Positions 1 through 64,000 of a DNA stretch of 64,000 nucleotides are shown here, in pieces. Numbering within the stretch: position 1 is the first letter of the stretch; the number at the start of each line of letters is the position of its first letter. The notes under the pieces were generated by a model that did not search any database, was not told the origin of the DNA, and saw nothing but the letters and a program-made list of their open reading frames with translations. A program made the translations under genes and the position numbers. This DNA is from Lentzea pudingi (lineage in GTDB: Bacteria; Actinomycetota; Actinomycetes; Mycobacteriales; Pseudonocardiaceae). The stretch is taken from assembly GCF_014646255.1 (NCBI RefSeq), contig NZ_BMNC01000002.1:432140-496139 (forward strand), read 5' to 3'.

Positions 1-72
1 CCGATATGGGGGCGGGGGGCCCACGCCGCGATGCACCCGTCTGACCGCCGGGAAACGCCACGAAGGTTTGTG

Positions 73-87
73 GTCCACACACTGGAC
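73..87. promoter_or_regulatory. Inverted repeat upstream of glgE
   Basis: A 5-bp inverted repeat (GTCCA-N5-TGGAC) lies about 140 bases before the glgE start in an otherwise featureless leader. It could be an operator for the operon, but the arms are short and there is no second copy to support it. No convincing -35/-10 pair was found in bases 1-224. Confidence 0.2.
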
Positions 88-224
88 ACGATCAGCGCCC
101 GAGGTGTGCGATCGACGGTGTCGGGGTACGGACTTGGATGGGGTAACCCGATGTCAGGCGGCTTGATCGAGCAAGGCAGGATTTGACGCATCAACGCGAA
201 GCGACACGGCGAAGGGCGCTGCCG

Positions 225-2201
225 ATGAGCGGACGGCTCGGTATCGACGACGTGACCCCGGTGGTGTCGGCTGGCAGATATCCAGCCAAAGCCGTTGTGG
301 GAGAACACATTCCGGTCCAGGCGACGGTGTGGCGCGAGGGGCACGACAAACTCGCGGCGACAGTGAGCTGGCGTGGACCGAACGACCGAGTCGCTCGCCA
401 GACCCGCATGCACGAGGTCGGAGTCGGCCTCGACCGGTGGGGCGCGACGGTGGTTCCGGACCTCGAGGGCGCCTGGACCTTCAGGATCGATGCGTGGAGT
501 GACCCCTGGGGCACCTGGAACCACGCCGTTGAGGTGAAGATCGCGGCGGGGCAGGGTCCCGTTGATCTCGCAAATGACCTTGAAATCGGTGCCTCGCTAC
601 TCGATCGAGTGGCAAGGCGACCCGATAGGCGACAAGAGCGAGCACTTCTCACGTCCGCCGCGGAGGCACTGCGCGACACGGACCGGCCGCTGGCCGAACG
701 CGTCGCGCCGGCGCTGGCCGCCGACGTGCAGAAGGTGATGTTCGAGCACCCTGTGCGCGAGCTGATCACCAAGGGCAGGACGCACAAGATCTGGTGCGAC
801 CGGAAGAAGGCCGCGTTCGGCTCCTGGTACGAGTTCTTCCCGCGCAGCACCGGCGGGATCGACGAGACCGGGCAGGCGGTGCACGGCACGTTCGCCACGG
901 CGACCAAGGAGCTCGACCGGGTCGCGGCGATGGGCTTCGACGTCGTCTACTTCCCGCCGATCCACCCCATCGGCCGGGTCAACCGCAAGGGCCCCAACAA
1001 CACGCTTGTCGCGTCGCCCGAGGACACGGGATCACCGTGGGCCATCGGCGCGGACGAGGGCGGGCACGACGCGATCCACCCGCAGCTCGGCACGATCGAG
1101 GACTTCGACGCGCTCGTCGCGCGTGCGAAGGACCTCGGCCTGGAAGTCGCGCTCGACTTCGCGCTGCAGTGCGCGCCTGACCACCCGTGGGTGCTCAAGC
1201 ACCCGGAGTGGTTCACGACGCAGCCCGACGGCACGATCGCGTACGCCGAGAACCCGCCCAAGAAGTACCAGGACATCTACCCGATCAACTTCGACCTCGA
1301 CCCGCAGGGCCTCTACCACGAGGTGCTGCGCGTGGTGCTCTTCTGGGCCGAGCACGGGGTGCGGATCTTCCGGGTCGACAACCCCCACACCAAGCCGCCG
1401 GACTTCTGGCAGTGGCTGATCTGGAAGGTGAAGGAGGTCTACCCGGACACGCTGTTCCTGGCGGAGGCCTTCACCCGGCCGGCTCGGCTCTACGGCCTGG
1501 CGAAGCTCGGCTTCACCCAGTCCTACACGTACTTCACATGGCGGACGGGCAAGCAGGAGCTGATCGAGTTCGGCGAGGACGTCCGCGACCACTGGGACGA
1601 GGCGCGGCCGAACCTCTTCGTGAACACGCCGGACATCCTGCACGAGTCGCTGCAGCACGGCGGTCCCGGCATGTTCGGGCTCCGCGCGGCACTCGCGGCC
1701 ACGCTCTCCCCCACGTGGGGTGTGTACAGCGGCTACGAGCTGTTCGAGCACGAGGCTGTGAAGCCCGGCAGCGAGGAGTACCTGAACTCCGAGAAGTACC
1801 AGTTGCGGCCACGCGACTACGCCCGTGCACTGGCGGACGGGCGCAGTCTCGAACCGTGGCTGCGCAAGCTGAACCACATCCGCAAGGCGCATCCGGCGCT
1901 CCAGCAGATGCGCACGCTGAAGTTCCAGAGCATCGAGAACGACGCGTTGGTCGCCTTCTCGAAGCGTGATCCGGAGTCCGGCGACACGGTCGTGGTCGTC
2001 GTCAGCCTCGACCCGAACAACGCGCAGGAGGGGACGCTGTACCTCGACCTGCCCGAACTCGGGTTCGACTGGCACGAGCGCGTGATCGCGCACGACGAGG
2101 TCACCGGCGAGACGTGGGACTGGGGACAGGCCAACTACGTCCGTCTCGAACCATGGCGTGCCACGGCACACGTCGTGGGCCTCCAGCGCCGCTTCAGCTG
2201 A
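225..2201 (+). CDS. glgE: Alpha-1,4-glucan:maltose-1-phosphate maltosyltransferase GlgE
   Basis: GH13_3 maltosyltransferase that transfers maltose from alpha-maltose-1-phosphate to the non-reducing end of cytosolic alpha-1,4-glucan. The 658-residue protein has the usual N-terminal domain (opening [13 protein letters not shown]) and a (beta/alpha)8 barrel. The visible GlgE catalytic residues are Asp385 in RVDNPHTKP (nucleophile), Glu414 in LAEAFTRP (acid/base) and Asp470 in NTPDIL. I chose the ATG because GAAGGG lies just upstream and the family starts there; the open frame runs 14 codons further back to a TTG. It is the first gene of a four-gene operon with treS, mak and glgB. Identification is by motif and operon context and is firm. 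Confidence 0.97.
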
Positions 2202-2233
2202 TCAACCGCTCAACCCCCGACGAGGTGGGAACC

Positions 2234-4039
<1,806 letters not shown>

Positions 4040-4043
4040 ACGC

Positions 4044-5354
4044 GTGACGGATCCCCACGAGCTTGTCGACAAGCTGGTCGCCTCACTGCCCGATCTGCTC
4101 CCGGCCGCACGGTGGTTCGGCGGCAAGGACAAGCCCATCACGGCCGTCCGTCCACTGAGGACGACGGTGGTGGACGGAGACCTCGTGCACGTGGTGTTCC
4201 AGGTCGAACAGCCCGGCCGCACCGAGAGCTACCAGGGCGCGCTGAGCCTGAGCACCGGTGAGTGGGACGTGCTGCTCGACCCCGAGCACAACGGCGTCCT
4301 GCTCGACCGGATCGCGTCCGGGCACGAGGTCGACGGCATCACCTTCGCGCACGAACCGGGCACGGAACTGCGCTCGGGCCTGCGCGGGCGGCCGATCGGC
4401 GTCGAGCAGTCCAACACGTCGCTGATCTACGGCCAGCAGTACATCCTGAAGATCTTCCGCAAGCTCGCGGCCGGCGAGAACCGCGACCTGACGATGCACC
4501 GCGCGTTGCGCTCGGTCGGCTGCGAGCACATCGCGCTGCCGCTGGGCTCGATCTCCACGGTGCTGGACGGCCAGCAGGTCACCCTCGCGATGCTGCAGGA
4601 GTTCCTGCCGGACGCGGTCGAGGGCTGGGACATGGCCAAGACCTCGGTGCGCGACCTGATGGCCGAGGCCGACCTGCACGCGTTCGAGGTCGGCGGCGAC
4701 TTCGCCGGCGAGGCGCAACGCCTGGGCCACGCGGTCGCGAAGGTGCACGCCGACCTGGCCGAGGCGCTGGGCACGCGGATCGCCGACGAGGACGCGATCT
4801 CGAAGGCCATCGAGGGCATGCAGCGGCGACTGGGCGTCGTGCTGGAGTCCGTGCCGGAACTGGGCCGCTACGAGGTCCCGTTGCGCGCCGCGTTCGAGGA
4901 GGCACGCCACCACATCGGCGCGATCCCGATCCAGCACATCCACGGCGACCTGCACCTCGGTCAGGTGCTGCGGACCGTGCACGGCTGGCTGCTGATCGAC
5001 TTCGAGGGCGAGCCGGCGGCGAAGGTCGAGGACCGGCTCGCGCTGCGGTCGCCGCTGCGCGACGTGGCGGGGATGCTGAGGTCGTTCGACTACGCGGCAC
5101 GGCAGCTGCTCGTCGGCCAGCCCGACGACGACCAGCTCGCCTACCGCGCGATGGAGTGGACGAAGCGCAACCGGGCCGCGTTCTGCGACGGGTACGCCGA
5201 GGTGGCGGGCGACCCGCGCGACCACGCGCACCTGCTGCGCGCTTTCGAGCTGGACAAGGCGGTCTACGAGGTCGCTTACGAGCACGCCAACAGGCCGGAG
5301 TGGTTGACGGTTCCGCTGTCGTCGATCGCCCGGATGACTTCTGGAGGGAACTGA
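4044..5354 (+). CDS. mak: Maltokinase Mak (Pep2)
   Basis: ATP-dependent maltokinase making alpha-maltose-1-phosphate, the donor used by GlgE. The 436-residue protein has the family N-terminal cap containing AARWFGGKD, and an APH-like kinase core with the catalytic-loop motif [12 protein letters not shown] followed by the metal-binding LIDFEGEP. The GTG start lies 4 bases after the treS stop with GAGGTGAA as ribosome-binding site. Length and position between treS and glgB match the standard actinobacterial arrangement. Nothing looks truncated. Confidence 0.95.
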
Positions 5355-5356
5355 GC

Positions 5357-7531
5357 GTGAAGGCCGACCTGGACCGACTCCTGTCAGGTGCGCACCACGA
5401 CCCGCACTCGGTGCTGGGTGTGCACTCCGTCGGCGACCAGGTGATCGCGCGGGCCCTGCGGCCAGGCGCGACGTCGGTCGCGGTGGCGTGGGGCGACAAG
5501 CAGGTCGAACTGCCCCGCATCGCCGACGCCCTGTTCGAGGGCGAGCTGCCCGAGGTCCCCGGCGACTACCGGCTGCTGGTGAAGTACGACGGCGGTCCGG
5601 CGATCGAGGTCGACGACCCGTACCGGTGGCTCCCGACCGTGGGCGAGCTGGACCTGCACCTGATCGGCGAGGGCCGGCACGAACGGCTCTGGGACGTCCT
5701 CGGCGCACACGTCCGCTGCTACGAAACGGCTTCCGGTGACGTCACCGGTGTCTCGTTCGCGGTGTGGGCGCCGAACGCCCGCGGCGTGCGCGTGACGGGC
5801 GACTTCGACGGCTGGGACGGGCGCGCGAACCCGTTGCGCTCCATGGGTTCCAGCGGCGTGTGGGAAGTGTTCCTGCCGAACGTCGTGGTGGGGTCGCGGT
5901 ACAAGTTCCGCATCCTCGGCCAGGACGGGATCTGGCACGAGAAGGCCGACCCGATGGCGTTCGCCACGGAGGTCCCGCCGCAGACGGCCTCGGTCGTCAC
6001 GCGGTCGGAGTACGAGTGGCAGGACGCGGAGTGGGAGGCCCGGCGCGAGGCCACGAACTGGGCGAACGCGCCGATGTCGACCTACGAGGTGCACCTCGGT
6101 TCGTGGAAGCCCGGCCTGAGCTACCGGGAGCTCGCCGTCGAGCTCGCGGACTACTGCGAGGACATGGGCTTCACGCACATCGAGATGCTGCCGGTGGCCG
6201 AGCACCCGTTCGGTGGTTCGTGGGGCTACCAGGTCACCTCGTACTACGCGCCGACCTCGCGGTTCGGCACGCCGGACGACTTCCGGTTCTTCGTCGACAC
6301 GCTGCACCAGCGCGGCATCGGCGTGCTGGTCGACTGGGTGCCCGCGCACTTCCCGAAGGACGCCTGGGCGCTCGCGAAGTTCGACGGCACGCCGCTGTAC
6401 GAGCACGCCGACCCGCGCCGCGGTGAGCAGCTCGACTGGGGCACGTACGTCTTCGACTTCGGGCGCAACGAGGTCCGGAACTTCCTGGTGGCGAACGCGC
6501 TGTACTGGATCGAGGAGTTCCACCTCGACGGCCTGCGCGTGGACGCCGTCGCGTCGATGCTCTACCTCGACTACTCGCGGCCGGCGGACCAGTGGCTGCC
6601 CAACGAGTTCGGTGGCCGGGAGAACCTCGACGCGGTGCGGTTCCTGCAGGAGCTGAACGCGACGGTCTACAAGCGGCACCCCGGTGTGGTCATGATCGCC
6701 GAGGAGTCGACGGCGTGGCCGGGCGTCACGCGGCCGACGCACCTGGGCGGGCTCGGGTTCGGCTTCAAGTGGAACATGGGCTGGATGCACGACACGCTGC
6801 ACTACCTGTCGCGTGAGCCGATCCACCGGGCGTTCCACCACAACGAGATGACGTTCTCGCTGGTGTACGCGTGGAGCGAGAACTTCGTGCTGCCGCTCTC
6901 GCACGACGAGGTGGTGCACGGCAAGGGCTCGCTGTGGCAGCGGATGCCGGGCGACGACTGGAACAAGGCCGCCGGCGTGCGGTCGCTGCTCGCGTTCATG
7001 TGGGCGCATCCGGGCAAGCAGCTGCTGTTCATGGGCGGCGAGTTCGGTCAGCGGCAGGAGTGGTCGGAGTCGCGGTCGCTCGACTGGCACCTGGTCGAGC
7101 AGGAGCCGTTGCACCAGGGCATCCAGTCGCTGATGCGCGACCTGAACTCGGTGTACAAGACGGCGGCGGCGTTGTTCTCGCACGACGTGACGCCGGAGGG
7201 GTTCCAGTGGATCGACGCGAACGACTCGGGCGGCAACGTCCTGTCGTTCCTGCGGATCGGTGAGGACGACTCGACGCTCGCCTGCGTGGCGAACTTCTCC
7301 GGGTCGCCGCACCACGACTACCGGGTCGGTCTGCCGTCCGCCGGACGCTGGAAGGAGCTCGTGAACACCGACGCCGCGCACTACGGCGGTTCGGGCGTGG
7401 GCAACCTCGGTGGCGTCGAGGCCGAGGCCAAGCCGTGGCACGGGCGGCCGTACTCAGCGATCCTGCAGCTGCCGCCCTCGGGCGTGCTGTGGCTGGTCCC
7501 CGACCCGGTGACCGAGATCGAGACCCTCTGA
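5357..7531 (+). CDS. glgB: 1,4-alpha-glucan branching enzyme GlgB
   Basis: GH13_9 enzyme that introduces alpha-1,6 branches into the glucan extended by GlgE. The 724-residue protein has an N-terminal region ending in CBM48 ([20 protein letters not shown]), then the catalytic barrel with the nucleophile region [17 protein letters not shown], acid/base [10 protein letters not shown] and [14 protein letters not shown] chose the GTG two bases after the mak stop, with GGAGGGAACTGAGC as ribosome-binding site; the same frame is open for another 365 codons inside mak, but that is a GC-bias artefact. The last 78 bases overlap the end of a convergent gene. Confidence 0.96.
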
Positions 7532-8128
7532 CCTGTCGGGCAGTGCCCCGTTCCAGTACAGGGCGCCGGTCACCGTCACGGGACCGGCGCCCTCGCACGT
7601 GCGGACCACCTGTTCCTCCAGGTCGAACGGCTCTCCGCAGCCGGTGATCCTCAGGCCGGTCAACGGTTCGCTGCCGGTGTTGGTGATCGTGACGGTGCCC
7701 GGGTCGCGCCTGACCTCGTAGGCGGACACCCGGAGGAACACGCAGCTCCAGCGGATCTCCGTGCTCGTGGTGGCGAAGAACCGGACGGTGGCGGCGTCAC
7801 GCGGTGCGACCATGCCGTAACTGTTCTGGCGCTTCGGTTCTCTGGTGACCGGCCGCAGCGCGTAGGTCCGTCCGGTCTGCACGCCAGCGCGGTCGAAGAA
7901 CCGCAGGCCGGTCGCCGTCGCAGGCCCCGGCCTGCGGCTACCCGCCCAGACGGACAGGTCGTAGACGCCTCCCGGGACCACGTCCAGCGCCCAGTCGGCG
8001 GTGCCGGGCCCGGTGATCATGCCCACGCGCGGTTCCGGGGCGATGCCACCGGTGCAACCGGGCATGGTCGGATCGGCCCCGGTCGGAGGGCCCAACAGCA
8101 GCAACGCGGCGCAGAACCATTCCCGCAC
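7454..8128 (-). CDS. Predicted secreted protein, adhesin-type repeat domain
   Basis: Unrecognised 224-residue protein. It starts with a short charged stretch and hydrophobic segment ([12 protein letters not shown]) that looks like a signal peptide. The middle reads as a beta-rich carbohydrate-binding-like or prealbumin-like segment ([14 protein letters not shown]). Towards the end [16 protein letters not shown] followed by a cysteine pair is typical of DUF11/DUF7507-type surface repeats. The final 26 codons run antisense into glgB, so the true C-terminus may be shorter through a sequencing or frameshift difference. The GTG start has no obvious ribosome-binding site; the frame is open 121 codons further upstream. 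Function is not assigned. Confidence 0.55.
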
Positions 8129-8261
8129 GAAGGGAAATGTAAGTCGATCGGGCGACTCCAGCCCGGTGAACCTGATCAGGCCGCCGCACGTTGCCCCTTG
8201 TATGCGCCTGACTTGGACGACAAGGACGCCCCCAGAGCCGGCCGGCAGGCACAATGGTTCC

Positions 8262-9632
8262 ATGCGGCACAAGAGCATCGCGCTGATGGTCGTCACCGCC
8301 CTGCTCGCCGCAGGGTGCACCGCCCAGGTCCCGGGGCGTCCTCGCGCCGCCAAGGTGGTGAAGAAGGAAGCGTCCACCACCACCATCCAGGTGCGCGGCA
8401 CGGACAACGGGCCGATCGACAAGCTCGCCGCCACCGCGCTGACGGACATCGACGAGTTCTGGAAGGACTCCTTCCAGTCGACGTTCAACAAGTCCTGGAA
8501 GCCGCTGGCCGGTGGTTACTTCTCGGTCGACACGGCCGACGCCGCCGCGAAGCCGCCGCCGTGCACGCAGAAGGCGTCGGACGTGGAGGGCAACGCGTTC
8601 TACTGCCCGGCCGCCGACGCGATCGCCTGGGACCGGGCGTCCCTGCTGCCGGTGCTGCAGGACCGCTTCGGCGAGGCGGCCGTGGTCGTCGTCCTCGCGC
8701 ACGAGGTCGGCCACGCCGTGCAGAACCGCATGGGCATCACGCCCGAGGCGGAGCGCCGCGAGCCGGAGAAGTACCCGACGATCCTCACCGAGGCCCAGGC
8801 CGACTGCTTCGCCGGTGCGTTCATCCGCAACGTGGCGGACGGCAAGTCGCAGCGCCTCGACATCAACGCGGACGCCCTGGACAAGGCGCTGGGCGCGCTG
8901 ATCACGTTCCGCGACCCGGTCGGCACCTCCCCGGAGGACGAGCAGGCGCACGGCAGCGCGTTCGACCGCGTGGCGGCGTTCCAGGACGGCTACGAGCAGG
9001 GCACGAAGTTCTGCGCGCAGATGTCGGTGCAGAACCGCCAGTTCACGCAGCGCGCGTTCACCAGCGTCAAGGACCGCGCGAACGGCGGCAACCTGCCGTT
9101 CGACGACATGCTCGAAGCCGTCACGCCCGACCTCGACGGCTTCTTCAAGAACCTCGCGACGACCGCCGGCAAGACCTGGCCCTCGCCGCGCGCCGAGGCG
9201 TCCCAGACCGAACCGGACTGCTCCGGTGACCAGGGCCCCGTCGCGTACTGCCCGGCGGACAAGACGATCAAGATCGACACGAAGGACGAGCTGCCCGCCC
9301 TGCACAAGGACGAGGGCGACTACGCGACGGGCACGCTGATCGCCACCAGGTACGCGATGGCCGAACTGGCCGTGCTGGGCAAGCCGATCGAGGGCGAGGA
9401 CGCCTCCGCGGCGGCGTTGTGCCTGGCCGGGGCGTACACGGGCGCGGTGTTCCAGCGGCAGGACGGGTTCGGGCTGTCCCCAGGCGACTTCGACGAGGCC
9501 GTGACGGTGTTGCTGAAGTACGACTACGCGGCGCGGGACGCGAAGGGGCAGAACCCGGTGGATCCGGGGTTCGAGCGGGTGGCCCGGTTCCGCGAGGGCG
9601 TGTTCGAGGGCGCGAAGAAGTGCGGCGTCTGA
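8262..9632 (+). CDS. HExxH lipoprotein, neutral zinc metallopeptidase-like, two-lobed
   Basis: Predicted lipoprotein of 456 residues; the signal peptide ends in lipobox LLAAGC. The first lobe matches the putative neutral zinc metallopeptidase family (PF04228-like): His147 and His151 with Glu148 in AHEVGHAVQ, then AQADCFAGAF and AHGSAFDRVAAFQDGY. The second lobe repeats the same landmarks (a CPADKTIKID strand, LCLAGAY, LSPGDFDEAV, FERVARFREG) but has no HExxH, suggesting an internal duplication with an inactive half. A paralogue lies about 3.3 kb downstream. The ATG was chosen because it gives the signal peptide; the frame is open 87 codons further upstream. Substrate is unknown; it should act outside the membrane. 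Confidence 0.85.
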   Translation: MRHKSIALMVVTALLAAGCTAQVPGRPRAAKVVKKEASTTTIQVRGTDNGPIDKLAATALTDIDEFWKDSFQSTFNKSWKPLAGGYFSVDTADAAAKPPPCTQKASDVEGNAFYCPAADAIAWDRASLLPVLQDRFGEAAVVVVLAHEVGHAVQNRMGITPEAERREPEKYPTILTEAQADCFAGAFIRNVADGKSQRLDINADALDKALGALITFRDPVGTSPEDEQAHGSAFDRVAAFQDGYEQGTKFCAQMSVQNRQFTQRAFTSVKDRANGGNLPFDDMLEAVTPDLDGFFKNLATTAGKTWPSPRAEASQTEPDCSGDQGPVAYCPADKTIKIDTKDELPALHKDEGDYATGTLIATRYAMAELAVLGKPIEGEDASAAALCLAGAYTGAVFQRQDGFGLSPGDFDEAVTVLLKYDYAARDAKGQNPVDPGFERVARFREGVFEGAKKCGV

Positions 9633-9650
9633 CGCTGTAGCGGACGAGCG

Positions 9651-9686
9651 GAAGCCCGCACCGGCTCGAGGCCAGGTGCGGGCTTC
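9651..9686. terminator. Bidirectional hairpin terminator
   Basis: Perfect 12-bp stem (GAAGCCCGCACC with its complement) and 12-base loop between two convergent genes. Its right arm covers the last two bases of the opposing reading frame. Suited to terminate both transcripts. Confidence 0.75.
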
Positions 9687-10398
9687 AGCGCCTTGCGACC
9701 GGAGCCTGGTCGGATACCACGGAGATCCGCGCGCCCGGGATCTTCAGCGTTCCGCCGATCAGGTCCGTGTTGCGCACCGTGACCTCGGTGAAGGTCGCGA
9801 ACGGCACGTTCAGCGGCGGTGGGTGTGCCGCCGTGTAGTCCACCGGGATCTTGATCCCGAGGATGTCCAGGTTGCCCTTGAGCTGGACCGTGAACAGTTC
9901 GATGCGCCCTGGTGACACCGTGGACGTGCTGCCCGGCCGTGCCGCGGTGATCAGCCTGACGCCCGGTGAGATCTCACCGGACTGCACCAGGTCCTTGATC
10001 TTCATGTCGTTCGCCGTGAACTTCAGGACCTTGACGACCTGCCCCTTGACCAGTGCGTCGACGACCCCGACGAAGTCGAGTCCACCGAGTTCGAGCCGGG
10101 ACGCCGTCAGGGTCCACTCCCGCCCTCCCACCGCCACCGGGGCAGGGGCCGGTGGCGGAGGCGCGGGTGTCGAGGTCGGTTGCGTGCCGGTCGGTTCGGC
10201 CGGCACGGAGGACGACGACGACACCGGCGGTGGGGTGGCACTGGTGCTCGACACGGGCGGCGGCTCCGACGTGGTGCTGGTCGGGGCCGGTGAGCTGCTG
10301 CTGGGACCGGACGACGGCGGTGGCTCGGTGCTCGACGGCGGTTGCAGCGCCAGCACCGCGACCATCGCCACGGCGGTCAGCGGCTGTGTTCGCATCAT
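9685..10398 (-). CDS. Secreted Pro/Ser/Thr-linker protein, third gene of DUF6230-DUF6114 operon
   Basis: Predicted exported protein of 237 residues: signal peptide (AVAMVAVLAL), a linker of roughly 70 residues almost entirely Pro, Ser, Thr and Glu, then a beta-rich domain of about 140 residues beginning REWTLTASRLELGGL. That domain has the alternating pattern of the DUF6230 protein encoded two genes upstream (compare LKFTANDMKI here with IRFKGMNLTI there), so it may be a distant relative. The start overlaps the stop of the upstream gene in an ATGA, implying translational coupling. The next codon is also ATG, so the start could be one codon later. The linker suggests it crosses the cell wall. 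Function unknown. Confidence 0.75.
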   Translation of the reverse strand: MMRTQPLTAVAMVAVLALQPPSSTEPPPSSGPSSSSPAPTSTTSEPPPVSSTSATPPPVSSSSSVPAEPTGTQPTSTPAPPPPAPAPVAVGGREWTLTASRLELGGLDFVGVVDALVKGQVVKVLKFTANDMKIKDLVQSGEISPGVRLITAARPGSTSTVSPGRIELFTVQLKGNLDILGIKIPVDYTAAHPPPLNVPFATFTEVTVRNTDLIGGTLKIPGARISVVSDQAPVARR

Positions 10399-10850
10399 GT
10401 GGGGTGAACCCTCTGGGTCGTCTCCGGCTCTGGTTCCGCGTTCTCCTCCCGTGCCTTCTTCGACCCCTTCGCCTCCTTCGGCGTCTTGGGCTCGGTCGTC
10501 CACGCCAGGGCGAGTGCGCCGCCGAGCAGGCTCAGGACGGTGCCGACCACGAAGCCACCGAGGTTGGTCACGACGATCGCGACCAGCGACAGCAGCACCG
10601 TGACGATGCCCGCCGCCAGCCGGAACTTGGGCTGCAGCCACAACGCGGCCGCGCAGATCCACAACAGCACGCTGATGAGCAGCGCCGACACGCCGCCGAG
10701 CGTCTGGATGGAGATCATCATGTCGCCGAACTTCAGATTGGCGAACGGCGGGAACACGATGACGAGCCCGCCCAGGGCGACGAAGAGACCGGCCCAGAAG
10801 GGCCGGTCACGTCGCCACGCGGTGAAGCCGCGCCAGAACCTCAGAAGCAC
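10395..10850 (-). CDS. DUF6114 family integral membrane protein
   Basis: Small membrane protein of 151 residues with four hydrophobic segments (opening around FWAGLFVALGGLVIVFPP) and a charged cytosolic C-terminal tail rich in Lys, Glu and Pro. Sequence and genomic pairing match the DUF6114 family, found next to DUF6230 in actinomycetes; no function is established. The GTG start lies within the last 10 bases of the DUF6230 gene and the stop overlaps the next start, so the three genes look like one coupled operon. Confidence 0.85.
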   Translation of the reverse strand: MLLRFWRGFTAWRRDRPFWAGLFVALGGLVIVFPPFANLKFGDMMISIQTLGGVSALLISVLLWICAAALWLQPKFRLAAGIVTVLLSLVAIVVTNLGGFVVGTVLSLLGGALALAWTTEPKTPKEAKGSKKAREENAEPEPETTQRVHPT

Positions 10851-11431
10851 TCTTGCTTCCCCTGGCGAATGGTCAGGTTCATGCCCTTGAACCTGATGGT
10901 CTGGGCCGTGGTGGCCCAGGCGGTCTGCTTCAGCGAGGTGATGTTCGCCGTGTCAGCCTGCAGACCGAACGAACCCGGAAGGCCCCGCAGGTTCTCCGGC
11001 CCCTTCGTCACCTTGTTCGCGTCGATGCCGATCTCGGGGTTGCCGAGGACCAGGTCACCGGTGAGGTCCGTGAGGTTGACGACCAGGTTGTCGGCGGACA
11101 TGCCGCCCACGCCGTCCGCGGTGATGCGCATCGTCACGTCACCGACGATCGGCATGCCGGGGACGTAGACCGACTGGCAGAACTTGTCGAGCCTCGCCGT
11201 CTTGAACCCGCTGACCGCGACGACGTGCACCTTGCCCGCACCCGCGTCGACACCGCCGAACTGGACGAATCCCTGGCCCGTCAAGTTGTCGGCGGACACC
11301 TTGAAGTTGGTGCCGGACACCGCGAACGAGGCGGCCAGCGCTCCCTGGGACATGCCGAAGAGGAGGACACCGGCGCCGACAGCACCGAAGCCGACCACAC
11401 CGACGAACCGTGCCCAGCGCGTTCTACCCAT
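10841..11431 (-). CDS. DUF6230 family exported protein
   Basis: Exported protein of 196 residues with a clear signal sequence (about residues 8-35, ending near GALAASFAVSG) and a beta-rich body with repeats of the type SADNLxxNLTDLTG. This is the DUF6230 family, sometimes mislabelled cholesterol esterase in databases; no esterase motif is visible. The ATG is preceded by GGAAGGAG at ideal spacing. It leads the DUF6230-DUF6114 operon and diverges from a HExxH lipoprotein gene, so expression may be shared with envelope functions. It contains two cysteines in the mature part that could form a disulfide. Confidence 0.85.
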   Translation of the reverse strand: MGRTRWARFVGVVGFGAVGAGVLLFGMSQGALAASFAVSGTNFKVSADNLTGQGFVQFGGVDAGAGKVHVVAVSGFKTARLDKFCQSVYVPGMPIVGDVTMRITADGVGGMSADNLVVNLTDLTGDLVLGNPEIGIDANKVTKGPENLRGLPGSFGLQADTANITSLKQTAWATTAQTIRFKGMNLTIRQGKQECF

Positions 11432-11527
11432 ACCGCCGAACTCCTTCCACACTGAAGGCCTGCGGGACGGACTGTGCGCCCCGGAACATCGGCAGGACAA
11501 CGAAAACGAGCCCGTGCAGTCTTGAAA

Positions 11528-11543
11528 TCACCCCTGAGGGTGA
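11528..11543. promoter_or_regulatory. Inverted repeat in divergent promoter region
   Basis: Perfect inverted repeat TCACCC-CTGA-GGGTGA in the 181-base gap between the divergent DUF6230 operon and the second HExxH lipoprotein gene. It is well placed to be an operator for one or both; it is too short to be a strong terminator and neither gene ends here. Confidence 0.4.
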
Positions 11544-11612
11544 GACATTTTCACGTTTGGCCGCAGGTACTTGCCGAACGACCTCGAAACGCGCTTAGTA
11601 GGGTCTGACCTC

Positions 11613-13055
11613 ATGGGATTCGGACGAATCGCCGTCGCGCTGGCCGTGACCGCAGCCTTGACCGCGTGCGCCACCGTGGTCGAGGGCGAACCGAAGGGCG
11701 AGCGCCCCGACCCCACCAAGGTCGCGGGCCTGGAGATCTCCAACGGCCCGTCCGGCCCCAGGAAGGGCGTGCCCGACGCGGACCTGAGCGTCGAGAACGG
11801 CGACGGCGGCGAGATGGACCGCCTGGCCATCAACACCCTCGCCGACGTGCAGGAGTTCTGGAAGGCGGAGTTCCCCGCCTCGTTCGCGGGCAGGACGTTC
11901 GAGCCGGTGAAGCGCTTCATCTCCTACGACTCGAACGGCAAGGGCGTCGAGGTCTGCAAGCTCGACACCACCGGCATCGCGAACGCGTTCTACTGCGCCC
12001 TCGACGACAGCATCACGTGGGACCGGGGCGAGCTCCTCCCGATGCTGAAGGACTCGTTCGGCCCGATGGCCGTGGTCACCGTCCTGGCCCACGAGATGGG
12101 CCACGCCGTCCAGTACAAGCTCGGCCCCGCCTCCAACATCGGCGCGAACACCCCGTCGATCGTCAAGGAACAGCAGGCCGACTGCTACACCGGCGTCTTC
12201 ATGCGCTGGGTGGCCGGGAACAAGTCGAAGCACTTCGAACTCTCCACCGGCGAGGGCCTCAACCAGGTCCTGCAGACGATGTTCTTCATCCGCGACAGCG
12301 CCGGCACCTCGTTCGAGAAGCAGGGCGCCCACGGCAGCGCGTTCGACCGCGTCTCGGCCTTCCAGTTCGGTTTCACCCGGGGCGCGGCCCGCTGCGCCGA
12401 GATCAACGAGGCCGAGATCGCGAAGCGCATCACCGAACGCCCCTTCGACCTCACCGACACCGACCAGGGCCAGGGCCGCGGCAACGCCAAGATCGACGAG
12501 GACAAGTACCAGCGGGCCCTCGAGGAGTCCCTCCGCGACGCCTACAAGTCGAGCGGCGCGGCCTTCCCCGCCTTCGACAGGTCGGGCATCAAGCCCTGCA
12601 CCGACGCCCAGACGACGTCACCGGCCTCCTACTGCCCGGCCCTGAACCAGATCCACCTGGACCTCCCGAACCTGGTGAAGATCGGCACACCCCCGAAGAA
12701 GGGCAGCAAGGGCGGCATCGGCGACTTCGCGGCGTTCGCCGTCATCGCCTCCCGCTTCTCCCTCTCCATCCAGCACGCCACGGGCTTCAAGCTCGACGAC
12801 GACGCGGCGGGCCAGCGCACCGCCTGCCTCACGGGAGCCTGGGCGGGCCTCACGAACCGCCCCAACGCCGCAGCGGGCCTGCGCCTGTCCCCGGGAGACC
12901 TGGACGAGGCCGTCGCAGAACTCCTGGTGGACGACAGCCTCATCGCCGCGGACGTCAACGGCAAGGCGGTCCCCTCGGGCTTCGCCCGCGTGGAGGCGTT
13001 CGGCGACGGCTTCTTCCGAGGCCTCTCGTTCTGCGTCAAGAAGTACTCGGTTTGA
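11613..13055 (+). CDS. HExxH lipoprotein, neutral zinc metallopeptidase-like, second paralogue
   Basis: Predicted lipoprotein of 480 residues, paralogous to the HExxH lipoprotein encoded 3.3 kb upstream. Lipobox AALTAC; first lobe with His160-Glu-Met-Gly-His164, EQQADCYTGVFMRWV and AHGSAFDRVSAFQFGF. The second lobe keeps the structural landmarks (TACLTGAWAG, LSPGDLDEAV, FARVEAFGDG) but again no HExxH, so the two-lobed plan predates the gene duplication. The ATG gives the signal peptide. It stands opposite the DUF6230 operon. Its stop codon overlaps the -35 element of the next gene. Confidence 0.85.
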   Translation: MGFGRIAVALAVTAALTACATVVEGEPKGERPDPTKVAGLEISNGPSGPRKGVPDADLSVENGDGGEMDRLAINTLADVQEFWKAEFPASFAGRTFEPVKRFISYDSNGKGVEVCKLDTTGIANAFYCALDDSITWDRGELLPMLKDSFGPMAVVTVLAHEMGHAVQYKLGPASNIGANTPSIVKEQQADCYTGVFMRWVAGNKSKHFELSTGEGLNQVLQTMFFIRDSAGTSFEKQGAHGSAFDRVSAFQFGFTRGAARCAEINEAEIAKRITERPFDLTDTDQGQGRGNAKIDEDKYQRALEESLRDAYKSSGAAFPAFDRSGIKPCTDAQTTSPASYCPALNQIHLDLPNLVKIGTPPKKGSKGGIGDFAAFAVIASRFSLSIQHATGFKLDDDAAGQRTACLTGAWAGLTNRPNAAAGLRLSPGDLDEAVAELLVDDSLIAADVNGKAVPSGFARVEAFGDGFFRGLSFCVKKYSV

Positions 13056-13087
13056 TCCTCCATCGACCAGCATCGATAATCAGCAGG
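13052..13087 (+). promoter_or_regulatory. Leaderless promoter of the ArsR-ArsN1 gene
   Basis: TTGATC, 17-base spacer, GATAAT, then exactly six bases to the GTG. A start site seven bases past the -10 box would be the G of that GTG, so the mRNA should have no leader, in line with the missing ribosome-binding site. CATCGA occurs twice within the spacer and -10 box (13061 and 13071), a plausible place for ArsR-type autorepression. Confidence 0.6.
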
Positions 13088-13884
13088 TGCTCACCGATGA
13101 AGCCGCGACCTACGCCTCGTGGTTCTCGACCCTGTCCGACCCGACGAGGGTCCGCCTGCTCCACCACGTGGCCTCGGCCGCGGGCCCGGTCACCGTGGGA
13201 GAACTGACCACCCTGCTGGGAGTGAGCCAGTCCACCTGCTCGCACCACGTCCGCAAACTGGCCGAGGTCGGCTTCCTCCACGTCCAGCGAGAGGGCACGA
13301 CCACCCTCGTCACGGTCAACCCGGCCTGCTGCACGGGCCTCCCCCACGCAGCGGACGCGGTGATGGGCGCCCTCTCGAGCGGCACGGTGAGCCCGGTCCC
13401 CGGCGTCACGATCCGCCCGATGACCGCACAGGACTGGCCAGAGGTCCGCCGCATCTACGGCGAAGGCATAGCCTCGGGCAACGCCACCTTCGAAACCGAG
13501 GTCCCGTCCCGCCGAACCCTGGAGTCCAAGTGGCTACCGGACCACCGCTGGATCGCCACGGTGGACGGCACGACCGCAGGCTGGGCGGCAGCCACCCCGG
13601 TCTCGGCACGCGAGTGCTACGCGGGCGTGGTGGAGACCTCGATCTACGTGGCCGACGCCTCGCAGGGCAAGGGCGTGGGCAAAACCCTGCTGCACCACCA
13701 GGTCTCCGCCGCGGACGCCGACGACCTGTGGACCCTGCAGGCCGTGATCTTCCCGGAGAACCGGGCGAGCATCGCCCTGCACCACAAGGCGGGCTTCCGC
13801 ACGGTGGGCCTACGAGAACGAATCGCCCAGCACCACGGCGAGTGGCGCGACACCGTCCTCTTGGAACGCCGCCGCGCCGGCTGA
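13087..13884 (+). CDS. ArsR-family repressor fused to ArsN1-type N-acetyltransferase
   Basis: Two-domain protein of 265 residues. Residues 1-100 are an ArsR/SmtB winged helix (SDPTRVRLLHHV, then SQSTCSHHVRKLAEVGFL). Cys51 in the recognition helix and the Cys81-Cys82 pair are candidate As(III) or Sb(III) ligands. Residues 105-262 are a GNAT domain of the phosphinothricin/arsinothricin acetyltransferase type (IRPMTAQDWPEVRRIY, acetyl-CoA loop SQGKGVGKTLL, then ENRASIALHHKAGFRTVG). ArsN1 enzymes acetylate the arsenical antibiotic arsinothricin and also phosphinothricin. A single polypeptide would join sensor and detoxifier. No ars transporter or reductase gene is adjacent. Confidence 0.85.
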   Translation: MLTDEAATYASWFSTLSDPTRVRLLHHVASAAGPVTVGELTTLLGVSQSTCSHHVRKLAEVGFLHVQREGTTTLVTVNPACCTGLPHAADAVMGALSSGTVSPVPGVTIRPMTAQDWPEVRRIYGEGIASGNATFETEVPSRRTLESKWLPDHRWIATVDGTTAGWAAATPVSARECYAGVVETSIYVADASQGKGVGKTLLHHQVSAADADDLWTLQAVIFPENRASIALHHKAGFRTVGLRERIAQHHGEWRDTVLLERRRAG

Positions 13885-13892
13885 TCGCGTGG

Positions 13893-14375
13893 TCACCAGG
13901 GATCGTCCTTGAGCCAACTCTCCGGCGGACCTTCCTCGGCACTGCTGTCCCCGGCCCGCCGCACAGGCGAGCCGCCACGCACGGGCAGTGCCAGCGCCAC
14001 CTCTCCGACCTCGGGCGCGGGCAGCAGGAACGGCGGCAGGGACCGGATCACACCCTCGTTCTGCAGCCGCACGTACACCTCACGCACCTGGTTGCGCGCG
14101 TCGGCGGTGGCCTGACGCACGACACCGGTGATCGCGTGCGCCAGGTCGTCGTGCTTCGCCTGCTTGGTGAGCGGCGACAACTCGAGCCGCAACAGCAGAC
14201 CGGAGTGGTCGACGGTGGCGGCCACGTCCCCGTGCTCGCTCCGCGCGGTGCCACGAACCGCAGCAACCTGCTTCTCGGCCCACTCCTTGGCCTGAGACCG
14301 ACGATCGACCGCCGTGGCACCTTCCTCGGACTGGGCGCGCAGCCGAGCCGCGCGCGCCTCCGCGTCCTCCGTCAC
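13893..14375 (-). CDS. YbaB/EbfC-like protein of ESX-associated trio
   Basis: Protein of 160 residues resembling the YbaB/EbfC nucleoid-associated fold: a charged helix (residues 5-40), a short beta segment (GDVAATVDHSGLLLRLEL) and a second helix, followed by a proline-rich tail ending in acidic residues and tryptophan. Such divergent YbaB-like proteins are commonly encoded beside WXG100-type genes in actinomycetes, and DNA binding is not certain for them. The GTG start overlaps the stop of the upstream gene (GTGA). Third gene of the trio and convergent with arsR-arsN1, 8 bases away. Confidence 0.7.
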   Translation of the reverse strand: MTEDAEARAARLRAQSEEGATAVDRRSQAKEWAEKQVAAVRGTARSEHGDVAATVDHSGLLLRLELSPLTKQAKHDDLAHAITGVVRQATADARNQVREVYVRLQNEGVIRSLPPFLLPAPEVGEVALALPVRGGSPVRRAGDSSAEEGPPESWLKDDPW

Positions 14376-15310
14376 AGCCCCGGCCGACCGGAACCGCTGT
14401 CCGATTCCTTCGGCTCCTCCACCAGGTCGTCATGACTGATCCCGCCCGGAGGCTTGCGACCGTCCTGGTGGAAGTCGTCGGGGTTGAAGCTGTCGTCCGT
14501 CACCAGACGCGGCCGCGGCGGGTTGACCTCGGGCATCCCGGCACCCTCCATGGTCGCGGCCACCGCCTGGAAGCCAGCACGAACCCTCTCCATCTGGCGA
14601 CGAGCGGTCTCGAGGATGTCCTTGCCCTTCCCCGGCAACTTGCCGACAACTTCCTCCACACTGCCCGCCTCGAGAAAAGTCGCGTTGACCCCAGCCGCCC
14701 CGGTCTGCAACGCGTCACCAACCGCCAGGGTGGCGAGGAACGCCGCACCGGCACCAGCGGTAGCGGCCGCAACCCCGATCGACGCCGCCGCAGACGCCAG
14801 CGAAATCATGATCTTGGCTTCCCGAACCTCACCGGCCTCGACCCCCTTCTGCCCGGCCTCGACCAGCGCCAGCACGTCGACGCGAAAGCTCGTGATGGCC
14901 TTCTCGTAGGCCTGCATCGCGTACTTCGAGGCCCGCACAAGATCCCGCTTGCGAGCCAGCGCCCCCTCAATGCTCGGCTGCCCACGCAGGTACGAACGAA
15001 AGCCGTCAGCGGCGTCACCCTCCCAGTTCTCCAAGTAGAGGTCCATGTCGTTGAGGACCCCTTCGCAGAAGTCCTGATCGATGTCGTCCGCAGCCTTGTC
15101 CAGCAACGAGATCTCCTCGTGCACCCCCGCAAGCGCCACGTCGACGTCGATGAACCGCCCGAACTCGGCGAAGAGGGCCTGAACGTCCTCCTTGGCCGTG
15201 GGAAAACTCGCGTTCTCCTCCAGGTGGTCGGGAAAGAACCAGTCGTCCTGCTCGTCGAACTTCTTGCAGAAGTAGTCGGCGTGCTGCCGCATGTCACCGG
15301 CCCAGCTCAC
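14372..15310 (-). CDS. WXG100-like / ESX (type VII secretion) substrate-type protein
   Basis: Protein of 312 residues, largely helical, with the WXG motif as NWEGDAADGFRSY near residue 115 and a preceding amphipathic helix. The middle has a glycine/alanine-rich hydrophobic stretch (about residues 175-215), and the C-terminal 60 residues are proline-rich and acidic, ending in a serine/glycine tail. The organisation is that of WXG100 or PPE-like cargo of type VII secretion. The GTG start overlaps the stop of the EspC-like gene by 4 bases, so the pair should be made in fixed ratio. No ESX machinery gene is in the window. It could alternatively be the toxin-carrier part of an antibacterial system, but no toxin domain is recognisable. 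Confidence 0.7.
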   Translation of the reverse strand: MSWAGDMRQHADYFCKKFDEQDDWFFPDHLEENASFPTAKEDVQALFAEFGRFIDVDVALAGVHEEISLLDKAADDIDQDFCEGVLNDMDLYLENWEGDAADGFRSYLRGQPSIEGALARKRDLVRASKYAMQAYEKAITSFRVDVLALVEAGQKGVEAGEVREAKIMISLASAAASIGVAAATAGAGAAFLATLAVGDALQTGAAGVNATFLEAGSVEEVVGKLPGKGKDILETARRQMERVRAGFQAVAATMEGAGMPEVNPPRPRLVTDDSFNPDDFHQDGRKPPGGISHDDLVEEPKESDSGSGRPGL

Positions 15311-15627
15311 GACAGGAACCCCCCGAACATCCGCTGCTGGTCTGAGTCCACAGCGATGTAGCGCTCGGCAACCTCGATCAGCGCCTCCTGCGCCAACCCG
15401 AGGTTCTCCTCGTTCTTGCCGAACACCCCAAGCAACATCGAACGCGCACCGCGCCACTCCCCGAGCGCGTCGTAAACCTCCGCGCCCCCCGCAAACGCCC
15501 GCCCGTCGAGATGCTCGGTCTCGGCCAGCTTGGTCCTGGCGGTGTGCGTGTGGTCGATGAGCTTGCCCATGTCGACTTTGGCCGTGTGCTTCAAGCCCTC
15601 CGGCTCAGCGTGAAACCCCGCGCCCAT
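15307..15627 (-). CDS. EspC/DUF2580-like type VII secretion target
   Basis: Small helical protein of 106 residues starting MGAGFHAEPEGLKHTAKV, a pattern typical of the DUF2580 (T7SS EspC-like) family, in which a helical hairpin partners with a longer WXG/PPE protein. The ATG has a strong GGGGGAGAG immediately upstream; seven earlier codons are open but lack one. First gene of a three-gene unit with a WXG-like protein and a YbaB-like protein, each overlapping the next by 4 bases. Likely exported by an ESX system encoded elsewhere. Confidence 0.75.
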   Translation of the reverse strand: MGAGFHAEPEGLKHTAKVDMGKLIDHTHTARTKLAETEHLDGRAFAGGAEVYDALGEWRGARSMLLGVFGKNEENLGLAQEALIEVAERYIAVDSDQQRMFGGFLS

Positions 15628-15780
15628 CTCTCCCCCTGGCGGTCTCAAATGGATTCAGGGCGCCAGGTTATGTCAGCCGTTCGGGGGAAGATCACGCGGC
15701 GTACGTGTCAGCAAAGTGTCAGCAAACGCTGTCAAACTGGACAGTTCCGACACGCTAAACAGCTGCTGACGTGGGCAAAC

Positions 15781-15829
15781 GCGATGCCGCAGGCGAGGAG
15801 TCCTTCAATCTTGCGATGCCGCAGGCGAG
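15781..15829. repeat. 17-bp direct repeat, two copies
   Basis: GCGATGCCGCAGGCGAG occurs at 15781-15797 and again at 15813-15829, start to start 32 bases. Only two copies are present, with no palindromic character. It sits immediately before the large inverted repeat, so the two may belong to the same mobile or intergenic element. Confidence 0.7.
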
Positions 15830-15850
15830 CCGTCTTTAGCAAGCGCACTG

Positions 15851-15994
15851 GGCGGTGGGGTCCCATCACGAGTCGCGCCATAGCACTTGCTGCATGCCTG
15901 AAGGGGTGTCAACTCGACACGCTTTTCGTCGAGTTGACACCCCTTCAGGCATGTGGCCCGCTCTTGGCTCGGCTCGTGATGGGACCCCACCGCC
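15851..15994. repeat. 144-base nested inverted repeat (potential cruciform)
   Basis: Outer arms of 22 bp (15851-15872 and 15973-15994) are perfect complements. After an imperfectly paired section come inner arms of 26 bp (15893-15918 and 15928-15953), also perfect, closing on a 9-base loop ACGCTTTTC. Together they could fold into a rod of roughly 55 base pairs, far more than a simple terminator needs. No coding potential. It may be a bidirectional transcription barrier, a MITE-like remnant, or the source of a structured RNA. Confidence 0.85.
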
Positions 15995-16089
15995 GACGCC
16001 ACCAACAAATCAACCGGCAGCCGCCCAACGCAACAGGCGTGCCATCTACCCGCGAGCGGCGTGGACCCCCTGATCAGATTGCCGGGGGT

Positions 16090-16108
16090 CTGGGGGCAGA
16101 GCCCCCAG
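16090..16108. terminator. G-rich hairpin, likely terminator of the CnoX-like gene
   Basis: Eight-bp stem CTGGGGGC-AGA-GCCCCCAG, 73 bases beyond the stop of the leftward CnoX-like gene. Hairpins of this exact style are very common between actinomycete genes. Confidence 0.6.
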
Positions 16109-16180
16109 GGAAAGCACGCAACCGCAAGCTCGCCAACCCAACCGGGGAACGCAACAGAGGGAACGCGACAACCGACCGCG

Positions 16181-17155
16181 TCAGTACAACGCCGAAGCCA
16201 GCTTCCGCCGAGCCGCAGCCACCCGAGGATCATCCGCCGGGAACAACTCGAACAACCCCACCAAATGCTGCCGAACCCGATCCCGATCCTCCCCAAAAAT
16301 CCGCCGAACAGTCTCAACCAACCGAGAAAACGCCTCGTCAACCATCTGCCCAGCAACCTGAGCATCAGCAGCGGCCAACTGAGCCTCAACGTCCTCAGGC
16401 GCCGCATCGGCTTTGGCGATCACCGCAGGATCAACAGCCTCAGCCCGCTCAGCAAACCGAGCCTGAGCCAACCCTTCCTTGGCCAGCTCATTCCCAGGCT
16501 CAACAGCCAAAATCTCCGAGTAAAACCCTTGAGCGGCAACATAATCCCCACGCTCAAAGGCTTCCTCAGCAGCAACGATCCGAGGATCCTCAACGACTTC
16601 CTCAACCTCGACAGGCACCCCAGCCCGAGCCTCCCCAGCCCGAATCCCAGGCAACCGCTCCCGCAACGCATCCAACAACCGAGCAATCCACTGCGACAAC
16701 TCAGCGTCATCAATGGGCCCGGCAAACGCATCAATGGGCTGACCAGCGGCAACGGCCACAGTGGTCGGAACGGACTGAACCCCGAACGCCTGCCCGATCC
16801 GAGGCGCGCTCTCCAAATCAACGCGGGCCAGAATCCAAGCCCCGCCAGAAGCAGAAGCAAAACGAGTCAACGAAGCAGCCAGCTGCTGCGACTCAGGACT
16901 GTAGGAAGCCCCGAGCAGCACCACGACGGGCACCTGCAGGGACTGTTCGACCACAGCCTGGAAGGAGGCCTCGGTGACGTCCACGATCCACGGCACCGAC
17001 CCGTTGTCAGGCGCGGCGGAACCAGAAGCAGGCGAGGCAGCGGCGGTGCGGGCCGCGTCGGCTCGGGCCTTCAAAGCGCCCAGATCGACGGCGCCCGAGA
17101 GCGCGGCGGACAGTGCGGCGGTCTTGCGAGGATCAGGCCTTGTCACGTGTTCCAT
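16181..17155 (-). CDS. CnoX-like thioredoxin-fold/TPR protein lacking the CxxC motif
   Basis: Protein of 324 residues with an N-terminal thioredoxin fold (about residues 50-165) and C-terminal TPR-like helices (VAAEEAFERGDYVAAQGFYSEIL), the architecture of CnoX/YbbN and mycobacterial Rv1324. Where a thioredoxin has WCGPC this protein has GASYSPESQQL, with no cysteine, so it cannot be an oxidoreductase and probably acts as a co-chaperone or adaptor. Codon choice has more A/T in third positions than its neighbours. The start is inside the last 13 bases of the upstream gene; an in-frame GTG three codons later is possible. In M. tuberculosis Rv1324 lies near glgB and glgE, a linkage loosely kept here. 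Confidence 0.8.
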   Translation of the reverse strand: MEHVTRPDPRKTAALSAALSGAVDLGALKARADAARTAAASPASGSAAPDNGSVPWIVDVTEASFQAVVEQSLQVPVVVLLGASYSPESQQLAASLTRFASASGGAWILARVDLESAPRIGQAFGVQSVPTTVAVAAGQPIDAFAGPIDDAELSQWIARLLDALRERLPGIRAGEARAGVPVEVEEVVEDPRIVAAEEAFERGDYVAAQGFYSEILAVEPGNELAKEGLAQARFAERAEAVDPAVIAKADAAPEDVEAQLAAADAQVAGQMVDEAFSRLVETVRRIFGEDRDRVRQHLVGLFELFPADDPRVAAARRKLASALY

Positions 17156-17976
17156 CCTGGCACGGCTAGTTCCCGGACCGGGTCCAGGGCCATCGGGTTG
17201 ACGCGCATCGCCTCGTTGGCCGAGGCGATGCGTAGAGCTAGCGGTGTCATCAGGTCGATGAACCGCGACGTACCTACCGCACCCAGCGCCTTCCACGGGT
17301 CCAGGGCGGCCGCGTCGGTCGCCCTTTCCACCGCCGGAAGATCGCCGGGCAGATCGGCGACGGCTTCCCACTCCTCGACTGTCCAACCACGTGCGGTTCG
17401 CATGTATGCCGGATCGAGGGAATGTTCACGCGCGTAGAGCGCAAGCGCTTGGCAAGGCCCGATGCCCGCGGCCACCAGGGCGGCCACGTGACCGTCCCCG
17501 CGCGCCTCGCGCAGGATCGTGCAGGCGTGCCACAGCGCCAGATGGGGCTCGATGGGCCACGGCAACGACCGGTTCGCGGCCGCCAGCGGACGGCCGGCGA
17601 CGGGAGCCGCCAGCGCCGCCCTGCGGGCCAGTGACGCGGCCTCGGCGATCTGGGACGTGTCCACCGAGCCCAGCAGGCGTCGCAACGCGCCGTCCGCGCC
17701 TGCCAGCCGAACGCGCAGGTACTCGGCCGGCGAGGCGACCGCCCACGCGTCCGGCAGCGCACGGCGGACCATGCGCGGCGCGAAGTTGTAGAAGACCGCC
17801 GTCGCCAGCTCCGGCGACGCGGCGCCCAGCGGTGCGGCGCGCATGCCGAAGTAGCCCATCCAGCCGCCCTTGCAGCCCAGCGCGTCCGTCGCCGCGCGGG
17901 ATTCGGGCGTGAAGTACGTGACGTCGTGGTAGGGCTCGAACCTCAACCACAGCTGCCTCGCGTCCACGCCCGACAC
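17143..17976 (-). CDS. SCO6745 family protein
   Basis: Protein of 277 residues, mostly helical and alanine-rich. The N-terminal motif LWLRFEPYHDVTYFTPESRAA, GWMGYFGMRAAPLG and FYNFAPRMVRRALPDAW are hallmarks of the SCO6745 family of actinobacteria. No biochemical function is known to me for the family. GTG start; an alternative GTG lies three codons in. It overlaps the CnoX-like gene by 13 bases, so the two are probably co-transcribed. Confidence 0.8.
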   Translation of the reverse strand: MSGVDARQLWLRFEPYHDVTYFTPESRAATDALGCKGGWMGYFGMRAAPLGAASPELATAVFYNFAPRMVRRALPDAWAVASPAEYLRVRLAGADGALRRLLGSVDTSQIAEAASLARRAALAAPVAGRPLAAANRSLPWPIEPHLALWHACTILREARGDGHVAALVAAGIGPCQALALYAREHSLDPAYMRTARGWTVEEWEAVADLPGDLPAVERATDAAALDPWKALGAVGTSRFIDLMTPLALRIASANEAMRVNPMALDPVRELAVPGWNT

Positions 17977-18114
17977 GCTAACCCAGTCGGCGCCGGTGCA
18001 CGGGCCCGCTCACCGTCCCGGCGTAGGGGGTTCGGCCATCCGAGGAGACGAGCGAGGACTCCACGCCACGAATCCCTTCCGGACCGCCGAATCCCGCCCC
18101 CGAACGGGTCCCGA

Positions 18115-18420
18115 TCACGGCGTGTCGGAGAGGTGCTCCTCGATCCGTGCGACCTTGGCCGCCAGTTGACCGGAGTAGCCGGGCCGGATGTCCGCCTTGA
18201 GCACGAGCGACACGCGCGACGCACTGGCCTGCACGGCTTCCGTCGCACGCTTGACCACGTCCATCACCTCGTCCCACTCGCCTTCCACCAAGGTGAACAT
18301 CGCGTTCGTCTCATTGGGCAGGCCGGACTCCCGCACGACGCGGATCGCCTCGGCCACCGCCTTCGCGACACTCCCGGATTCGTCCGAACCGGACGGGGCA
18401 ACACTGAACGCGACGAGCAC
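18115..18420 (-). CDS. MTH1187/YkoF-type thiamine-binding protein
   Basis: Small protein of 101 residues with the complete pattern of the thiamine-binding family PF01910: [10 protein letters not shown] at the start, then [22 protein letters not shown] and [15 protein letters not shown]. Family members bind thiamine or related pyrimidines in an oligomeric ferredoxin-like fold in the cytosol. I prefer the GTG at this position because AGGAGG lies seven bases before it; a GTG two codons earlier overlaps that site. It diverges from a MarR gene with 51 bases between starts. Confidence 0.85.
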
Positions 18421-18471
18421 GTGCACCTCCTGGTGATCCACGGGTTGTACTGACTGGTAGCTTCCGTGCTC

Positions 18472-18969
18472 ATGACACCGCTGCCGTTCGATCCGATCGC
18501 CCGCGCGGCCGAACTGTGGGACGACCGGGTGGGTTCCGCGACCTCGATGGCCGCGGTCACCAGCGTCATGCGTGTCCAGCAAATCATCCAGTCCGCCGTG
18601 GACGCAGCCCTCAAACCGCACGGGCTCACGTTCGCGCGCTACGAGGCGTTGGTGTTGCTCTACTTCTCCCGCAAGGGCGCGCTGCCGATGCGCGTGATGG
18701 GCGAGCGCCTGCAGCTGCACCCGACGAGCGTCACCAACATCGTCGACCGGCTGGAGAGCGACGGTCTCGTCCGCCGCACGCCGCACCCGACCGACCGCCG
18801 CACCACGCTGGTCGAGATCACCGACGCCGGCCTGCAGCGCCGTGAGAGCGCGACCGCGGCCGTCGTCGACGTCAACCTCGGCCTCAAGGGCCTCACCGAC
18901 CGCCAGACCGAGCAGCTCACCGACCTGCTCGCGAAGGTGCGCCGGGCCAGCGGCGACTTCGAGGACTGA
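18472..18969 (+). CDS. MarR family transcriptional regulator
   Basis: Winged-helix repressor of 165 residues: dimerisation helices at each end, recognition helix region [23 protein letters not shown], and the wing [14 protein letters not shown] chose the ATG over a GTG two codons earlier because the GTG has no ribosome-binding site either. It diverges from the thiamine-binding protein gene and is followed 45 bases later by two kinase-like genes, so either could be its target; the ligand is unknown. Confidence 0.88.
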
Positions 18970-19014
18970 GAAAACCGTTTGGGCGATCAGGCCGTCCTGT
19001 GGCCTGATGAGCCC

Positions 19015-20073
19015 ATGATCTGGGATCGACCGGACCGTTCGGCAGTCGCGCTCGTGAGCACCCCGAGCGGGTTCACCGGACGCACAGGGGTGTTCGGAGT
19101 CGAGACACCGAACTGGAACCACGTCGAGCCGGTCAACACCGCCCTGCGCGACCTCATCGGCGTGGAGACGAGCGTGCTGCGCCTGCTCTCGGTCGAGGGC
19201 GGCCGGGTGCCGTTCGGTGGTGTCGTCACCTATCACGTCGAAGCGCACGACGAGCCAGACCACGGCCTGCTCGACCCCGCCGACGCCCCCGAACCCGACG
19301 CCGAGCACCGGCTGCCCTGGGCGCGCCTGGGCGGCCCTGCCGAACTGGTCGCATGGGCGGACATGGTGATCACCCGCACCGGCCCGGCTGCCCAGGTGCG
19401 GAGTTGGAACCTGTCGAGCGTGCACCGCCTGCCCACGGCGAACGGGCAGGTGTGGCTCAAGGCCGTGCCGCCGTTCTTCGCCGACGAGGGCTCGGTGATC
19501 AAGATGGTCGCCGCGCACGACCCGACGCTCGTGCCCGAGGTGCTGGCGAGCGCACCGAACCGCGTGCTGCTCAGCCAGGCCGAGGGCGCCAACTGCTGGC
19601 CGGTGACCGCCGAGCAGATCGAGAACGTCGTGCCCCGCTGGGTCGCCGTCCAGCACGCGCTGGCGGGTGAGGCGCAACTGCGGCCGTCCGCCGTGCCGAT
19701 GCCGGACTTCGGTCTGCCCGACACGCTCACGCACGGCGACTTCCACCCCGGCAACTGGCGCAGCAGCGGGGTGGTCATCGACTGGTCCGACGCGGTCTGG
19801 GGGCACCCGGCGCTCGACGCGTGCCGGCTCATGGAGTACGCCGACCCCGGCCTGCACGACCTGATCCGCCGGGTGTGGAGCGACGCCTGGCTCTCGCACC
19901 GCCCGGACAGCAAGCCCCTCGCAGCGCTGGAGATCGCACCTCGCGCGTCCCGGCTGCACAACGCGGTGAAGTACCAGGAGTTCCTCGACAACATCGAGGA
20001 GTCCGAGCGGATCTACCACCGCGGCGACCCCGAGATCGAGCTCCGCGAGGCTCTGCGCCTGGTCACCCCGTGA
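19015..20073 (+). CDS. APH-fold phosphotransferase, first of a tandem pair
   Basis: Protein of 352 residues with the aminoglycoside/macrolide phosphotransferase fold in its second half: HGDFHPGNW around residue 240 supplies the catalytic Asp, and [12 protein letters not shown] the metal-binding Asp. The N-lobe has the Lys-containing strand [14 protein letters not shown]. The first 130 residues match no fold I recognise. Substrate cannot be told; similar genes are annotated as antibiotic kinases without proof. It overlaps its paralogue by 4 bases (GTGA). The ATG has a weak ribosome-binding site. Confidence 0.8.
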
Positions 20074-21113
20074 GCGAACGGTCGATCATCGCCCTGGTCA
20101 GCGCGCCGAGCGGCTTCGCGGGCCGGACGAGAGCGATCGGCGTCGAGTCGCGCTGGTGGGCCGACACCGAACCCGTGAACGAGGCGCTCGAACGACTGCT
20201 GGGCGTGCGGACGACCGTGCTCAGGCTGATCTCCGTCGAAGGCGGCGAACGGTCCGGCGGCGGCCTGGTCACCTACCACGTCGAGGCGCACGGCGAACCC
20301 GACCGGACCCACCTGCACCCGGCGGAGGAACCCTCCCCGGACGCTGAGCACAGGCTGCCGTGGGCACGGCCGGGCGGCCCGGACGAGCTTCTCGCCTGGG
20401 CCGACGCGCATGTCGACCGCACCGGCCCGCCGGTCCAGGTGAAGTCGTGGAACCTGTCGAGCGTGCACCGGCTGCCCACCGCGAACGGCTCCGCGTGGCT
20501 CAAGGCCGTGCCACCGTTCTTCGCGGACGAGGGCGAGGTGATCGAGATGGTCGCCGCGCACGACCCGTCACTCGTGCCGGCGGTGCTGGCGAGCGCACCG
20601 AAGCGCGTCCTGCTCGCGCAGGCCCAGGGCGAGGACTGCTGGGACCCGAAGCCCGAGCACGTCGAGGACATCGTGCCGCGCTGGGTCGCGGTGCAGCACG
20701 CGCTGGCGGGCGAGCCACGCGTGCGGCGGTGCGTGGTGCCGATGCCGTCGTTCGGACTGCCGGACACGTTGGTGCACGGCGACTTCCACCCCGGCAACTG
20801 GTTCAGCAGCGGTGTGGTCATCGACTGGTCCGACGTCGTGTGGGGTCACCCCGCACTCGACGCGGGCCGGCTCATCGAGTTCTGCCGGCCGGAACTGGGC
20901 GACCTGATCCGCCACGTGTGGAGCGAGGCGTGGCTGCGGCACCGGCCGGACAGCCGCCCGCTCGACGCCCTCGACGCCGCCCGCCGGGCCTCACACCTGC
21001 TGCTCGCGGTGCAGTACCAGCAGTTCCTGGACAACATCGAGGAGTCCGAGCGGATCTACCACCGCGGCGACCCCGGGAGGCAGCTCAGAGCTGCTCGGCG
21101 GCAGGCTCCCTGA
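20070..21113 (+). CDS. APH-fold phosphotransferase, second of a tandem pair
   Basis: Paralogue of the preceding gene, 347 residues, aligning end to end with roughly two thirds identical residues by eye (for example both contain [14 protein letters not shown] and [23 protein letters not shown]). Catalytic motif HGDFHPGNW and [12 protein letters not shown] are intact. The start codon overlaps the stop of the first copy. Its end overlaps a convergent DUF3817 gene by 29 bases. Both copies keep the kinase motifs, so neither is a decaying duplicate. Confidence 0.8.
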
Positions 21114-21408
21114 GGCGGCCGGTCTTCGAGGCCCAGCGCTCGAAGAGCACCGTGCCGAACGGCGGGATGCTCGACAGCAGGCCCAGCACCAGCGTGCGGG
21201 CGTCCCACTTGAGCGGTTCCTTCGTCATCAGCGTGACGAGGATGAAGGCGACGAAGACGAGGCCGTGGATCGGGCCGAAGATCTTCACGCCGATCTCGTT
21301 CTGCACGACGACGTACTTGAAGAACATCCCGAGCAGCAGGCCCGCCCAGGAGATGGCCTCGGCCAGGGCGAGGATGCGGAACCGTCCGACCACGCTGGAG
21401 AACGTCAT
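21085..21408 (-). CDS. DUF3817 family membrane protein
   Basis: Small membrane protein of 107 residues with three hydrophobic segments, opening FRILALAEAISWAGLLLGMFFKY, and GPIHGLVFVAFILVTLM in the middle, as in the DUF3817 (YdzA-like) family. Function unknown; family members are often next to transporters. A positively and negatively charged tail follows the last segment. Confidence 0.85.
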   Translation of the reverse strand: MTFSSVVGRFRILALAEAISWAGLLLGMFFKYVVVQNEIGVKIFGPIHGLVFVAFILVTLMTKEPLKWDARTLVLGLLSSIPPFGTVLFERWASKTGRLREPAAEQL

Positions 21409-21468
21409 GGCTCCCCATCATGAACCGTGACGGGGAGCACACGACCACCGGGCCTGTCAGGGTATGTC

Positions 21469-22512
21469 CTATTCCTCCCACTTGAAGACGCGGGAGGCGA
21501 TGAACCCGACCACGAGCGAGAAGCCGACCAGGATGGCCGACGGCACCACCAGCGCTTCGATCCCCTTGCCCCGCACCAGCACGTCGAGCATGCCGTCGTT
21601 CATGTGCCGCAACGGGAAGATCTTCGAGACGGCCTGCAGCCACGCCGGCGCCTGGTCGACGGGGAAGAACGTGCCGGACAGGAACGCCATCGGCAGCACG
21701 ACGATGTTCGCGGCCGCCGAGGCCGCCTCCTCGGTCTTGGCAAAGGCGCCGACCAGCATGCCGAGCGCGAAGAACGCGATGGTTCCCAGCAGCAGCAACG
21801 GGATCGCGAGCCACCACGACCCGGAGAGCCGCAGCCCGAACAGGGGCAGCGACGCGATGACGATGAAGGTCGCGCCCTGCACCAGGGCGACGCCCGTGCT
21901 GACCAGGATCCGCGACGACAGCACGGACGTCGTCGAGATCGGGGCCAGCCGGATGCGCCGCAGCACCTGCTTGCGGCGCCACGACACGAGGGTGAGCGCC
22001 GAACCGAACACCGCCGACACCGCGACACCCCACGACAAGATGCCCGGCGTGAGGTACTGGATCGGTTTGAGCGACGCGTCCTCGACCTTCTCCGCGGCGA
22101 ACGTGAAGGTCGGCGGCTGACCGGTCGCGGCGAGGTTCGCCTTGTCCACGAACCCGTTGACGATCCCGAGCACCGTCGCGGACTTGACCTGGTCGCTCTG
22201 TGCGAAGCGCACGTCCAGCCGCTGCCCGCGGATGATCAGCGCGGCAGGCAGGTCGCCGTCCTTGACCTTCTGCACGGCGGAGTTCTCGTCGTTGTAGGGC
22301 TCGAGCTCCAGCGCCCCGCTGTCGCGCAACGCGGACACGATCGGGCCGTCCCCGACCACCGCGATCCTCGTCTTGTCCGCGCCGGCGTCGCGCAGGATCA
22401 GGCCGAAGATCACCAGGAACATCAACGGGAACAGGAAGGTGAAGAACAGCGTCACCTTGTCCCGGACGAAGCCCTTGAGCATCGCCACCGAGAGCGTCTT
22501 GAACGCGGTCAT
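21469..22512 (-). CDS. ABC-2 type exporter permease
   Basis: Permease of 347 residues. One transmembrane segment near the N-terminus (VTLFFTFLFPLMFLVIFGLIL) is followed by an extracellular domain of about 140 residues, then five membrane segments with the ABC-2 signature region LPMAFLSGTFFPVDQAPAWLQ. This is the drug/lipid exporter type with one long outer loop. It overlaps the ATPase gene by 4 bases and lacks its own promoter. Substrate unknown. Confidence 0.88.
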   Translation of the reverse strand: MTAFKTLSVAMLKGFVRDKVTLFFTFLFPLMFLVIFGLILRDAGADKTRIAVVGDGPIVSALRDSGALELEPYNDENSAVQKVKDGDLPAALIIRGQRLDVRFAQSDQVKSATVLGIVNGFVDKANLAATGQPPTFTFAAEKVEDASLKPIQYLTPGILSWGVAVSAVFGSALTLVSWRRKQVLRRIRLAPISTTSVLSSRILVSTGVALVQGATFIVIASLPLFGLRLSGSWWLAIPLLLLGTIAFFALGMLVGAFAKTEEAASAAANIVVLPMAFLSGTFFPVDQAPAWLQAVSKIFPLRHMNDGMLDVLVRGKGIEALVVPSAILVGFSLVVGFIASRVFKWEE

Positions 22513-23420
22513 GCGCGGTACTCCCGCCCGGTCAGGTTGAGGAAGACGTCTTCGAGGGTGGCCGTGCGGACCTGCAAGCCGTCGAGCGCGCCGCGTTCGG
22601 CCAGCGCCGACAGCACGGGAGCAGGCCGCCGCGTGGAGAGCGTCAGCGACACCTCGTCCTCGTGGGCCTCGTCGACGCCGTCGAGCGCGGAAGCGTCCAC
22701 AACGGACAGGACGCCCTTCTGCAGCGTCACGTGGGTCGGTGCGTCGAGACCGCGCACCAGCACCGCGGGCGGGTCGAGCGCGAGGATCCGGCCGGTGTCC
22801 ATGATCGCCACGCGGTCGCAGAGGATCTCGGCTTCATCGAGGTAGTGGGTGGTGTAGACGATGGTCTTGCCGCGTTCCTTGATGGCGCGCAGCACGTCCC
22901 AGAGGTTGCGGCGGGCCTGCGGGTCGAGCGCCGCGGTCGGTTCGTCGAGGAACACGATGTCCGGGTCGTGCACCAGGGCGCACGCGATCGAGAGTCGTTG
23001 GCGCTGACCGCCGGAGAGCTTGTTCTCCTGCTCGTTCGCCTTGTCCGCGAGGCCGACCAGTTCCAGCATGTCCGCGGCCGTGCCGGCGCTCACGCCGTAG
23101 AGCGCGCCGAAGGTCTGCAGCTGCTCCTTCGCCGTCAGCTTCTCGAAGAACGACGACGCCTGCAGCTGAACACCGATGCGCGGCAACAACTTCACGTTGC
23201 GTGGCCACGGGCTCTCACCGAGCAACCGCACCTCGCCGCTGTCGGGCTCGCGCAGTCCCTCGACGATCTCCAGCGTGGTCGTCTTCCCGGCGCCGTTGGG
23301 CCCCAGGATGCCGAAGAACTCGCCCTCGGCCACGGTGAACGAGACCCCGTCCACCGCTTTCAGCTCGCCGTAGCTCTTGCGGACGTCCCGCACCACGACC
23401 GCCGACCGTTCCTCCGTCAT
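22509..23420 (-). CDS. ABC exporter ATP-binding protein
   Basis: Nucleotide-binding subunit of 303 residues: Walker A GPNGAGKTTT, Q-loop, signature LSGGQRQRLS, Walker B DIVFLDEPTAALD, and a C-terminal extension of about 80 residues typical of DrrA-like drug/antibiotic exporters. Partner of the ABC-2 permease encoded directly downstream. Likely exports a hydrophobic compound or supports resistance, but the cargo cannot be inferred here. Confidence 0.9.
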   Translation of the reverse strand: MTEERSAVVVRDVRKSYGELKAVDGVSFTVAEGEFFGILGPNGAGKTTTLEIVEGLREPDSGEVRLLGESPWPRNVKLLPRIGVQLQASSFFEKLTAKEQLQTFGALYGVSAGTAADMLELVGLADKANEQENKLSGGQRQRLSIACALVHDPDIVFLDEPTAALDPQARRNLWDVLRAIKERGKTIVYTTHYLDEAEILCDRVAIMDTGRILALDPPAVLVRGLDAPTHVTLQKGVLSVVDASALDGVDEAHEDEVSLTLSTRRPAPVLSALAERGALDGLQVRTATLEDVFLNLTGREYRA

Positions 23421-23498
23421 GGGCGAGACGGTAGGTCAGCACTTCGAGCTTCGAGCCGCGAAACGACCAAAGTAGCCGCGAAGTCGAGACGAACGAGG

Positions 23499-24293
23499 TC
23501 AGCCGCCCGCCACCAGCAACGGGCAAGAGGTGTAGACGTCGTTCAACCTCCGCAGCGCGGCGGCGAACTGCTCGAAGCGAGCGCGGGGCACCGCCGTGCG
23601 CACCTCGCTGAGCACCTGCCACAGGTACCGGTGCTCGGCGGTCTCCACGACCGGCGGCGGCACCTCGCCCGGGACGTCGACCGCGAACGCGAGTGCCACC
23701 GACGCCGCGCGGAGGCATGCGGTCGCGAGCGTCACGCAGTCCTCGACGAGCGGGCAGTCGTCCTGCGCGCGCACGACACCGCTGACGGCGAACCGGGCGG
23801 CCTGCATCAGTGCGAAGTAGAGGCGCTGGCCCGCCCGCACGCGTTCGAACGGGAGGGTCTCGGTGCCGCAGCCCGGCGTCACCACGGTCATGCCGACCTG
23901 GGGGCGGCGCAGCACGTGGTCGAAGAGCGCGGTCGGGGCCCAGAGCAGGGTGCGCCAGGAGTCCTCGGGGATCGAGGTGCCCATCCTGGCCGCGTTCTCG
24001 AGCACGTCGAGGTAGGCGATGAGGACGCCGGAGAGGAACACACCGCCGCGGTCGCCGCCGACCCGCTCGACGCCGAAGCGTTCGTCGAGGGCGCCGTCCT
24101 GGACCCGGAAGCCGGGCGTCCACTCGATGACGCCGCTGCTCGCGAGCACCACGCGCGCGAGGCGCTGGTGCACGGGCGACGCCGAGAGCACCGTGTCGTC
24201 CAGGCCCATCTGGACGAGCGTGGACGCGGCGTGCTGCAGCGACTCGCGACGTTGCGGCACCAGGTCGGGGTGCAGCAGGCGGAACGGTTCCAC
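23499..24293 (-). CDS. Hypothetical protein downstream of LuxR-type regulator
   Basis: Unrecognised 264-residue protein, predicted cytosolic and mainly helical, with no membrane segment or signal peptide. The stretch TPGCGTETLPFERVRAGQRL is distinctive but matches no motif known to me. I chose the GTG because GGGGAGGGG lies 5 bases before it; 19 earlier codons are open. It lies 94 bases downstream of the LuxR-type gene on the same strand and could be its target or operon partner. A perfect 12-bp palindrome lies between them. Confidence 0.65.
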   Translation of the reverse strand: MEPFRLLHPDLVPQRRESLQHAASTLVQMGLDDTVLSASPVHQRLARVVLASSGVIEWTPGFRVQDGALDERFGVERVGGDRGGVFLSGVLIAYLDVLENAARMGTSIPEDSWRTLLWAPTALFDHVLRRPQVGMTVVTPGCGTETLPFERVRAGQRLYFALMQAARFAVSGVVRAQDDCPLVEDCVTLATACLRAASVALAFAVDVPGEVPPPVVETAEHRYLWQVLSEVRTAVPRARFEQFAAALRRLNDVYTSCPLLVAGG

Positions 24294-24346
24294 GTCACCC
24301 CTCCCCTTCGTCGTCCTGCCCACGATGAACGGCGGGGGGCCAGAAG

Positions 24347-24392
24347 TCATCCGGATGAACCGCAGCGTTACGTCTCAGTTGGACGTCTCAGT
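24347..24392. promoter_or_regulatory. Palindrome TCATCCGGATGA and tandem ACGTCTCAGT repeats
   Basis: A perfect 12-bp palindrome (24347-24358) is followed by two copies of ACGTCTCAGT spaced 13 bases (24370 and 24383), the second reaching into the end of the LuxR-type gene. They lie upstream of the leftward hypothetical gene, where a regulator might bind. Confidence 0.35.
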
Positions 24393-26628
24393 GCGACTGG
24401 GCCCAGGCCGCGAGCTGCGCGCGGGTCGAGAGGTCCAGCGCGGTCTTCACGTTGTGCACGTGGGACTCCACGGTGCGGTGCGAGATGCCGAGCTTGCCCG
24501 CGACCTGCGCGTTCGTCAGGCCCTGCGCCACCAGTTCGACGACCATGCGCTGCCGGTCGCTGAGCACCGGGTGCCGCACGATCTCCTTGTCCAGCGCGGT
24601 TTCCAGGGCGTGCCGCGCGTCCATCGCCCGGCCCGCGCCGAGCGCTCGCTGAAATGCCGCCGACGACAGGGATTGCCGGGCGAGGTCCAGCGCGGCGGTC
24701 ATCTTCCGCCGCCACCACGGCTCCCACGGGACGACCCAGGTCGTGCGCATCTGCTGGCAGGCGGCCAGAAGCCGCACGCCGAGCTCGTGCCGTCCGGACG
24801 CCATCGCGACCAGGCCACGGCCCTCGACCGACTCCAGCGCGGCCCGCGGGTTGTCCGCCGTCAGGCGTGCGCTCTCGGCGAAGCGGGCCCCGGCCGTCAC
24901 CAGGTCCCCGCGCTCCAACGCGATGCAGCCCGCCGTGTGCACCGCGACGGCCACGACGTCCTGCCGTGCATGGACTCTGAGCACCGGCAACGCGTCCTCG
25001 ACCAACACGGCGGCGGCGTCGACGTCACCCTGGACGAGCAACCGCCAGCCGAGGTTCTGGCTGGACACAGCGACACTCACGTCGTTGCCGTTGCGTACGC
25101 CGTACTCGATCGACCGACGCAACGACGCTGCCGCGTTCGGCTCATCGCCGAGACCGTCGTAAGCGCCCGCCAACGTCCGGAACAGGCGGCACATGATCAG
25201 GTCCTGACCGCCGGTCTCCGCTGTCTCGACGGCTTCGAGGGCGTGCCGCACCGCCTCGTCGTGCCGTTCCTCGTGGCTCGCCAGCAAAGACGCGTACTCC
25301 AGCGCGAGGATCCGGTAACGGGCGTCGGCGGGCGACTGGTGCAGCACCCGCATCAGCACCGCGCCGGCCTGGGCGAAGTAGCCGCGGTCGAAGCAGACCC
25401 TGAGCAGCATCGTGGCGAGCATCAGGCGACGGTCGTCCCGCGGCGCCACCAGATGAGCGAACGCGTACGCCACGTTGTCGTACTCCTCGTGCAGCGCTCG
25501 CACCTGCTCCGGCGTGAGGATCGACGACGAGACGCCGGGTTCGCCCTTCTCGCACAGCCAGGAAAGGATCCGTTCGGCCGTCACCTCGTGCTCGCCGTGC
25601 TCCTCCAGCTGTTCCGCGGCGTAGAGGCGAACGGATTCGAGCATCCGGAACCGGCCGTCGTTCTCCCGTGCCACCAACGACTTCGCCTGCAACGCCGTGA
25701 GCAGCCCGATCACCGCACCGCCGTGCACGACCTCGGCGATCTCCAGCCCGAACCCGCCAGGCAGCAACGCAAGCCGCCGGAACAGCTCCCGCTCGTCGGC
25801 GGTCAGCAGGTCGTGGCTCCACGCGATGGCGCCCCGCAGGCCGTTGAGCAGGTCGAGCCGGTGGTCGAGGCTGGCCGCGAGCTCCGGCAGCGCGACGGAG
25901 AGCCTCGCGGCCAGTTCCACCGCGAGCGGCACCCCGTCGAGCCGCGCGCAGATCGCCTCGATCACGTCCGGGTCGCCGCTCGTGCCGGCGCGTTCGACGA
26001 ACAACCTCGCCGCGTCGGCCTCCAGTCCGTGCACCGGGTAGACGACCTCGCCCATCGACCGCAGCGCTTCCCGGCTGGTCGCGAGGACCTGCACGTGCGG
26101 GCAGCGCGACAGCAGCGCGTCCACCACCTCGCAGCTCTCCTCGACGAGGTGCTCGCAGTTGTCGACGAGCAACAGGACCCGCCGGTTGCCCAGTTCCTGC
26201 AGCAACGTCGTCCGCAGCGCGACGCCCGCTTGCTGGTACACCCCAACAGCTTCCGCGAACGCCTCCACCACCTGCCCCGGCCGGCTCAGCCTGCCCAGCT
26301 CGACGGTGCGGACCTCGGCCCGTCTGGCGCGCCGGGCCAGCTCGACCGCGAGCCGGGTCTTCCCGACCCCGGCCGACCCGACGAGCGTGAGCATCCTGTG
26401 CTTGCGCAGCAACGGAAGCAGCTCCGCCAGCTCGCTCTCCCTGCCGACGAACACGTCGCCGTACGAGGGCAGCTCGGCGACCACAGTGGACGTGCCGGCG
26501 GAACGACGGCGGTAGGCGCGCTGACGGCACGCGTTCGAGCAGTAGCGCGCTCGCGACGGCAGGGGCGCGAACCCCGTGCCACAGCTCGCGCAGACGCCCA
26601 TCACATCAGCGTACGACCGTTCTCGCAT
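24388..26628 (-). CDS. LuxR-family regulator with NB-ARC-like ATPase and N-terminal zinc ribbon
   Basis: Large regulator of 746 residues. Order: a Cys-rich zinc-ribbon-like module (CASC, then CSNAC, within the first 40 residues), an ATPase domain with Walker A VGSAGVGKTRLAVEL and Walker B VLLLVDNCEH, helical repeats of TPR type, and a C-terminal LuxR helix-turn-helix (LSDRQRMVVELVAQGLTNAQVAGKLGI). It belongs to the ATP-binding regulators near the LAL and AfsR groups. The start ATG is one base after the GH92 stop, suggesting coupling; an in-frame ATG nine codons later is an alternative. The inducer is unknown; the neighbourhood suggests a sugar or envelope signal. Confidence 0.85.
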   Translation of the reverse strand: MRERSYADVMGVCASCGTGFAPLPSRARYCSNACRQRAYRRRSAGTSTVVAELPSYGDVFVGRESELAELLPLLRKHRMLTLVGSAGVGKTRLAVELARRARRAEVRTVELGRLSRPGQVVEAFAEAVGVYQQAGVALRTTLLQELGNRRVLLLVDNCEHLVEESCEVVDALLSRCPHVQVLATSREALRSMGEVVYPVHGLEADAARLFVERAGTSGDPDVIEAICARLDGVPLAVELAARLSVALPELAASLDHRLDLLNGLRGAIAWSHDLLTADERELFRRLALLPGGFGLEIAEVVHGGAVIGLLTALQAKSLVARENDGRFRMLESVRLYAAEQLEEHGEHEVTAERILSWLCEKGEPGVSSSILTPEQVRALHEEYDNVAYAFAHLVAPRDDRRLMLATMLLRVCFDRGYFAQAGAVLMRVLHQSPADARYRILALEYASLLASHEERHDEAVRHALEAVETAETGGQDLIMCRLFRTLAGAYDGLGDEPNAAASLRRSIEYGVRNGNDVSVAVSSQNLGWRLLVQGDVDAAAVLVEDALPVLRVHARQDVVAVAVHTAGCIALERGDLVTAGARFAESARLTADNPRAALESVEGRGLVAMASGRHELGVRLLAACQQMRTTWVVPWEPWWRRKMTAALDLARQSLSSAAFQRALGAGRAMDARHALETALDKEIVRHPVLSDRQRMVVELVAQGLTNAQVAGKLGISHRTVESHVHNVKTALDLSTRAQLAAWAQSH

Positions 26629-26629
26629 C

Positions 26630-28837
26630 TCAATTGGGAAGTGTGCGGAGGTCGACCTCGAGCCTGGTCCCCGAGAACAGCTCCGCGAGCTCGATCCGGT
26701 CCTTCGACCTCGAGAGCCAGCCGCTCCGGATCCGCTGCACCACCTGCGTCTTCGTGACGTCGGCCGCCTCGGCCTCGATCACGACGTCCTCGCCGTTCTC
26801 CAGGTGGATCACGGCCCTCTTGAACCTGGGTGCGTGCGGCACGAACTCACCGGTGCCGGGCACGGCCGGGTACATCCCGAGCGCGCTGAACACGTACCAG
26901 GCCGACATCGTGCCGAGGTCGTCGTTGCCGGTGACGCCCGCCGGTCCGTTGACGAACAACGTCTGCGCGGCCCGCACGACCACCGACGTCTTCTCCGGCT
27001 TGCCGATCAGCGCGTACATCCACGGCGCGTGCAGGTCGGGTTCGTTGTTCGGGTTGTACCTGAACTGGTTGTAGTAGTCGTAGGGCCCGACGACCCACTT
27101 CTCCCGGACCGTCCGCTTGGGGTCGACGAGCAGGTCGGCGTACGCGAAGAAGTCGTCCAGCCTCGCCTCGGCCGCCGCCCTGCCACCGAGTGCCGTGATC
27201 AACCCGGTGATGTCGTGCTGGCAGAGCCACTGGTACTGCCACGCCGTGCCCTCGTGGAACCCCTCGGGGCCCTGCGGCGTGTACGGCGTGAGCCACGCGC
27301 CGTTCTGCAACTTGGGCCGCGGGAAGCCGGTGAAGCCCCGGTCCGTGACGTTGTTGTCCCAGAGGCCGCGGTGGTGGAGGCCTCGGGCGCGCAGCCGATC
27401 CGCGTCCTCCCGGTGACCGAGCGCCTCGGCCATGATCGCGAGCGTGGCGTCGGCCAGCGCGTACTCCAGGGTCGCCGACGCGCCGTGGTGCGGGTCGGTG
27501 TCCTGCCCCTTCTTCGGGAAGCGCTTGTCGTACTGGACGAAGCCCCTGGCGAGGTAGTTCGGGTTGCCGGAGCGGCCCTGGAACCTGCTCGCGGCCGGTG
27601 GGACGCCGTCGGCGTTCTGCAGCAACGCCTGGTACGCCTGCTCCTCGAACCCGGCGAGGTGGCCGAAGCGCCACAGGTCGACGAGGAACGGGGTGACCGG
27701 GTCGCCGGTCATGCAGTTCGTCTCCTGGTTCGCGTACGCCCACCGCGGCAGCCAGCCGCCCTGCTCGTGGATCGCCAGGATGCTGCGTGCGATGTCCTTG
27801 CTCCGCTGCGTGCGGATCAGCGCGAGGAGCTGGTTGTGCGCGCGGTAGGTGTCCCACAGCGAGTAGTACTCGTAGTAGGTCCAGCCGTCGGCCTGGTGGA
27901 TCTGGCCGTCGAAGCCGCGGTACCGGCCGTCCGCGTCACTGCCGGTCAGCGGTTGCAGCAGCACGTGGTAGAGCGCGGTGTAGAAGACCGCGCGCTCGTC
28001 CCAGTCCTCCGTGTCGATCTCGATGCAGCCCAGCTCCGCGCGCCACGCCTCCTGGGCCTCGTTGCGGAGGTCGTCGAAGGTCTTGCCGGCGGTCTCGGCC
28101 CCGAGGTTGTTCGCGGCACCCCATTCGTCCACTTGGGACAGTGCGGTCGTGGCCGTGACCGGGCCGGGTTCGAACGTCACCCAGGCGCCCCTGAGCCCGG
28201 CGCCGCCCGCGGACTCCCGCTGGCCCGGCCTGGGTCCCGCCGGGCCCCAGGTGCCGAACTGCGTGAACGGGCGGTCGAACCTCGTCGTGAAGTAGGTGAC
28301 GTACGGCCGGCCACCGCAGAACGCCTGCGTCTCCACGGTTCCGGCGATCGTGCGGTCGTCCACGACCCGGACGGAGCTGGCGCTGACCGGCTCCTTGTCG
28401 TTGGCCTGGCCGACGTTGACGAGCAGCGTGCCCTCGACACCGCTGGGGAACGTGTAGCGCTCGACGCCGGCACGCGTGGTCGCGGTGCACTCGACGGTGA
28501 TGTCGCGGTCCAGCTTGACCTTGTAGTAGCCGGGTTTGCCGATCTCGCCGTCGTGCGTGTACGCGGTGGCGTACCGCTTGTGGTCGAAGCTCTGCGGCAA
28601 CCCGGTCACCGGCAGGATCGGGACGAGGCCGCCCTGCTCCCAGCAGCCCGCGCCGGACAGGAAGAAGTGCCCGAAGCCGCGGATCCGCTGGTCGTCGTAG
28701 CGGTAGCCCGCGTAGTGGGAGCCGACCGGGCTGGAGTGCGCCTTGCCGAACGGCATGGAGGCGCCGGGGAACGTGTTACCCTCGTCCTTCGTGCCGATGA
28801 AGGTGTTGACCGACTCGATGGGATCCAGTGCTTCCAC
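26630..28837 (-). CDS. GH92 family alpha-mannosidase
   Basis: Glycoside hydrolase of 735 residues, family GH92 (Ca2+-dependent exo-alpha-mannosidases, mostly alpha-1,2). The N-terminal beta-domain begins with PIESVNTFIGT and the (alpha/alpha)6 barrel ends with the conserved GNDDLGTMSAWYVFSALG. No signal peptide is seen, so it probably cleaves imported manno-oligosaccharides in the cytosol. It diverges from lacI and the mannose-6-phosphate isomerase/ABC genes, supporting a mannoside role. I prefer this GTG because AGGGTG lies eight bases upstream; a GTG three codons earlier is possible. Confidence 0.9.
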   Translation of the reverse strand: MEALDPIESVNTFIGTKDEGNTFPGASMPFGKAHSSPVGSHYAGYRYDDQRIRGFGHFFLSGAGCWEQGGLVPILPVTGLPQSFDHKRYATAYTHDGEIGKPGYYKVKLDRDITVECTATTRAGVERYTFPSGVEGTLLVNVGQANDKEPVSASSVRVVDDRTIAGTVETQAFCGGRPYVTYFTTRFDRPFTQFGTWGPAGPRPGQRESAGGAGLRGAWVTFEPGPVTATTALSQVDEWGAANNLGAETAGKTFDDLRNEAQEAWRAELGCIEIDTEDWDERAVFYTALYHVLLQPLTGSDADGRYRGFDGQIHQADGWTYYEYYSLWDTYRAHNQLLALIRTQRSKDIARSILAIHEQGGWLPRWAYANQETNCMTGDPVTPFLVDLWRFGHLAGFEEQAYQALLQNADGVPPAASRFQGRSGNPNYLARGFVQYDKRFPKKGQDTDPHHGASATLEYALADATLAIMAEALGHREDADRLRARGLHHRGLWDNNVTDRGFTGFPRPKLQNGAWLTPYTPQGPEGFHEGTAWQYQWLCQHDITGLITALGGRAAAEARLDDFFAYADLLVDPKRTVREKWVVGPYDYYNQFRYNPNNEPDLHAPWMYALIGKPEKTSVVVRAAQTLFVNGPAGVTGNDDLGTMSAWYVFSALGMYPAVPGTGEFVPHAPRFKRAVIHLENGEDVVIEAEAADVTKTQVVQRIRSGWLSRSKDRIELAELFSGTRLEVDLRTLPN

Positions 28838-29149
28838 GACAATCACCCTAGATGTGATTCCGGGCCCCGGCGGGACGGCCGCGTGGTCCGGTCGGGTGGT
28901 GAGGGACCGGACCGGGGTGGTACCGCCGCCGCATGCACACCCCGGCCCGGGGGCCTTCTCGCCGGACCTCGCCGCCCTCGGTGGCCGGCGGCGCTGTCCG
29001 TCACCAGATCATCGCTGAGCGCACACGGGCAAGGTCAAGACCATGACGATCACTTGTCCGATTCCGGACATCAGCCATCGTGATGGCAGCGCTGAACCGG
29101 TGAGGAAACGGTTGACAAGGCCGTAAAGCCGGGGTGAGATACGGCCACT
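28838..29149. other. Divergent control region between GH92 and lacI genes
   Basis: 312 bases without a gene. Notable are TGTCCG-ATTC-CGGACA at 29055-29070 and GCCATC-GT-GATGGC at 29074-29087, both perfect inverted repeats, followed by the lacI promoter. The first is a good operator candidate for a second regulator of the mannoside genes. Confidence 0.5.
29112..29140 (+). promoter_or_regulatory. lacI promoter
   Basis: Perfect -35 TTGACA, 17-base spacer and a weak -10 TGAGAT. The predicted start lies about 3 bases before the ATG, and no ribosome-binding site precedes that ATG, so the transcript may be nearly leaderless. Confidence 0.45.
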
Positions 29150-30193
29150 ATGACAACGTTGTCCCCCAGCGGGCCCGTAGCCGGTCAGCGCAAGGTACGT
29201 CGCGCGACGATGAACGACGTCGCGCGGCTCGCGGGCGTGAGCATCAAGACCGTCTCGCGCGTGGTCAACGACGAGCCGGGCGTGCACCCGTCCACCGCCG
29301 AGCGCGTGCTCGCGGCCATCGACCAGCTCGGGTTCCGGCGGAACCTGAGTGCCCGCAACCTGCGCCGGGGCTCGTCCACCGGCACGATCGGGCTGGTGCT
29401 GGAGGACGTCGGCAACCCGTTCTACTCCGGCGTGACCCGGGCTGTCGAGGAAATCGCCCGTCTGCGCGGCAGACAGGTGATCTCGGGGTCGTCCGACGAG
29501 GACCCCGGGCGGGAACGCGAGCTGGCGCTGGAGTTCTGCTCGCGCAGGGTGGACGGGCTGCTGATCGTGCCCGCCGGCCTGCAGCACAGCTACCTGGTGC
29601 CGGAGATGCGCGCCGGGACGCCCGTGGTGTTCCTGGACCGGCCCGCGGGTGACGTCGTGGCCGACACGGTGCTGGTGGACAACATCGGCGGCACCGTCGA
29701 GGCGGTCACACACCTCGCCGCGCACGGACACCGCCGCATCGCGTTCCTCGGTGACGCGCCGGACATCTTCACCGCCAACGAGCGCCTCCGCGGTTACCGC
29801 GAGGGCTGCGTGCGGGCCGGCATCGGGTACCACGAGGAGCTCGTGGCGATGGGGCCGCACGACGAGAGCAGCGTCGCGACCACGTTGCAACGGCTGCACA
29901 CCATGCGTGAGCCCGCCACTGCTGTCGTGGCCGGCAACAACCGCATCACCGTGTACGTCCTCCGCGCGCTCGCGGGCGTCGCGGAACGGCCCGCCCTGGT
30001 GGGCTTCGACGACTTCGAACTCGCCGACCTGTTGTCGCCGCCGGTGACCGTGATCGCGCACGACGCGAGCGCGCTCGGCAAGGCGGCCACCGATTTGTTG
30101 TTCGCCCGCTTGGACGGCGACAACTCACCACCGCGCCGCGTCGTGCTGCCGGTGCGCTTGGTGCCACGAGGATCCGGGGAGGTCCACGCGTGA
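29150..30193 (+). CDS. LacI family repressor of mannoside genes
   Basis: LacI/GalR-type repressor of 347 residues: about 18 extra residues, then the helix-turn-helix TMNDVARLAGVSIKTVSRVVN with hinge helix, then a periplasmic-binding-like sensor domain (GTIGLVLEDVGNPFYSGV; VVFLDRPAGDVVADTVLVDN). It overlaps the isomerase gene by 4 bases and heads the operon. A perfect operator-like palindrome spans codons 1-5, so it likely represses itself; a second perfect copy lies at the permease start. The ligand is probably mannose, a mannose phosphate or a manno-oligosaccharide, inferred from the genes controlled. Confidence 0.9.
   Translation: MTTLSPSGPVAGQRKVRRATMNDVARLAGVSIKTVSRVVNDEPGVHPSTAERVLAAIDQLGFRRNLSARNLRRGSSTGTIGLVLEDVGNPFYSGVTRAVEEIARLRGRQVISGSSDEDPGRERELALEFCSRRVDGLLIVPAGLQHSYLVPEMRAGTPVVFLDRPAGDVVADTVLVDNIGGTVEAVTHLAAHGHRRIAFLGDAPDIFTANERLRGYREGCVRAGIGYHEELVAMGPHDESSVATTLQRLHTMREPATAVVAGNNRITVYVLRALAGVAERPALVGFDDFELADLLSPPVTVIAHDASALGKAATDLLFARLDGDNSPPRRVVLPVRLVPRGSGEVHA
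29152..29163. promoter_or_regulatory. LacI-type operator palindrome, copy 1
   Basis: GACAACGTTGTC, a perfect 12-bp palindrome with the central CG typical of LacI-family operators. It begins at the third base of the lacI start codon, ideal for autorepression. Identical sequence recurs 2.85 kb downstream. Confidence 0.7.
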
Positions 30194-31230
30194 GTTCTGG
30201 TGTGCTCCACCAGCCAGTCAACCTGCCTGCCAACCAGCCGAAGCAGTTCTACCGCGGCGGTGAGGCGATCGCCGCGCTGCGCGGCGGTACGAGCGGCGAC
30301 TTCGGCCCCGAGGACTGGGTGGCCTCCACGACGACGCTCTACGGCCGCAGCGACGCCGGGTTGACAACGTTGCCGAACGGCGTGCTCCTGCGTGACGCGG
30401 TGCAGGCGGACCCGACGGGGTGGCTCGGCGCGGACCACGCGGCGAAGTTCGGTGGCGACACGGCGTTGCTCGTCAAGCTGCTCGACGCGGGCCAGCGCCT
30501 GCCGGTGCACTGCCACCCGTCGAACGCCTTCGCGTCCTCGCACCTGAACTGCCGCCACGGCAAGACGGAAGCGTGGATCGTCGTCGGCACGACCGGCCCG
30601 GACCCGACCGTCTACATCGGATTCCGCGACGACGTGCCGGCCGAGACCGTCGCCGAGTGGGTCGCCACGCAGAACACCAGGGCGATGCTCGACGCGCTGA
30701 ACCCCGTGTGCGTCCGGGCCGGTGACACGGTGTTCGTGCCCGCCGGTGTGCCGCACGCGATCGGCGAGGGCGTGTTCATCGTCGAACTGCAGCAGCCCAC
30801 GGACTTCTCGGTGACGCTGGAGTGGCAGGGCTTCCTCGCCAACGGCGACATCGGCCACCTCGGCCTCGGCTACGACGTCGCGCTCGACTGCGTCGACCGG
30901 CAGGGCTGGAGCGGCAAGCTCGAGGAGCTGGTGCGCCAGACGTCCGCGAAGTGGGCGCCGTCGGTCGATCTCCTCGGCCGCGACGCGGACCCGTTCTTCC
31001 AGGCCGACCGCCTGCACGTGGAGGGCTCCTTCGCGCTGGAGCCGTCGTTCGCCGTGCTGGTCGTGCTGGAGGGTTCCGGCCAGCTCGGCGAGCTGGAGGT
31101 GCACAAGGGCAGCACCCTCGTCGTGCCGCACGCGGCCGGCGAGCTGGCGCTGTCCGGTGACCTGGTGGCGATCCGCTGCCGTCCGCCCGTTCTATCCGCT
31201 GTGTCGTCGATGGAGGATGTGACCGCGTGA
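30190..31230 (+). CDS. Class I mannose-6-phosphate isomerase
   Basis: Cupin-type isomerase of 346 residues converting mannose-6-phosphate to fructose-6-phosphate. Zinc-site motifs of class I enzymes are present: LPVHCHPSNAF followed by a KTEAW segment, and VFVPAGVPHAIGEGVFIVE with its His. A second cupin-like lobe forms the C-terminal 100 residues. The GTG start overlaps the lacI stop and the stop overlaps the ATPase start, so it is the second gene of a coupled operon. It links sugar import to glycolysis; a mannokinase is not in the window and must be elsewhere. Confidence 0.85.
   Translation: MSSGVLHQPVNLPANQPKQFYRGGEAIAALRGGTSGDFGPEDWVASTTTLYGRSDAGLTTLPNGVLLRDAVQADPTGWLGADHAAKFGGDTALLVKLLDAGQRLPVHCHPSNAFASSHLNCRHGKTEAWIVVGTTGPDPTVYIGFRDDVPAETVAEWVATQNTRAMLDALNPVCVRAGDTVFVPAGVPHAIGEGVFIVELQQPTDFSVTLEWQGFLANGDIGHLGLGYDVALDCVDRQGWSGKLEELVRQTSAKWAPSVDLLGRDADPFFQADRLHVEGSFALEPSFAVLVVLEGSGQLGELEVHKGSTLVVPHAAGELALSGDLVAIRCRPPVLSAVSSMEDVTA
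30363..30374. promoter_or_regulatory. LacI-type operator-like site inside isomerase gene
   Basis: GACAACGTTGCC, one mismatch from the palindrome at the lacI and permease starts. It lies within coding sequence and may be an auxiliary operator for looping or roadblock; it could also be chance. Confidence 0.4.
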
Positions 31231-31991
31231 GCCAGCCCCTGCTGGAGGCTCGTGATCTCACGAAGAGCTACGGCACCGTGGAAGCTCTCCGCGGTGCCTC
31301 CTTCACCGCCTACCCCGGTGAGGTCGTGTCGCTGATCGGCGACAACGGCGCGGGCAAGTCCACCCTGGTGAAGTGCCTGTCCGGGGTGGAGCAGCCGACC
31401 GGCGGCACGCTGACGTTCGACGGCGCGCCGCTGGTGCTGAACTCCCCCAACGACGCCCGCGACCTCGGCATCGAGACGGTGTTCCAGGACCTCGCGATCG
31501 CGCCGGACCTCGACCCGGCCGCGAACATGTTCCTGGGCAGGGAGATCCTCAAGCCCGGCGTCCTCGGGTTCTTCGGCGTGCTGGACAAGAAGGCGATGCG
31601 TCGGCAGGCCTCCGAGCACTTCACCCGGTTCGGCGCGACGCTGCAGAGCATCGACGTGCCGATCGCGGCGTTGTCCGGCGGCCAGCGCCAGTCCGTCGCC
31701 GTCGCACGGTCGGTGGCGTGGGCGTCGAAGCTCGTGTTCATGGACGAGCCGACAGCCGCACTCGGTGTGGTGCAACGGGAACGTGTGCTGGACGTGATCA
31801 GGCGCGTGCGCGACGAAGGCGTCGCCGTGGTGCTGATCTCGCACAACATGCCCGAGGTGCTCACGGTCTCCGACCGCGTCGAGGTGCTCCGCCTCGGCCG
31901 CCGGGTGGCCCGTTTCAAGGCTTCCGACACCAGCGTGGAAGAACTCGTCGGCGCGATGACCGGAGCGCTGACCCAGGAGGACGCAGCCTGA
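31227..31991 (+). CDS. CUT2 sugar ABC transporter ATP-binding protein, single-domain (FrcA-like)
   Basis: ATPase of 254 residues with Walker A GDNGAGKSTLVKCLSG, signature ALSGGQRQSVAVARS and Walker B LVFMDEPTAAL. It resembles RbsA/XylG proteins but has one nucleotide-binding domain, as in the FrcA subunit of the fructose/mannose/ribose importer. The start overlaps the isomerase stop by 4 bases and the stop overlaps the permease ATG. It should act as a homodimer with the adjacent permease. Confidence 0.88.
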   Translation: MSQPLLEARDLTKSYGTVEALRGASFTAYPGEVVSLIGDNGAGKSTLVKCLSGVEQPTGGTLTFDGAPLVLNSPNDARDLGIETVFQDLAIAPDLDPAANMFLGREILKPGVLGFFGVLDKKAMRRQASEHFTRFGATLQSIDVPIAALSGGQRQSVAVARSVAWASKLVFMDEPTAALGVVQRERVLDVIRRVRDEGVAVVLISHNMPEVLTVSDRVEVLRLGRRVARFKASDTSVEELVGAMTGALTQEDAA

Positions 31992-33025
31992 TGACCACCG
32001 AGAAGACAACGTTGTCATCTCTCCCGGACGAGCAGCACACGTCGCTGCTCAAACGGCTGACCGGCGCGAACACGCTCTGGATCGGCCTGGTGCTGCTGGT
32101 CCTGGTCGCCACGTTCGGCGCGATCCGGCCGGACGCGATCTTCCAGGTGACCACGCTGCAGTTCCTGCTCGCGGAGACCGCGGTGCTGCTGGTGCTGTCG
32201 GTCGGCATGACGTTCGTGATCATCACGTCCGGCATCGACCTGTCCGTCGGCTCGGTGCTGGTGTTCGCGAGCGTGTCGTCCGCGATGGCGATGAACGCGG
32301 TGTCCGGCGGTGACGCGACGAAGGCCGGTTGGGGCGTCATCGGGTTCGGGCTGCTCGTCGCCGTCGTCAGCGGCGCGGCGTGGGGCCTGCTCAACGGTCT
32401 GCTGATCTCATGGGCGAAGATCCCTCCGCTGATCGTGACGCTGGGGTCGTTCGGCGCGGCGCAGGGCGCGGCCCTGTTGCTGAACAACGGTTCCAACGTC
32501 TCCGGCATCCCGGACAAGCTGAACCGCACGTTCGGTTCCGGTACGTACCTCGGCATCCCGAACATCGTGATCGTGGCGGCGGTCGTCACCGCTCTGGGCG
32601 CGCTTCTGCTGAGCACCACGCGTTTCGGTCGCTACACCTACGCGGTCGGGTCGAACGAGGAAGCGGCCAGGCGCGTCGGCATCTCGATGCGCGGCCACCT
32701 GACGAAGGTGTACCTGCTCGCCGGCACGCTGGCGGGTCTCGCGGGGTTCATGGGCAACGCGTTCTTCCGCGTCGCGGTCGTCACGGGCCACGAGACGGAC
32801 AACCTGAACGCGATCGCCGCCGTCGTCCTGGGTGGGACGAGCATCTTCGGTGGCATGGGCTCGGTGCTGGGCACCGTCTTCGGCGTGTTCATCCCGGCGG
32901 TGCTGGAGAAGGGCCTCGTGATCATCGGGGTCAAGGAGTTCTGGCAGCCGATCGCCGTCGCGATCGTGCTGGTGGCCGCCGTGTGGCTGGACCAGACGCG
33001 GCGGCGGGCGCGCAACCAACGTTAG
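31991..33025 (+). CDS. CUT2 sugar ABC transporter permease (FrcC/RbsC-like)
   Basis: Integral membrane protein of 344 residues with about ten hydrophobic segments and the BPD_transp_2 hallmarks SVGMTFVIITSGIDLSVGS and the C-terminal AIAAVVLGGTSIFGGMGS. It shares one base with the ATPase stop (TGATG). The cytosolic N-terminal 30 residues include the codons that contain the second LacI-type palindrome. Likely imports mannose or manno-oligosaccharide, inferred from the neighbours. Confidence 0.9.
   Translation: MTTEKTTLSSLPDEQHTSLLKRLTGANTLWIGLVLLVLVATFGAIRPDAIFQVTTLQFLLAETAVLLVLSVGMTFVIITSGIDLSVGSVLVFASVSSAMAMNAVSGGDATKAGWGVIGFGLLVAVVSGAAWGLLNGLLISWAKIPPLIVTLGSFGAAQGAALLLNNGSNVSGIPDKLNRTFGSGTYLGIPNIVIVAAVVTALGALLLSTTRFGRYTYAVGSNEEAARRVGISMRGHLTKVYLLAGTLAGLAGFMGNAFFRVAVVTGHETDNLNAIAAVVLGGTSIFGGMGSVLGTVFGVFIPAVLEKGLVIIGVKEFWQPIAVAIVLVAAVWLDQTRRRARNQR
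32005..32016. promoter_or_regulatory. LacI-type operator palindrome, copy 2
   Basis: GACAACGTTGTC again, perfect, in codons 5-9 of the permease gene. Being inside the operon, it may act as an internal operator giving separate control of permease and binding protein, or as a roadblock site. Confidence 0.6.
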
Positions 33026-33042
33026 GGAGAGGTGCTGGACCA

Positions 33043-34017
33043 ATGAAGATCCGCTCCGCAGTGGCTGTGTCAGCCGCTTTCCTGCTGGCCGCGTGTGGCG
33101 GCGGTGGCCAGATCGGTGACTCGAACTCTGGCGGCTCCGCCGCGAACAAGAAGCTGGTGCTGATCCCCGGCATCACCGCGGAACCGTTCTACATCTCGAT
33201 GCAGTGCGGTTTCGAGGAGGCTGCGAAGGCCGCGGGGTACGAGTTCGACACCCAGGCCCCCGCGAAGTTCGACGCGGCGCAGCAGACCCCGATCGTCACC
33301 GGCATCCTCGCGTCGAAGCCGGCCGCGGTCCTCATCGCTCCGACCGACGACAAGGCCATGGCCGGCCCCATGAAGCAGCTCAAGGACGCCGGCATCAAGG
33401 TCGTCGAGGTCGACACCAAGCTGCAGGACACCTCGATCGGCGTCTCGTCGATCTCGTCCGACAACGAGCAGGGCGGCAAGCTCGCCGCCGAGACGCTGAA
33501 CAAGCTCACCGCCGGCAAGTCCGGCTCGGTCCTGGTGCTCAACACCAAGGCCGGCACCTCCACCACGGATGCCCGCGCCAAGGGCTTCGAGGACGCCATC
33601 AAGGCCTACCCGAACCTCAAGTACATCGGGCAGCAGTACACCGACAACGAGCCCGCCACCGCGGCCTCGAAGGTGACCGCGACCCTGGCCGCGAACCCCG
33701 ACCTGATCGGCGTGTTCGCGACGAACCTCAACTCCGGCGAGGGCGCGGCGACCGGCCTGCGCAACGCGGGCAAGACCGGCGCGGTCAACCTGGTCGGCTT
33801 CGACGCCTCGCCGAAGCAGGTGGAGGACCTGCAGGCGGGCATCGTGCAGGCCCTGATCGCGCAGGACCCCGCCACGATCGGCAAGCAGGGCGTCGAACAG
33901 GCACTGGCCGCGATCGACGGCAAGGAGAACAAGCGGAACATCGAGACCGAGCTCGTCGCCATCACGAAGGACGACGCGGCGGCCAACTCGAAGTACTTCT
34001 ACAAGAAGTCCTGCTGA
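33043..34017 (+). CDS. Sugar-binding lipoprotein of the mannoside ABC importer
   Basis: Binding protein of 324 residues; signal peptide with lipobox LLAAC, a short Gly/Ser linker, then a periplasmic-binding protein type 1 fold (KLVLIPGITAEPFYISMQCG; LIAPTDDKAMAGPMKQLKDAG; NLVGFDASPKQVEDL). It is the extracellular receptor for the CUT2 importer. The ATG has GGGAGAGG upstream and is 17 bases from the permease stop. Last gene of the operon, followed directly by a strong terminator hairpin. Confidence 0.92.
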   Translation: MKIRSAVAVSAAFLLAACGGGGQIGDSNSGGSAANKKLVLIPGITAEPFYISMQCGFEEAAKAAGYEFDTQAPAKFDAAQQTPIVTGILASKPAAVLIAPTDDKAMAGPMKQLKDAGIKVVEVDTKLQDTSIGVSSISSDNEQGGKLAAETLNKLTAGKSGSVLVLNTKAGTSTTDARAKGFEDAIKAYPNLKYIGQQYTDNEPATAASKVTATLAANPDLIGVFATNLNSGEGAATGLRNAGKTGAVNLVGFDASPKQVEDLQAGIVQALIAQDPATIGKQGVEQALAAIDGKENKRNIETELVAITKDDAAANSKYFYKKSC

Positions 34018-34022
34018 CCCGG

Positions 34023-34058
34023 ATCGGACGCACCAGGGCCTTCCCTGGTGCGTCCGAT
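34023..34058 (+). terminator. Terminator of the mannoside operon
   Basis: Perfect 16-bp stem (arm ATCGGACGCACCAGGG) with a CCTT loop, five bases past the binding-protein stop. No T-tract follows, as is usual in these genomes. Confidence 0.85.
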
Positions 34059-34183
34059 GACGTACGTCATCAGGGTTTGCCCGCAACGGCGTAAGACGAG
34101 AGTCGTACCCGTTCGCCTCCGAAAGGCCGATGCTGCCACCCCCTGGGAACCGATGAGCTGTAGGCACATTGGAGGGGGCTCGA

Positions 34184-35710
34184 ATGCTACGAAGGAAAAT
34201 CGCGGCATCACTCGCCGTCGTCACGACCACATCGCTGCTCGTCGCACCACAGGCGCTGGCAGCACCGCCACAGCAGATCCAGTGGCAGAAGTGCTTCGAC
34301 ACTCCGCCGCCCGGTTTCCCGGCAGGCTCCGAACGACTGGAGTGCGGCAGCTTCACCGCGCCGATGGACTGGAACAACCCGCGCAACGGCAAGACCATCA
34401 CCATCGCGGTCAGCCGCCTGACGCCGAAGAGCGGCACGGCGAAGTCCACGGTCTTCACCAACCCCGGCGGCCCAGGCGGTCCCGGACGCACGATCCCGCT
34501 GCTCTACCTCGACCGGCCGAAGCTCAGCGAGAACGCCGAGATCATCGGCATCGACGTGCGCGGCACCGGCGCGAGCAGCAACGTCACGTGCGGCAGCTTC
34601 AACACCGAAGACCAGGTCGATCCGCGTGACCGCAGCAAGGCCAACCTGGACCTGCTCTACGGCGGCATGGAGCTGCTCGCGAAGTTCTGCCAGACCAAGT
34701 CCGGTGAGTTCGGCAGGTACGTCTCCACCGAGCAGACGGTGAAGGACCTCGACCTGCTGCGCCAGGTGCTCGGCAAGAAGAAGGTCAGCTGGCTCGGCTA
34801 CTCGGGCGGCAGCTGGATGGGCGCCTACTACGCCACGTACTTCCCCAAGACGCTCGACCGGATCGTGCTCGACTCCAACGTCGACTGGACGTCGCCGTGG
34901 CAGCCGATCTTCGACGACTGGGGCATGGCCTTCGAGCGCCGGTTCCGCGTCGACTTCCTGCCGTGGGTGGCGAAGTACGACAACGTCTACCACCTGGGCA
35001 AGACCGGCGAGGAGGTGCGCCAGTCCTACGAACGCACCCGCGCCAAGCTGAACGAGCAGCCCGTCACGCGGCCGGAAGGCGTGTACAACGGCGTGACGCT
35101 CGATTTCCTGCTGCGCGGCACGCTCTACAGCAAGGACAGCTTCGCCGACGGCGCGCGGACGTTCGCCGAACTGGCCGGTGCGGTGCCCGCGCGGATGAAC
35201 GCGCTGGCGAACTACCCGGACGCCCAGACCGGCACCGCCTACTCGATCCTCTGCAACGACACCCCGTTCCACGGCGGCAGGAAGTTCCTGGAACGCGACG
35301 GTGCGCGGGACGGGGCCAAGTGGCCACTCGTCGGCTACACGCAGATCGCCGGCCCGTGCGCGTTCTGGGACCGGCCGAACGTGAACCTCAAGCAGCCGAA
35401 CGGGATCGGCGTCGCTCCGACGTTGATGGTGCAGTCGGTGCGCGACCCCGCGACGCCGATCGAGCAGGCGCAGCGGGCTCACCGGAACTTCAAGGGTTCC
35501 GTGCTGCTCACCGTCGAGGACGAGGGCGACCACGGCATCTACGGATTCGGGAACCCGTGCGTGAACGACGTCGTCGAGCGCTACCTCGTCGACGGCGTCA
35601 CTCCCGCGAAGGACCTGTCCTGCCCCGGCGTTCCGCTGCCCGCTCCCGGCGAGAACAGCGGCACCTCGCTCACGGACGCACGCAGGCTCGCCACCCACCT
35701 CGGCAAGTAG
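34184..35710 (+). CDS. Secreted S33 family peptidase (tripeptidyl aminopeptidase-like), copy 1
   Basis: Exported alpha/beta hydrolase of 508 residues, like Streptomyces SlpD/SlpE and tripeptidyl aminopeptidases. Signal peptide ending near PQALAAPP; oxyanion region VFTNPGGPGG; nucleophile Ser in LGYSGGSWMG; C-terminal TAP-like domain with the Asp in SVRDPATP and His in DEGDHGIYG. It should remove N-terminal peptides from extracellular substrates. The ATG follows GGAGGGGG. A paralogue begins 13 bases downstream. Confidence 0.9.
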   Translation: MLRRKIAASLAVVTTTSLLVAPQALAAPPQQIQWQKCFDTPPPGFPAGSERLECGSFTAPMDWNNPRNGKTITIAVSRLTPKSGTAKSTVFTNPGGPGGPGRTIPLLYLDRPKLSENAEIIGIDVRGTGASSNVTCGSFNTEDQVDPRDRSKANLDLLYGGMELLAKFCQTKSGEFGRYVSTEQTVKDLDLLRQVLGKKKVSWLGYSGGSWMGAYYATYFPKTLDRIVLDSNVDWTSPWQPIFDDWGMAFERRFRVDFLPWVAKYDNVYHLGKTGEEVRQSYERTRAKLNEQPVTRPEGVYNGVTLDFLLRGTLYSKDSFADGARTFAELAGAVPARMNALANYPDAQTGTAYSILCNDTPFHGGRKFLERDGARDGAKWPLVGYTQIAGPCAFWDRPNVNLKQPNGIGVAPTLMVQSVRDPATPIEQAQRAHRNFKGSVLLTVEDEGDHGIYGFGNPCVNDVVERYLVDGVTPAKDLSCPGVPLPAPGENSGTSLTDARRLATHLGK

Positions 35711-35723
35711 AAGGGGGAAACAC

Positions 35724-37241
35724 ATGTACCGCAAGAGAATCGCGGCGACGCTCACCGCCGTCACCGCCACCTCGCTGCTGGTCGCCCCACCGGCCCAGGC
35801 GGCCGGCCTGGCCGACCAGAAGATCGCGTGGGAGCAGTGCACCGACGAGCCCGGCTTCGAACGGCTGCAGTGCGGCAGCTTCACCGCGCCGATGGACTGG
35901 CACAACCCGCGCAACGGCAAGACCATCACGATCGCGGTCAGCCGCACGGTTCCGAAGTCCGGCAAGGCGAAGTCCGCGGTCTTCACCAACCCCGGCGGGC
36001 CGGGCGGTGAAGGACGCACGATGCCGATGGTCTTCCTCGATCGCCCGAAGCTCAGCGAGAACGCCGAGGTCTACGGCATCGACGTGCGCGGCACGGGCGC
36101 CAGCGACAACGTCACGTGCGGCGGCTACCAACACCGGTTCACCGTCGACTGGCGTGACCGCAGCAGGGCGAACCTCGACCTGGTCTACGGCGGCATGGAG
36201 CTGCAGGCGAAGTTCTGCCAGACCAAGTCCGGCGAGCTCGGCCGGTACATCACCACCGAGCAGACCGTGCGCGACCTCGACCTGCTGCGCCAGGTCATCG
36301 GCAGGAAGAAGGTCAGCTGGGTCGGGTACTCCGGCGGCAGCTGGATGGGCGCCCACTACGCCACGTACTTCCCCAAGACGCTCGACAAGGTCGTGCTCGA
36401 CTCCAACACCGAGTTCACCGAGTCGTGGCAGGAGGTCTTCGACAACCTCCCGCCCGGCGCCGAGCTCCGGTTCCGCGCGGACTTCCTGCCGTGGGTGGCG
36501 AAGTACGACGCCGTGTTCCACCTCGGCAAGACCGCGGAGGAGGTGCGCCAGACCTACGAGTCCACGCGTGCCAGGCTCGCCGAGCAGCCCTTCACGCTGC
36601 CCGACGGCACCGTCGTCACGTCCGTCCTGCTGGACGCCCTGATCTTCACGGGCCTCTACAGCAAGGACTCGTTCGAGCCGACGGCACAGCTGCTCGGCAT
36701 GATCGCCCACCCCGGTGTGCAGGCGCTGGCCGCACCGAAGCAGTACCCGGACCGCGTGATGGGCACGCAGATGGCGATCGTCTGCAACGACACCCCGTTC
36801 CGCGGCGACCGGAAGTCGTTGGAGCGCGAGGGGAACCGGAGCGTCAGGAAGAACCCGCTCGTCGGCGGTTTCCAGGTCACCGGGCCGTGCGCGTGGTGGG
36901 ACCGGCCGGACGTGAACCTCAAGCGCCCCAACGGCAAGGGCGTCGACTCGGCGCTGATGGTGCAGTCGGTGCGCGACCCCGCGACACCTCTCGCGGGCGC
37001 CCAGCGGGCGCACGCCAAGTTCGCGAACTCGCGCCTGCTGACGGTGCGCGACGAGGGTGACCACGGCATCTACGGGTTCGGCAACGGCTGCGTCAACGAC
37101 GTGGTCGAGCGCTACCTCGTCGACGGCGTGGTGCCGGCGAAGGACCTGAGCTGTCCCGGGATCCCGTTGCCGGAACCGGGTCAGAGCACGGGCAACCCGC
37201 TCGCCAAGGCACGCGAACTGGCGGTCCGGCTCGGCTGGTGA
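35724..37241 (+). CDS. Secreted S33 family peptidase, copy 2
   Basis: Paralogue of the preceding gene, 505 residues, alike throughout, including the signal peptide (LLVAPPAQAAG), VFTNPGGPGG, nucleophile VGYSGGSWMG, SVRDPATP and DEGDHGIYG. The two diverge most in the lid region between residues 230 and 330, which shapes substrate access, so they may differ in specificity. AAGGGGGAA precedes the ATG. A hairpin terminator follows. Confidence 0.9.
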   Translation: MYRKRIAATLTAVTATSLLVAPPAQAAGLADQKIAWEQCTDEPGFERLQCGSFTAPMDWHNPRNGKTITIAVSRTVPKSGKAKSAVFTNPGGPGGEGRTMPMVFLDRPKLSENAEVYGIDVRGTGASDNVTCGGYQHRFTVDWRDRSRANLDLVYGGMELQAKFCQTKSGELGRYITTEQTVRDLDLLRQVIGRKKVSWVGYSGGSWMGAHYATYFPKTLDKVVLDSNTEFTESWQEVFDNLPPGAELRFRADFLPWVAKYDAVFHLGKTAEEVRQTYESTRARLAEQPFTLPDGTVVTSVLLDALIFTGLYSKDSFEPTAQLLGMIAHPGVQALAAPKQYPDRVMGTQMAIVCNDTPFRGDRKSLEREGNRSVRKNPLVGGFQVTGPCAWWDRPDVNLKRPNGKGVDSALMVQSVRDPATPLAGAQRAHAKFANSRLLTVRDEGDHGIYGFGNGCVNDVVERYLVDGVVPAKDLSCPGIPLPEPGQSTGNPLAKARELAVRLGW

Positions 37242-37250
37242 CGCTCGGAG

Positions 37251-37279
37251 CCGCGGCGGTCGCGCGTCGGCCGCCGCGG
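37251..37279. terminator. Hairpin between convergent genes
   Basis: Nine-bp stem CCGCGGCGG/CCGCCGCGG with an 11-base loop, directly after the second peptidase gene and reaching to two bases before the end of the opposing gene. Confidence 0.6.
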
Positions 37280-37280
37280 T

Positions 37281-38018
37281 TCACTGACCGTGGTACTCGG
37301 GCGGCGTCCACGAGGTGAGCAGGTGGTCGAGCAGCTTGCCGACCACCGGCTTGCCGGTGCGGGACTGCCGGCCGACCGGCACCCACTCGCGGTTCTCGTC
37401 GTAGCGCTCGTAGAAGCGGAGACGCAGGTGCCCGAACGCGTCCACGCCGGAGTGCTCCCGGAGCAGGAGGTACGGGTCGTCCAGGCGGGGGTGCTCGCGG
37501 TCCACGACGGCGAAGTGGCGGAACTCGGCGTCTCCGAACACCCGCCGCGCCAGGACCTCCTCGATCCGATCGGACTCCTCCTCGGTGATGCGGACGAGCC
37601 GTCCCGCGGTTCTGCTCGTGCTCCAGGAGAGATCGGGCAGGCACGACAACCACACCCGGTTGCCGTACAACTGCTCGTGAACCAGGTCCACCGGATCGTC
37701 GAACGGGTGTCCGCCGTCCTCGACGGCGAAGCGGAGGTACACGTCGCCGTAGCCCTCGATGGCGTTCATCGTCCGCTCGGCGTTGCGCGGGTTCCACTTC
37801 TCGTCGTCCAGTGACGGCGGCGGGCCGACCCGCGCGATCACCTCGTCCGCCTCGGAGATCCGCGTGTTCGAAAACCACTCGCGGTACCTCGGGTCGGCGC
37901 GGACCCAGCCGCGGACCGGGTCGAAGGTCTCCTCCCGGCCACCGCCGACCCGCACGACCGCCAGCGGGTCGGCGACCGGGTACGGGGTGTTCTCGGTCAG
38001 AACGACGTGGAATCCCAT
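37281..38018 (-). CDS. Hypothetical cytosolic protein
   Basis: Unrecognised 245-residue protein, no signal peptide or membrane segment, rich in Arg, Glu, Asp and aromatic residues. Two halves show loosely similar stretches (FAVEDGGHPFDDPVDLVHEQ and FAVVDREHPRLDDPYLLLRE), hinting at an internal duplication. I chose the ATG with GGGGGA upstream; the frame is open 83 codons further back over the lipoprotein gene. Possibly co-transcribed with the lipoprotein upstream. Confidence 0.65.
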   Translation of the reverse strand: MGFHVVLTENTPYPVADPLAVVRVGGGREETFDPVRGWVRADPRYREWFSNTRISEADEVIARVGPPPSLDDEKWNPRNAERTMNAIEGYGDVYLRFAVEDGGHPFDDPVDLVHEQLYGNRVWLSCLPDLSWSTSRTAGRLVRITEEESDRIEEVLARRVFGDAEFRHFAVVDREHPRLDDPYLLLREHSGVDAFGHLRLRFYERYDENREWVPVGRQSRTGKPVVGKLLDHLLTSWTPPEYHGQ

Positions 38019-38052
38019 GCAGTCCCCCAGACTGGTCGAGACCCCACACCTG

Positions 38053-38667
38053 TCAGTTCGGCGGCGAAACCTCCAGAACCGCCTGCGCGAAGGTGGTGTA
38101 CCAGGGGCTTTCGGTGAACTTCGGACCGGTCTCCTCGCCGAGGTAGAGGTCGATGTGCCTCTCCCCGCCGAGCCCCGGCGTGAACTCGTCGGTGATCTCC
38201 CACGCCGAGGAAGCGAGCTTCCGGCACACGGCGGCGTCGACGTTGCCGCCCTCGGGGGTCTGTCCACACGAGACGAGCTTGATCCGCGAGCCCGTCCTCA
38301 CCCCGTCGGCGGCGGCCGAGACGAAGGGCCGCAACGGCTTGCCGAACGAGTCACGCGGTTCGGTGTCGAGCCAGTAGCCCTTGTCGTGGGACCAGTTGAG
38401 GTACCGGCCGTCCGCCGTGCGGCCGGTACCCTCGTCCTTCACGGCCCTCGCGAACGACTGGGGGAACGTGCCGAGCAGGTCGTTCCCGTTCTCGCAGTCG
38501 ATGACCGGACATCCCCGCACGGGAGCCGTAGGTCCACTGTGGAACTGCTCGACGGCGGTGTAGTAGACGGTGACCTGCCAGCCCTCGTCGGTCGGCGGAG
38601 GCTGCGGCGCACCGGGAGCCGAACACGCGGCCAGCACGACCAGCGGCACGGCCCACGCCCAGCGCAC
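38053..38667 (-). CDS. Lipoprotein with predicted 3D/RlpA-like double-psi barrel
   Basis: Predicted lipoprotein of 204 residues (lipobox VLAAC). The C-terminal half resembles the 3D domain of cell-wall lytic enzymes: a central SAAADGVRTGSRIKL strand pair and a final ERHIDLYLGEETG, comparable to the family's IDVYFG end. Four to five cysteines in the mature part may form disulfides. If right, it acts on or binds peptidoglycan; this rests on pattern recognition only. AGGAGGTCG precedes the GTG start. Confidence 0.65.
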   Translation of the reverse strand: MRWAWAVPLVVLAACSAPGAPQPPPTDEGWQVTVYYTAVEQFHSGPTAPVRGCPVIDCENGNDLLGTFPQSFARAVKDEGTGRTADGRYLNWSHDKGYWLDTEPRDSFGKPLRPFVSAAADGVRTGSRIKLVSCGQTPEGGNVDAAVCRKLASSAWEITDEFTPGLGGERHIDLYLGEETGPKFTESPWYTTFAQAVLEVSPPN

Positions 38668-38682
38668 AACGACCTCCTGGCC

Positions 38683-38713
38683 GGCCGGGAGATCCCGCGG
38701 AGATCTCCCGGCC
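38683..38713 (-). terminator. Terminator after the DUF2334 gene
   Basis: Perfect 12-bp stem (arm GGCCGGGAGATC) with 7-base loop, just past the stop of the leftward DUF2334 gene and before the lipoprotein gene. Confidence 0.7.
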
Positions 38714-38723
38714 TCGTTCGGGA

Positions 38724-40493
38724 TCAGCCAGCCATCAGGGTGCCGACGGACACGAACTGGTAGCCCGCGCCCTTCAGCCCCGCGACGGTCTGCTGCAGGT
38801 ACCCGGTACCGAGGTACGGGTGGTAGAAGAAGCTCGCGACACCATCATCGACCACCTTGAGCTGGTTCGCCGTCTTGACCAGGTCGGCCGGCAGGCGGGC
38901 GGGGTGGTTGTTGAACGGCTCGGGCTCGACGTTGCCCACCGCCTCCGGCGCCACGACGGAGCCGTAGACGTCGCGGACCAGGTACGGGAAGTACTGGCCG
39001 TAGATCTTGTCGTACTGCGGCGTGCCCGTGCCGCACGCGCCACCGGGGCAGTACCCGCCGAAGTACAGGCCGCGGTCGTAGCGCTTGCCGAAGTTCTGCT
39101 GGATGACCTGGTAGTCCACCGCGGACGCGGCGTAGTGCGGCGGCTCGAAGATGGCGGGCTTCGCGAAACCGGCCAGCGCGAACGCGGTCGTCGCCGAGTT
39201 GATGCGGCCCTGCATCCACGCCGCCGAGTCGCCGGGGACCGGTCCGTCGTAGATCACGCTGTCGTTCTCGTCGACGTGGGCCGTGTAGAACTCGAAGTCG
39301 TTGCCGCTGCGGCCGTCGTACGGGTTGACCGCCTTGCCGAACTGGTGCGTGTAGCCGTGCATCAGGATCGTGCCGCCGCGCTGGGTCATGTACCGCAACG
39401 CGCTCACGACCTGCGGCCTCTGCGCCAGGTTCGCCGCCTCCGGCACGCCGTTGTTGTCGGCGCCCAGCGGGTTCTCGTAGCGCGGGTAGACCGCGATGGT
39501 GAACGGCACGTTCTGCGACTTGAGGTAGTCGGCGACCGCGCGCAGCTCGTTCGGGTCGGCGTCGGGGCCGACGTCCTCGATGCGCACCAGCGCGCGCTTG
39601 CGGTCGGCCATCGTCGGGTTCGAGACCTTGCTGATCAGGTCCGCCGCGGCCAGGTAGCGGTCGCCGTGGTCGACGTAGCTGAACGGGATCTCGCCTATGT
39701 AGGTCAGGTTCCTGGCCTTGGTGGCCCAGTTGATCGGGCCGGCGGCCGAGCCGGTCGCGATCGCCGGTGCCGACGCGATCGCCGGGTTCGTGATCGAGGT
39801 GATCATCAGGCCGGACGGGGCCGCGAGCGGGTTGCGGCCGAGGTCGGTGTTCTCGTACCGGACCGTGTTCGCGGTGCCGAAGTCGTACTGGACCCAGTTC
39901 CAGCCGTAGGTGGTGGCGAAGCTGGGCGCGCGGGCGGTGAGCTGCCAGATGTTGCTCGCCATCCACAGCACCGGCTTGCTGCCCGCCAGCACGTCGTCGA
40001 GGAACGCCACCGGGATCGGCTCGTCGTAGGTCGAGCCGATGTAGATCACGCCGGTGTAGCCGGACATCTCACCGGCCACATAGGACCCGACGGGGTGCAT
40101 GACGTACGGGCTGCCGTGCGAGACGAGGTTGCCCGTCTGCACCGCGTACGCCTCGCCGAGCCAGCTCCAGGCACCGGTGCTGTCGTAGAGCACCAACGTC
40201 TTCTGCGTCGACCTGGCTCCCGGCGCGCCGCCACCGTTCGTGCCGGTCGCCGCCGCCTTGGCCAGGGTGCCCACCACGGACGACACCGCAGTGGGTTGCG
40301 TCGTGCGCTTGGCGATGCGCGTGCTGGTCGTCGCGGGCTTGGTCTGCGGCTTCGGCGGCGCCGGCAGCGCGTTCTCGACGAGCTCGCCGACCGGGTCGAG
40401 GTTCAGCGAGATGGGCGCCGCCTGAGCGGGCGCCGGAATCATCGCGACCGCGAGCGCCACTCCCGCCGCGGCCTGGAAGAGTCGGCTTCTCAT
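38724..40493 (-). CDS. Secreted DUF2334 polysaccharide deacetylase-like protein
   Basis: Exported protein of 589 residues. Signal peptide ending about PAQAAP, a Pro/Thr/Lys-rich stretch to residue 95, a Rossmann-like beta/alpha domain (LVLYDSTGAWSWLGEAYA) and then the DUF2334 domain of the carbohydrate esterase 4 superfamily: ALVRIEDVGPDAD supplies the metal Asp, LMHGYTHQFG the paired His, and ASFFYHPYLG the C-terminal His. Expected to remove acyl groups from an extracellular polysaccharide. It overlaps the epimerase stop by 4 bases (ATGA), placing it in the same operon. Confidence 0.8.
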   Translation of the reverse strand: MRSRLFQAAAGVALAVAMIPAPAQAAPISLNLDPVGELVENALPAPPKPQTKPATTSTRIAKRTTQPTAVSSVVGTLAKAAATGTNGGGAPGARSTQKTLVLYDSTGAWSWLGEAYAVQTGNLVSHGSPYVMHPVGSYVAGEMSGYTGVIYIGSTYDEPIPVAFLDDVLAGSKPVLWMASNIWQLTARAPSFATTYGWNWVQYDFGTANTVRYENTDLGRNPLAAPSGLMITSITNPAIASAPAIATGSAAGPINWATKARNLTYIGEIPFSYVDHGDRYLAAADLISKVSNPTMADRKRALVRIEDVGPDADPNELRAVADYLKSQNVPFTIAVYPRYENPLGADNNGVPEAANLAQRPQVVSALRYMTQRGGTILMHGYTHQFGKAVNPYDGRSGNDFEFYTAHVDENDSVIYDGPVPGDSAAWMQGRINSATTAFALAGFAKPAIFEPPHYAASAVDYQVIQQNFGKRYDRGLYFGGYCPGGACGTGTPQYDKIYGQYFPYLVRDVYGSVVAPEAVGNVEPEPFNNHPARLPADLVKTANQLKVVDDGVASFFYHPYLGTGYLQQTVAGLKGAGYQFVSVGTLMAG

Positions 40494-41746
40494 GCGACAT
40501 CCACCTCTCCGGACATGCGCACGGTCGCGCTGCCCGCGTACGGAGCGAACTCAACGGGTCGTTGCTGTTGCAGGCCCAGCAGCCAGGCCAGTGCCTGTTC
40601 GGTGCGCACGGACGCGAGCCCGTCGCCGAACGGGTTGCCGTCGGCGGTCATCGCCTCGCGCGCGGCGGGGTTGTCGAGCAGCTGGACGGTCAGCGCGGTG
40701 ATGCGCGCCCGGTCGGTGCCGACGAGGACGGCGCAGCCCGACTCGACGGCCTCCATGCGCTCGGTCACGTCGCGCAGCACCAGCGCCGGGACGCCGAACG
40801 ACGGCGCCTCCTCCTGGATGCCGCCCGAGTCGGACAGCACCAGCGTGCACTGGGCGAGCAGCCGGGCGATCTGCGCGTACGGCAGCGGGTCGGTGATCGT
40901 GACGCGGGCGACGCCGCCGAGCACGTCCAGCACCTGCCGGCGCACCGCGGGGTTCGGGTGGGCGGGGAGCACGACCTCGACGTCGGGCCGGGCCGCCACG
41001 ACGTCCGCGACGGCGTGCAGCACGTCGTCGAGCGGCTCACCCCACGACTCGCGGCGGTGCGCGGTGACGAGCACGAGCCGCGACTGTCCGCTGTGGACCC
41101 TGTTCTCGATCTCCTGCAGCCTGCTGTCGCCGTAGGGCGCGCGGCGGGCGGCGACGTCGAGCACGGCGTCCACCACGGTGTTGCCGATCGTCAGGACGTT
41201 GTTGCCCTGCAACGACTCCGCGGCGAGGTGCGCGGCCGAGCCGGCGGTCGGCGTGAGGTGCAGCGACGCGAGCTGGCCGACCACCTTGCGGTTCCCCTCC
41301 TCGGGGAACGGCGAGGTCAGGTCGTGCGAGCGCAGGCCGGCTTCGAGGTGCACGACGGGGATCTGCTGCCAGAACGCGGCGAGCGCGCCCGCAAGCGTCG
41401 TCGTCGTGTCGCCCTGCACGAGCACCGCGGCCGGCGAGCGTTCGGTGAAGAGCCGGTCGAGCTCCTCGATCAGCTGGCTGGTCAGCTCGGCCTGGCCGCC
41501 CGTGACCCGGTTCAGCTCGAGCCTGACGTCGGCCGCGAAGCCGAACGACTCGAGCGCCTGGTCGACCATCTCGGGGTGCTGACCGGAGTTCACGAGCACG
41601 GGCCGAATACGACCGCAAGCGAACACAGCGGCGGCCACCGGTGCCATCTTCACTGCTTCCGGGCGCGTTCCCGCGACCAGGAAAACCTCGGGAACCTCGT
41701 CCCGGCAGAACTGCCGAGGGCCGGGCACCAGGGCACTTAGTCCCAT
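40490..41746 (-). CDS. wecB: UDP-N-acetylglucosamine 2-epimerase (non-hydrolysing)
   Basis: Enzyme of 418 residues interconverting UDP-GlcNAc and UDP-ManNAc. Motifs: FLVAGTRPEAVKMAP, LVQGDTTTTLAGALAAF, HLEAGLRS, FPEEGNRK, VTAHRRESWGEPL and LSDSGGIQEEAPSFG, all typical of WecB/MnaA. About 18 residues precede the usual family start. GAGG upstream of the ATG. It begins an operon with the DUF2334 gene and diverges from a processive glycosyltransferase gene, pointing to ManNAc-containing surface polysaccharide. Confidence 0.92.
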   Translation of the reverse strand: MGLSALVPGPRQFCRDEVPEVFLVAGTRPEAVKMAPVAAAVFACGRIRPVLVNSGQHPEMVDQALESFGFAADVRLELNRVTGGQAELTSQLIEELDRLFTERSPAAVLVQGDTTTTLAGALAAFWQQIPVVHLEAGLRSHDLTSPFPEEGNRKVVGQLASLHLTPTAGSAAHLAAESLQGNNVLTIGNTVVDAVLDVAARRAPYGDSRLQEIENRVHSGQSRLVLVTAHRRESWGEPLDDVLHAVADVVAARPDVEVVLPAHPNPAVRRQVLDVLGGVARVTITDPLPYAQIARLLAQCTLVLSDSGGIQEEAPSFGVPALVLRDVTERMEAVESGCAVLVGTDRARITALTVQLLDNPAAREAMTADGNPFGDGLASVRTEQALAWLLGLQQQRPVEFAPYAGSATVRMSGEVDVA

Positions 41747-41852
41747 CTTCTACCTCTTTGAACTGTCCAGGCACGCGCGGCGAACGTGCGCCATCAGCGC
41801 GGTGTGTGAACACCGCAGACAATCAATTGGTACCCCGCCTCGCGAAGGTACC

Positions 41853-41914
41853 GCCATATCGGTGATCAACATTGTGGACCCGTGTAACGAAGGTCCATTC
41901 GTCCCCGATATGGC
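41853..41914. promoter_or_regulatory. Spaced inverted repeat in wecB-GT2 divergent region
   Basis: GCCATATCGG and its complement CCGATATGGC, separated by 42 bases, lie between the divergent wecB and glycosyltransferase genes. The arms are AT-containing in a GC-rich genome and would suit paired operators for a regulator controlling both directions. The GT2 promoter begins three bases after the second arm. Confidence 0.5.
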
Positions 41915-41917
41915 CGG

Positions 41918-41947
41918 TTGACGCTCTGCCGCGTCAGCCCTTAGTCT
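41918..41947 (+). promoter_or_regulatory. Promoter of the sORF-glycosyltransferase unit
   Basis: TTGACG, 18-base spacer, TAGTCT: a good primary sigma factor promoter. The start site would be near 41954, leaving about 70 bases of leader before the small ORF and about 137 before the glycosyltransferase. Confidence 0.5.
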
Positions 41948-42022
41948 CGCCTCGAACACCAGCTCCCGGGCCTGCTGTCTGGTATTTCGCACTGGCCCAG
42001 CGCTTCGTTACCGGGAGCAGCG

Positions 42023-42094
42023 ATGACTCAACTTCACAAGAGCTTCCCTGTTGTTGCCCCTGCAACCGCTTTTGTAGACAGGTTTGTGTCATGA
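42023..42094 (+). CDS. Putative 23-residue leader peptide coupled to GT2
   Basis: Short ORF encoding 23 residues that start MTQLHKSFPVVA and end FVDRFVS. GGGAG sits six bases before its ATG, and its TGA overlaps the ATG of the glycosyltransferase (ATGA), while that gene has only a weak site of its own. This argues for translational coupling or a regulatory leader peptide. The GC content is well below that of neighbouring genes. No homologue is known to me. Confidence 0.55.
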   Translation: MTQLHKSFPVVAPATAFVDRFVS

Positions 42095-43413
42095 CAGACA
42101 CGACACAATTCGCGACGTTCATGCTCGTTCTTCTGGTGTTTTGGCCCAGTTACAACCTGGCGCTCGCGGTGTTCGTCTGGTGGCGCCCGAAACCGGGCGG
42201 ACCGGAGGTTCCCTCGCGGCATCCGCTGGAGTACTGGATCATCATTCCGGCATTGAACGAGGAACGTGTCGTGGCCAACACGGTGCGCTCCGCACTCGCA
42301 TTGGACGATGCGCGCACTCCGGTTCAAGTCGTCGTCGTGGACGACGGTTCCGACGACCGCACTCCGCACGTGCTCGCCGAGATCGACGACGACCGGCTGC
42401 ACGTCCTCAGACGCACCCCGCCGGAAGCCCGCAAGGGCAAGGGCGAGGCGCTGAACCACGCCTTCGCCTACATCCGCGACATCGCCGAGGAGGCCGGTAC
42501 GGTCCACCGCACGATCGTCGGCGTGATCGACGGTGACGGCCGCGGTGAGCCCGGCATGCTGTCCGAGATCTCCGCGTACTTCGCCCGGCGAGGCGTCGGT
42601 GCCGTGCAGTGCCGGGTCCGGATCCACAACCGCACCAACCTGCTGGCGTTCCTGCAGGACCTGGAGTTCAGCTGTGTGGTCGACGCCTCGCAGTCGCTGC
42701 GGGACGTCCTCGGCACGGTCGGACTCGGTGGCAACGGCCAGTTCGTGCGTCTCAGCACGTTGATGGGCCTGGGCGAGGCCCCGTGGTCGGCGTGCCTGGT
42801 CGAGGACCTGGAACTGGGCCTGCGCGTGCACCTGACCGGACAGCGGATCCGGTACGCCACGCACGCGACGATCACCCAGCAGGGCCTCGTGGACGTGCGA
42901 CGGCTGCTGCGCCAGCGCACCCGCTGGGGCCAGGGCAACCTGCAGTGCCTTGGTTACGTGCCGAAGCTCGTCCGCGCCAAGCACGTGAGTTCCTTCGCAC
43001 TGCTGGAGTTCCTGCAGTACCTGCTCACGCCGTGGCTGGTCGCGCCGATGACGTTGCTCATCACCGCGTTGGTGGGCTTCGGCTTCTACGCCCAGTTCGC
43101 CGGGCACGAGATCGCCGGGTTCACCGTGGACGGCTCGAACGCCTTGCTGGCGCTGGGGATCTGGCTGGTGGCGCTGCTGCTGCCCGGCCTGATCTGGGGC
43201 CTGGTGCACCGGCTCAGGCACGGCGACGAACCGTTGTGGAGATGCCTGCTGGTCAGCCTGGCCTATCCGCTCTTCATGGTCCTGGGGTCGGTCTCGACGC
43301 TGCGCGCCCTGTACCGGCACTTCGCCGGGCGCAACACGTGGGCGAAGACGGAACGCCTGGCGGAGAAGGAAGTTCCGGTGGTGACGGCCAAGCCCGTGCC
43401 GAAGATCGCTTAG
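42091..43413 (+). CDS. Processive family 2 glycosyltransferase (polysaccharide synthase)
   Basis: Membrane synthase of 440 residues. One N-terminal membrane segment, a GT-A domain with VVVVDDGSDD, VIDGDGR (DxD), LVEDLELGL (catalytic Asp) and RQRTRWGQGN (the Q-x-x-R-W motif of processive synthases), then three C-terminal membrane segments. This is the cellulose/hyaluronan/poly-GlcNAc synthase type, which polymerises and exports at once. The divergent UDP-GlcNAc 2-epimerase suggests a HexNAc donor. The frame is open 73 codons upstream, but this ATG fits the domain and overlaps the small ORF. Confidence 0.88.
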   Translation: MTDTTQFATFMLVLLVFWPSYNLALAVFVWWRPKPGGPEVPSRHPLEYWIIIPALNEERVVANTVRSALALDDARTPVQVVVVDDGSDDRTPHVLAEIDDDRLHVLRRTPPEARKGKGEALNHAFAYIRDIAEEAGTVHRTIVGVIDGDGRGEPGMLSEISAYFARRGVGAVQCRVRIHNRTNLLAFLQDLEFSCVVDASQSLRDVLGTVGLGGNGQFVRLSTLMGLGEAPWSACLVEDLELGLRVHLTGQRIRYATHATITQQGLVDVRRLLRQRTRWGQGNLQCLGYVPKLVRAKHVSSFALLEFLQYLLTPWLVAPMTLLITALVGFGFYAQFAGHEIAGFTVDGSNALLALGIWLVALLLPGLIWGLVHRLRHGDEPLWRCLLVSLAYPLFMVLGSVSTLRALYRHFAGRNTWAKTERLAEKEVPVVTAKPVPKIA

Positions 43414-43425
43414 CCGTCAGAGGTT

Positions 43426-44079
43426 CTAGAACGTGCCGGGGTGCGCGCGTCTGCGCCGGGCCGCGTAGACGCCCGCCTCGGTGCGGCGGTCGAAGCCGAG
43501 CTTGTGCAGCAACGACGACACGTAGTTCTTCACGGTCTTCTCCGCCAGGAACAGGCGGTTGGCGATCTGCCGGTTCGTCATGCCCTCGGCGATGAGGTCG
43601 AGGATGCGGCGCTCCTGGGGACTGAGCGCGGCATAGCGCGGATCCTCCTCGGGGCCGCCGCGAAGCCGTTGCAGGACGGTGGCCGTGACGCCGGCGTGCA
43701 GCAGCGATCCACCCGAGGCGAGGGTGCGGACGGCGGCCACGAGGTCGTTGCCGGTCACCTCTTTCAGCATGTACCCGGACGCGCCGGCCATGATCGCTCC
43801 GAACAGCGCCTCGTCGTCCGAGTAGGACGTGAGCATCAGGCACGCGGGCGGCGGCTGCACGATGCTCCTGATCTCCCGGCACACCGTGACGCCGTCGCCG
43901 TCGGGCAACCGCACGTCGATGATCGCCACGTCGGGTTTGAGCCGCGGTGCCTGCGCGACCGCGGCCGTGGCGCTGTCCGCCTGGCCGACGACCTCGACGT
44001 CCTCCGCCTGCGCCAGCAACTGCACGAGTCCGCGTCGCACGATCTCGTGGTCGTCCACCAACAGCACCGCTATCGCCAT
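43426..44079 (-). CDS. NarL/DevR-type response regulator
   Basis: Response regulator of 217 residues: receiver domain with the acidic pocket VDDHE and phosphoacceptor Asp55 in IIDVRLPDGDG, and a C-terminal LuxR helix-turn-helix (LSPQERRILDLIAEGMTNRQIANRLFL). It most resembles DevR/DosR. Its start lies within the last 10 bases of the sensor kinase gene, so the pair is co-transcribed. It converges on the glycosyltransferase gene with a 12-base gap; no terminator is evident between them. Confidence 0.92.
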   Translation of the reverse strand: MAIAVLLVDDHEIVRRGLVQLLAQAEDVEVVGQADSATAAVAQAPRLKPDVAIIDVRLPDGDGVTVCREIRSIVQPPPACLMLTSYSDDEALFGAIMAGASGYMLKEVTGNDLVAAVRTLASGGSLLHAGVTATVLQRLRGGPEEDPRYAALSPQERRILDLIAEGMTNRQIANRLFLAEKTVKNYVSSLLHKLGFDRRTEAGVYAARRRRAHPGTF

Positions 44080-45581
44080 CTCGCCTCCTGCAGGACCAGC
44101 GGAACGAACCAGGTGATGCTCACCCCCGCGCCGGGGATCGAGTCGACCGCGCAGTCGCCGTGGTGGCGCCGCGCCCGAGCCGCCATGTTCGCGAGTCCTC
44201 CGGCGTGATGCGGCACGTCACTGGAATCGTCAGCCAACGGCAAGCCCCTGCCGTCGTCCTTGACCATGAGTTCAAGACTCGTCACGGTGCGATCCACGCT
44301 CACGGAGACAGCGACGTGCTTCGCCCGTGCGTGGCGCACGACGTTCGTGAGCGCCTCTCTCAGAGTCGCGAGGAGATCGGGCCGGACCTGGTCCGGCACC
44401 ACGGTGTCCAACGGGCCTTCGAGCGACACGTCCGGCTCGAACCCCAGCAGCCGTGCGGAGTCGTGCACCGCGTTGAGCAGCTGTCCGCGCAGGCTCGCAC
44501 CCCCGGGAGGTGGTCCCTGCAGGGAGAAGATGGTGCGGCGGATCTCGCGGATCGTATGGTCGACCTCCTCGACGAACCCGCTGATCCGCTCGACGACCTG
44601 GGGCCTGACGCTCATCCCCGTCAGCCCCTGGAGGCCGAGGCCGAGGCCGAACAGCCGCTGGATGACCAGGTCGTGCAGGTCCCGCGCGATGCGGTCGCGG
44701 TCCTCCAGCACCGCGAGCCGCTCGGTGTCGCCCCTGGCCCGCGTGAACTCCAGCACCAGCGCGGCCTGCGCGGCGAAGGCCTCGATGAGGTCGGGGTCGT
44801 CGAAGCTGGGTTCGCCCGGCGGCCGCGCGACGACGAGGACGCCGATCGTCCGTTCGCCCACCGTGAGCGGCACGACGGCGCACGGCCCCGGCACCGCCTC
44901 CAGCCCGCCCTCCTCGTGGCACTCCCCCATGCCGGACTCGAAGACCCGGTGGGTGGCGGTGCCTTCTCTCGGCACCCGCATGCCCTCGGCGTCGTAGCTG
45001 CCGCCGTCGGTCACCTCGATGACGAGGTCGCCGTTGTGGTCGGGGAGGACGACCGCGGCGAAGTCGGCGTTGGCCGTGAGGCGCGCGGTCCTCGCCACCA
45101 GGTAGAGCGCGTCCCTGCCGTTCGTGCCCAGCAGGAGATCGGTGGTCACGTCGGCGGCGGCCCTGAGCCACGCCTCGCGCTTGCGCGTCCGCTCGTAGCG
45201 GTCGAGGTGGCCCACAGCGCTTCCCGCTGCCGTCGCCAGCGCGGTGAGGACGTCGCGGTCCTGGGCGGTGAACTCCGGTTTCCCGGTGAGGAAGAGGTTG
45301 CCGAAGGTCTCGTCGTGGACCTTGATCGGGGCGCCGAGGAAGTCGGCCACGCCGATCGAGCGCGGGTCGCCCGAGGTGATCTGCACCTGGCCGCCGTGGG
45401 TCGCGGTGAACTCGGTCAGCTCTTTGTGGCCGTGGATCACGGCCAGCGCGCCGTAGGAGGCTCCGATCAGGTCGCAGGCCGACTCGACGACGTGGCGCAG
45501 GAGATCGGGGAGGGTGTCGTCCTCGGCGAAGGACAGCACAACGTCCAGCACACGCTGCTCCGTGCTCACGTTGCCGCCCAC
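44070..45581 (-). CDS. GAF-GAF sensor histidine kinase (DevS/DosS-like)
   Basis: Cytosolic kinase of 503 residues: GAF domain 1 (about residues 10-145, GASYGALAVI), GAF domain 2 (about 165-310), HisKA_3 dimerisation helix with the phospho-His in ARDLHDLVIQRLFGLGL, and HATPase_c (EALTNVVRHARA, DDGRGLPL). This matches DevS/DosS, which sense oxygen or NO through haem in the first GAF domain; haem binding here is not proven. I chose the GTG with AGGGGTGAAG upstream; a GTG four codons later is possible. Partner of the response regulator encoded next. Confidence 0.9.
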   Translation of the reverse strand: MGGNVSTEQRVLDVVLSFAEDDTLPDLLRHVVESACDLIGASYGALAVIHGHKELTEFTATHGGQVQITSGDPRSIGVADFLGAPIKVHDETFGNLFLTGKPEFTAQDRDVLTALATAAGSAVGHLDRYERTRKREAWLRAAADVTTDLLLGTNGRDALYLVARTARLTANADFAAVVLPDHNGDLVIEVTDGGSYDAEGMRVPREGTATHRVFESGMGECHEEGGLEAVPGPCAVVPLTVGERTIGVLVVARPPGEPSFDDPDLIEAFAAQAALVLEFTRARGDTERLAVLEDRDRIARDLHDLVIQRLFGLGLGLQGLTGMSVRPQVVERISGFVEEVDHTIREIRRTIFSLQGPPPGGASLRGQLLNAVHDSARLLGFEPDVSLEGPLDTVVPDQVRPDLLATLREALTNVVRHARAKHVAVSVSVDRTVTSLELMVKDDGRGLPLADDSSDVPHHAGGLANMAARARRHHGDCAVDSIPGAGVSITWFVPLVLQEARWR

Positions 45582-45661
45582 GGCTTCACCCCTTGGGGGA
45601 TAGAAGTGACACCGCACGAACGACTGAGGGTAACTCTCCTGCGAAGTCAAGGGGGAGACCA

Positions 45662-45677
45662 TCACTGCAAACAGTGA
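45662..45677. promoter_or_regulatory. Inverted repeat upstream of sensor kinase gene
   Basis: Perfect TCACTG-CAAA-CAGTGA about 80 bases upstream of the leftward kinase start. Reasonable operator candidate; also close to the end of the neighbouring gene, so a role in termination is possible but the stem is short. Confidence 0.4.
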
Positions 45678-45729
45678 ACTATGGGACTACCGAGAGTAGA
45701 GGTGCGTCTTGTTTGGCAGACGCGGCGGC

Positions 45730-46338
45730 TCAGTGCAGGCCGACCGTGAAGCCCTCGTCGACGACACCGCGGTAGATCTGCGGGGCGAACGTGCGCAGCC
45801 CGTGGTCGAGCGGCGCGATGAACCCGGCCGAGTCACCGAGCGGCAACCGGTAGCCGTTCCGCACCCGGTGGAACTCCCACAGGGGTTCCATCGTCGGGTG
45901 CGCGGGCCGGAACCGCTGCGGGTCGCGCGGGTGCAGGTCCACGCGCACGAGCGTGCGGCGCACCAGGGCGTCCGCGAGCTGGACGGCGCGTTCCTGGGTC
46001 CGGGAGATCGAGATCGCGCCGAGCTCCTGCCAGGCCACGGCCCACGGCATGCCCTGCGGGTCGTCGAGGCGGATGCCCTGCTGCTCGATGACCAGCTTGC
46101 GGGGGCGCGAGATCGTCTTCCACTTCACCACGGCCATCACGCCGATGCCGGTGAAGGCGACGCCGATGACGGCCGCGATGCTGCCGCCCACCGGCTCGCC
46201 GTCCACGAACGCGCTGACGGCGCCCACCAGGGCGAGGACGCCCAGGACGCCGGCGACCGAGCCGCCGACCAGGACCTTGCGGGTGTCGCTCTTGCCGAGG
46301 TCGACGACGACGGGCGGAGGCCCTCCCCAGGCGGTCAT
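45730..46338 (-). CDS. Hypothetical membrane protein with PH-like domain
   Basis: Protein of 202 residues: two adjacent membrane helices (residues 24-44 and 52-72) followed by a soluble domain of about 125 residues with a beta-strand pattern (KLVIEQQGIRLDDPQGMPWAVAWQEL) that recalls bacterial PH-like domains. Function unknown. The start overlaps the meaB stop in an ATGA, so it is carried at the end of the thiolase-meaB operon without obvious metabolic link. Confidence 0.7.
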   Translation of the reverse strand: MTAWGGPPPVVVDLGKSDTRKVLVGGSVAGVLGVLALVGAVSAFVDGEPVGGSIAAVIGVAFTGIGVMAVVKWKTISRPRKLVIEQQGIRLDDPQGMPWAVAWQELGAISISRTQERAVQLADALVRRTLVRVDLHPRDPQRFRPAHPTMEPLWEFHRVRNGYRLPLGDSAGFIAPLDHGLRTFAPQIYRGVVDEGFTVGLH

Positions 46339-47285
46339 GGCCGCAGGTTACCGCTGATCAACACCTCTGCGGCGGCGAACGGGTCGAGCTCACCCTCGAC
46401 GACGCGCTTCGCCAGCTGGTCGACCGGGCCGAACCGGGTGCGGACGCGTTCGACGGCGATCGCCTCGATCTCCGCACCCGCGCGGCGGAGGCGGCGTTCC
46501 CGGAGTTCGCCGTGCTCGGCCATCCACGACTGGTGTTCGGTGATCGCCTCGACCACGCGGTCGAGACCCTCCATGCGAGCGGCCACCGTCTTCACGACGG
46601 GCGGGCGCCACAGCGGGCCCTCGCGGTCGCGGCGGCCCAGGGAGATCATGTACTTGAGGTCGCGCGCGGTCTGGTCGGCACCGTCGCGGTCGGCCTTGTT
46701 GACCACGAAGACGTCCGCGATCTCCAGGATGCCCGCCTTCGCGGCCTGGATGCCGTCGCCCATGCCCGGCGCCAGCAGCACGATGGTGGTGTCGGCCAGC
46801 GCGACGATCTCGACCTCGGACTGACCCACGCCGACCGTCTCCACGAGGACCACGTCGAAACCGGCGGCGTCGAGCACGCGCAACGCCTGCGGGGTGGCCC
46901 AGGACAGGCCGCCGAGGTGCCCGCGCGTGGCCATCGAGCGGATGAAGACACCGGGGTCCGTGGCGTGGTCGCCCATGCGCACCCGGTCGCCCAGCAGCGC
47001 ACCGCCGGAGAACGGGCTGGACGGGTCGACGGCGATCACCGCGACCCGCTTGCCCTGGGCGCGGAAGGCGCGCACGAGGGCGTTCGTGGAGGTCGACTTC
47101 CCCACGCCGGGAGCGCCCGTCAGGCCGATGACCTGGGCGTTGCCGGTGTGCGGGGCGAGGGCCGCCGCCACCTCCGGGAGGGCCGAGCTCGCCTGTTCCA
47201 CCAGGGAGATCAGCCTGGCGACCGCGCGCGGCTCGCCGTCACGCGCGCGGTCGACCAGTCCTGCTACGTCAACAGCTGTGCCCAC
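46335..47285 (-). CDS. meaB: MeaB, GTPase chaperone of acyl-CoA mutases
   Basis: G3E-family GTPase of 316 residues protecting and loading B12-dependent methylmalonyl/ethylmalonyl-CoA mutase. P-loop TGAPGVGKSTSTNAL, VDPSSPFSGGALLGDRVRM, DVVLVETVGVGQSE and the base-specificity motif NKADRDG are intact. The mutase itself is not in the window. GTG start 9 bases after the thiolase stop, same operon; context with ccr and the epimerase fits the ethylmalonyl-CoA pathway. Confidence 0.93.
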   Translation of the reverse strand: MGTAVDVAGLVDRARDGEPRAVARLISLVEQASSALPEVAAALAPHTGNAQVIGLTGAPGVGKSTSTNALVRAFRAQGKRVAVIAVDPSSPFSGGALLGDRVRMGDHATDPGVFIRSMATRGHLGGLSWATPQALRVLDAAGFDVVLVETVGVGQSEVEIVALADTTIVLLAPGMGDGIQAAKAGILEIADVFVVNKADRDGADQTARDLKYMISLGRRDREGPLWRPPVVKTVAARMEGLDRVVEAITEHQSWMAEHGELRERRLRRAGAEIEAIAVERVRTRFGPVDQLAKRVVEGELDPFAAAEVLISGNLRP

Positions 47286-47294
47286 GGGCGCAGA

Positions 47295-48485
47295 CTAGGC
47301 CTTGGCGGGCACGCGGATGATCAGAGCGTCGCCCTGACCACCACCACCGCACAGTGCCGCCGCACCCACGCCGCCGCCACGCCGCTGCAGCTCGAGAGCG
47401 AGGTGCAGGGCGATGCGGGCGCCGGACATGCCGATCGGGTGGCCCAGCGCGATGGCGCCGCCGTTGACGTTGACCTTGTCCTCGGAGATCCCGAGCTGAC
47501 GGGAGGACACGATGCCGACCGCCGCGAACGCCTCGTTGATCTCGATCAGGTCGAGGTCGGCGGGGTCGATGCCCTCCTTGGCGCAGGCGGCCTTGATGGC
47601 GTTGGACGGCTGCTCGTGCAGCGAGGCGTCCGGGCCCGCGACGACGCCGTGGGCGCCGATCTCCGCGATCCACTCGAGGCCCAGTTCCTCGGCCTTCGCC
47701 TTGCTCATCACGACCACGGCCGCCGCGCCGTCGGAGATCTGCGACGCCGAGCCCGCGGTGATGGTGCCGTCCGCGGCGAACGCCGGGCGCAGCTTGCCGA
47801 GCGAGTCGGCCGTCGTGTCGGCGCGGACGCCCTCGTCCGTGGCGAACAGGACCGGGTCGCCCTTGCGCTGCGGGATCGACACCGGCGCGATCTCGGCGTC
47901 GAACACACCGTTCCCGGCGGCCTTCGCGGCGAGCTGGTGCGAGCGCGCGGAGAACGCGTCCTGCTCCTCGCGCGTGACTCCGTAGCGGCCGTTGTACTTC
48001 TCAGTCGAGACGCCCATCGCGACCTGGTCGAACGCGCAGAACAGGCCATCGTGCGCCATGTGGTCGACCATCGTCACGTCGCCGTACTTGAACCCGCCGC
48101 GCGACTTCGGCAGCAGGTGCGGCGCCTGCGTCATCGACTCCTGGCCACCGGCCACGACGACGTCGAACTCGCCGGCGCGGATCAGCTGGTCGGCCAGCGC
48201 GATCGCGTCGATGCCGGACAGGCACACCTTGTTGATGGTCAGCGCGGGCACGCTCATCGGGATGCCCGCGGCCACCGCGGCCTGGCGGGCGGGGATCTGG
48301 CCCGCGCCGGCGGTGAGCACCTGACCCATGATCACGTACTGCACCTGCTCGGGGGCGACGCCCGCGCGTTCCAGTGCCGCCTTGATCGCGACGCCACCCA
48401 GCTGGGCGCCCGAGAAGTCCTTGAGCGATCCCAGCAGTCGGCCCATCGGGGTACGCGCCCCGGCGACGATCACGGAACCGGACAC
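47295..48485 (-). CDS. Acetyl-CoA C-acetyltransferase (biosynthetic-type thiolase)
   Basis: Thiolase of 396 residues condensing two acetyl-CoA to acetoacetyl-CoA or the reverse. The nucleophilic Cys is in [11 protein letters not shown], the His in [17 protein letters not shown], and the second Cys in [16 protein letters not shown] is five bases before the GTG I chose; an ATG four codons earlier lacks a ribosome-binding site. First gene of an operon with meaB. It supplies the first step of the ethylmalonyl-CoA route completed by the dehydrogenase and Ccr encoded nearby. Confidence 0.92.
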
Positions 48486-48507
48486 AACTGCCTCCATTGG
48501 AAGAGCG

Positions 48508-48517
48508 AACGGTCGTT
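48508..48517. promoter_or_regulatory. AACGGTCGTT palindrome in thiolase-epimerase divergent region
   Basis: Palindromic AACG-GT-CGTT in the 125-base gap between divergent thiolase and epimerase genes, just before the thiolase start. The form is typical of TetR-family operators of lipid metabolism. It differs from the GTTACT motif shared by ccr and other genes. Confidence 0.35.
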
Positions 48518-48610
48518 AACTAGGCACCATACCTGGGGCTACCGGGCGGTAATCGTGTGAGACCTCGCACAGGAGCACCTGCACCGATCACGTGGATACC
48601 CTCACCGACC

Positions 48611-49060
48611 ATGAACGCAGACATCGCTCGATTCGTGACCGCGGTCGACCACGTGGGCATCGCGGTGCCCGATCTCGACGTGGCCATCGCGTTCTACCGC
48701 GACAACTTCGGCCTCGAGGTGGCGCACGAAGAGGTGAACGAGGAGCAGGGCGTGCGCGAGGCCATGCTGCACGCGCCCGGCGACTCCGGCGGCACCGCGA
48801 TCCAGCTGCTGGCGCCGTTGAACGAGGACTCGACGATCGCCAAGTTCATCGGCCGCTCCGGCCCCGGCCTGCAGCAGCTCGCCTACCGGGTGTCCGATGT
48901 GGACGTCGCGGCGGACGCGTTGCGGGCGAAGGGCCTGCGACTGCTCTACGACGCGGCGCGGCGCGGTACGTCCAACAGCCGGGTCAACTTCGTGCACCCG
49001 AAGGACGCCGGTGGTGTGCTCATCGAGCTGGTCGAGCCCGCAGCCGGGTCAGCGCACTAG
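48611..49060 (+). CDS. mce: Methylmalonyl-CoA (ethylmalonyl-CoA) epimerase
   Basis: Vicinal-oxygen-chelate protein of 149 residues with two beta-alpha-beta-beta-beta halves: AVDHVGIAVPDLDVAI (metal His), LQQLAYRVSDVD, and VNFVHPKDAGGVLIELVE (metal Glu). It epimerises (2S)/(2R)-methylmalonyl-CoA and, in this context, ethylmalonyl-CoA. The ATG is the first with family-like sequence after it. Divergent from thiolase; ccr follows 111 bases later. Confidence 0.92.
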   Translation: MNADIARFVTAVDHVGIAVPDLDVAIAFYRDNFGLEVAHEEVNEEQGVREAMLHAPGDSGGTAIQLLAPLNEDSTIAKFIGRSGPGLQQLAYRVSDVDVAADALRAKGLRLLYDAARRGTSNSRVNFVHPKDAGGVLIELVEPAAGSAH

Positions 49061-49081
49061 CCCGTCCGACACTTCGGAGTG

Positions 49082-49103
49082 GAATCCCTCACAAGCGGGA
49101 TTC
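49082..49103 (+). terminator. Terminator after the epimerase gene
   Basis: Seven-bp stem GAATCCC/GGGATTC with 8-base loop, 21 bases past the epimerase stop, separating it from the ccr promoter. Confidence 0.5.
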
Positions 49104-49109
49104 TGAATC

Positions 49110-49127
49110 GGTTACTACTGAGTAACC
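49110..49127. promoter_or_regulatory. Operator GGTTACT-N4-AGTAACC upstream of ccr
   Basis: Perfect 7-bp inverted repeat with 4-base centre ACTG, 45 bases before the ccr start. Close relatives lie upstream of the double dehydrogenase gene and the aldehyde dehydrogenase gene. The size suits a TetR-type dimer; the regulator gene is not in the window. Confidence 0.65.
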
Positions 49128-49171
49128 TCCGGCAACCTGCGACTATCCCTCACTAGGGAAGGAATGCCGCC

Positions 49172-50485
49172 GTGCAGAAGATCCTTGACGCGATCCTGGC
49201 CGACGAGCTGGATGCGATCGGTTCGTTGGACGTTCCGGAGAGCTATCGGGGCGTGACCGTGCACGCGGACGAGGCCGACATGTTCTCGGGCCTCGAGACG
49301 CGGGACAAGGACCCGCGCAAGTCGCTGCACGTCGACGAGGTCGCCACGCCGGAGCTCGGTCCGGGCGAGGCCCTGGTCGCCGTCATGGCGTCCGCGATCA
49401 ACTACAACACCGTGTGGACCTCGATCTTCGAGCCGGTGTCCACGTTCGGCTTCCTGCGCAAGCTGGGCGGCCGCCACGACCTGCCGTACCACGTCGTGGG
49501 ATCGGACCTGGCCGGCGTCGTCGTGCGCACCGGGCCCGGCGTCACCGCGTGGAAGCCGGGCGACCGCGTCGTGGCGCACTGCCTGGACGTGCCGCTGGAG
49601 GCGCCGGACGGCCACAACGACACGATGCTCGACCCCCAGCAGCGCATCTGGGGCTTCGAGACGAACTTCGGTGGCCTCGCGGACCTCGCGCTGGTGAAGT
49701 CGAACCAGCTGATGCCGATGCCGAAGCACCTCACGTGGGAGGAGGCGGCGTCGCCGGGCCTGGTGAACTCCACCGCGTACCGGCAGCTCGTGTCGACCAA
49801 CGGCGCGAACATGAAGCAGGGCGACACCGTGCTGATCTGGGGCGCGTCGGGCGGCCTCGGTTCGTACGCCACGCAGTTCGCGTTGAACGGCGGCGCGACG
49901 CCCGTGTGCGTCGTCTCCTCGCCGGAGAAGGCGGAGATCGTTCGTTCCATGGGCGCCGAACTGATCATCGATCGTTCGGCCGAGGGCTACAAGTTCTGGA
50001 AGAACGAGCACGAGCAGGACCCGCGCGAGTGGAAGCGGTTCGGCGCGAAGATCCGCGAGCTGACCGGCGGCGAGGACCCGGACATCGTGTTCGAGCACCC
50101 CGGCCGGGAGACGTTCGGCGCGTCGGTGTTCGTCGCGCGCAAGGGCGGCAAGATCGTGACGTGCGCGTCGACCTCCGGGTACATGCACCAGTACGACAAC
50201 CGCTACCTCTGGATGAACCTCAAGCACATCCTCTCCTCGCACTTCGCGAACTACCGCGAGGCGTGGGAGGCGAACCGCTTGATCGCCAAGGGAAAGATCC
50301 ACCCGACTCTGTCCAAGGTGTACTCAATGGACGAAACGGGCCAGGCCGCGCACGACGTGCACCGCAACGCGCACCAGGGCAAGGTCGGCGTGCTCTGCCT
50401 TGCGCCGGAAGAAGGTCTTGGTGTGCTGGATCACGAACTGCGCGCGAAGCACCTCACAGGTATCAATCGATTCCGGGGTGTGTGA
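49172..50485 (+). CDS. ccr: Crotonyl-CoA carboxylase/reductase
   Basis: NADPH-dependent reductive carboxylase making (2S)-ethylmalonyl-CoA from crotonyl-CoA and CO2, the key enzyme of the ethylmalonyl-CoA pathway and a source of polyketide extender units. The 437-residue MDR protein has the long Ccr N-terminus, the CO2-pocket residues expected from studied Ccrs (Asn in AINYNTVW, Phe-Glu in WGFETNFGG, His in LSSHFANYRE), and the cofactor loop IWGASGGLGSYATQFAL. GTG start after AGGGAAGGA, part of which can pair in a small hairpin (TCCCT-CACT-AGGGA), possibly tuning translation. Confidence 0.95.
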   Translation: MQKILDAILADELDAIGSLDVPESYRGVTVHADEADMFSGLETRDKDPRKSLHVDEVATPELGPGEALVAVMASAINYNTVWTSIFEPVSTFGFLRKLGGRHDLPYHVVGSDLAGVVVRTGPGVTAWKPGDRVVAHCLDVPLEAPDGHNDTMLDPQQRIWGFETNFGGLADLALVKSNQLMPMPKHLTWEEAASPGLVNSTAYRQLVSTNGANMKQGDTVLIWGASGGLGSYATQFALNGGATPVCVVSSPEKAEIVRSMGAELIIDRSAEGYKFWKNEHEQDPREWKRFGAKIRELTGGEDPDIVFEHPGRETFGASVFVARKGGKIVTCASTSGYMHQYDNRYLWMNLKHILSSHFANYREAWEANRLIAKGKIHPTLSKVYSMDETGQAAHDVHRNAHQGKVGVLCLAPEEGLGVLDHELRAKHLTGINRFRGV

Positions 50486-50521
50486 CCTTCCGGGGCCACT
50501 CGAACGGGTAGCGTGAGGGGC

Positions 50522-51883
50522 ATGGGCCTCGCCGACGACCGTGACCTCGTCCCACTGGGATCCGGCTTCGACATCGTCAAGCGCGGTTACGACCGCGCTC
50601 AGGTCGAGGATCATCTCGAACGCCTCGACTCGGACCTGCGGCTGCTCGCCGCGGACCGCGATGCCGCCGTGTCCCAGACGTCCGACCTGGCGCGCCAGCT
50701 GGAAGCAGCACGCTCGGAGATCTCCGAGATGCGCAACCAGGTGGAACGCCTGTCGCTGCCGCCGACGACGCTGGAGGGGCTTTCCGAGCGCCTCCAGCGC
50801 ATGCTGCGGCTGGCCCAGGACGAGGCCAACGAGATCAAGGCCCGTGCCGAAGCGGAGGGCGGGCACATCCGCGCCAAGGCGGAAGCCGACGCGGGTGTGC
50901 TGCGCCAGCGCTACGAAACGCTGATCGCCGAACTGGACGAGCGCCGCGCCGCCATGGAGGCCGAGCACAAGGGCGTCCTCCAGACCGCGCGCACCGAGGC
51001 CGAGAAGATCGTCTCCGAGGCCGAGTCCGCCGCCCGCAAGATCGCCGACGAGTCCGAACAGCGCCGCGTGACCGTCGAAGAGGACTTCGAGATCGCGATG
51101 GCCGCCCGCCGCTCCGAGGCGATGGCAACGTTGGCGGCACAGGAGGCCGCCTCCAAGGGCGAGGCCGACCGCCGCATGCGCGAGGCCGCCGAGGAAGCCG
51201 CACGAGTCCGCGCCGCAGTCGCCGCCGAGCAGGCCGCGTCCAAGGCCGACGCCGAACGCCGAGTCCGCGAGGCCACCGAAGAGGCGAACCGCCGCCGCCA
51301 CGACTCGGTCACCGAGGCCACCGCCCGCATCCAGGAAGCGACCGACGAGTCGAACCGCCGCGTGCGCGAGGCCACCGAGGAGGCCAACCGCCGCACCACC
51401 GCCGCCACCCAGCGCGTCGAACAGCTCCGCAACCTCCGCAACCGCCTCTCGCACCAGCTCCACAACGTGCGGACGGCACTGCAGGAGGTCGTGCCGCTGC
51501 TCGACCCGGTGGAGGAGGAGAAGCGGGCCGCTGCCCCGGCTCCGGGCCCGTCTGCTCCGGCACAGGGTCCGAGCGCGCCGGCACAGGGTCCGAGTGCACC
51601 GGCGCAGGGTCCGAGTGCACCGGCGCAGGGTCCGAGTGCACCGGCGCAGGGTCCAAGTGCTTCGGCGCCAACCGCACCGGCACAGCCCGCCAAGGCTCCG
51701 GCAGCTCCGGCACCTGCACAGCCCGCATCTGCACAGCCCTCACAGGCACAGCCCGCACAGGCACAGCAGGCCGCTCCCGCCGCGCCGAACAAGCCGGCAC
51801 CTCAGGCGCCCCAGGCCCAGAAACCGCAGCTCGACGGCCCGACCGCCCAGCTCGCGCGCCCGCAGACGGCCAAGAAGTCCTGA
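50522..51883 (+). CDS. DivIVA/FilP-like coiled-coil protein with tandem PSAPAQG tail
   Basis: Protein of 453 residues. The N-terminal 40 residues look like a DivIVA crossover domain (FDIVKRGYDRAQVEDHLERL), followed by about 280 residues of highly charged coiled coil with internal repeats of the type REATEEANRR. The C-terminal 110 residues are Ala/Pro/Gln-rich with six 7-residue repeats (GPSAPAQ). Comparable proteins (Scy, FilP, Wag31) organise polar growth in actinomycetes. ATG preceded by GAGGGG. Unrelated in function to the ccr gene upstream. A strong terminator follows. Confidence 0.8.
   Translation: MGLADDRDLVPLGSGFDIVKRGYDRAQVEDHLERLDSDLRLLAADRDAAVSQTSDLARQLEAARSEISEMRNQVERLSLPPTTLEGLSERLQRMLRLAQDEANEIKARAEAEGGHIRAKAEADAGVLRQRYETLIAELDERRAAMEAEHKGVLQTARTEAEKIVSEAESAARKIADESEQRRVTVEEDFEIAMAARRSEAMATLAAQEAASKGEADRRMREAAEEAARVRAAVAAEQAASKADAERRVREATEEANRRRHDSVTEATARIQEATDESNRRVREATEEANRRTTAATQRVEQLRNLRNRLSHQLHNVRTALQEVVPLLDPVEEEKRAAAPAPGPSAPAQGPSAPAQGPSAPAQGPSAPAQGPSAPAQGPSASAPTAPAQPAKAPAAPAPAQPASAQPSQAQPAQAQQAAPAAPNKPAPQAPQAQKPQLDGPTAQLARPQTAKKS
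51545..51670 (+). repeat. In-frame 21-bp tandem repeats
   Basis: Six 21-bp units coding GPSAPAQ; units three to five are near identical at DNA level and the sixth is degenerate. Recent expansion by slippage is likely, so copy number may vary among strains. Confidence 0.9.
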
Positions 51884-51898
51884 CGCCGCAAGCTCACG

Positions 51899-51927
51899 CA
51901 GGGGTCCCCCGCCCAGGGGGACCCCTG
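51899..51927. terminator. Terminator between convergent genes
   Basis: Perfect 12-bp stem (arm CAGGGGTCCCCC) with 5-base loop, followed by an AT-rich stretch on the right. Serves the coiled-coil gene and possibly the phosphatase gene from the other side. Confidence 0.8.
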
Positions 51928-51973
51928 ATTTCAATTATCCCAGCCGACACCGACAATTTCGCGTCCGTGCAGG

Positions 51974-52501
51974 TCAGGCCGTGACCTCGTAGATCGCCGG
52001 CATCGGCATCGCGCGGCACGACTCCCAGTCCGCGTGCTGTCCTGCCGCGATCAGCGCACGCGACACGAACGTCCCGTGCGACCCGACGAGCACGGTCGCG
52101 TCCGGGAACTCCACCCCCATGCGCGCCAACGCTTTCCCGGCCCGCACGGTCACCTCGTCGAGGCTCTCCCCCGTCCCGTGCACCGACTCGGGACGTGCCC
52201 AGCTCCGGGTGTAGAGGTCCTCCCAGTCCGCGCTCGGCAACAGCCCCGACTCCCACTCCCGCAGCTCGGGCCACGTCGTGACCTCCAAGCCCAGCTCACG
52301 AGCCGCAGGCGTGACGGTCTGCACCGCGCGCGTCTGCGGGCTCGACAGCACCGCCGCCGGCGCGTACGCGACAAGACGCTCACTCAACGCCTCCGCCGCT
52401 GCCAGGCCGACTGCCGTCAACGGCCGCCGGTCGTCGTCGGGCACGCCGAAGCGCGGCGGCACAGACTGCGCGTGGCGCACCAATACGATTCGTGTGGTCA
52501 C
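51974..52501 (-). CDS. Histidine phosphatase family protein
   Basis: Phosphoglycerate-mutase-like phosphatase of 175 residues. The phospho-His lies in IVLVRHAQSV; the second Arg region is LSSPQTRAVQTV, and the distal His is in VLVGSHGTFVSRAL. The substrate cannot be told from sequence. The GTG start gives the normal family N-terminus; the frame is open further upstream into the divergent gene. It diverges from a GNAT gene with 24 bases between starts. Confidence 0.85.
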   Translation of the reverse strand: MTTRIVLVRHAQSVPPRFGVPDDDRRPLTAVGLAAAEALSERLVAYAPAAVLSSPQTRAVQTVTPAARELGLEVTTWPELREWESGLLPSADWEDLYTRSWARPESVHGTGESLDEVTVRAGKALARMGVEFPDATVLVGSHGTFVSRALIAAGQHADWESCRAMPMPAIYEVTA

Positions 52502-52525
52502 AACACACCATCTTGGGGGAACAGG

Positions 52526-53071
52526 ATGTTCGTGAAACCGCTGGGCACCGACGGTGCCGAGCTCAGGCCGCTGGACCCGTGGCAGGCCGGGGAGTTCTTC
52601 GCGCACATGGAGCGCGGCCGGGAGTTCATCGGGCAGCACATCGGGTTCGCCGACCGGGCGAAGGACCTGGAGAGCGCGCGGGAACTGTTGCAGGACTACG
52701 CGGACAAGGCGGCGGCCGACACCGGGCGGATCTTCGGGATCTGGCTGGACGACAAGCTGGTCGGCGGTGTGCTGATCCGGGTGATGGACGTCCCGCAGGG
52801 CCGCGCCGAGATCGGCGTCTGGCTGGAGCCGGCCGCGACCGGCAAGGGGCTGATCACGCGGGCGGCGAGGCTCCTGGTCGACTGGCTGATTCGCGAGCGC
52901 GGCGTGCATCGGGTTGAGTGGCTGGTGTCGTCGGCGAACGCGCCCAGCATCGCGGTCGCGCGGCGGCTCGGCATGAGCAAGGACGGGGTGCTGCGCTCGT
53001 ACTTCCTGTTCCGCGGGGTTCGTCAGGACCTCGAGGTCTGGTCGTTGCTGGCGCCGGAGTGGGAGAGCTGA
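52526..53071 (+). CDS. GNAT acetyltransferase (RimJ/RimL-like)
   Basis: N-acetyltransferase of 181 residues of the RimJ/RimL ribosomal-protein type: ELRPLDPWQAGEFFAHMERG at the start, IGVWLEPAATGKGLITRAA as acetyl-CoA loop, and VEWLVSSANAPSIAVARRLGM. GGGGGAACAGG precedes the ATG. Its stop shares one base with the start of the next gene (TGATG), so the two are coupled. Confidence 0.88.
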   Translation: MFVKPLGTDGAELRPLDPWQAGEFFAHMERGREFIGQHIGFADRAKDLESARELLQDYADKAAADTGRIFGIWLDDKLVGGVLIRVMDVPQGRAEIGVWLEPAATGKGLITRAARLLVDWLIRERGVHRVEWLVSSANAPSIAVARRLGMSKDGVLRSYFLFRGVRQDLEVWSLLAPEWES

Positions 53072-53763
53072 TGGACGACCTGGTGCTGCTGCACGCCTTT
53101 CCGCTCGACGCGCGGATGTGGGACGTGCCGGGCGCGCTGACGCCGTCGTTGCGCGGCCACGGCGAGCCCGATCTCGACACCGTCGCGGCCTCCGTGCTCG
53201 GCGTGCTCGACGAGCGGAAGCTGGACAGCGTCGTGCTCGGCGGCTGCTCGATGGGCGGCTACGTGGCGATGGCGTTGCTCAGGCGTGCGCCGGAGCGCGT
53301 CAAGGGCCTGGTCTTTGTCGACACCAAGCACACCGCGGACGCGCCGGAAGCGGCCGCGAACCGGCACGCGATGGCGGACCGCGTCGAACGCGAGGGCGTC
53401 GGCGACTGGCTGGCGGACGCGATGCTGCCGAACCTGCTCGGCCCGGGTACCTCGGACACGGCGCGGGCGCTGGTGCGCACCATGATCCTCGAGCAGCGGG
53501 CCGAGGACGTGGCGTGGTGGCAGCGCGCGATGGCGAAGCGGCCCGACTCGACGGACGTGCTGGAGTCGGTGAACGTCCCGTCGCTGGTGCTGGTGGGCGA
53601 GCACGACAAGCTCACGCCGCCCGACGTGGCCGCGAAGCTCGCGGTGACGTTGATGCACTCCACCAGCGAGCGCATCGAGGACGCGGGCCACCTGCCGCCT
53701 GTCGAACGGCCGGACGAGTTCCGCTTCCGGCTCGAACGGTGGCGGGAGCAGGTGGGGATCTAG
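53071..53763 (+). CDS. Alpha/beta hydrolase
   Basis: Cytosolic hydrolase of 230 residues. Starts directly at the first strand (LVLLHAFPLDARMWD), nucleophile Ser in LGGCSMGGYVAMAL, Asp in LVGEHDKLTPP and His in EDAGHLPPVERPDEF: a complete triad of the BioH/esterase type. Substrate unknown. Translationally coupled to the GNAT gene. Confidence 0.88.
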   Translation: MDDLVLLHAFPLDARMWDVPGALTPSLRGHGEPDLDTVAASVLGVLDERKLDSVVLGGCSMGGYVAMALLRRAPERVKGLVFVDTKHTADAPEAAANRHAMADRVEREGVGDWLADAMLPNLLGPGTSDTARALVRTMILEQRAEDVAWWQRAMAKRPDSTDVLESVNVPSLVLVGEHDKLTPPDVAAKLAVTLMHSTSERIEDAGHLPPVERPDEFRFRLERWREQVGI

Positions 53764-53766
53764 GGA

Positions 53767-54060
53767 CTACCAGCGGCGCGCGGTCGGGCCACGCCGGCCG
53801 CGCGAGTCCCAGCACGCCTGGTGCCAGTGGCGCCGTTCCTCCACCGAGCCCGTCTCCTGCGCGGGCCACGCCACGACGTGGGCGACGCCGGGCCGGATCT
53901 CGTGGTCGCAGCCCGGGCAGCGGTAGGTCTTCTGCGCCTGCGCGCCCGAGATGGCGCGGACCAGCCAGTCGCCGTCCGGGCCCGACTCCGTGCGCGCCCA
54001 ACCCACACCCCCGCCGAGGGGACGTGGGTCTTCTGGCTTGGGGCTGTTACGACGTGGCAC
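53767..54060 (-). CDS. Small zinc-binding hypothetical protein
   Basis: Protein of 97 residues with an Arg/Pro-rich start and a zinc site CPGCDHEIRPGVAHVVAW followed after about 20 residues by HWHQAC. Similar proteins are widespread in actinobacteria, sometimes listed as ATP/GTP-binding without basis. GTG start; another GTG two codons earlier. Convergent with the hydrolase, 3 bases away. Confidence 0.75.
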   Translation of the reverse strand: MPRRNSPKPEDPRPLGGGVGWARTESGPDGDWLVRAISGAQAQKTYRCPGCDHEIRPGVAHVVAWPAQETGSVEERRHWHQACWDSRGRRGPTARRW

Positions 54061-54080
54061 GGCCACACGGTAACCGCTCG

Positions 54081-54093
54081 TAGAATCGGGGCG
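54081..54093 (+). promoter_or_regulatory. Possible leaderless promoter of the FmdB gene
   Basis: TAGAAT lies six bases before the GTG start, which would then be the first transcribed base. No clear -35 box is seen and no ribosome-binding site precedes the GTG. Confidence 0.4.
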
Positions 54094-54296
54094 TGCCGAC
54101 CTACGAGTTCCGTTGCCGAACCTGCGACGACACCTTCGACGTGCAGCGCCCGATGAGCGAGTCGTCCTCGCCCGCGAGCTGTCCGCAGGGCCATCCCGAC
54201 ACGGTGAAGCTGCTGTCCATGGCCGGGATCGGCGGCACGCAGCAGGCCGCACCCGGTGGCGGCGGAGGGTGCTGCGGCGGAGGGTGCTGCGGTTAG
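54093..54296 (+). CDS. FmdB family zinc ribbon protein
   Basis: Protein of 67 residues with the FmdB zinc ribbon MPTYEFRCRTCDDTFDV and the second pair reduced to a single Cys (SCPQGHP), then a Gly/Cys tail (GGCCGGGCCG). The family is small, conserved and of uncertain function, often regulatory. The last 4 bases overlap the end of a convergent lipoprotein gene. Confidence 0.88.
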   Translation: MPTYEFRCRTCDDTFDVQRPMSESSSPASCPQGHPDTVKLLSMAGIGGTQQAAPGGGGGCCGGGCCG

Positions 54297-54898
54297 GACG
54301 CCTCGCGGTCGATCATGACCTCGGCGACCTTGCGGCCCTGGTCGCAGACGCCGCCGAACTTGCCGGTCGAGTCGATGACGATGATCCCGAGCCCACCACC
54401 GTTGTAGGGCAGGGTGAGCACGCACGACGGCTCGACCTCCTGCTCGCCGGTGCGGTCGAGGTACGAGACCTTGTGGCCCTTCACGTCCCACTCGCCGGTG
54501 GTGCGCTCGATCTTGATCTGCCGGCTGTCCCGGAACCGCAGGGAGACACCGACTTCGACGTCGTCGATCTTCGTCATCCAGCGGCACGACTCCTCGAACG
54601 TCGAGTCGTAGTTGATCTGCGTGGGCGGCGTCTCGGCCTTGGCGCCGGGGTAGGGCAGGTCCGTCCACTTGAGCTTGGCGCAGTTGGGCGTGATCTCGCC
54701 GTCGACCGGCGCGGTCTCCGGGTCCTCGGACTCGCTGGGCTCGGTGCTCGGGTCCGTGCTCGGGTCGGTGGACCCTTCCTGGTCGAACGGCGAGGACGCG
54801 TCGAGGGGCGCCTGCGCGACCGGGCTGCCCTCGACGGTCACACGCGCACAGCCGGACGCGAGCACGAGGACAGCCAACAGGAGCACCAGTCGCCGCAT
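54293..54898 (-). CDS. DUF3558-like lipoprotein
   Basis: Predicted lipoprotein of 201 residues (lipobox LASGC) with a Ser/Thr/Glu/Pro linker to about residue 65, then a domain with the DUF3558 pattern: paired cysteines (TPNCAKL and EESCRWM; later EPSCVLTL and GVCDQG) and small beta strands. The family is common in Pseudonocardiaceae and of unknown function, located on the outer face of the membrane. Confidence 0.75.
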   Translation of the reverse strand: MRRLVLLLAVLVLASGCARVTVEGSPVAQAPLDASSPFDQEGSTDPSTDPSTEPSESEDPETAPVDGEITPNCAKLKWTDLPYPGAKAETPPTQINYDSTFEESCRWMTKIDDVEVGVSLRFRDSRQIKIERTTGEWDVKGHKVSYLDRTGEQEVEPSCVLTLPYNGGGLGIIVIDSTGKFGGVCDQGRKVAEVMIDREAS

Positions 54899-54941
54899 GG
54901 CACCACCATGCCAGACGGGACATGGTGCCCCTGTGAGCGGC

Positions 54942-56717
54942 TCACGAGTAGTCGCGGAACCCCTTGCCCGTCTTGCGGCCGAGACGACCGGCCGTGACCA
55001 GGTGTTCCAGCAACGGTGCCGGCGCGAAGCCGGGCTCGCGGAACTCGTTGTAGAGCGTCCGCTCGATCGCCAGCGACACGTCCAGCCCCACGACGTCGAG
55101 CAGCGCGAACGGTCCCATCGGCAGTCCGCAGCCGACCTTCATGGCGTTGTCGATGTCGTCGGCCTCGGCGTAGTGCGCCTCCAGCATCTTCACCGCGTCG
55201 TTCAGGTACGGGAAGAGCAGCGCGTTGACGATGAAGCCGGCCACGTCACCGCAGTGCACCGGGTGCTTGCCGAGGTCGAGGCAGATCTTGCGGGCCGTCG
55301 CGACCACGTCGGCACCCGTGGAGATCGTCTCGACGACCTCCACCAGCTTCATGACCTGCGCGGGGTTGAAGAAGTGCAGCCCCACGACGTCCGCCGGCCT
55401 GCCGGTGGCCGCCGCGACCTCGATGACCGGCAACGACGACGTGGTCGTCGCGAGCACGGCGCCGGGCTTGCACACCTCGTCGAGCGCCGCGAAGACCTCC
55501 TTCTTGATCCCGATCTCCTCGGCCACCGCCTCGACGACCAGGTCGCAGTCCGCGAGCTCCACGAACTCGACGGCGGGCGAGATGCGGGCGAGCGTCGCGT
55601 CGCGGTCCTGCTCCGACAGCCTGCCCTTGCTGACCGCGCGCTCCAGCGACTTGCGCACCGCACCGATCGCCTTCTCGGCCTTGTCGAGGCTGCGCGCCCG
55701 CAGCACGACGTCGTACCCGCGCTTGGCGAACACCTCGACGATGCCCGTGGCCATCGTGCCCGTGCCGATGACACCGACCCGCTGGACCTCCCGGGTCTGC
55801 ACCGAGCTGTCCACTTCGGACGGTGTGTGCACGTCCTCGACGACGACCGGCGAGTCGGGCCCGTCGTAGGTGTAGAAACCGCGCCCGGACTTCCTGCCGA
55901 GCAGCCCGGCCGTGATCATCTGCTTCAGCAACGGGGCCGGCGAGTGCAGCCGGTTTCGCGACTGGTGGTACATCGTGTCGAGGATCTCGTACGCGGTGTC
56001 GAGACCGATGAGGTCCAACAGCGCCAACGGCCCCATCGGGTAACCACACCCGTACCGCATGGCCGCGTCGAGGTCCTCGCGCGTCGCGTACTTGGACTCC
56101 AGCATCTTCACGGCGTGGTTGAGGTACGGGAAGAGGAGGGCGTTCGCGATGAAACCCGCCCTGTCCCCGATCACGACCGGCGACTTGCCCAGCCGCTCGG
56201 TGAACGCGACCACGTCGGTGATCACGTCCGGCTCCGTGACGACCGTGCGCACGACCTCGACCAGCTTGAGGACCTGCGTGGGGTTGAAGAAGTGCAGCCC
56301 CACGACCTTGCCGGGCCGCTTCGTGACGACACCGATCTCGGTGATCGACAGCGACGACGTGTTGGACGCGATGATCGCCTCGGGCTTCAGGACCCCGTCG
56401 AGCTCCTTGAAGATCCGAGCCTTCAACTCGACGTTCTCCGGCACCGCCTCGATGACGAGATCGCAGTCCGCAAGACTCCCGAGGTCGAGACTCGTCGTGA
56501 TCCGCGCTTCGAGCGCGACCTTCTCGTCCGCGGTCAGCTTCTCGCGCTTCACGGCCCGCTGCGTCGAGTGCTCGAGGTGCCCGAGGCCGCGCTCGACGCC
56601 GGCCGCGTCGACCTCCACCACCTTCACCACGAGCCCGGTGCGCGCGAGTACCTCGACGATGCCCGCGCCCATGGTTCCGAAGCCGACGACTCCGACGGTG
56701 TTGATTTCGCGCGCCAC
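54942..56717 (-). CDS. Double-length 3-hydroxybutyryl-CoA dehydrogenase
   Basis: NAD(P)-dependent 3-hydroxyacyl-CoA dehydrogenase of 591 residues made of two complete units. Unit 1 starts VGVVGFGTMGAGIVEVLA; unit 2, near residue 305, VGVIGTGTMATGIVEVFA. Both have the catalytic His segment (GLHFFNPTQVLKLVEV, GLHFFNPAQVMKLVEV) and the AGFI-NALLFPYLN helix. Most bacterial enzymes have one unit. It supplies 3-hydroxybutyryl-CoA between the thiolase and Ccr. GGGAGGT precedes this GTG; the same frame stays open 246 codons upstream through minisatellite DNA, which I treat as noncoding. Confidence 0.92.
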   Translation of the reverse strand: MAREINTVGVVGFGTMGAGIVEVLARTGLVVKVVEVDAAGVERGLGHLEHSTQRAVKREKLTADEKVALEARITTSLDLGSLADCDLVIEAVPENVELKARIFKELDGVLKPEAIIASNTSSLSITEIGVVTKRPGKVVGLHFFNPTQVLKLVEVVRTVVTEPDVITDVVAFTERLGKSPVVIGDRAGFIANALLFPYLNHAVKMLESKYATREDLDAAMRYGCGYPMGPLALLDLIGLDTAYEILDTMYHQSRNRLHSPAPLLKQMITAGLLGRKSGRGFYTYDGPDSPVVVEDVHTPSEVDSSVQTREVQRVGVIGTGTMATGIVEVFAKRGYDVVLRARSLDKAEKAIGAVRKSLERAVSKGRLSEQDRDATLARISPAVEFVELADCDLVVEAVAEEIGIKKEVFAALDEVCKPGAVLATTTSSLPVIEVAAATGRPADVVGLHFFNPAQVMKLVEVVETISTGADVVATARKICLDLGKHPVHCGDVAGFIVNALLFPYLNDAVKMLEAHYAEADDIDNAMKVGCGLPMGPFALLDVVGLDVSLAIERTLYNEFREPGFAPAPLLEHLVTAGRLGRKTGKGFRDYS

Positions 56718-56745
56718 TGCAGACCTCCCATGCGGGGTAAAGCGT

Positions 56746-56765
56746 GGGCTACTAAGGAGTAACTT
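56746..56765. promoter_or_regulatory. GTTACT-N4-AGTA site upstream of the dehydrogenase gene
   Basis: On the minus strand the site reads GTTACT-CCTT-AGTAGC, one mismatch from the perfect repeat upstream of ccr, and lies 31 bases before the dehydrogenase start. Confidence 0.6.
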
Positions 56766-57028
56766 GCGGGCGACTATGCCACTCCCGGCGGCGGGCGGCG
56801 TCGTGAGCTTCGCCATCGGGATCGAAACAGTTATCGGTCTAGCGGACGGGCGGGGGCGGCCTTTTGCCTGATGAACCCGTGTGGGGGAACGGGGAGTTGC
56901 GCCGATCGAGGTGGAGGACGGCTCGGGTGGGGCTGGCGGGAAGGTGGGAGCCGGCGGAGAGACGGGAGCCGGCGGAGAGGGTGGCGCGCGAGGTGAGCAG
57001 CGCCGGGACGGATGGGCGGCAGGGTTGT

Positions 57029-57103
57029 CGCGGGCACGGCTGGCGCGGGCACGGCTGGCGCGAGCACAGCTGGCGCGAGCACAGCTGACGCGAGCACGGC
57101 TAG
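57029..57103. repeat. Minisatellite 1, five 15-bp units
   Basis: Units of the form CGCGGGCACGGCTGG or CGCGAGCACAGCTGG, five in a row, with a degenerate copy to about 57136. Read rightwards in one frame they code ARLAR/AQLAR pentapeptides. Confidence 0.85.
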
Positions 57104-57218
57104 ACGGCAGAGCTGGCGCGAGAACGGCCAGCTGGGACCGCGATGCACGGGGCGGCTTGTGGTAGCTCCCGCCTCCCAGCCAACCCACAGCTCCGCCAAC
57201 CGAAGTCACCGCCTCGCG

Positions 57219-57335
57219 GCAAGCCGACCCTCGCAAGCCGACCCGCGGCAAGCCGACCTGTGGCAAGCGGACCTGTGGCAAGCGGACCCGCGGCAAGCCG
57301 ACCTGTGGCAAGCGGACCCGCGGCAGAACCGCCTG
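57219..57335. repeat. Minisatellite 2, eight units of about 15 bp
   Basis: Units of the form GCAAGCCGACCTGTG or GCAAGCGGACCCGCG, seven of 15 bp and one of 14 bp. Read rightwards in one frame they code ADLWQ/ADPRQ, matching the A-D/N-L-x-x consensus of pentapeptide repeats, but in a different frame from minisatellite 1. Confidence 0.85.
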
Positions 57336-57476
57336 CGGCTCAGCCGCCCTGCGGGTGAGCCGCCCCGCCCCTCCAGCACCTCCCGTGCCTCCGGCCCGGC
57401 CGCCATCGCGGTCCGCGGTGACCGGGCCGCGGCGACCGGGCCGGGCGCCGCTCAAAGCCGCGGTCCGCGGTGGTCG

Positions 57477-58184
57477 TCAGTCGTCGAACCCCCTCTCCGC
57501 CAGCTCCTCGATGCGGCGCACCGCCTCCGCCGCGTCCTTGCCCGTCGCCACCACGGTGATCGACCTGCCGCCGGGTGCGCTCAGGCCCATCAGGGCCAGC
57601 ACGCTGGCCGCGTTCGCCTCCTCGTCGCCGTAGCGGACGACCACGTCGGCGTCGAGTTCGGCGACGGTGCGGGCCAGCAGGGCTGCCGGGCGGGCGTGGA
57701 GGCCGACCTCGTTGGTCAGCGGCACTTCCGCCGACACCGCGTCCGGCACCAGGTGCAGGGCCGGGCGGGCGTCTGCGGCTACCGGGGTCTCGCCGGAGGC
57801 GCCTTCGGCCGCGGCCGCCACGTCGGCCAGGGGGGCGCCTCCCTGGGCCGTCACGGCTGCGGCCACCGCGCCTTCGACCAGTGGGGCGTCCACCACGGTG
57901 TAGCGGGTCGGGTCGTCTGCTGATTCCACGGCCATTTCCGCCGTCATCTTGGCGCTGCCCAGGTCGTAGAGCACCACCACGCCCGCGCCCGCGTCGGCGT
58001 CCGCCAGGGCTTCGACGACCGCGCCGTAGTCGGTGCCCAGGCCGCCCTCCTCGGTGCCGCCCACGGGGAGCACCGCGACGTCCGGTGCCATCTGCGCGGC
58101 CAGTTCCGCCACGCCGTTGGCCAGCATGTCGCTGTGCGAGACGACCACCAGGCCCACGCGGGTGGTGTCCGCGGCGGCCGTCAT
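57477..58184 (-). CDS. dhaM: DhaM: dihydroxyacetone kinase phosphoryl-donor subunit, EIIA-HPr fusion
   Basis: Protein of 235 residues with an N-terminal EIIA-Man-type domain (His17 in LVVVSHSDML as phospho-site; GTDYGAVVEAL) and, after an Ala-rich linker, an HPr domain (NEVGLHARPAALLART; LMGLSAPGGRSITV). It passes phosphate from the PTS to DhaL-bound ADP. No EI domain is present, so general EI must come from elsewhere. The start overlaps the dhaL stop (ATGA). Confidence 0.92.
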   Translation of the reverse strand: MTAAADTTRVGLVVVSHSDMLANGVAELAAQMAPDVAVLPVGGTEEGGLGTDYGAVVEALADADAGAGVVVLYDLGSAKMTAEMAVESADDPTRYTVVDAPLVEGAVAAAVTAQGGAPLADVAAAAEGASGETPVAADARPALHLVPDAVSAEVPLTNEVGLHARPAALLARTVAELDADVVVRYGDEEANAASVLALMGLSAPGGRSITVVATGKDAAEAVRRIEELAERGFDD

Positions 58185-58807
58185 GCCTTGGCCGCCGCGT
58201 CTGCGAGGGCGCGCAACAAAAGCGCCGTCGACCTTGCTCCCGGGTCCATGTGGCCCGCGCTGCGGTCGCCCAGGTACGAGGCCCTGCCCTTGCGGGCCAC
58301 CATCGGCACGGTCGAGGTGGCTCCCTCGGCTGCCGCGTCGGCCGCCGCGGAGAGGGCGGCGGCGGCCGTGCCCTCGGCGCACGCCGCTGCCGTCACGGCC
58401 GGGGTGAGGGCGTCGACCATCGTCTTGTCGCCCACCACGGCCTTGCCGCGCGCCACCACGCCGTCCAGCGCGGCCCGCAGAGCGCGTGCCACCGCGTCGC
58501 CGTCCAGCTCCGCCAAATCACCCACCGCGGACGAGGCACGCAGGAAAGCCGTGCCGTACAACGGGCCCGCCGCGCCGCCAACCGTGGAGATCAGGGTGGT
58601 GGCGACGAGTTTCAGCACTTTGGCCGGTGTGTCCGGCGGCTCGGTGTCCAAACGGGACAGCACCGCGGTGAAGCCCCGCCTCATGTTCTCGCCGTGGTCG
58701 GCGTCGCCGATCGCCTGGTCCAGGCGCACCAGTTCGTCCCGGTGTTCCTGGACGACGACCGCGGCGGCTCGGATGGCCGCGATGACGTCCGCTGCCGTGC
58801 ACCCCAC
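58181..58807 (-). CDS. dhaL: DhaL: ADP-binding subunit of dihydroxyacetone kinase
   Basis: Helical-barrel protein of 208 residues carrying the nucleotide. The Mg-binding Asp cluster is in DQAIGDADHGENMRRGF; further motifs are GGAAGPLYGTAFLRA, GDKTMVDALTPA and ARKGRASYLGDRSAGHMDPGA. Second gene of dhaKLM; GTG start one base after the dhaK stop, so translation is likely coupled. Confidence 0.93.
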   Translation of the reverse strand: MGCTAADVIAAIRAAAVVVQEHRDELVRLDQAIGDADHGENMRRGFTAVLSRLDTEPPDTPAKVLKLVATTLISTVGGAAGPLYGTAFLRASSAVGDLAELDGDAVARALRAALDGVVARGKAVVGDKTMVDALTPAVTAAACAEGTAAAALSAAADAAAEGATSTVPMVARKGRASYLGDRSAGHMDPGARSTALLLRALADAAAKA

Positions 58808-58808
58808 C

Positions 58809-59801
<993 letters not shown>

Positions 59802-59882
59802 CGTTGCGCCCTTCCGATCGGCGGTGACCGTGTTCCTTCTTACTCCGGGGGTCTGACACTCGGAACCGTCAAAGGACCCGGC

Positions 59883-59901
59883 TACCGTTAGCCTGCCCTT
59901 A
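59883..59901. promoter_or_regulatory. Iron-box-like site (IdeR/DmdR type)
   Basis: Reading leftwards the site is TAAGGGCAGGCTAACGGTA, sharing the AGGCTAAC core and about 12 of 19 positions with the IdeR/DmdR box. It lies 45 bases before the iron-siderophore binding protein gene, a sensible target for iron repression. Confidence 0.45.
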
Positions 59902-59945
59902 CAAACGCAGGTCAACATCACGTTCCGTAGTGGAGGAACAACGTC

Positions 59946-60938
59946 GTGCCCAAGAGAGCAGCGCTGCTCGTAGCAGTCGCCCTGACCCTGACCGCCTGCT
60001 CCAGCACGCCGGACAAGCCGACCGTCGCCCAAGGTGGCGAGGACTTCGGCAAGGCGTACGAGCTGAGCAACGGGTTCGGCACGACGCAGAAGCCCGGCGA
60101 GTTCCCCCGCACGATCAAGCACGCGATGGGTGAGACCAAGCTCGAGAAGAAACCCGAACGGGTGGTCGTGCTCGACACGGGCGAACTCGACAACGTCGTG
60201 GCGCTCGGCATCAAGCCCGTCGGCATCGCCTACACCGACGGCTCCCCGACCATGCCGACCTACATCGGCGACAAGGGCGGCACGCCGGAGAACGTCGGCA
60301 CGACCAACAACCTCAACCTCGAGGCGATCACGAAGCTGGACCCGGACCTCATCCTGGGCTCGCAGCTGCGCGCGGAGGCCCTCTACCCGAAGCTCGCCGC
60401 GATCGCCCCGACGGTGTTCAGCGTGCGCCCCGGCTACGTGTGGAAGGAGAACTTCCTCCTCAACGCGGCCGCGCTCGACCGCCAGGCCGACGCCGCGAAG
60501 ATGCTCGAGGACTACACGAACAAGGCCACCGAGACCGGCAACGCCATCGAGAAGAAGCTCGGCGTGCGCCCGACGGTCACGGCGCTGCGCTTCATGCCGG
60601 GCCGCATCCGTCTCTACGCCAAGAAGTCGTTCATCGGCACGATCCTGATCGACGCCAAGATCGGTCAGCCCACGTCGTCCCAGGTGGACGACCTGGCCGC
60701 CGAGGTCAGCGCGGAGCAGATCGGCAAGGCCGATGGCGACTTCATCCTGTACTCCACCTACGGCGACCCGGCCAAGACCGCGCAGGCGTCCGTCCTCGGC
60801 GGTCCGTTGTGGACCGGCCTGAACGCCGTCAAGGCGGGCAAGGCCAAGCCGGTCCTCGACGAGACCTACTTCCTCGGTCTCGGCGTGCTCGCCGCGAACG
60901 TGGTCCTCGACGACATGAAGACCCAGCTCGGCGCTTGA
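59946..60938 (+). CDS. Iron-siderophore ABC transporter substrate-binding lipoprotein
   Basis: FecB/FepB-type binding protein of 330 residues: lipobox TLTAC, then PERVVVLDTGELDNVVALGIKP and LDPDLILGSQLR, the standard pattern of periplasmic-binding fold III. It has no permease or ATPase gene beside it, so it must use components encoded elsewhere. GTG start with GTGGAGGAA upstream; iron-box-like sequence in the promoter. Followed by a terminator hairpin. Confidence 0.9.
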   Translation: MPKRAALLVAVALTLTACSSTPDKPTVAQGGEDFGKAYELSNGFGTTQKPGEFPRTIKHAMGETKLEKKPERVVVLDTGELDNVVALGIKPVGIAYTDGSPTMPTYIGDKGGTPENVGTTNNLNLEAITKLDPDLILGSQLRAEALYPKLAAIAPTVFSVRPGYVWKENFLLNAAALDRQADAAKMLEDYTNKATETGNAIEKKLGVRPTVTALRFMPGRIRLYAKKSFIGTILIDAKIGQPTSSQVDDLAAEVSAEQIGKADGDFILYSTYGDPAKTAQASVLGGPLWTGLNAVKAGKAKPVLDETYFLGLGVLAANVVLDDMKTQLGA

Positions 60939-60947
60939 ACGACCTCA

Positions 60948-60980
60948 GCGGATGCTCTTCAGCGACCGAAGAGCATCCGC
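60948..60980. terminator. Bidirectional terminator
   Basis: Thirteen-bp perfect stem (arm GCGGATGCTCTTC) with 7-base loop between the convergent iron-binding protein and aldehyde dehydrogenase genes. The right arm lies inside the last codons of the latter (its C-terminal residues are part of the stem). Confidence 0.75.
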
Positions 60981-62464
60981 GCGAGGCGCAGCATCTGCTT
61001 GCCCGCCATGGACGACCTGTCGAACGTCGCCATGTTGATCAGCGACGTGAACTTCAGCTTCGTCACGGCCTTGGCGTAGGCGAACTCGCGCAGCCCGTCC
61101 TCACCGTGGATGCGCCCGAATCCGGAGTCCCCGACCCCGCCGAACGGCAGCCCGGGGATCGCCGCGTAGGTCAGCACGGAGTTGACCGACACCATCCCCA
61201 CCCGCAGCTCGGCCGCCAGCTCCTCACCGCGCGATTTCGAGAACACGGCGGCACCCAGCCCGTACTTCGACTGGTTCGCGAGCCGCACGCCCTCCAGCGC
61301 GTTCGGCACCCGGTTGATCACCACGGTCGGCCCGAAGGTCTCCTCCGTGACCGCCAGCGAGTCCTCCGGCACATCAGCCAGCACCACCGGCTCGACGTAC
61401 GGCGGCCTGATCGAGTCCGGCCCGCCCACCAGCGCCTTGCCACCGCGGTCCAGCGCGTCCTGCACGTGCTCGCGGATGATCTCCACCTGCGACGGCATCG
61501 TGATCGGCCCGAGGTTCGCGTTCGGCTCGCCACCCGGCTTGAGCTTGTTCGCCCGCTTCACCACGATCTCGGTGAACTCGTCGGCGACGTCCTCGGCCAC
61601 GTAGATCCGCTCGACGCCCGCGCACGTCTGGCCGGCGTTCGACACCGCGCCCCAGATCGCGGCCTCGGCGGCGGCGGTCAGGTCGGCGTCCGAGTCGACG
61701 ATCAGCGCGTCCTTGCCGCCGCACTCGACCAGCACCGGCGTCAGCGACGCGGCAGCCGCGGCCATGACCTTCTTGCCGGTCCGCGTGGAACCGGTGAACG
61801 CGATCTTGTCGACGCCCGAGGCGACCAGCGCCGCACCCGTCTCGCCGAAGCCCGTGACCACCTGGAACACCGGGTACTCCGGCACCGCCTCGGTGAACGT
61901 CGACGCGAGGAACGTGCCTACGCCGGGCGTGAACTCCGAGGGCTTGAACACCACGGCGTTGCCCGCGGACAGCGCGTACGAGATCGACCCCATCGGCGTG
62001 TGCGCGGGGTAGTTCCACGGCCCGATGACGCCGATGACGCCCAACGGCCGGTACTCCAGCGTCGCGCTGTGGTTGAACATCAGCATGCCCGAGGACACCC
62101 GGCGCTTGCCCAGCACACGACCGGCCTGCCGCGAGGCCCAGTGCAGGTGGTCCATCACCAGCGCGACCTCGACGCGGGAGTCGTCCGCGGGCTTGCCCGT
62201 CTCCGAGCTGATCAGCGCGATGAACTCGTCCGAGCGCTGCGACAGGATCCTGCGCCAGGCGTCGAGCTTGGTCCTGCGGCCCTCGAACCCGAGACCCGCC
62301 CACCACGCGGCGGCCTCGCGCGCCGAGGACACCGCGTCCTCGACCTCGGCGGCCGTGTGGATCGGGTGGTGCGCGACGACCTCACCCGTGCGCGGGTCCA
62401 GTGATGCGAACCGCCGCTGCTCGCCATCGGCCGACAGCGCGCTGTCCGAAGCGGTCTGCGTCAT
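60959..62464 (-). CDS. Aldehyde dehydrogenase (succinate-semialdehyde dehydrogenase type)
   Basis: NAD(P)-dependent aldehyde dehydrogenase of 501 residues. Cofactor loop GPWNYPAHTP and FTGSTRTGKKV; catalytic Glu in LVECGGKDALIV; catalytic Cys in NAGQTCAGVERI; C-terminal EETFGPTVVINRV. It resembles mycobacterial GabD2-type enzymes; the substrate is not certain. GGAGGG precedes the ATG. A GTTACT-N4-AGTA site in the leader suggests co-regulation with ccr. Confidence 0.88.
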   Translation of the reverse strand: MTQTASDSALSADGEQRRFASLDPRTGEVVAHHPIHTAAEVEDAVSSAREAAAWWAGLGFEGRRTKLDAWRRILSQRSDEFIALISSETGKPADDSRVEVALVMDHLHWASRQAGRVLGKRRVSSGMLMFNHSATLEYRPLGVIGVIGPWNYPAHTPMGSISYALSAGNAVVFKPSEFTPGVGTFLASTFTEAVPEYPVFQVVTGFGETGAALVASGVDKIAFTGSTRTGKKVMAAAAASLTPVLVECGGKDALIVDSDADLTAAAEAAIWGAVSNAGQTCAGVERIYVAEDVADEFTEIVVKRANKLKPGGEPNANLGPITMPSQVEIIREHVQDALDRGGKALVGGPDSIRPPYVEPVVLADVPEDSLAVTEETFGPTVVINRVPNALEGVRLANQSKYGLGAAVFSKSRGEELAAELRVGMVSVNSVLTYAAIPGLPFGGVGDSGFGRIHGEDGLREFAYAKAVTKLKFTSLINMATFDRSSMAGKQMLRLARMLFGR

Positions 62465-62475
62465 GGGGGCCCTCC

Positions 62476-62493
62476 AGGTACTCGCCAGTAACC
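62476..62493. promoter_or_regulatory. GTTACT-N4-AGTA site upstream of the aldehyde dehydrogenase gene
   Basis: On the minus strand GGTTACT-GGCG-AGTACC; left arm identical to the ccr site, right arm with one base missing. It lies 12 bases before the start codon, so binding would block elongation or initiation. Confidence 0.55.
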
Positions 62494-62550
62494 TCGACAC
62501 TAACGCGTACTCGGGGAACTTTCAGCCCCCGCCTGGTCCCGCGCGGTACG

Positions 62551-63567
62551 TCAGGCCTGGGGCAGCAGGGGAAGAACCGCCTTGGCGAACGCCTGCGCCG
62601 CCTGGCAGCGATCCAGCTCCTTCTCCTTCGAGGCCGCGACCACGAACTCCACGATCTCACCCGCGTCGCTCTGGTCCTTCGTCCGGACCAGCACCAGCTC
62701 GCACGTCGGGAACGCGCCGTCCCTGAACGCCTGGTAGCCCTTCAGGCCGCCGCCGAGATCGGTCTCGACGGACCTGCTGTCGAACTTGCCGTCCTTCGGG
62801 ATGCGCGCCGTCTTGAACTCGATCTGCATCTGCGCGTTCTGCCCCGTCCACGAGCACTGGTGCAGCCCGTACGGCAACGCACGCGGCGAGGCACCGAGCA
62901 CAGGCGCGAGCGTCGACCGCTCGACGATCGCGCACGGGTCGACCTCGACCGGCGAGCCCTTCGGCGGGCTGTACTTCTGCGGGTTGCCCCTGAGCTTGCG
63001 CACGGCGCCTTCCAGCACCTTGCGACCAGGCTCGCACGCCTCGCCGCCGCCGGTGCCGGTGTTCGTCTGCATCCGCACGGCCTGTGGGGGGTTCTCCTGC
63101 GTCACGGCCGAGATGAAGCACGAGTTGTTCAGCTTCTGCTCAGCGCTCTTGAGGCCCGCGACCTGCTTGGTCGCGTTCTTCAGCTCCGTCGACGTCAGCG
63201 AGTAGCCGATGTCGATGGTGACGCTGAGCGTCTTGCCGGCCTTGTCCTTCATGTAGTTCGCGCAGCGCGTGTAGGAGCTGCTCGAGTACCTCGACGGCGT
63301 GCCGACCGTCTGCAGCACGTCCTTCTCGATCAGCGCGCACGGGTTGATCAGCCGCAGCCGGTCCGCCGCGAACGCCGGGTCGACGGGCTTGCCCGCCTGC
63401 GCCGACGGCTTGGTCGACGGATCGGTCGTGGTCGCGTCCGCACCTGCCTGCACGGTGCGGCGCGGCGAGTTGGTCTTGGCGAGACCCGGCCCGGTCGCAC
63501 AGCCGGCCATCAGCAACGCGGCGGCGGCGACCACAGCGGTGGCACGAAAACGAGGCACGACGTGCAC
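62551..63567 (-). CDS. DUF3558 lipoprotein with two domains
   Basis: Predicted lipoprotein of 338 residues (lipobox LLMAGC), a Thr/Ser/Pro linker to about residue 60, then two DUF3558-like units, each starting with a Pro-Cys-Ala motif (LINPCALIEKDVL and EVDPCAIVERSTL) and carrying a downstream Cys (TRCANYM, HQCSWTG). The doubling is unusual compared with the single-unit lipoprotein at 54.3-54.9 kb. GTG start with AAAGG; another GTG three codons later is possible. Function unknown; cell-surface location expected. Confidence 0.78.
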   Translation of the reverse strand: MHVVPRFRATAVVAAAALLMAGCATGPGLAKTNSPRRTVQAGADATTTDPSTKPSAQAGKPVDPAFAADRLRLINPCALIEKDVLQTVGTPSRYSSSSYTRCANYMKDKAGKTLSVTIDIGYSLTSTELKNATKQVAGLKSAEQKLNNSCFISAVTQENPPQAVRMQTNTGTGGGEACEPGRKVLEGAVRKLRGNPQKYSPPKGSPVEVDPCAIVERSTLAPVLGASPRALPYGLHQCSWTGQNAQMQIEFKTARIPKDGKFDSRSVETDLGGGLKGYQAFRDGAFPTCELVLVRTKDQSDAGEIVEFVVAASKEKELDRCQAAQAFAKAVLPLLPQA

Positions 63568-63698
63568 GGTAGCGACCTTTGCGGGCGTTCGTGGGCGGTA
63601 CCCCGAGTTACCCCGTGGCACATGTCACCCTGCGCTACGGGAACGATTCAGAAGATCAACGCGCTGTAGAAGGTGAAGACCCCGACAGAAGGAGAGAC

Positions 63699-63791
63699 GT
63701 GCGAAACCGAATCCGTCGCGCATTCAACTGGCTCGACGCGTGGACCATCGAGGCCTTCAACCCTGTTTACCCTGGTCGTCCCCAGTCATAG
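63699..63791 (+). CDS. Putative 30-residue basic/aromatic small protein
   Basis: Short ORF starting RNRIRRAFNWLDAW after the GTG and ending PVYPGRPQS. A near-consensus AAGGAG lies a few bases before the GTG, stronger than at many real genes here. It is basic at the start and contains two Trp, suggesting membrane-surface contact. The last 6 bases overlap a convergent membrane protein gene. Unrecognised. Confidence 0.5.
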   Translation: MRNRIRRAFNWLDAWTIEAFNPVYPGRPQS

Positions 63792-64000
63792 CTCCTTGAG
63801 CGGCTCTTTGTCCGTGTCCGCGAACTGAGGCCGCAGCGTCGCCCACGCGGCGAACACCGCCGCCAGCACCACCATGGCGATGCCGGCCCACAGGTTGATG
63901 TTGACCCCTTCGGCCTTCTTCAGGTCCTCGTCGGTCGTGAAACCGAACCCGATGACGACCAGTACGACGCCGTACACGCCGAAGAGGAAAGCGATGATCA
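63786..64000 (-). CDS. Small two-helix membrane protein, cut by the window edge
   Basis: Continuing beyond the right edge. Visible 71 codons encode two membrane helices (around FLFGVYGVVLVVIGFGF and LWAGIAMVVLAAVFAAW) with a charged connecting loop and an acidic/basic tail. The first two edge bases read TG followed by ATC ATC, so the start codon probably lies one base outside. Unrecognised; small membrane proteins of this layout are common in actinobacteria. Confidence 0.7.
   Translation of the reverse strand, partial: IIAFLFGVYGVVLVVIGFGFTTDEDLKKAEGVNINLWAGIAMVVLAAVFAAWATLRPQFADTDKEPLKEL

Follow-up and report, generated by a model that had tools for sequence, protein, structure and literature searches.

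A 23-codon open reading frame that probably delivers ribosomes to a Lentzea glycosyltransferase gene

Lentzea pudingi carries, directly before the gene for a GT2 glycosyltransferase (GT), a leader open reading frame (ORF) of 23 codons. Comparison with related genomes makes it probable that this is a ribosome-delivery ORF, standing in the slot that is filled by a membrane-protein gene in relatives; within Lentzea, the translated frame looks conserved and the peptide does not. We infer that ribosomes translate the leader and that the GT needs it, and also that it arose from the membrane-protein gene and did not replace that gene. Short upstream ORFs are usually judged singly in each genome, and the peptide is hard to separate from the act of translation; 16 Lentzea genomes separate the two, in that start, length and stop are retained and the peptide changes in the manner of third codon positions. 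Because outgroups have a real protein in the slot, an origin of coupling upstream ORFs from lost genes becomes directly testable. The window, that is, the whole stretch of DNA that was analysed, comprises 64,000 nucleotides of a 9.2-Mb genome (assembly GCF_014646255.1, contig NZ_BMNC01000002.1, positions 432,140 to 496,139), and its features are listed in Table 1.

Table 1. Features of the window at and before the glycosyltransferase gene
Feature	Position	Strand	Remarks
DUF2334 protein	38724..40493	-	Pfam PF10096
wecB, non-hydrolysing UDP-GlcNAc 2-epimerase, divergent	40490..41746	-	TIGR00236, 389.8 bits
ACCGCCATATCGG, operator-like	41850..41862	+	one of an inverted pair
ACCGGCCATATCGG, operator-like	41905..41918	-	other site of the inverted pair
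GGGAG, Shine-Dalgarno site of leader	42013..42017	+	pairing energy -6.6 kcal/mol
Leader ORF, 23 codons, MTQLHKSFPVVAPATAFVDRFVS	42023..42094	+	ATG 42023, TGA 42092-42094
Small hairpin GTTGC-CCCT-GCAAC in leader	42053..42066	+	TTTT at 42070-42073; possible attenuator or masking structure
AGG, weak Shine-Dalgarno site of GT, inside leader	42080..42082	+	8 bases 5' of GT ATG; -3.2 kcal/mol
ATGA, leader stop overlapping GT start	42091..42094	+	GT ATG 42091
GT2 glycosyltransferase (GT), 440 aa	42091..43413	+	Pfam Glyco_tranf_2_3, 104.8 bits

Frame and peptide of the leader in Lentzea

An earlier note on this DNA, made from the letters alone, had described a 23-codon ORF with a good ribosome-binding site, a stop that overlaps the start of a synthase gene with a weak site, and a deviant base composition. 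All three observations hold: the overlap is ATGA, the leader pairs more strongly with the anti-Shine-Dalgarno sequence than the GT does in the window (Table 1) and in each of the 16 Lentzea genomes compared (-5.8 to -6.9 versus -1.5 to -5.0 kcal/mol), and the leader has a GC content of 0.47 and a GC3 of 0.42, against 0.67 and 0.89 for the GT and a GC content of 0.69 for the window.

Twenty-four Lentzea genomes were searched: 16, the window's own included, encode the GT at an identity of at least 80%, and the other eight have only a paralogue near 35%. The frame, whose absence from relatives the same note would have counted against its reading, is kept: the leader ATG at -68, the 23 codons and the ATGA overlap recur in 15 of the 16 genomes, GGAG precedes the leader start in all 16, and alignment rows have CAGG at the position of the GT Shine-Dalgarno site in 15. 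The sixteenth and most distant genome (L017) possesses a different ORF, MRQVPVGARNSLPMQFLSPTGQ, of 22 codons, which is unrelated in sequence, is read in a different register and has a TAA that finishes one base 5' of the GT ATG. At its second codon the GT has T in 10, S in three, N in one and R in one of the 15 genomes, and this codon begins with A in all 15, so that the TGA of the leader is preserved. No insertion or deletion is found in the leader, whereas about 261 intergenic bases contain 25 distinct gap runs, or 14 clusters after merging; the chance of finding none is about 0.002 by gap runs or 0.03 by merged clusters. Substitutions are more frequent in the leader (1.68 per site) than in the adjacent intergenic stretch (1.18 per site). 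A sequence from Nocardia sp. NRRL S-836 (L042), identical to that of L015, groups with Lentzea in the GT tree, and the genome collection assigns this organism to the same genus as Lentzea.

The peptide encoded by this frame drifts. Along the GT tree, the first, second and third codon positions of the 15 leaders changed 29, 36 and 41 times, respectively, whereas those of GT codons 2-100 changed 49, 20 and 168 times, with 1.70 changes per site at third positions. The nonsynonymous/synonymous ratio of the leader (70 and 35 changes) is 0.77 of that expected from relocated substitutions (P 0.12), a value compatible with weak selection on the peptide, as power is limited by 21 codons. The same test gave 0.16 for codons 2-120 of the GT. 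Applied to the small protein that outgroups encode in the slot, it indicated clear purifying selection in three of four groups (0.15, 0.22 and 0.38, with no null draw of 500 as low) and gave 0.67 (P 0.21) in the fourth, which consists of four close genomes; it is therefore powered at such a length. A sequence-reading leader peptide, whether an amino-acid attenuator or an arrest peptide, was considered and set aside: the leaders have no conserved regulatory codons or arrest sequence, and the earlier suggestion of a regulatory leader peptide acting through its sequence is not supported by the distribution of changes over codon positions or by the ratio of 0.77. Since the peptide drifts while the start, length and end are kept, the ORF probably delivers ribosomes to the GT gene.

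The small membrane protein of related genera

Of 390 genomes searched in the family, 53 contain the GT at E <= 1e-110: the 16 Lentzea genomes, and 37 others with 41 loci; samples of the order and the class yielded 13 of 397 and 1 of 394 genomes, respectively, at E <= 1e-90, own genome included. At 43 of the 44 non-Lentzea loci examined, in an otherwise matching gene order, the slot encodes a predicted single-helix membrane protein of 50-61 aa: a small protein with one hydrophobic stretch is encoded directly 5' of the GT at all 41 loci of the family search, and also at two further distinct loci (L045, which equals L094, and L048). The ORF was chosen at 38 of the 41 loci by a script score that favours hydrophobic ORFs and at three (L068, L083 and L086) by hand; this bias was checked by the selection test described above and by a profile search, in which the profile (A1) includes rows from some of the genomes searched. 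The highest 19-residue hydropathy of the small proteins is 1.66-2.74, versus -0.02 to 1.56 for the leaders of the 16 Lentzea genomes. Their consensus reads MSxxRxxPxxxxxAxxGxxxxG, a helix, and then RSxxLRL. Measured from their stop, the nearest in-frame GT start lies at a distance of -4 in 16 of the 41 loci, -1 in three, and +3 to +15 in 22. The one exception of the 44 (L100, in genome G491) is a 37-codon ORF with an ATGA overlap, a hydropathy of 1.36 and no clear membrane helix, which may be a second, possibly independent short version; the GT was found in one of 17 genomes of that organism's family.

The proteins encoded immediately 5' of the GT at loci L053-L093, L045 and L048 form an undescribed single-helix family that begins with MSxxRxxP and ends with RSxxLR. 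Four representatives matched no family of Pfam or NCBIfam (best E 0.052), and a literature search returned no useful match for the small membrane protein or for the leader as an upstream ORF, which is not proof that they are unpublished. The protein is unnamed, conserved and adjacent to a synthase, and annotation pipelines can miss such proteins. It is a candidate accessory subunit of the synthase; if this is true, the small membrane protein of the other genera is a new one. The earlier note had also considered a small membrane partner of the synthase. That idea points to a real membrane protein in the slot of other genera. For Lentzea it is not supported, as the leaders have at most 23 codons and a hydropathy of at most 1.56, and they lack the features of the relatives' family (one helix, 50-61 aa, an RS.xLR-like end).

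The profile built from 15 small proteins matched beside the GT in 12 of 13 other genomes (E <= 4.1e-10), the miss being G491, and among the 24 Lentzea genomes it found nothing better than 4.9e-4, in long frames. The best match in a GT-bearing Lentzea genome had an E value of 0.0037 (G019, model positions 2-32). Relocation of the small membrane gene within Lentzea was considered and rejected, the match at 4.9e-4 being a 390-aa frame in a genome (G004) that has no GT. In the GT tree, built from 69 of 69 proteins, Lentzea forms one clade (support 0.984) next to L045 and L048 (1.0), and the next branches are L053 with L054 (0.90) and then L081 with L087 (0.84), all of which carry the small protein. 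With Lentzea thus nested among carriers, loss or replacement in its line is the simplest reading, and the small-protein gene was apparently lost or replaced there, with coupled translation retained. Comparison of the upstream DNA and start region of the leader with those of the small membrane ORF (eight loci, two Lentzea queries) gave no significant likeness (lowest P 0.055), so that only position argues for the leader having descended from the membrane-protein gene. It is conceivable, though we hold it with some doubt, that in the ancestor of Lentzea a protein gene became a purely translational device: its product, a small membrane subunit of a WecB-linked polysaccharide synthase, would have been lost and its start, translation and overlap retained as the synthase depends on them, so that 23 codons with a freely drifting peptide were left, with the accessory subunit persisting elsewhere.

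Coupled translation and its rivals

In the mechanism that we favour, ribosomes would load at the strong Shine-Dalgarno site of the leader and translate its 23 codons, the meaning of which would be irrelevant. On reaching the ATGA overlap they would terminate and then reinitiate on the GT; the Shine-Dalgarno site of the GT itself is weak and could be sequestered by local hairpins. The leader occupies the slot between the divergent wecB and the GT; the small protein is gone from Lentzea, and the coupled translation would have been retained. The leader has the marks of a coupling upstream ORF: an initiation site of its own, an end at or overlapping the next start, and a frame kept without detectable selection on the peptide. 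Coupling, as first proposed, is supported by the retention of start, Shine-Dalgarno site, length and overlap in 15 of 16 genomes and by the L017 ORF that also ends at the GT; the half of the proposal that concerned the peptide is not. The GT might also initiate independently, its weak site being at good spacing.

Comparable arrangements have been described. The nearest one with measurements behind it comes from Mycobacterium tuberculosis, in which an upstream ORF with an AUGA overlap (uPPE2) is required for the downstream gene PPE2, mostly through termination-reinitiation (PMC11260477); the Lentzea leader is likewise short, with its own Shine-Dalgarno site and an AUGA overlap with the downstream gene. 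The systems differ in that the uPPE2 leader has a B12 riboswitch and PPE2 is described as having no Shine-Dalgarno site, whereas the window has no match to an Rfam family and the Lentzea GT has a weak site, and in that relatives of Lentzea hold a membrane-protein gene in the slot. From the ribosome-delivery upstream ORFs treated in a review of translational coupling (PMC12548453), the Lentzea ORF is set apart by its site, which genome comparison suggests is that of a former protein gene. The annotated gene pairs for which ATGA overlaps and termination-reinitiation are described (PMC6728339) have the same overlap geometry, whereas the Lentzea leader is an ORF without a selected product. The kind, a ribosome-delivery upstream ORF, is known; the place, apparently that of a lost small-protein gene, would be what is new.

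Folding of the RNA lends this mechanism some, though weak, support. In the fold predicted for this region of the window (-18.9 kcal/mol, z -2.46), leader codons are base-paired to the Shine-Dalgarno site of the GT, and a second hairpin contains the GT ATG. Folds of 65 bases spanning the leader and GT start fall below the shuffle mean in all 16 genomes (z -0.29 to -2.46), with structures that differ, and covariation over this region is not above that of shuffles (52 of 500 reach the score), leaving the hairpin pairing without covariation support; a conserved RNA structure here is a possibility. Rfam 15 at gathering score gave no match to a curated riboswitch or cis-acting RNA in the window. The sequence TTTTG that follows the hairpin is kept in 15 of 16 genomes, which are the 15 with the 23-codon frame, even though neighbouring genes seldom use the codon TTT (0.3 per 1000), and this points to a constraint on the RNA rather than on the peptide.

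These observations also bear on a transcription attenuator, in which the hairpin and TTTT would halt RNA synthesis except when a ribosome at work on the leader keeps the hairpin from forming, so that leader translation would license transcription of the GT. Such a device, which could operate jointly with coupling, would account for the terminator-like site in the window, for the invariant position of TTTTG in all 15 leaders with the frame, and for the folding of the 32 bases 5' of the T-run, which in 14 of the 16 genomes is better than in shuffles (P < 0.05 in seven) and reaches -16.1 kcal/mol. We consider it unlikely, however, as this fold is weak in the window itself (-5.1 kcal/mol, P 0.13), shuffled sequences fold at least as well as L016 and L017, the strength varies between clades, the run contains four T only, and the P values are not independent because the genomes are related.

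A functional micropeptide, whose 23 residues would themselves regulate or bind the synthase, might explain why the C-terminal ATAFVDRFVS varies little in most genomes and why the nonsynonymous/synonymous ratio is slightly below 1. That ratio is nevertheless not below neutral in a test that detects selection on the small membrane protein in three of four groups, L015 and L016 differ at many residues, the sequence of L017 is unrelated, and the conserved C-terminal stretch overlaps the start region of the GT and so has a reason to be conserved at the DNA or RNA level; we regard the micropeptide as quite improbable. Very doubtful, too, is an untranslated GT start region with an ORF open by chance: conservation is seen in the bases closest to the GT start, as expected of a start region, and the absence of in-frame stops, given the composition, is not significant alone (about 1 expected by chance), but when the 150 bases upstream were dinucleotide-shuffled 5000 times, only 15 of the shuffles gave an ORF of at least eight codons with a Shine-Dalgarno site, an ATG and the same ATGA overlap. 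Moreover, the start, Shine-Dalgarno site and overlap are kept, the leader has no insertions or deletions, and in L017 another ORF finishes at that position.

The glycosyltransferase and its surroundings

The GT contains QRTRW, which fits the QxxRW motif of processive GT2 enzymes. It scores below the curated cut-off of the XrtP-associated glycosyltransferase model NF053846 (314 bits versus 520), and no solved structure with a sequence match to it at 1e-5 was found. PgaC/IcaA is a GT2 synthase with a small membrane partner, PgaD/IcaD, and the non-Lentzea loci resemble this arrangement; they differ in that the small protein of the relatives has one predicted helix and 50-61 aa, and the GT scores 81.9 bits against the cut-off of 422.3 bits for PgaC/IcaA (TIGR03937).

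For Escherichia coli, a polymer of ManNAc has been proposed as the product of the GT2 synthase NfrB together with the UDP-GlcNAc 2-epimerase WecB (PMC8669469). Lentzea also pairs a GT2 synthase with a UDP-GlcNAc 2-epimerase, and by analogy its GT and wecB may make a ManNAc-containing polysaccharide; in that account NfrB has an MshEN domain for c-di-GMP and is accompanied by NfrA, whereas a Pfam scan of the 440-aa Lentzea GT gives no MshEN domain.

In three Lentzea genomes (loci G004:C35, G011:C1 and G019:C6), the 35% paralogue of the GT adjoins a weak exosortase match. The exosortase link that NF053846 would suggest was rejected for the GT, these matches being beside the paralogue.

The clear promoter that the earlier note had placed before the leader was not recovered: a scan of 41740-42150 for the sigma-70 consensus found none. 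A promoter-like pair can be read by eye, TTGACG (41918-41923) followed after 18 bases by TAGTCT (41942-41947), of which the former is kept in 14 of 16 Lentzea genomes and the latter in nine. The pattern ACCG(N)CCATATCGG occurs in two inverted copies between wecB and the leader (Table 1). In six whole Lentzea genomes, all 11 exact matches to it are in the wecB-leader intergenic stretch, and a reversed control pattern had one match. Confined as they are to this stretch, the inverted sites look like a putative locus-specific operator pair.

The divergent wecB precedes the slot in Lentzea and at most loci of relatives. At six loci from one group of relatives (L067 and L069-L073), the place before the small ORF and the GT is taken by a DUF2334 gene instead of wecB. 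Just 3' of the GT, on the opposite strand (43426-45665), the window encodes a LuxR-type response regulator and a GAF-domain histidine kinase, both of which stay near the GT in Lentzea loci.
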